Source: a virus
IMG/VR virus record: IMGVR_UViG_3300035180_002584
Span: 1-20,210 of that record
Strand: one strand, 5' to 3'
Length of the DNA: 20,210 nucleotides
Position 1 is the stretch's first letter. Each line of letters begins with the position of its first letter. Shown one piece after another: positions 1 to 20,210 of this stretch. Below the pieces are notes generated by a model. That model was not told where the DNA came from. It did not search any database and was given only the letters and a program-made list of their open reading frames with translations. The translations under genes were made by a program, and so were the position numbers.

Positions 1-28
1 TGTCCATCCTCATCCCCACGGAGAACCC

Positions 29-166
29 ATGCACCCACACTTCGACTTAACCCGCTGGCTCCTGGGTATCGCTTGGACATGGGAGAAGGCAGACCGCGCC
101 CTATTCATCCACTTGGGACCGTTCTGCATTGGGTTCCATCACCACGACTACTTCACAGCCGATTGA
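29..166 (+). CDS. Hypothetical 45-residue protein
   Basis: This short reading frame starts at an ATG preceded by a purine-rich site (ACGGAGAA, 18-25) and ends at TGA 164-166. The product is rich in aromatic residues and His (WLLGIAWTWEK, then FHHHDY near the end). I recognise no family. It is supported as a gene by the correctly spaced ribosome-binding site, by the TGTCCATC motif at 1-8 that also precedes other genes of this block, and by the next gene following directly with its own site. It is too small for a domain call. Its place in a block with an anti-CBASS candidate makes a host-takeover role possible, but nothing in the sequence shows one. Confidence 0.55.
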   Translation: MHPHFDLTRWLLGIAWTWEKADRALFIHLGPFCIGFHHHDYFTAD

Positions 167-186
167 GGCTGTCCAGGAGCCCGACC

Positions 187-330
187 GTGAAAGTGAAATG
201 CGAGAACTGCGGGTGGAAGGGCGATTACACCGAACTGCTCCATGCCCCCAACCCATTCGACCCTGACGATGAACTGACCGGGTGCCCTAGTTGCAAGGAT
301 GTCAGTAGCGTCAAAACCTGCTGTGATTAG
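187..330 (+). CDS. Zinc-ribbon phage protein, N-terminal part ending at an internal TAG
   Basis: I chose the GTG at 187 because AGGAG (175-179) lies 7 bases upstream; an earlier in-frame ATG at 73 would overlap the previous gene and has a poor site. The 47-residue product begins VKVKCENCGW and has two CxxC pairs (CENC and CPSC), a rubredoxin-like zinc ribbon with the middle segment NPFDPDDELTG, and ends SSVKTCCD. The TAG at 328-330 is followed in the same frame by 28 codons that read like the natural continuation of this type of phage zinc protein (see the next entry). The gene is therefore probably either truncated by a nonsense change or read through. Function is unknown; small zinc ribbons of this kind are common in phage accessory regions. 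Confidence 0.6.
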   Translation: MKVKCENCGWKGDYTELLHAPNPFDPDDELTGCPSCKDVSSVKTCCD

Positions 331-417
331 CCGGGGTGCTGGGATTGGTGGTCCTGCGGGACACCCACGCCCGAAGGCTACCGAGGCACCTGCGGCAAGC
401 ACCGCCCCATCCACTGA
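331..417 (+). pseudogene. In-frame continuation of the zinc-ribbon gene beyond an amber codon
   Basis: After TAG 328-330 the same frame stays open for 28 codons to TGA 415-417. It reads PGCWDWWSCG, then GTPTPEGYRG and TCGKHRPIH. Cys, Trp and His density is high, and the pattern CDEPGCW...CGTPT.dGYR.TCGKH is, to my recollection, the normal end of this phage zinc-protein type. A single GAG to TAG change would account for the interruption. TGA 415-417 is followed by 3 bases and then TGTCCA, the same arrangement as after other genuine stops here (164-166, 833-835), which supports 417 as the original gene end. There is no good start codon or ribosome-binding site for this part alone. Confidence 0.55.
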
Positions 418-451
418 GCCTGTCCACATTCACCTTCATCGAAAGGACTTT

Positions 452-835
452 ATGAGTGACTTTTTCTGGACCACGACACCGGGCGAACACTGGACCCGGG
501 GAGGCTATGCCACCCGCGAAGATGCTCTAGCCTATGGGCGCAGTGAAGCTCCGGGAAAGACCATCCACACAGGCGTCCTGGCCCCCGCGAACATCCACGC
601 GATAATGCCGGACGGCGAGGATCTCATCGACCACATGCGGAATACGTCGAGCGACTATGGCGACGAGGACGGAGACTGGCTGGCCTATGTCTCGAAGGAT
701 GCGAAAGCTGACCTTGGCGAGCGCGTCCAGGCCGTCATCCTCAAATGGCTCGAAGAGGCGAACGAAATCCCGACCTTCGGCCTGATTGAGGCAATCCAGG
801 AACACGCCCCCGAGTCCACTCAGGCGCAAGCCTGA
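452..835 (+). CDS. Conserved phage hypothetical protein, 127 residues
   Basis: The start at ATG 452 is chosen because AAAGGA (442-447) is well spaced and TGTCCA stands at 421. The frame is open back to an ATG at 299, but that extension would overlap the zinc-ribbon gene and reads as low-complexity Pro/Ala. The product opens with FFWTTTPGEHWTRGGYATRE, followed by a region with GKTIHTGV, an acidic middle (DGEDLIDHM, then SDYGDEDGDW), a helix-like part (SKDAKADLGERVQAVIL) and a Gln-rich end. This architecture, with an N-terminal strand pair holding a GxTIHxG-like motif and then a DLIeHM acidic helix, resembles hypothetical proteins I recall from many phages. No enzymatic motif is visible and the role is unknown. 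Confidence 0.75.
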   Translation: MSDFFWTTTPGEHWTRGGYATREDALAYGRSEAPGKTIHTGVLAPANIHAIMPDGEDLIDHMRNTSSDYGDEDGDWLAYVSKDAKADLGERVQAVILKWLEEANEIPTFGLIEAIQEHAPESTQAQA

Positions 836-873
836 TCTTGTCCATCCTCCACCCCCATCCAAAGGAGCCTTCC

Positions 874-1101
874 ATGGCTTTCGACCTCGACCACATCTTC
901 AAGTATCACGCCCCCACCCCTGAGACCCTGGTGGCTTACATGGCGATCCGTGACGCAGCCAAGGTATTCGCCACGGTTCTGATCGAGAACACCCCCGAGG
1001 GTGCCGACCAAGCCGCCGCCCTGCGCCTCGTCCGTGAAGCCTCCATGACTGCCAATGCCGCCGTTGCCTTGGGTGGTCGGCTCAACACCGTGAAGGAGTA
1101 G
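874..1101 (+). CDS. acb2: Acb2-like anti-CBASS cyclic-nucleotide sponge
   Basis: The 75-residue product matches the short Acb2/Tad1 hairpin family (T4 Vs.4, Pseudomonas phage Acb2): IFKYHAPTPE at the N terminus, YMAIRDAAKVFA in the first helix, and the family signature ALRLVREASMTANAAVALGG at the end. Known members form hexamers that bind cyclic di- and trinucleotides made by host CBASS cyclases, so that the effector is not activated. Tyr11 and a basic residue at 26 (Arg; Lys in the studied Pseudomonas phage protein) sit where I recall the reported cyclic-dinucleotide-binding residues. Start: ATG 874 has AAAGGAG at 861-867. It ends 2 bases before the next ATG, so the two genes are probably translationally coupled. 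The family call is strong; ligand range cannot be judged from sequence. Confidence 0.85.
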   Translation: MAFDLDHIFKYHAPTPETLVAYMAIRDAAKVFATVLIENTPEGADQAAALRLVREASMTANAAVALGGRLNTVKE

Positions 1102-1103
1102 CC

Positions 1104-1304
1104 ATGCAGGAAACCCGATACGAAGGGGAAACCGTCCAGCGTATCTTCCAAGGCAAAACCCAGGAAGAGATCGACCGCATGATGGACGGCGCTCTACGGC
1201 GTGGTGAAGAACTGGTGCGCCGGGTTCCACTAGATGGCCCCACCGTCCACGCACTCAACCGTCACGAACGCCGCAAGCAAGCCGCCCTCAACCGCCGCAA
1301 GTAG
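1104..1304 (+). CDS. Hypothetical 66-residue basic protein coupled to the Acb2-like gene
   Basis: The ATG lies 2 bases after the TAG of the Acb2-like gene, and AAGGAG at the end of that gene serves as its ribosome-binding site, so the two are expected to be co-translated. The product has a helical, charged middle (QEEIDRMMDGALRRGEELV) and a strongly basic tail, LNRHERRKQAALNRRK. Short phage proteins often end in an NRHERRK-type stretch, which may bind nucleic acid. I do not recognise a family with a known function. The tight coupling to an anti-CBASS candidate makes an accessory or anti-defence role possible, by context only. Confidence 0.7.
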   Translation: MQETRYEGETVQRIFQGKTQEEIDRMMDGALRRGEELVRRVPLDGPTVHALNRHERRKQAALNRRK

Positions 1305-1326
1305 CACCTGTCCATCTGGAGGAACC

Positions 1327-1671
1327 ATGAAAAATCGAAAGCATCTCCCCGGCTGCGAGTTCCCTTCCGATCCTCTCGGGACTTGTTCGGCGGAAGAACT
1401 TGACGCCGAAATAAATGCCATCCCCATTCGCATGACCCCTGAGGATCAAGACTGCTTTGTCGAGGCAATCCTTAACCCGCCACCCATTGCGCCAGCACTG
1501 ACCCGAGCATTTGAACGACACCAAGCTCTGGTTGGATCGCCGGTTATCCACGGAGAGAACTGCCCAAAGAAAGCTCACATCGTAACCGGGCACCTGCACG
1601 GTGAGGATGACGACTCTCCCTATCTTGTGGACGGCGTTTACTACTGTGGACGCTGCCACACCGCCCTTTAA
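1327..1671 (+). CDS. Hypothetical protein with a DUF1778-like toxin-binding stretch and a C-terminal zinc site
   Basis: ATG 1327 is preceded by GGAGGAA (1318-1324) and by TGTCCATC at 1309. The 114-residue product has two parts. Residues about 41-69 read QDCFVEAILNPPPIAPAL followed by TRAFERH, which strongly resembles the region of DUF1778 (TacA-type) antitoxins that wraps the GNAT toxin (F.eALlNPP.pn.aL..af..y). The ribbon-helix-helix DNA-binding part that normally precedes it is absent. The C-terminal part has C79, C107 and C110 with nearby His (HIVTGHLHG, then YYCGRCH), a probable zinc site. Base use is somewhat less GC-rich than the neighbours. It could act as a decoy antitoxin, or the resemblance could be a short coincidence; no toxin gene is adjacent. 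Confidence 0.7.
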   Translation: MKNRKHLPGCEFPSDPLGTCSAEELDAEINAIPIRMTPEDQDCFVEAILNPPPIAPALTRAFERHQALVGSPVIHGENCPKKAHIVTGHLHGEDDDSPYLVDGVYYCGRCHTAL

Positions 1672-1730
1672 CCGCGTATGTCCAAGAGCGGACGCTTAAC
1701 GCGAGCGCCCGCCTACACCTAGGAGCCTCC

Positions 1731-2645
1731 ATGGCCCGCACTAAGCACCGCAAGGACCACACCAAGGCCCTCGCCCACCGACGCCTCATGCAGGCCCTGG
1801 AGCGCCAGGAGCTGCCGCCCCACCCCGTCAAGGTCGGGAAGAACAAGTTCAAGGTCCTCGGCGACGGCCCGGGCAAGCCCACGACCCCCGAGGAGATCGC
1901 GGCCTTGCCGGAGATCCAGATCAACGGCACCTCGGGCCCTACCGCCCCTGGGGATGTCGTGTTCGTCCACGGCGCCGATGGCAGGCCCTTCTACGCCCGC
2001 GTCGGGGCCTCCAAGGAAATCCGGGGCAGGACCTCGAACTTCCTGGCCATCGACGACGCCTCTAACTACCCCAAGGCGTTCGTGGACGGTCAGGAGGTCC
2101 CCTCGAAGCCCACCGCCACGGGGCGCGTGATTCTCGACGAGGCCCCACCCAAGGGCTCCACGGTCGTGCTCAACACGGAAATCGACTACAAGCAGCTTGA
2201 GGAGCGCGTTGCCGCCCAGCTTTGCCTCCCCTTAGAGGCCCTTCAGGGCCGCCTGGAGGGTATGTCTATCACCCCCGAGCAGGAACGAAGTATCCGAGAG
2301 GGGAAGTTCGGGCGCTACTACTCCATGGGGTGCTCAACCTCAGAGGCCACCTGCTCAATCTGCGGAAAAACGGCGGCGGACGGGTGCGAGCATCTGGTTC
2401 GAGAGATCCAGGGCCTGGACCCCGCCCCCCTGCCGGGTATCTGCGGCCCCTTTGAAGGCACCGCCCGACTGGTTGCCCTCACCCCAAGGGCCAAAGACTT
2501 TCAAGAGAGCTGCGAGGCCCAGGGGGTCACCGCCAGGGCCCACCTGGAGCTGGGTTGGCACCGTGACGCCGATGGCAAGCCCGTCTTCGACGAGATCAGC
2601 CTCTGCCCAGGACCTGACCCCAACGGCCTCACCGACCTCAAATAG
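1731..2645 (+). CDS. Zinc-finger protein with SMGC/CSICG motif, possibly virion-related
   Basis: The 304-residue product starts at ATG 1731 with AGGAGCC at 1721-1727. The N terminus is basic (MARTKHRKDHTKALAHRR). Residues 198-221 hold YSMGC, then CSICGKTAADGCEH, giving ligands C208, C211, C219 and H221. A motif of this form, SMG...C.iCG......C.H, recurs in phage proteins I associate with head assembly or prohead-protease neighbourhoods, so a structural or maturation role is possible, but the rest of the protein does not let me decide. Residues 144-170 (TVVLNTEIDYKQLEERVAAQ) suggest a strand followed by a helix. The end is Pro/Gly-rich. The next gene, also a zinc-finger protein, follows after 48 bases with its own GGAGGT site. 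Confidence 0.8.
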   Translation: MARTKHRKDHTKALAHRRLMQALERQELPPHPVKVGKNKFKVLGDGPGKPTTPEEIAALPEIQINGTSGPTAPGDVVFVHGADGRPFYARVGASKEIRGRTSNFLAIDDASNYPKAFVDGQEVPSKPTATGRVILDEAPPKGSTVVLNTEIDYKQLEERVAAQLCLPLEALQGRLEGMSITPEQERSIREGKFGRYYSMGCSTSEATCSICGKTAADGCEHLVREIQGLDPAPLPGICGPFEGTARLVALTPRAKDFQESCEAQGVTARAHLELGWHRDADGKPVFDEISLCPGPDPNGLTDLK

Positions 2646-2693
2646 GGGTGCATCCCGGCCAGGGCCCGCCCTACTAGGTAGTGGAGGTAGTCC

Positions 2694-3656
2694 ATGTCCC
2701 TTGTGACCCATATCCTCGAAGCCCAGGCCGATGCCGAGCAGCAGCTCCAGGCCATCACCGAGAACACCACCGAGGCTTTCCCCCTGGAAGGCCATCCGAC
2801 CCTCACCCGCGTGGAGATCACCCGGGACCTCATCGCCTACCGCCTGTCCTTCTTCTCGGGTGACGACTTCGTCACCCCGGAGACCGTTTACCCCGAGGGG
2901 TTGGGTGAGGCTCTGCTGGTCTACCGCACGGACTCCGGCTTCAAGGACCTGCCCCTGGAGGGCGCCGCGACCATCCTGTCTGGCCTCTTCGAGGACATCC
3001 GGGACGCGAAGTTCCAGGCCCTGTTCGACGCTGCGCTGGAGCTGGGCTCCGATCAGAACGGGGGCATCTCCCTCTACAAGACCATGTGTGAACCCGGTTA
3101 CATCAACGCCGGTCAGGCGGACATCAAGGGCTTCCTCGTCGCCAACTGGAACCACGTGGACAAGGAGCTGATCGCCTGGATCGAGGAGGGTGGCGACTAC
3201 GACAGCGGCTACTGGTCCGACGAGTGGGACACCTGCGACGAGTGTGGTGGGCTGGTCCGGAATCAGGCCGACAGCTACTCCTGGAAGCGTTACGGCACCT
3301 GCGACGAGAACGGCACGGTCTGCGGCAACTGCTTGAAGAAGGACATCCCCGCCTACCTGGAGACCCTGGAGGGCAAGTCCGGCAAGGCCGTCACCCTCGA
3401 CGTGGACCCCGGCCAGCACGGCTACGTCCGGGTGAACCCTGAGGGCCGCCACGAAGGCTTCGAGTCCGGCTGGCACCCTGGCCAGGATGACGACCCGAAA
3501 GCCATGGCCAAGACCCTCAAGCTCAACGGGATCACCCGGTTCATATGGGTCATCACGGGGGTCGGCCAGTTCGACGTGCGCTTCACCCTCTACATACACG
3601 AAGAGATCAAGGACGAGCTGCCCCGCGTGCGGGAACTCCTCGGTATCAAAGCCTAA
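2694..3656 (+). CDS. Hypothetical zinc-finger protein, 320 residues
   Basis: ATG 2694 follows GTGGAGGT. The product is acidic. It has an N-terminal helical segment (THILEAQADAEQQLQAI), a mixed region ending around residue 165, then a four-Cys zinc finger: C181 and C184 (DTCDECGG), C210 and C213 (TVCGNCLKK), with a further Cys at 203. The C-terminal third (residues about 260-320) includes FIWVITGVGQFDVRFTLYI, a likely beta hairpin, then an acidic helix. I do not recognise the family, and no catalytic signature is evident. It is followed by a strong hairpin that may end the transcript or control the downstream hemerythrin-like gene. It could be a regulator, or a partner of the preceding zinc-finger protein. 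Confidence 0.8.
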   Translation: MSLVTHILEAQADAEQQLQAITENTTEAFPLEGHPTLTRVEITRDLIAYRLSFFSGDDFVTPETVYPEGLGEALLVYRTDSGFKDLPLEGAATILSGLFEDIRDAKFQALFDAALELGSDQNGGISLYKTMCEPGYINAGQADIKGFLVANWNHVDKELIAWIEEGGDYDSGYWSDEWDTCDECGGLVRNQADSYSWKRYGTCDENGTVCGNCLKKDIPAYLETLEGKSGKAVTLDVDPGQHGYVRVNPEGRHEGFESGWHPGQDDDPKAMAKTLKLNGITRFIWVITGVGQFDVRFTLYIHEEIKDELPRVRELLGIKA

Positions 3657-3672
3657 GGTTTTCAAGATAAAC

Positions 3673-3712
3673 TCCCCCACTCGCTACCCGATGCAGGGTA
3701 AAGAGTGGGGGA
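3673..3712 (+). promoter_or_regulatory. Nested hairpin covering the ribosome-binding site of the hemerythrin-like gene
   Basis: The outer stem pairs TCCCCCACTC (3673-3682) with GAGTGGGGGA (3703-3712), 10 base pairs with no mismatch. Inside it TACCC (3685-3689) pairs with GGGTA (3696-3700) around the loop GATGCA. The 3' outer arm contains GGGGGA (3707-3712), the only ribosome-binding candidate for ATG 3720. The folded form should therefore hide that site. There is no T-run after the hairpin, so it is not a standard intrinsic terminator, though a weak terminator for the 2694 gene cannot be excluded. Confidence 0.6.
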
Positions 3713-3719
3713 TCAGCTT

Positions 3720-4118
3720 ATGGGGGAGAACAAGGTGTGGACGGGGCACCTGGAGCTGGACGATCAGCACCTCATGCTGATCCAGTGCTTCAACATGGTG
3801 AAGCTCGGCATCGCCGGGAAGGAAGACCTGGACGTGGCCGTCTCCCTACTGCGGGACACCCTGGAGTTCCACCTAAACGCCGAGGGCTGGGTCCTCTGGA
3901 AGGTCCTGACCCCTGAGAAGGCCACCGCCCACCAAGCCATCCACGACGCTGCCACCAAAGTCATCCGGGAATACTGGCGGACGCCCGACCCCGGTCATGA
4001 CCGGCTCCAGCAGATCCTGGAGATGGTCTACAGCCACATGCACAGCCCCGAGGAGGAGGAGATGCTCGCCCTCGCCCGCGAGGCCGTCAAAACAGGCCAG
4101 CTCCTTCGGCATACTTGA
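3720..4118 (+). CDS. Hemerythrin-like di-iron protein
   Basis: The 132-residue product has the spacing of bacterial hemerythrins: H17 (LELDDQH), H51 and E55 (FHLNAEG), H71 and H75 (HQAIHD), H106 and E111 (HMHSPE). This is a complete set of di-iron ligands, with Glu in place of the usual bridging Asp in the last motif. Trp7 near the N terminus is also typical. Family members are four-helix bundles that bind O2 reversibly and act in O2 supply, sensing or protection against NO or peroxide. Start ATG 3720 is preferred over GTG 3705, which lies inside the hairpin stem. The last 32 bases overlap the convergent gene 4087-4578. Codon use matches the neighbours. In a phage this would be an auxiliary metabolic gene, or a redox or defence modulator; the precise role is unknown. 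Confidence 0.8.
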   Translation: MGENKVWTGHLELDDQHLMLIQCFNMVKLGIAGKEDLDVAVSLLRDTLEFHLNAEGWVLWKVLTPEKATAHQAIHDAATKVIREYWRTPDPGHDRLQQILEMVYSHMHSPEEEEMLALAREAVKTGQLLRHT

Positions 4119-4578
4119 ACGCCGACACGTGGTAGTTCCGGTGGTCGATCTGCTTCGAGTCCACCAGCTCGTGCAGTTGATCACCGTCGAGCTTCAAGAT
4201 GTCCTGGCCGCTCAGCTTGTCGAAAAGCCGCAGGTGGCCGATGTTGCCATCGTTGAAAACCTCAATACCTGTTCGGTCTAGGTTCATCGGCAGGTGCTCC
4301 TGGTCGATGTTCACTTCGAGATAACCCTTCGAGGGATCCGAGAAGTGCAGGACCAGGAGGTGGCCCTTCTCGCTGATCTTCGCGGGGAAGAGCTTCCCGT
4401 CCAGGACGAGCCCGCCGGACTTGGCGTCCAGGTTGACCGCGATCTCAACGTCCTCGGCTGTGAAGTTGTCCACCCCGTGCCAGACCGCGATGCGGTGCCC
4501 CTGCTCTTCGGCGGCGAGCGCCCACTTTCGCAGCTCGGAGTTGAAGATGTCGTTGGCTTCCGCGTCGGGGAAGAGCAT
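4087..4578 (-). CDS. Hypothetical 163-residue protein
   Basis: This minus-strand gene begins at ATG 4578-4576, only 3 bases after the TAG of the upstream gene (4582-5436), with GAGG just before it, so the two are very likely one operon. Its end overlaps the hemerythrin-like gene tail to tail by 32 bases. The product starts MLFPDAEANDIFNSELRKWA, has a segment HRIAVWHGVDNFTAEDVEIA, then mostly beta-like stretches (LLVLHFSDP, YLEVNID) and a C-terminal part with LRLFDKLSGQDILKLDGDQL. There are no Cys pairs, signal peptide or membrane segments. I do not recognise the family; its operon partner looks like a virion protein, so a structural or assembly role is a reasonable guess. Confidence 0.75.
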   Translation of the reverse strand: MLFPDAEANDIFNSELRKWALAAEEQGHRIAVWHGVDNFTAEDVEIAVNLDAKSGGLVLDGKLFPAKISEKGHLLVLHFSDPSKGYLEVNIDQEHLPMNLDRTGIEVFNDGNIGHLRLFDKLSGQDILKLDGDQLHELVDSKQIDHRNYHVSAFKYAEGAGLF

Positions 4579-4581
4579 GGG

Positions 4582-5436
4582 CTACCTCAAGAACTTCATC
4601 TGACGGAGGCCGACGGAGTGCGGGCGGTTGGCCGTCAGGGGCACCATCCACTCCTTGAACTCGGAGTTGTATTGCTCGCCCAGGCCCTGGTATTTGGAGG
4701 ACTTCTCCAGGTCGAGGCTGACACCGTTCAGGCTGTAGCCGAACTCGTCGGCGATCCACCGGGCGGCCTCAGCCGTCAGGCACTTCGCGGCGGCGCCCAG
4801 GGCGCACGCCTGCCCCCAGTTGTCGTCGGGGATGTTCTCGACCGTGTAGCTGTAGAGGGCCTTGGGATTCGCGGTGTTGATCTGGGCGATGCAGAGCTTG
4901 AGGAACCGGAGGATCGTCTGATCCGTCCAGATGTAGCCCACGCGGGTCGTGTAGCCCGCCACCGTCTTGGCCGCCGTGGGGGGCCGGAAGTGGTAGTTGC
5001 GGTCGGGGTTCGTGTCGGAGAGCAGCTCCCGGACGGACATGATGAGGTCGGCGACCTTCTGGGTCGTCTGGAGTTTCTGAGCCATGAGGACCGAGGGGGC
5101 CTCCAGGGAGTTCGTCCCGGGCTTGACCGCCAGGATGGAGAAGTCTTCGATGATCTGCACTTCCGGCTCGCCCGCCGTCTGTTGGAGATACCAGACGAGC
5201 TGATACTCCCCATCGGCCCAGGAGGTCGGCAGGGTCATCGCCACGTAGTAGAGCCCCACCTCCTGGAGCATCGGCTGGAGCTTGGGCTGGGAGATCAGGG
5301 AGGTGTTGCCGTCCCTGTCCTTGGCGAAGATCGTGTAGTTCAACGAGGCGGGGACCACGGGGCTGTTCGCCGAGTCCCGGACCATCAAGCTCAGGTCCCC
5401 GGGCGCAAGCGTCTTTCCGGCAGGCAGCACAACCAT
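4582..5436 (-). CDS. Probable virion structural protein, 284 residues
   Basis: The ATG at 5436-5434 follows GAAGGGG on the minus strand. The N-terminal half (residues about 1-110) looks like an immunoglobulin-type beta domain, with SLMVRDSANSPVVPASLNYT and a segment WADGEYQLVWYLQQ, as in many phage virion proteins. The C-terminal half is helical: YIWTDQTILRFLKLCIAQIN, then WIADEFGYSLNGVSLDLEKS and SKYQGLGEQYNSEF. The motif sYslnGVSLdlekSSKYq recurs in conserved structural proteins of large contractile-tailed phages as I remember them. No enzymatic motif is visible. It is the only likely virion gene on the minus strand here and is coupled to the unknown gene 4087-4578. The exact virion location is not determinable. 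Confidence 0.75.
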   Translation of the reverse strand: MVVLPAGKTLAPGDLSLMVRDSANSPVVPASLNYTIFAKDRDGNTSLISQPKLQPMLQEVGLYYVAMTLPTSWADGEYQLVWYLQQTAGEPEVQIIEDFSILAVKPGTNSLEAPSVLMAQKLQTTQKVADLIMSVRELLSDTNPDRNYHFRPPTAAKTVAGYTTRVGYIWTDQTILRFLKLCIAQINTANPKALYSYTVENIPDDNWGQACALGAAAKCLTAEAARWIADEFGYSLNGVSLDLEKSSKYQGLGEQYNSEFKEWMVPLTANRPHSVGLRQMKFLR

Positions 5437-5439
5437 GGA

Positions 5440-5481
5440 TTACCCCTTCACCACAAGAGTCTGGTAGTCCAAGGGTATCAC
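5440..5481 (-). CDS. Possible 13-codon leader peptide or remnant
   Basis: A GTG at 5481-5479 overlaps the stop of the preceding gene as GTGA and opens a 13-codon frame, VIPLDYQTLVVKG, that ends at TAA 5442-5440, three bases before ATG 5436. Its last codons contain the ribosome-binding site (AAGGGG) of the virion gene. It may be a coupling leader that carries ribosomes into the virion gene, or the remnant of a longer N terminus. Evidence is limited to the two tight junctions. Confidence 0.25.
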   Translation of the reverse strand: MIPLDYQTLVVKG

Positions 5482-5624
5482 TCCGCCTGCACCATCCGCG
5501 CACAGAACTCCACCCAAGGCATCCCGTAGACCACGTAGCCCCTGTCCTTCATACGCGAGGTGGACACCCGGGTGAGGCTGGAGCTGGTGGCGCGAAGGTG
5601 TTCATTCCACCGCCTGGGGGTCAC
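5478..5624 (-). CDS. 48-residue protein, possibly the C-terminal remnant of a larger gene
   Basis: GTG 5624-5622 overlaps the TGA of the GIY-YIG gene as GTGA, and the G-run just upstream could serve as its ribosome-binding site. The product starts VTPRRWNEHLRATSSSLTRV and continues with MKDRGYVVYGMPWVEFC, a composition like an ordinary globular protein, not random sequence. It has no recognisable start region of its own and looks like the end of a longer protein whose 5' part was removed or displaced where the endonuclease gene and C/G homopolymer now lie. No matching upstream half was found in the window. An internal ATG (codon 25) could give an even shorter product. Confidence 0.5.
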   Translation of the reverse strand: MTPRRWNEHLRATSSSLTRVSTSRMKDRGYVVYGMPWVEFCARMVQAE

Positions 5625-6268
5625 AACCCCCCCCCCCCCCCCCTGGTCTTCAAGAGGAGCGCCCAGGTTGCCCGCGCCTGTTGAAACTCCTGTGCAAGGC
5701 GGGCCTCCCCTCGCTCTCTGGCCAGCCGGAGCGTGTTACCCCGTTGTTCTTCCGCAAAGCCCGCATAGCGAACATCCCCGTAACGAATCCGGCTGGCACT
5801 CACAGCCTTCCGCGTTGCCTCGGAGCGCACCAGACCTTGGTTGGAGTCCGCGATTTTCTTTCGTGTTTCCTCACCCCGGGGCTTTCCGTGGTTGGGGTTC
5901 AGGGCCCCCTTCTTGGCGTCGGCTATCCGACGCCGGTGTTCTTCCGAGAAGGCCGGACGCTTGAGACCAAGACAGCTCTCGGCCTTGGGGCGCATGTTGT
6001 AACCGGCCACATAGGCGTTTAGATTGTCGATCCACCACTGTTCCCGGGCGACGAGGGTATCATTAAGGTGGGGAAGCTCCTCTAGGACTTCGAGAACGAA
6101 CTGGTTCTCACCCCACTTGGCCCAGGATGCTTGTAGCTTGGCAGAGTGGTGGTCTCCCCGGTTCAACCGTCGTCTATGTGTTCTCCAACGCTCTTCGATC
6201 TCAACGCTTGAACCTACATGCACTTTCTTGGTTTGTAGGTTATGAATCTGGTAGACCCCACACGTCAT
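5621..6268 (-). CDS. GIY-YIG homing-type endonuclease with NUMOD3-like repeats
   Basis: The 215-residue product opens with GVYQIHNLQTKKVHVGSS, the GIY-YIG core in which the second motif reads HVG instead of YIG. Other core residues are present: Y6, R27, H31, E76 and N91, almost at I-TevI numbering. Residues about 107-145 carry two NUMOD3-type DNA-binding elements (FSEEHRRRIADAKKG, GEETRKKIADSNQG). Such enzymes nick or cut DNA to spread their own gene. ATG 6268-6266 is preceded by AGGAGA. The end is odd: the last residues are KTRGGGGGL, encoded by a 17-base G run, so the natural C terminus may differ. Base composition is less GC-rich than the flanks, consistent with transfer. Its gene start faces the helicase gene across 38 bases. 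Confidence 0.85.
   Translation of the reverse strand: MTCGVYQIHNLQTKKVHVGSSVEIEERWRTHRRRLNRGDHHSAKLQASWAKWGENQFVLEVLEELPHLNDTLVAREQWWIDNLNAYVAGYNMRPKAESCLGLKRPAFSEEHRRRIADAKKGALNPNHGKPRGEETRKKIADSNQGLVRSEATRKAVSASRIRYGDVRYAGFAEEQRGNTLRLARERGEARLAQEFQQARATWALLLKTRGGGGGL
5627..5643. repeat. 17-base C/G homopolymer
   Basis: An uninterrupted run of 17 C on the plus strand (G on the minus strand) lies at the very end of the GIY-YIG gene, and encodes its Gly tail. No other homopolymer in the window approaches this length. It could be a slippage-prone tract, or a sequencing or assembly artefact at a junction. Confidence 0.9.
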
Positions 6269-6306
6269 TGTATCTCCTGTATCACTTTCACTATAGAAGG
6301 CAACCC

Positions 6307-8241
6307 ATGCGGGCTTTGAGTCAAGAACAACAAGTGGCGGTGGAGCACCCCTTGGGCCATCCGGCCATCGTCATCGCAGGTGCCGGGTCCGGGAAGACAA
6401 CCGTCATGACGGCCCGCGTAAGCCATGTCATCGCTCAAGGCGTCCCGGAACGGATGGTGTGCGGGGTGACGTTCACGAATAAGTCCGCAGACGAGCTGCG
6501 CCATCGTCTAGGTTACGGCGACGATCCCAAGGTCGGCCCCCGGATCTCGACCATCCACAGCCTGTCCCTCTCGGCCATCCGCAAGGACCCCCGGGGCTTC
6601 GGCCTGCTGGACAGGGTCACGCCCCTGGACTCCGGGGACCAGCGCGAGATGCTTTCCCGGCTCCTGGAGCTGCGTAAGAAGGACCCCAAGTTCGCCGAGA
6701 TGAACATCTGGCAGTGGCTGGAGAAGGTCGGCTACCACCGGGCCCGGGGCCTGGGCTTCGCCATCGAATACAACGAGGACGTGCACAAGGCCGCCCTGAA
6801 GGCCCACAAGGGCTACCACGCCCTCACGGAGCAGGACCTCGTCCTCTGGCGCGACTACGAGCTGACGAAGACCCAATCCTCGGTCGTGGACTTCGATGAC
6901 ATGCTGCACCTCGTGGTCCGGCGGGGCCGGGACGACGACGCCTGGAGGACCCGCCTTCAGGGGATGTTCCGGACGGTCCTCGTGGACGAGAGCCAGGACA
7001 CCAACCCCGTCCAGTGGGCGTTCATCGAGCTGCTGCTGGCCCCGGATCGCCTGGACCTCTTCGCCGTCGGTGACCTTTCCCAGTCCATCTACGCCTTCAA
7101 CGGCGCCGCCCCGGAGATCCTTGGGGGTATGGTCAACCAGTGGCGCGGGGTGGTCCCCCGGCTCTACAAGCTGGAGGACAACTACCGGTCCGTCCCCAAG
7201 ATCGTCGGCCTCTCCAACGCCATCCAGAAGACCATGACGGGCACCGTGCCCCTCCAGATGAACTCCAAGCGCGAGCCCCGCCCGCTGACCCGGGCGAAGA
7301 CCATCGGGTTGATCCAGGGCCTTCCGGCCAAGGACATCGCCGACGGGATCGCCGAGGCCATCGCCAATGAGAACGTCCTGAAGACCGGTGAGTTCCGCTT
7401 CAAGGACAACGCGATCCTCGTGCGCTCCGCCACGCAGATCGGGGACCTGGAGGACGCTCTTGTGCGCCGCCGGGTCCCCTACGTCGTCCGTGGCGGCCAG
7501 GGCCTGTTCCAGACTGAGGAAGCCCGGGACACCCTGTCCTACATGAAGCTACTGGTGAATCCCAATGATGTCATGGCCTTCAAGCGGGCCGTCGCCGTCC
7601 TCAAGCGGGGCATCGGCGACGTGACTGTGGAGAAGCTGGCGGCCCAGGCCCAGGCTAAGTTTGACGGGGACCTGCTCAAGGCCGCCGCCGCCAGCGAGCA
7701 CATGAAGATACGCCCCGTGGGCGAGCTGTTCCAGGAGCTGGCCCAGGTCAAGGACATCTGCGCCCTCTACCTCCAGATCCTGAAGATCACGAGCTACCAG
7801 GGCTTCATCCGCGACAAGTATGGGAAGAACGTGGAGCGCCGCGACGCCAAGCTCCGCAACCTGGAGCGCCTGAACGAGGCCCTCATCGCCCTGACCGACG
7901 CCGACCCCAACGCCACCCTCTCCGACATCATCTTCCGCGTGACCCTGGACTCCAAGGCCGAGGCGGAGAAGGAAGACGGCGTGGTCACGATCTCAACCAT
8001 CCACAGCGCCAAGGGCCTGGAGTGGCCCCGGGTGTTCGTCACCAACATCTTTGAGGGCAGCCTACCCCACCAGTGGTCGTCCTCGGACAAGGAGATCGAG
8101 GAGGAGCGCCGCCTCTTCTACGTCGCCGTCACCCGCGCCATGGACGCCCTGACCCTCTGCGTCCCCAACATGGTCTCCCGTGGGCCGAACGTCGCCCGCG
8201 TTCAGCCTTCCCGGTTCCTCGTCGAGCTGAAGGTGATCTGA
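6307..8241 (+). CDS. UvrD/Rep/PcrA-type SF1A DNA helicase
   Basis: All superfamily 1A helicase motifs are visible in the 644-residue product: Q-motif LSQEQQVAV (5-13), Walker A AGAGSGKT (24-31), Ia TFTNKSADEL (55-64), II VDESQD (226-231), III GDLSQSIYAFNGA (255-267), IV LEDNYRS (289-295), V STIHSAKGLEW (563-573) and VI EERRLFYVAVTRA (599-611). It should be an ATP-driven 3'-5' translocase acting in replication, repair or recombination. It is slightly shorter than typical Rep (about 670) and PcrA (about 720). ATG 6307 is chosen for AGAAGG at 6295-6300; the frame is open to 6127, but that extension runs through the antisense endonuclease gene. Exonuclease and Cas4-type nuclease motifs were not seen. 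The unknown gene pair downstream may be co-transcribed. Confidence 0.95.
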   Translation: MRALSQEQQVAVEHPLGHPAIVIAGAGSGKTTVMTARVSHVIAQGVPERMVCGVTFTNKSADELRHRLGYGDDPKVGPRISTIHSLSLSAIRKDPRGFGLLDRVTPLDSGDQREMLSRLLELRKKDPKFAEMNIWQWLEKVGYHRARGLGFAIEYNEDVHKAALKAHKGYHALTEQDLVLWRDYELTKTQSSVVDFDDMLHLVVRRGRDDDAWRTRLQGMFRTVLVDESQDTNPVQWAFIELLLAPDRLDLFAVGDLSQSIYAFNGAAPEILGGMVNQWRGVVPRLYKLEDNYRSVPKIVGLSNAIQKTMTGTVPLQMNSKREPRPLTRAKTIGLIQGLPAKDIADGIAEAIANENVLKTGEFRFKDNAILVRSATQIGDLEDALVRRRVPYVVRGGQGLFQTEEARDTLSYMKLLVNPNDVMAFKRAVAVLKRGIGDVTVEKLAAQAQAKFDGDLLKAAAASEHMKIRPVGELFQELAQVKDICALYLQILKITSYQGFIRDKYGKNVERRDAKLRNLERLNEALIALTDADPNATLSDIIFRVTLDSKAEAEKEDGVVTISTIHSAKGLEWPRVFVTNIFEGSLPHQWSSSDKEIEEERRLFYVAVTRAMDALTLCVPNMVSRGPNVARVQPSRFLVELKVI

Positions 8242-8281
8242 GATGCTACTCAAACCTTTGACAGAGGGAGGAGGGCCCCCG

Positions 8282-8905
8282 ATGCAGCAAGACAGCCGCA
8301 CCCGCAGCCCCCACCTTCTGCCGAGGGCCAGCCTGCTGGACTACACCCTCCAGGACACCTGGGACGCCAGCACGCCCGAGGAGCTACACACCGCCAGCTA
8401 CGGCGTGTGGCTCAAGGAACTGACCACCAAGCCCCAGTGGGCCGCCTGCCGGACCAAGACGATCTTCGTCTCCCCCGTGGCCAAGGTCCCCCTGGCGGAC
8501 CTCGTATGGGAGGCGGAGGAGCTTCCCCATGACTGCTTCGGATCCGCGATCTTCGCCCGCAAGCTCAAGGACGGGAAGGTCACCCGGCGCGTCTACGCCC
8601 ACTTCGTCGGCAACCTCCCCATGCGGGCGGCCATCTGGCTGGCCCTGTGCTACTCCATGGCCCCCGTCCTCTTCGTCGAGGGCCCCGGGTGGGAGGGGAG
8701 CGTCATCCCCGCCATGGGGGAGTCCTCCAAGTTCAACATGTTGAACCCAGCCGATGTCACAAAGGCCCTCAAGGGCTTGCACTTTGAGGCTAGTCTTAGG
8801 GGGTCATCGAGCAACAAGCTCTGGCTCCAGTCCTACGGTTTCAACCCGATCTCCCAGTTCAAACGCCTCTTCGAGGCCAAACTACTCATCCGAGAACCTC
8901 AATGA
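8282..8905 (+). CDS. Hypothetical protein, paralogue A of a tandem pair
   Basis: ATG 8282 has a strong site (GGGAGGAGGG, 8265-8274); an in-frame ATG at 8243 lacks one. The 207-residue product has a conserved N-terminal block from residue 18 (LLDYTLQDTWDASTPEEL, then HTASYG) and a C-terminal block from residue 137 (WEGSVIPAMG, then FNMLNPADVTKAL). Both blocks recur in the next gene. The middle is hydrophobic (MRAAIWLALCYSMAPVLFVE) but contains charged flanks and is more likely a buried helix than a membrane anchor. It overlaps the next gene by ATGA. I recognise no family. It lies between a helicase and virion genes, so it could serve DNA metabolism or virion assembly. Confidence 0.8.
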   Translation: MQQDSRTRSPHLLPRASLLDYTLQDTWDASTPEELHTASYGVWLKELTTKPQWAACRTKTIFVSPVAKVPLADLVWEAEELPHDCFGSAIFARKLKDGKVTRRVYAHFVGNLPMRAAIWLALCYSMAPVLFVEGPGWEGSVIPAMGESSKFNMLNPADVTKALKGLHFEASLRGSSSNKLWLQSYGFNPISQFKRLFEAKLLIREPQ

Positions 8906-9741
8906 TCTCCCTGCCCCTGTCCCGCCCCACCTGGGTTGACCGCCACACTCTCGAAGAGGTGGACGGTCCGTACCTGACTGCGGATCTGGTGAGGGACTGG
9001 GGCTTCGCCCTGGATGCCATGAAGCACGGCCTGCTGCGCCTGCGCCTCATTGGGAACACCCTGGTCGCCGAGACCACGGAGGCTCCCGAGGAGATCATGG
9101 CCCGGCTCCGCGTGCTCCTCCTGGTCTACCCCAAGGCGTGCTCACGTGTCCGCGTGGTCAACCTCAAGACCCAGAAGGACATGACGACCTCCATCCGCAC
9201 CCTCCTGGAGCCCCCAGTGTCCTCCCTGGCGCCCGCCCTCAAGCAGAAGCCTCTGCTGGACTACCGGTTCCCTGACATCTGTGATGCCGCGACCCTCGGG
9301 GAGCAGCACACCGCTGTCTATGGATCTCGGCTGGCCCAGGACTGGGCCCGCCTGGACCTGGACAACGCGACGAAGACCCTGACGTTCGCCAACCCGGCGG
9401 GCTTCCCCCACATCCGCTTCGCCACCCGCCACCCTGTGCTCGGCCTGCGGAACGTCTACCTAGTGGCTGGCCTCCAGATGCACGAAGCTCAGGACAAAGC
9501 GGAGTGGAAGCACCCCGTGGCCTGGGCGGACAAGTGGGAAGGCGTCCTATGGGACGGCAACGGGCCCAGGCCCTTCAACTTCCTGGACACCGACGAGGTC
9601 TCCAAGGCGTTCGGAGAGTTCGACCTCGCCGCCGTGAGCAGCATCCTCGTCCTCGCGGCCCGGGCGCACGGTTGGAACCGTTTGCCCTTCCCCCGCGCCT
9701 GGGAGTCCGCGCCGGTCCCCGCCATCGCACACGTGTTCTAA
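8902..9741 (+). CDS. Hypothetical protein, paralogue B of a tandem pair
   Basis: ATG 8902 overlaps the TGA of the preceding gene (ATGA), indicating coupling. The 279-residue product has an extra N-terminal region of about 110 residues (LVRDWGFALDAMKHGLLRLR, RLRVLLLVYPKACSRVRVV). A region then aligns with paralogue A: LLDYRFPDICDAATLGEQ then HTAVYG (118-141), and KWEGVLWDGN then FNFLDTDEVSKAF (211-237). Shared residues include LLDY, DA.T..E.HTA.YG, WEG, FN.L and V.KA. Function is unknown. The tandem arrangement suggests duplication and divergence, perhaps of subunits of one complex. Confidence 0.8.
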   Translation: MISLPLSRPTWVDRHTLEEVDGPYLTADLVRDWGFALDAMKHGLLRLRLIGNTLVAETTEAPEEIMARLRVLLLVYPKACSRVRVVNLKTQKDMTTSIRTLLEPPVSSLAPALKQKPLLDYRFPDICDAATLGEQHTAVYGSRLAQDWARLDLDNATKTLTFANPAGFPHIRFATRHPVLGLRNVYLVAGLQMHEAQDKAEWKHPVAWADKWEGVLWDGNGPRPFNFLDTDEVSKAFGEFDLAAVSSILVLAARAHGWNRLPFPRAWESAPVPAIAHVF

Positions 9742-9788
9742 CCTTCCAGGCCCAGCGGGACTATGCAACCCTAGGATGGAGGGGTCCC

Positions 9789-10355
9789 ATGCGCCGCCTT
9801 ACCGCCTATCTATTCATCCCGCCCGCCAAGACGGCGAAGACCCCTACCGGCGCCCTCCGTCGGCTGGGGGACCTCGTGCAGTCCGCCTCTCACGGGGAAG
9901 GCTCTGTGAAGTCCTTCGGGATCCTTTCCGCCGACCGATCCGAGCTGTCCCCTGAAGAGATCGCCATCCGCCGGAACGAGCTGAAGGCCGCCATCCGGGA
10001 TGCCGGGTTGGGCTTCGTCCAGCAGGTGGGCCTCTGGACTGAGACCGTGCGGGGATCCCGTGGGGAAGAGGTGAAGGTCCCCGTCCGCGAGATGTCCTTC
10101 TTCATCCCCAACGTGGCCCTCTCCCAGCTCCGACGGCTCGCCTCCTGGTTCGACCAGGAAGCCGTCGTCTACTCCGGCCCGGAGACCAAGGGTCGCGTGC
10201 AGGTCATCGGCGACAACTGGTCGGATGACATCGGCGACTTCACCACCCTGACCAACGCGGCGCCTGCCGACGTGGCCGGGCACGAGAACCGGTCGGAGGT
10301 CCAGGGCCGCCCCTACACCTTCGCCCCCAAAGCCTCTCTCTTCCAGCGAGCCTAG
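9789..10355 (+). CDS. DUF3293-like protein
   Basis: ATG 9789 follows GGAGGGG. The 188-residue product contains, at residues about 41-130, KSFGILSADRSELSPEE, then RRNELKAAIRDAGLGFVQQV, and REMSFFIPN before WFDQEAVVYSGPE. This is the layout of DUF3293: a fGIlTA-type strand, a helix with R...L...L, a parallel strand ending in an E.SFfi. element, and a final QdaVvy element. The biochemical role of this family is not established. Phage versions of similar form occur. The C terminus after residue 135 is Gly/Asp-rich and probably flexible. The next gene starts 3 bases downstream, so both are likely in one operon leading into the virion genes. Confidence 0.75.
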   Translation: MRRLTAYLFIPPAKTAKTPTGALRRLGDLVQSASHGEGSVKSFGILSADRSELSPEEIAIRRNELKAAIRDAGLGFVQQVGLWTETVRGSRGEEVKVPVREMSFFIPNVALSQLRRLASWFDQEAVVYSGPETKGRVQVIGDNWSDDIGDFTTLTNAAPADVAGHENRSEVQGRPYTFAPKASLFQRA

Positions 10356-10358
10356 CTG

Positions 10359-11600
10359 ATGGCTGTCCAGGGCCTCATCATCCTCTCCGGCGCCGTGCCG
10401 GGCATCCGCGACCTCATGTGGGTCGCCGATGGGGACTTCGACGGCCTGGGCTACGTGCCCTTCCGGTCCGAGGGACCCCAGGGCCCCTGGCTCCGCCTCA
10501 GCCCCTTCCCCATCCCCGGCAACCGCTACCGTGACGAGACCACCCTGGAGGAGATCCGCTACGAGGTGCAGGACACCGACTGGGTTGAGCGGGGAGAGCA
10601 GGGCCTCTTTGGCTTCAAGGTCCCCGACACGCCCCTCTACGCCAAGATCCTGGACGGCAGGGCCATCCTTGCCACCCAGCCGACCCATGCCACCGTCTGG
10701 ATCGACGACAAGCGCGTCGCGCCGGTGCGGATCGACCCCATGGAGGGCGTCGTCTGGATGCCCAACGCCTTCGCCCTCGTGAGCGACGCCGACCGCAAGG
10801 AGCGGATGCTCCCCCAGGTCAAGCAGGGCTCCAAGGTCGTCATCTACTATAAGAAGCTGACCAACTTCGTGAACCCCACTCCCGAGGACCGGGCCTACTA
10901 CACGGTCGTGCCCGTCCTGGCGAACGGCCAGCTCGCGCACCAGCCGGGCGCCCCGGGTTCCGAGGTCTTCAACATCCTCGAAGTGGACAAGATGGACTTC
11001 ATGCAGGCGGAGATGGTCCGGCGCAACGCTTTCCTCTTCGAGCGCCGGGGCGAGCCCTCCCACCTGCTGATCCGCAGGTCCCGGGGCAAGCGGTGCGGCT
11101 GCATCACCGAGGGCCAAGCCCGGACGGCCTGCACCTCCTGCTACGAGACCGGCTTCGTCGGGGGCTTCTACGGCCCCTACGACCTCCTCTTCATCGACCC
11201 GGACTCCGGGGCCTCCAAGGAGCTGGAGGAAGGCGGCGTGAAGGTCACCCGCACGTCCCGCTCCATGCTTGGGCCCACCCCCGTGCTCCAGGCCGGGGAC
11301 ATGATCATCCGGAAGAACGGTGAGCGCCTGATCGTGGCCAACCCGGTCTACAAGGCGGATCGTGGTGTTCTTCTTCAGCAGGAATACGACGCCGTCCTGC
11401 TACCCTCGGGAGATACCCGCTACCGTGTGCCGCTCAGGCCGCCCCTTCAGCCCGAGACCTACGACCCCCGGTTCCAACCCACTCCCCCATACGCCGGTGA
11501 ACCCGTGGTCAACCCCACGACGGACCCGACCAAGACCTGGGAGAATGACAAGGTGGTCCCCCAGGGGCGCACCGTTATCTTCGGCAACATCCAAACCTGA
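10359..11600 (+). CDS. Probable virion structural protein with zinc knuckle, 413 residues
   Basis: The gene starts 3 bases after the preceding stop. The product is beta-rich in its first 200 residues (DTPLYAKILDG, ATVWIDDKRVAPVRIDP). A zinc-knuckle segment follows, with C246, C248, C258 and C261 in RGKRCGCITEG and RTACTSCYETGFVGGFYGPY. The pattern C.C......C.sCy.TGFvGGy.GPYd is one I know from structural proteins of large tailed phages, often encoded near head-tail connection genes. After it comes LQAGDMIIRKNGERLIV, another conserved-looking strand pair. The end is Pro-rich (RPPLQPETYDPRF). No enzyme motif is present. I infer a head-tail connector or tail-associated role from context and the Cys motif. 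Confidence 0.8.
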   Translation: MAVQGLIILSGAVPGIRDLMWVADGDFDGLGYVPFRSEGPQGPWLRLSPFPIPGNRYRDETTLEEIRYEVQDTDWVERGEQGLFGFKVPDTPLYAKILDGRAILATQPTHATVWIDDKRVAPVRIDPMEGVVWMPNAFALVSDADRKERMLPQVKQGSKVVIYYKKLTNFVNPTPEDRAYYTVVPVLANGQLAHQPGAPGSEVFNILEVDKMDFMQAEMVRRNAFLFERRGEPSHLLIRRSRGKRCGCITEGQARTACTSCYETGFVGGFYGPYDLLFIDPDSGASKELEEGGVKVTRTSRSMLGPTPVLQAGDMIIRKNGERLIVANPVYKADRGVLLQQEYDAVLLPSGDTRYRVPLRPPLQPETYDPRFQPTPPYAGEPVVNPTTDPTKTWENDKVVPQGRTVIFGNIQT

Positions 11601-11633
11601 ACTTCCTGATCCCCTACATGGAGGACTCTGTCC

Positions 11634-11987
11634 ATGACCCCTGATCCCAAGCGCCTCCTTGCCGCCCTCGTGCCTGCTGCTGGGGACAAGGAAGACCTCA
11701 CCCTCGGCCCCACGACCGATCCCGAGACTGCGAAGAGCCAGAGCCCCGTGCTCGGCGACCACGCCTTCTACACCTACTTCGTCCCCGGCGCCGTGTTCGA
11801 GGCCAAGGACGGAACCCAGTGGGACGTGGAGAACATCGCCGATACCGGCTACGCCCGCATCCGCAACCGCTGGCATCCCCGGGAAGAGGTCACCCTCCAC
11901 ACCTCCGACCTGCGGGAGACCATCCACGCCTGGATCGAGCCCGTCTATCAGGTCGTCCCCGAGCTGCTCGGCGAAGAAGCCAAGTAG
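11634..11987 (+). CDS. Small conserved hypothetical protein in virion operon, 117 residues
   Basis: ATG 11634 is preceded by GGAGG. The product has a variable, charged N terminus and a compact second half: FYTYFVPGAVFEAKDGTQWD, then VENIADTGYARIRNRWHPRE and a WIEPVYQVV end. The alternation of hydrophobic and polar residues suggests a small beta barrel. No Cys, membrane or catalytic signature is visible. Its position between two probable virion genes suggests a minor structural or assembly component. I do not recognise a named family. Confidence 0.75.
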   Translation: MTPDPKRLLAALVPAAGDKEDLTLGPTTDPETAKSQSPVLGDHAFYTYFVPGAVFEAKDGTQWDVENIADTGYARIRNRWHPREEVTLHTSDLRETIHAWIEPVYQVVPELLGEEAK

Positions 11988-12040
11988 GATGCGACAGTGC
12001 TCGTCTACTGCTGCCTGAGCACGTAAACGGTGAGAAACCC

Positions 12041-13570
12041 ATGATTGATATGACATCGGGCTTCCTCGCCACATTCATCTTGGGCGAACTTCGCCCGGTG
12101 ATCTCGCGCCACCCCAGGTTCCGTGACAACGACGGCAGCGCCGTCACCGCCTTCTCGAACCTCATCACCTACAAGGACGTGTCCCTGACCGTGGGCTCCA
12201 CGAGGTCGAATGGGGACAGGCAGTCCGCCGACAACTTCATGTGCACCGTCCTGGGCCGGGCCGTCTTCGCCAAGCTCAACGGGATGAACGGCTCATTCAT
12301 CGAGTGGCTCCGTGAGACCCAGGTGGACGACACCCTCCCCCAGGCAGGCGTCTACTACCTGAGCATCGAGAGTGTGAACGAGGAGACCCGGGAGGTCACC
12401 GCCGTCCTCCAGACCTACCGCTGGCTGGAAGGCCGCCGGGGGCCCGGCGCGGGATCGCACGTCTACATCCGCCTGGGGCTGTCCCCCGCCTACGTGGCGC
12501 CGGTGGACCCCCTCATCGACTACGTCCCCGAATCCCAGGGCCTGCGGATCCTCACATACACCCCCACCCTGGCCCTGAAGCGGACGGACACCAACACCGT
12601 CCTCGTCGAGGGCACCGACTGGTGGATCGAGCCCTACGAACGTCATCTCGTCTACTCGGACACCCCGGGTGGGCAGGTCAACGACATCCAGATTCCGCCC
12701 GACTACGTCTCCTTCGACCTCTTCGACCAGAACGGCACGAAGTTCCGGCCCGGCCAGGACTGGACGTGGGTGACCGAGACGACCGTGCGGCTGGCCCCCT
12801 GGACCGCCAAGGGCCTGGACGTGTGGGCCGAGGGCACGTGGCGCCGCACCTCCGCCGGTGACGCCTGGGTCAACCCCGAGAACTTCCTCCAGCTCTCCAT
12901 GGCCAACGACGAGAAGGTTGTGCCCGGCCAAGCCATTTACACCCTGGTGCGCGGCGAGTTCGTGGATGACATCGGCCTCAACACCGGCGGCATCGGGGTC
13001 TTCAAGCACCTGCTGGACGTGGGTGACCGAGCCCGCTGGGAGGTCCGCGTCGAAGCCCCCCAGGTCTATGTCACCTTCAAGAAGATGGCGATCAACCCCA
13101 ACTTCCTACCCGGGCTCACCGTGGCTGTCGGGGATCAGGTGGAAGTCGGGGATCAGGCCGCGATCATCGTCTTCCCCAATAGGTGCGAGGTCTACGAGGT
13201 CTACGGCGCGAAGGACAACGTCTCCTTCGATCTGACGGTGAAGTCCAACGACCTGCTGACCTCCACGGAGCTGGCCGGGCTCGTCAAGAACTTCATGCTC
13301 ATCGAAGGCCGCGACCGCCTGGAGTCCGCTGGTCTCTCCATTCAGACCGTCTCGACCGCCTACACCGGCGGGGCCCGGGACGCCTCTGGCACCACCTCCA
13401 CCCACAGCGTCACCCTCTCGGTCACCGCCCTGGCCGACTGGGAATACCACAAGCCGCTGGTGAACCGTGTGGACGACATCGACGTGGACTTCACGACATA
13501 TCCTGGGTCTCCCGAGGCGAGCGGGCTGGTAGTCTATGGCATCAGCCGGTTCACGCCGTCCTACCAGTAG
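12041..13570 (+). CDS. Probable virion structural protein, 509 residues
   Basis: ATG 12041 has only a weak site (GGTGAG, about 9 bases upstream); the frame is open to 11819, but that extension overlaps the previous gene in another frame and reads as an Arg/Pro-rich shadow. The product is almost entirely beta-rich: GVYYLSIESVNEETREVTAV, LILTYTP-like strands, VSFDLFDQNGTKFRPGQDW, and a C-terminal part (VTALADWEYHKPLVNRVDDI) ending RFTPSYQ. Repeated hydrophobic/polar alternation and Gly/Pro turns fit a phage virion protein. No cofactor or catalytic motif is seen. It directly precedes the zinc-ribbon and sheath genes, so a tail or neck component is likely, but the exact part is not shown. Confidence 0.8.
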   Translation: MIDMTSGFLATFILGELRPVISRHPRFRDNDGSAVTAFSNLITYKDVSLTVGSTRSNGDRQSADNFMCTVLGRAVFAKLNGMNGSFIEWLRETQVDDTLPQAGVYYLSIESVNEETREVTAVLQTYRWLEGRRGPGAGSHVYIRLGLSPAYVAPVDPLIDYVPESQGLRILTYTPTLALKRTDTNTVLVEGTDWWIEPYERHLVYSDTPGGQVNDIQIPPDYVSFDLFDQNGTKFRPGQDWTWVTETTVRLAPWTAKGLDVWAEGTWRRTSAGDAWVNPENFLQLSMANDEKVVPGQAIYTLVRGEFVDDIGLNTGGIGVFKHLLDVGDRARWEVRVEAPQVYVTFKKMAINPNFLPGLTVAVGDQVEVGDQAAIIVFPNRCEVYEVYGAKDNVSFDLTVKSNDLLTSTELAGLVKNFMLIEGRDRLESAGLSIQTVSTAYTGGARDASGTTSTHSVTLSVTALADWEYHKPLVNRVDDIDVDFTTYPGSPEASGLVVYGISRFTPSYQ

Positions 13571-13579
13571 GAGCCCTCG

Positions 13580-13990
13580 ATGCCCATCTTTGAATACAAG
13601 TGCCCCGAGTGCGGTCTGCTTAACGAGCACCTGACCCTCGGGTCCCAGGTGGAGGTCCCCGCGACGATCCCCTGCAAGCGGTGCAGGACGGAGTCCCCGA
13701 AGCGTGACTTCCCCTCCTCGATCTCCCTGGCCCGCTCCGGGATGGACAACGCCCCGGTGGATTCCATCGTCGGCGCTGACGCCGCTCGTCGGTGGGGGGA
13801 CATCCACGAACGCCAGCAGCTACGTGACCAAGTCCGCAAAGAGACGGGTTCCACGGGTCTAAGTATGGTCGGTCGAAATGACTTCCAACCTCTTAGTCCC
13901 GACAAAAAGGAACTTCGCACCTCTCTCAATGAGACCATCGCCGCAAGTGGTGGCTTCCCGGGTGCCGAGGCGGTTCCGGGTTCACCTTGA
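13580..13990 (+). CDS. FmdB-type zinc-ribbon protein
   Basis: ATG 13580 has AGGAGCC overlapping the previous stop. The 136-residue product starts MPIFEYKCPECG, with the second Cys pair at C32 and C35 (PCKRCRTE). This is the FmdB-type zinc ribbon (MPiYeY.C..CG...e......C..C). The rest (residues 45-136) is charged and probably helical (ARRWGDIHERQQLRDQVRKE), with a Gly/Pro-rich end. Zinc-ribbon proteins of this type are sometimes encoded amid phage head and tail genes, where they may help assembly. A regulatory role is also possible, since the name comes from putative regulators. The family of the N-terminal domain is clear; the function here is not. Confidence 0.85.
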   Translation: MPIFEYKCPECGLLNEHLTLGSQVEVPATIPCKRCRTESPKRDFPSSISLARSGMDNAPVDSIVGADAARRWGDIHERQQLRDQVRKETGSTGLSMVGRNDFQPLSPDKKELRTSLNETIAASGGFPGAEAVPGSP

Positions 13991-13999
13991 CCCATAACT

Positions 14000-14030
14000 G
14001 GACTTTCAAGTTCCTCTGATGGAACGGTCC
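14000..14030 (+). promoter_or_regulatory. Small hairpin in the leader of the sheath gene
   Basis: GTTCC (14010-14014) pairs with GGAAC (14021-14025) around TCTGAT, and flanking GGAC (14000-14003) can pair with GTCC (14027-14030). It sits 24 bases before the sheath ATG and outside its ribosome-binding site. It could stabilise the 5' end of the sheath message or be a weak terminator; there is no T-run. Confidence 0.3.
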
Positions 14031-14054
14031 TAACCACATGAAGGGGGATGCCAC

Positions 14055-17000
14055 ATGCCGCTCTTTACCCAATACACGAAGCCTGGGGTTTACACCTCGG
14101 TCATCTACGAGGAAGGCGGCGTCAGCCTCTTCGGAGATGCCCGGATTCCGGTCCTCATCGGCGAGGGACAGGAGACCAAGAAGCTCCTGAACCAGGAGAT
14201 CCACCGTGGCTCCTCGTCCTCCTCGGACGAACAGCGGGTGCTGGAGAACCTCTCCCACCAGATCACCGGGACGGGTCGCTCCTACCAGTTGACCTACGCT
14301 CCCGTCGTCAGCGGCAACGGCCAGGGCGTGGTCACCAATCTCCCCTCGGCCATCGAAGCCTACACGACCGACCCCCAGGGCAACCCGATCCCCCTGCGGA
14401 TCACGAGCCTGGACGGCGCGACCGGCAAGTTCATGACCCAGGACATCCTCCCCGCCGAGGCTGAGCTGAAGGTCTCCTACTTCTTCAAGCGGATGGATCA
14501 GCAGGTCGTCGCCGAGGACCTGTCCTTCCAGATCCCCGCCCACGCCACCTTCACCGCCCAGACCGGCATGGTCATCGGCACCACCCTGCCCGGCACCGTC
14601 GGCAACGGCGTGAAGCTCGCCTTCACCCTGGCTGGCACCTCGGCTGGCGTCTCCGATGCCCTGGCTGTGACCGGCGCGGGCACCAACCTGATCAGCATCG
14701 AGCTGCGGAAGACCGACAACACGGTCCGCACCCTCGACATGATCAAGTCCCTGATCGAGGCTGGCATCGCCACCAAGACGGCGGGCTTCCTCACCGTGAT
14801 CAGCCTCGTCGATGCGAACAAGGACAACGCTGCGGTCGCCGTGGCCTCCACCTTCTTCGCCAACGGCCAGGGCCAGAACACTGCCAAGACCTTCAAGGTC
14901 AAGAACACGCCCATCGTGGACGGTTCCAACGGCGGCGTGGTCCTGAACCTCCCCTCGAACCTCAACTTCGAGGTCAAGGTCAACGGCGCCAAGGTGCCCG
15001 TGGCCTCCATGGACGGCTACCACGGCCTCTTCACCCTCGCCGACGAGGTGAAGTTCGGCGACACCCTCACCGTCTCCTACTACTACAACACCTACCAGGA
15101 CACCTACGACGAGCTGCCCGCCGAGAACGTGGTGGACATCCTCGCCGCCGGTTACGCCCCTGGCCGCCAGGACTTCATCAACACCGTGGACTATGTCCTC
15201 GTGGACAACAAGATCCACTGGGGCAACGTCGCCCAGACCGTCACCGGCAAACACACCCCCGGCTACGTCCCCTTCGACGCCTCCGTGGTCACCACCACCC
15301 TCTGGGACGAGAAGGTCTACCTCCGCCCCTGCGTCGGCCAGACCGATGGCGTGAACGTCGCCTTCACCCTGGAAGACGTGCCGACCGACGGCTCCCTGCT
15401 GAGCCACGCCACCGACAACCCCGACCTCATCCGCGTCTACGTCGGCAACAGCCCCGTCGATGCGATGATCATGGGCCCCGTGCGCGTGATCCGCCTGGAC
15501 GGTAAGACCAAGGGCTTCACGCTCTACAACCCCCCAGCGGCCAACAAGGTCGTCTACGCCACCTACTGGCGCAACATCCTGAACGACCACTCCTTCACCC
15601 TCGAAGTCGCCACCGCTGGTCCCACGGGCCAGGGCGACTACAAGATGAAGGACGAGATGGGCAACACCGTGCCCGTCGTGAAGGAAGGCCACCACAACGT
15701 GCTGGAGGCCGACTTCAACATCACGAAGATCGTCTGGCCCTTCGCCTTCCCCGATCTCCGTGGCGTGGCCGGGCAGACCCCCGACGAGACCATCACCCTG
15801 ACCTTCCAGGATGACGGCCTGACCATCGACGCCGTCCCCGCCATCCAGGCCACCACCCTGACCGCTCAGGTGGGCCTCCAGTTCCGGTCCTTCCTGTCCG
15901 GCGCGGCCCCCAACACCGTCACCACGGTGAAGATGGCCAGCGGCACCCCCGGCCCCGACGCCTCCGCCGTCTCCAAGGTCGGTGAGGTCGTGACCGTGAA
16001 CATCAACCGGGAAGATCCTGCCAACCCTGCCACGCCTCACCCGACCAACCCCACCCGCAGCCTGGGCGACATCATCTCCCTGTTCTCCAACGGCGTCGTC
16101 ACGACCCCGCTGACCGGCCACATCATCGCTGAACTGGCCACCCCCAGCACCGACCCGAACATCCTCTGCGTCGCCACCCCCGCCATCCCCACCTCCAACG
16201 GCAAGTTCTCCGGCGGGGCCGCTGCGGTTTCCCAGCCCTACTCCAACCGCTTCAAGGTCTCCTCCAGCCGCACCGCTGGCGATGCCGCTGCCGACGGCCT
16301 TGGCCGCACCGGTGGTGCCACCACGGATCCCCTGGCGGTCCCAACCTTCCAGGCCCTGAACGCCGGTGACACCCCCGGCACCTCCGGCTGGCTGGGCCAG
16401 ACCTACATGGACGTGGACACCGGCGTGACCTTCACCATCGTGGATCCCAACGCCGCGCTGGACTACGGTTACACCGAGCTGCCCTCCCCCGGCTACTACT
16501 TCCGGCCCAATGACAAGCTGGTCTTTACCGCCTCGAACGTCGAGGCCCACAAGACCTCCGTGCTGCCCCAGCTTGGCATCTATGGCGTCCGCACCCAGGT
16601 GACCACCACCTACGGCATGAACGTCGGTGACACCCTGCTGATCAACACCTACAACAAGTCCGGCAACGAGCCCAAGATCGGCGAATACTACTACGTCAAT
16701 CTCCTGCTGGGCAAGGCGGACAAGGACTTCCAGCTCCCCCGCTACTACACCAACCTCAGCGACATATACGCCGAGTTCGGTGACCCCACCCCCGAGAACC
16801 GCCTGAGCCTCGGCGCCAAGCTGATGTTCCAGAACGGTGCCTCGACCATCACCATGAAGCAGGTCAAGAAGGAGACCGGTCTCGAAACCGCCTCCGACCA
16901 GACCTACATGGACGCCATCGCGGACCTCGCGCTGCCCCTGCCCGGCTCCGACCGGAAGTGCGACGTGATCATTCCGATGACGACCAGCCCCGTGGTCATC

Positions 17001-17729
17001 CAGTTCCTGGCCAAGCACCTGAACACCCAGGCCAGCCCCCGTATGCGTGGTGAGGCCATCGGCTTCGCTGGCTGCCCGATGTATGCCACGCCCGAGAGCA
17101 CCCGCTCCCTGGCCCGCTCCATCAGCAGCGAGCGCCTGATCCTCCTCTACCCCGGCGGCGCGATCCTCTCCGTGGACATCAACAACATCTCCACTGAGTT
17201 CGCCGTGGATGGCAGCTTCCTCGCCGCCGCGATGGCCGGTCTCTACCTGAACCCCAGCAACGACGTGGCCACTACCCTCACCCGTCAGAAGCTCGTGGGC
17301 TTCAGCCGCCTCGTCCGCCGCACCGCCGAGCCCATCCTCGACCTGTGCGCCTCCGATGGCGTCTGCATCCTCATCGAGCGCGACGGTGCCTTCGAGGTGC
17401 GGCACTACATGACCACCAGCACCGACAACATCCTCAAGCGGGAACCCACCACGACCACCATCGTGGACTACACCCGCCAGCGGATGCGCCGGGCCCTGGA
17501 GCAGTTCATCGGTCGCAAGTCCGTCCAGGCCGTGGTGACCGACATCTCCGTCACCGCCCACAGCCTGCTCCGGGCCCTGGTCGAGCAGGAGATCCTGGAG
17601 AGCTACCGCTCTCTGGAGGTCACCCGCGACGCCGCCGATCCCACGGTGGTCCACCTGAGTGTCGCCATCAAGCCCATCTTCAGCGTCCTGTGGGTGGACG
17701 TGACCTTCCGCGTTTCCGTAAAAGGTTAA
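14055..17729 (+). CDS. Very large contractile tail sheath protein
   Basis: ATG 14055 has AAGGGGG about 7 bases upstream. The N terminus reads FTQYTKPGVYTSVIYEEG, the PGVY start typical of sheath subunits. The C-terminal third contains FQLPRYYTNLSDIYAEFGDP (about 890-915) and later IERDGAFEVRHYMTTST and RRALEQFIGRKS, as in the sheath C-terminal domain that joins neighbouring subunits. At 1,224 residues it is about twice the usual size. The extra length lies in the middle and includes at least two similar beta domains 200 residues apart (residues 80-150 and 280-350) and a weaker third (425-510). Sheath subunits form the outer tube that contracts to drive the inner tube through the host envelope. 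Codons are extremely C-ending, consistent with high expression; a strong terminator follows. Confidence 0.9.
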   Translation: MPLFTQYTKPGVYTSVIYEEGGVSLFGDARIPVLIGEGQETKKLLNQEIHRGSSSSSDEQRVLENLSHQITGTGRSYQLTYAPVVSGNGQGVVTNLPSAIEAYTTDPQGNPIPLRITSLDGATGKFMTQDILPAEAELKVSYFFKRMDQQVVAEDLSFQIPAHATFTAQTGMVIGTTLPGTVGNGVKLAFTLAGTSAGVSDALAVTGAGTNLISIELRKTDNTVRTLDMIKSLIEAGIATKTAGFLTVISLVDANKDNAAVAVASTFFANGQGQNTAKTFKVKNTPIVDGSNGGVVLNLPSNLNFEVKVNGAKVPVASMDGYHGLFTLADEVKFGDTLTVSYYYNTYQDTYDELPAENVVDILAAGYAPGRQDFINTVDYVLVDNKIHWGNVAQTVTGKHTPGYVPFDASVVTTTLWDEKVYLRPCVGQTDGVNVAFTLEDVPTDGSLLSHATDNPDLIRVYVGNSPVDAMIMGPVRVIRLDGKTKGFTLYNPPAANKVVYATYWRNILNDHSFTLEVATAGPTGQGDYKMKDEMGNTVPVVKEGHHNVLEADFNITKIVWPFAFPDLRGVAGQTPDETITLTFQDDGLTIDAVPAIQATTLTAQVGLQFRSFLSGAAPNTVTTVKMASGTPGPDASAVSKVGEVVTVNINREDPANPATPHPTNPTRSLGDIISLFSNGVVTTPLTGHIIAELATPSTDPNILCVATPAIPTSNGKFSGGAAAVSQPYSNRFKVSSSRTAGDAAADGLGRTGGATTDPLAVPTFQALNAGDTPGTSGWLGQTYMDVDTGVTFTIVDPNAALDYGYTELPSPGYYFRPNDKLVFTASNVEAHKTSVLPQLGIYGVRTQVTTTYGMNVGDTLLINTYNKSGNEPKIGEYYYVNLLLGKADKDFQLPRYYTNLSDIYAEFGDPTPENRLSLGAKLMFQNGASTITMKQVKKETGLETASDQTYMDAIADLALPLPGSDRKCDVIIPMTTSPVVIQFLAKHLNTQASPRMRGEAIGFAGCPMYATPESTRSLARSISSERLILLYPGGAILSVDINNISTEFAVDGSFLAAAMAGLYLNPSNDVATTLTRQKLVGFSRLVRRTAEPILDLCASDGVCILIERDGAFEVRHYMTTSTDNILKREPTTTTIVDYTRQRMRRALEQFIGRKSVQAVVTDISVTAHSLLRALVEQEILESYRSLEVTRDAADPTVVHLSVAIKPIFSVLWVDVTFRVSVKG

Positions 17730-17736
17730 AACAACC

Positions 17737-17775
17737 GACTTAGGGTGATCTTCGGGTCACCCTAAGTCCCTTTTT
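17737..17775 (+). terminator. Intrinsic terminator after the sheath gene
   Basis: GACTTAGGGTGA (17737-17748) pairs perfectly with TCACCCTAAGTC (17757-17768). The loop TCTTCGGG can extend the stem by a T-G wobble and a C-G pair closing a UUCG tetraloop, giving about 14 pairs. Two C and five T follow (17769-17775). This is a textbook intrinsic terminator, starting 7 bases after the sheath stop. Confidence 0.9.
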
Positions 17776-17784
17776 GGGGCACAC

Positions 17785-18453
17785 GTGCACGGCTTCATCT
17801 ACCTGATCTCGAACAGCGCGTCCGACAAGGTTTACGTCGGGCAGACGGTTCGTGCTCAGGTAGAGCGTCGCTGGTATGAGCACCGCTGGGCCCTGATAAA
17901 TGGGCGCGGCACCAACCGGCACCTTCAGATCGCCTGGGCGCACCACGGTCAGGATGCCTTCGTCTTCTCAGAGCTGGAACGGGTTGAGGCTGTGACCTCT
18001 GCTGAACTCAAGGCCCTCCTGACCGCCCGTGAGGGTTACTGGATGGCTGAGATGCGCGGTCAGGGCAAGACCCTCTACAACGCACAGGCCGCCGGGGACT
18101 CGATGGCTTACCTCCGCAGAGGACAGCCTTCCCCCAAGAAGGGTGTCCCGATGTCCGAGGATCAGCGTCTGAAGGTCGTTGCCTCACTCAAGGGCAACAC
18201 CCGCCGCAAGGGGATTCCCACCTCTGACCAAGGTCGCGCCAACATCGCCGCCTCCAAACGAGGTAAACCCTCCCCTAACAAGGGCACCACGATGTCTGCC
18301 GAGCAGCGCAAGAAGCTCTCTCAAGCCCATATCGGCGTCAAGCTGTCGGACGAACACAGGGCTGCATTGAAGGCGGCCTCCCAGGGCCGGTCCTGGATCC
18401 TCGTCAACGGACTCCGTGTGTATTCCAGGCCCGGTATTGAAGGAGCCCTCTGA
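17785..18453 (+). CDS. GIY-YIG homing-type endonuclease with NUMOD3-like repeats
   Basis: The 222-residue product opens with GFIYLISNSASDKVYVGQT, the GIY-YIG core (FIY at 4-6, YVG at 17-19). R29, E83 (AREGYW) and N99 fit the catalytic and structural residues. The C-terminal half has NUMOD3-type DNA-binding elements with alternating Lys/Gly-Pro spacers: SPKKGVPMSEDQRLKVVASL, KRGKPSPNKGTTMSAEQRKK and LSDEHRAALKAAS. The start is GTG 17785, immediately behind the sheath terminator, with GGGG (17776-17779) as a weak site. Its stop TGA overlaps the next ATG (TGATG), and the next gene's ribosome-binding site lies inside its 3' end. It is therefore a mobile gene placed cleanly between two virion genes. 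It differs in sequence from the minus-strand GIY-YIG gene at 5621-6268. Confidence 0.9.
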   Translation: MHGFIYLISNSASDKVYVGQTVRAQVERRWYEHRWALINGRGTNRHLQIAWAHHGQDAFVFSELERVEAVTSAELKALLTAREGYWMAEMRGQGKTLYNAQAAGDSMAYLRRGQPSPKKGVPMSEDQRLKVVASLKGNTRRKGIPTSDQGRANIAASKRGKPSPNKGTTMSAEQRKKLSQAHIGVKLSDEHRAALKAASQGRSWILVNGLRVYSRPGIEGAL

Positions 18454-18890
18454 TGAAGATCCACCCGCAGGTCACGCACGCCAACGGCATCGTCTCCGTC
18501 CTGCTCACCGCGCAGTTCATCGGTGACCCGACGGACCAGGACGACCGCGACCGCATCACCGCCTACGGCGACCCCCTGATCAACATGGGTGGGTCGTTCT
18601 CGGACGGCGCCCAAACCCCCTACACCTTCGCTACCGTGGCTCCCGAGGTCTGGACCAAGCTGACGACGGAGATGCAGGGCAAGGCCGTCCGCTTCATGAC
18701 CCAGCTCCCGGTGGCCATCCCCGGACAGCCCGCGCCAGTGGCCGGGCCCCTGGACATCATCACGTCGGACCCTGTAAAAGCTGCCACAACCTATGTGACG
18801 GCCCTACAGGCTCGCATCGCCTCCGCCATGGGTGCTCTTCGTCTGAAGACTCCCGCCAAACTGGCGACCCTCCCCGACACCACTGTGTAA
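18453..18890 (+). CDS. Conserved hypothetical protein downstream of the sheath, 145 residues
   Basis: ATG 18453 shares one base with the stop of the endonuclease gene; AAGGAG (18440-18445) lies just upstream. The product begins MKIHPQVTHANGIVSVLLTA, then QFIGDPTDQDDRDRITAYGD, TPYTFATVAPEVWTKLTTEM and a Pro-rich C-terminal half, with a final helix VTALQARIASAMGALRL. It has no Cys or membrane segment. Its position between the sheath and another probable virion gene suggests a tail or baseplate component or a tail assembly factor. I do not recognise a named family, and it lacks obvious features of a tail tube protein. Confidence 0.7.
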   Translation: MKIHPQVTHANGIVSVLLTAQFIGDPTDQDDRDRITAYGDPLINMGGSFSDGAQTPYTFATVAPEVWTKLTTEMQGKAVRFMTQLPVAIPGQPAPVAGPLDIITSDPVKAATTYVTALQARIASAMGALRLKTPAKLATLPDTTV

Positions 18891-18907
18891 CTTCTGGAGA
18901 TTCAACC

Positions 18908-20210
18908 ATGTCCGGAACTCTGAACCCGAGCCGTCTCCGCCACGCGATTGTCGCTGCCGGAGCTGAGCCGGACCTGGATCTCCAAGATGCCATCACCACG
19001 GCCTACGAGTGGCACCCCGGTGGCGGAAGTGCCCTCTACGCCTTCGCTTCCAACGGCGGCAACCTTCAGTCCGAAGCCCAGCGCCAGCAGCTCTTGACCG
19101 AAGTGGAAGAAAGCATCGCCTGGGTCACCCAGAACGCCCCTCAGATCGACGCCGGGAAGTTCTCGGAGTACGCGGATGATGCTGAAGCCGCCCGCGAGCA
19201 GGGGATGACGACCTCTCAGCTTCAGCTCCAGCGTCTGGCCAACCTGAAGGATATCGGCTCCCAGGCTGTGATTGTCAAAGAAGCCTCTGTCAAGAACGCC
19301 GCCTTTGAGAACGCCCCGGGTGAAGCGGAGGCCCGTGAACTCGAACTCTACGCCGAGAACACCGGTGAGCTGTATCCCCAGAAGCAGCAGATCATCAAGA
19401 ACCTCCAGAGGAAGATGGACAGGGGCACTTACGACCCCAACCTCGCGTGGCGTCTGTGGCTCTACTGGGTGGATGAGGCGGCCAAACGCTACGCCCAGGA
19501 AAATGGTGGTGTCTGGCACCAGATGTTCCCCAAGGCCATCCGCACCCAGGTGGCCAAGTCGATCTCCACCGACCAGGAGCAGATGATCCGCAACGGCGAA
19601 TACAACACGGCCTCAACACCCGCCGCTACGCCCGCCTCAACACCTGCTCCCGCCATGGCGAGCAAGGAAGCCAAGACCCTGATCTCCGCTGACGTGTTCC
19701 GCCGGGCGATCACTGAGTGCCAGGACCTCATGGGTGCCGTGGCCGGGTCCGGCTCTGAGCTGGAAGGCAAGCTGAACAAGATCCACCACGAGCTGAACAA
19801 GCTCGAAGTCGGCGCCAGGGGCAACCTGGACTTCATCCTCGACGACGAAGCCTCCCCCTCGACCGCCAAGTGGGCCCGCGAGCTGATCCGCGCCCTCTCC
19901 ACCATCAAGTCCCAGATCCCCGGCGCTCAGGAGCCTGCCAAGGCCCCCGTCTCCGGCGTCACCCCGATCCCCTCTGCCTCTGGCACCCAGACCCCGATCC
20001 AGGGCTCCGCTGCCAAGGAAGCCTGGGGCTTCACCGACCAGACGGCCCGGGCCATCGTGCAGTTCGCCCGGACCCACAAGGACCAGCTCGCCGCCATGCT
20101 GAACAACCGGGCCCAGGGGCCCGCCGCCGTCCTCCAGGCCCTCCAGAAGGTGCCGGGCGGGGCGAACATGGGCGGCAAGATCATGCCCGCCCTCCAGCAG
20201 TGGCTGACCG
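18908..20210 (+). CDS. Probable phage structural or assembly protein, partial at the right edge
   Basis: ATG 18908 follows GGAGA (18896-18900). The frame is open for 434 codons to the end of the window, so the C terminus is missing. Early residues read MSGTLNPSRLRHAIVAAGAE. A Glu/Gln-rich helical region follows (TTSQLQLQRLANLKDIGSQA; LYPQKQQIIKNLQRKMDRG). Residues about 185-225 include WRLWLYWVDEAAKRYAQENG and MFPKAIRTQVAKSI, a stretch like conserved phage proteins of unknown function (A..Y..E.gg.w...FP...R..vA). A Pro/Thr/Ala linker (about 232-248) then separates a second helical part with LNKIHHELNKLEVGARGN. No catalytic motif is visible. Context suggests a tail-related or assembly protein. 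Confidence 0.75.
   Translation, partial: MSGTLNPSRLRHAIVAAGAEPDLDLQDAITTAYEWHPGGGSALYAFASNGGNLQSEAQRQQLLTEVEESIAWVTQNAPQIDAGKFSEYADDAEAAREQGMTTSQLQLQRLANLKDIGSQAVIVKEASVKNAAFENAPGEAEARELELYAENTGELYPQKQQIIKNLQRKMDRGTYDPNLAWRLWLYWVDEAAKRYAQENGGVWHQMFPKAIRTQVAKSISTDQEQMIRNGEYNTASTPAATPASTPAPAMASKEAKTLISADVFRRAITECQDLMGAVAGSGSELEGKLNKIHHELNKLEVGARGNLDFILDDEASPSTAKWARELIRALSTIKSQIPGAQEPAKAPVSGVTPIPSASGTQTPIQGSAAKEAWGFTDQTARAIVQFARTHKDQLAAMLNNRAQGPAAVLQALQKVPGGANMGGKIMPALQQWLT

Follow-up and report, generated by a model that had tools for sequence, protein, structure and literature searches.

A hemerythrin-like gene in a jumbo myophage fragment related to Tunturiibacter phage Tunturi_5

Background

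Hemerythrins are oxygen-binding iron proteins of bacteria and worms. The family has also been met as cargo of mobile DNA: hemerythrin HHE proteins (arCOG01471) have been tabulated in thaumarchaeal integrated mobile elements (PMC6563490). Two members from Campylobacter, HerA and HerB, protect Fe-S enzymes from oxygen (PMC4257069). We found no published phage hemerythrin in the open-licence literature, in agreement with a preliminary description of the DNA analysed here, whose author knew of no described function for such genes in phages. The present gene lies in a relative of Tunturi_5, a 309-kb myophage of Tunturiibacter (Acidobacteriota), an aerobic host (PMC11924767).

Results and Discussion

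Phage context

The window, by which we mean the whole stretch of DNA analysed, comprises the 20,210 bases of an IMG/VR record. Tunturi_5 has homologues of seven of its ORFs (29-55% identity), with the tail genes in conserved order (Table 1); judged by this sequence comparison, the window is part of the genome of a jumbo myophage akin to Tunturi_5. The phage origin assumed in the preliminary description is borne out by the tail sheath and other virion genes that the contig carries in synteny with Tunturi_5. The hosts of the carrier phage are probably soil bacteria of the Acidobacteriota. The micro-aerobic host that had been suggested finds no support: the nearest cultured relative infects aerobic Tunturiibacter (PMC11924767) and lacks the gene, there being no hemerythrin gene anywhere in the complete Tunturi_5 genome.

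Two structural genes deserve comment in their own right. The sheath is unusually long (1224 amino acids) and the PHROG sheath family matches it only over residues 882-1223, so that some 880 N-terminal residues have counterparts only in phages of the Tunturi_5 type and in more distant kin of these. Compared with Tunturi_5, the gp319 homologue points the opposite way relative to the tail genes, and it adjoins a homing endonuclease, which suggests a rearrangement.

Table 1. Features of the window and their positions
Feature	Coordinates	Strand	Description
ORF	1731-2645		Short weak match to the Tunturi_5 gp331 region (head maturation protease) and also to phrog_18299, which bears that label too
RNA hairpin	3673-3712	+	Inverted repeat; 7 nt separate it from the start codon
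Hemerythrin-like ORF	3720-4118	+	132 aa; ATG at 3720, stop codon 4116-4118
Ligand codons of the hemerythrin-like ORF	3768, 3870, 3882, 3930, 3942, 4035, 4050		H17, H51, E55, H71, H75, H106 and E111, respectively
Tunturi_5 gp319 homologue	4582-5436	-	Annotated head-tail connector protein; 55% identity
GIY-YIG homing endonuclease-like ORF	5621-6268	-	Group I intron endonuclease family; codon use unlike that of the structural genes
Tail sheath	14055-17729	+	Full-length homologue of Tunturi_5 gp326, 44-46% identity
Terminator-like hairpin	17730-17775		Strong, with T run; directly after the sheath gene
GIY-YIG homing endonuclease-like ORF	17785-18453	+	Group I intron endonuclease family; directly after the sheath; codon use unlike that of the structural genes

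The hemerythrin-like gene and its upstream hairpin

The preliminary description had placed the ORF and its seven named residues correctly, and the phage-like codon use it reported is seen here as a GC3 of 0.87 and a codon-preference score of 0.61, inside the range of 0.53-0.85 spanned by the structural phage genes. Overlapping spurious frames score below 0 and the two GIY-YIG endonucleases -0.25 and 0.24. The ORF is a genuine coding gene resident in the phage, and the earlier view that it is domesticated there is supported by its codon use, from which we judge the residence to have been long. It is the last in a series of rightward genes, and 32 of its bases coincide with the 3' end of a leftward ORF (4087-4578).

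Hairpins block translation of some T4 late genes. The segment upstream of the hemerythrin-like start codon contains an inverted repeat, and the 91 nt from 3655 to 3745 fold with a minimum free energy of -36.1 kcal/mol (z -3.4); the only Shine-Dalgarno-like stretch (about 3707-3712) sits in the 3' arm of the hairpin. Rfam gave no match for it. Among the seven other phage hemerythrin genes described below, two likewise have an exceptionally stable 5' region (z about -3), one in G435 (L189) and one in G465 (L281). The hairpin is a possible element of translational control, or possibly a terminator of the upstream transcript.

Homology to hemerythrins

The window protein scores under every curated hemerythrin cut-off: the NCBIfam hemerythrin domain TIGR02481 matches it at E=1.1e-6 with 28.8 bits (cut-off 51.75) and NF033749 at E 3.3e-4 with 20.8 bits (cut-off 84), while Pfam PF01814 (Hemerythrin HHE), which the sister phage proteins pass, gives no match at E 0.1. 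Two other matches, to the Acb2/Tad1 hairpin family of Pfam (E 0.11) and to phrog_38421 (E 0.0087), were weak and were set aside. Its identity to the sampled hemerythrin relatives is at most 25%, and close relatives were found neither by tblastn among phages and plasmids nor by pattern scans of viral and genome contigs. BLAST with the window protein misses the sister phage genes too, so that profiles are required. A profile built from bacterial and other phage hemerythrins, with the window protein left out, gives it 27.4 bits, against 10.3 for the best of about 24,000 decoys (6,000 shuffles and some 18,000 phage ORFs); a profile of 47 bacterial hemerythrins alone gives 18.4 bits against a best decoy of 8.0.

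That the protein is not a hemerythrin at all, being some other four-helix protein with histidines placed by chance, would accord with the sub-threshold database scores, the silence of Pfam and an uninformative single-sequence structure prediction; we consider it the least probable of the readings, since two profiles not trained on the protein lift it far above the decoys and the seven ligand positions lie in register. The hemerythrin-like identity given in the preliminary description thus holds in both profile tests, and the predicted fold agrees. We conclude that the window protein is remotely homologous to hemerythrins and probably functions as they do. Given the curated scores and the Glu in place of the terminal Asp, it is not to be filed as a bacteriohemerythrin.

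Support is uneven along the chain. The profile matches span residues 5-95 at most and therefore support only H17, H51, E55, H71 and H75, while H106 and E111, outside the local match, are placed by multiple alignment (MAFFT) and by the structure model. The di-iron ligand set first proposed accordingly stands in part: all seven residues can be assigned, the first five firmly and the last two with less certainty.

Predicted structure

A structure prediction, proposed earlier as a check, yields a model with the four-helix hemerythrin fold. AlphaFold2, supplied with a 44-row alignment (A7), returned a pLDDT of 88.2 and a pTM of 0.78, with helices at residues 11-31, 37-62, 65-87, 92-107 and 110-124; since A7 itself includes hemerythrins, the model is only partly independent evidence, and prediction from the single sequence gave a pLDDT of 44. 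The best PDB matches of the model are DcrH-Hr (2avk, Z 14.1), a bacterial hemerythrin (4xpx, 13.5) and myohemerythrin (13.2); hemerythrins fill ranks 1-15 (Z 14.1-11.0) and unrelated bundles score about 10. Foldseek produced the same ranking with weak E-values (best 0.098). No YtfE/RIC entry is among the best 50 PDB matches listed for the model, and membership of that family is possible.

Hemerythrins of other phages

The survey of phage genomes that the preliminary description had called for turned up five more genes in the clade and three in unrelated contigs. Related contigs were collected by scans with the sheath and gp319 alignments, and the 98 other records were searched whole. Hemerythrin genes are present in four of them: G408 and G409, whose 131-aa proteins read identically and which probably represent one population, and G435 and G465, with two genes each. 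These amount to five further divergent hemerythrin genes of the Tunturi_5-like clade, in three more phage lineages; most of the related records are fragments, so that absence of the gene from a record is weak evidence. Three more genes lie on two unrelated large viral contigs having no detectable sheath relative: one on G004 (307 kb), where the gene has a PhoH-like ORF beside it and a tail-fibre ORF close by, and two on G001 (111 kb), which also carries QueC-like and other phage-family ORFs. When 50,697 annotated phage records were searched by tblastn with a consensus hemerythrin, matches came only from apparently mislabelled host contigs. Two consensus hemerythrins (A1, A2) were the first queries and were employed solely to retrieve real sequences and to search the phage collection. 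Matches of an McHr type in 'Acinetobacter phage MD-2021a' (CAKLQH020000030.1) were rejected as phage evidence, their neighbours (pilT, fur, algC, argB) looking chromosomal; the records under that name appear to be bacterial chromosome mislabelled in a phage collection.

No shared neighbour genes that would point to a pathway were found around the phage hemerythrins. In the sister phages the genes sit among non-structural ORFs, and this bears on whether the window protein could belong to the virion, as a helical protein that binds iron and is packaged inside the particle or on its surface. Its gene lies on the same contig as the tail sheath, about 10 kb upstream, as such a role might lead one to expect; the location of the sister genes, the sparse occurrence in the clade and the lack of a Tunturi_5 counterpart all speak against it, and we regard it as very improbable. 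Naming ORFs by eye, we noted in G435 (L199:18626-19912) that the second hemerythrin gene adjoins two ORFs, one resembling an HNH endonuclease and the other a GMP reductase/IMPDH, the latter seeming to start with an intein-like sequence.

Conservation of the metal site

Across the nine phage proteins pairwise identity is mostly 13-27% (35% in one pair), and the invariant columns are exactly H17, H51, E55, H71 and H75. Eight of the nine retain H106, the exception being the protein of G004 (L007:7983-8414), which has Gly for the His of the HIxxxD motif with its other ligands intact; the terminal carboxylate is likewise Asp in eight, only the window protein having Glu. Invariance confined to the five firm ligands in proteins otherwise so divergent speaks for selection on the di-iron site and not on the fold alone, and this comparison of sequences argues, more strongly than any other evidence we have, for a di-iron site that is used.

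The window protein has its own peculiarities. Glu for the usual final Asp, as the preliminary description had it, is a true departure, Asp being present in 47 of 47 sampled bacterial hemerythrins, and the Glu occurs in the window protein alone among these and the nine phage proteins. A second change, absent from that description, affects the HFxxEE motif: Gly56 stands where the motif has its second Glu, a position filled by Glu in 46 of the 47 sampled bacterial relatives and by Gln in one. As neither Asp to Glu nor EE to EG is found in the 47 bacterial relatives, the chemistry of the site may differ from O2 carriage.

These same changes could be taken to mean that the hemerythrin fold has been repurposed as a binding or regulatory protein, for host takeover or counter-defence, its metal site weakened or unused. 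The window protein is, moreover, the most diverged of the nine (end branch 7.05). All four phage-invariant His and Glu55 are nevertheless kept, as are H106 and a terminal carboxylate, and these intact ligands count against repurposing, since drift after loss of the metal should strike them first; we think this reading improbable. The tree pairs the window protein with an Acidobacteriota protein (SH-aLRT 90, on too few columns and with long branches); that protein had been retrieved by its similarity to the window protein, for which reason we draw no conclusion of host origin.

Proposed role

Our best explanation, to which we give about an even chance, is that the gene encodes a di-iron accessory protein of hemerythrin fold, most likely binding or buffering O2 and/or NO during infection. 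Homology, predicted fold, ligand conservation, residence in the phage and recurrence in the clade are computed results. The product would be a small, soluble, single-domain protein with two irons held between four helices by His 17, 51, 71, 75 and 106 and by Glu55 and Glu111 as bridging carboxylates; its gene would be accessory, of the moron type, in a jumbo phage that infects soil bacteria. Made in the infected cell and remaining in the cytoplasm, the protein would most likely capture O2 and/or NO at its pair of irons, and by buffering or scavenging these gases it would protect oxygen-labile metabolism of host or phage through a long infection. We infer the iron loading, the O2/NO chemistry and the benefit to infection, the buffering role by the precedent of Campylobacter HerA and HerB. 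The tuning of host redox state suggested in the preliminary description is likewise a proposal. We rejected the idea that the protein supplies a phage class I ribonucleotide reductase, which would be an O2-using partner, with O2 or iron: no small subunit of that enzyme is present in 21 records, many of them fragments.

The main rival to O2/NO buffering is an enzymatic or iron-donating activity, given that YtfE provides a precedent for a site with two glutamates: in the E. coli protein four His are joined by Glu133 and Glu208 as bridging carboxylates (PMC9052748, PMC9268430). A YtfE/RIC-like site of this kind might store, donate or sense iron, as in Fe-S repair or sensing, or might act as a peroxidase or an NO/nitrite enzyme, and the Glu that the window protein alone has at the last ligand would suit it. 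On the other side, the window protein has 132 residues and is without the ScdA_N domain (no Pfam match), and the sibling phage proteins retain Asp; iron handling or turnover is thus unlikely in our view, if the most serious of the alternatives to gas buffering.

Within one clade of giant soil phages such genes turn up repeatedly, some genomes having two, and the metal site has persisted through the divergence of the remaining sequence. Since related giant phages carry similar genes, such viruses may adjust the O2, NO or iron chemistry of the cells they infect. A bolder proposition, which we put forward only tentatively and consider doubtful, is that the jumbo phages of soil Acidobacteriota own a diversified di-iron gas-binding family, at times with two members to a genome, controlling O2, NO or iron, of which the window version, with its two-glutamate site, would have a different chemistry. 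If the proteins do bind O2 or NO, viruses would be using the chemistry of respiratory pigments in infection, and the cultured Tunturi_5 and its host provide a relative in which this might be tested.

Comparison with known systems

The best fold matches of the window protein are the bacteriohemerythrins (TIGR02481, NF033749; 2avk, 4xpx), with which it shares, by prediction, a single four-helix domain of about 130 residues and an alignable set of H17, H51, E55, H71, H75, H106 and a terminal carboxylate. It differs from them in a shorter C-D loop, in the change of the last ligand from Asp to Glu, in Gly56 and in being carried by a phage. As regards YtfE/RIC, Glu55 and Glu111 would by their positions fit the two bridging glutamates; RIC, however, has an N-terminal ScdA_N domain with a Cys pair, a left-handed bundle and four His, whereas the window protein is a single domain of hemerythrin-like sequence. 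The hemerythrins of the sister phages (G408/G409, G435 and G465) are likewise encoded by phages as single domains and have the same set of ligands, but are only 13-16% identical to the window protein and all retain the terminal Asp and the EE pair. The thaumarchaeal arCOG01471 proteins offer a parallel in that a hemerythrin-type gene is the cargo of a mobile element, though those elements, known here from a table entry only, are integrated in archaea, while the present gene belongs to a tailed jumbo phage.
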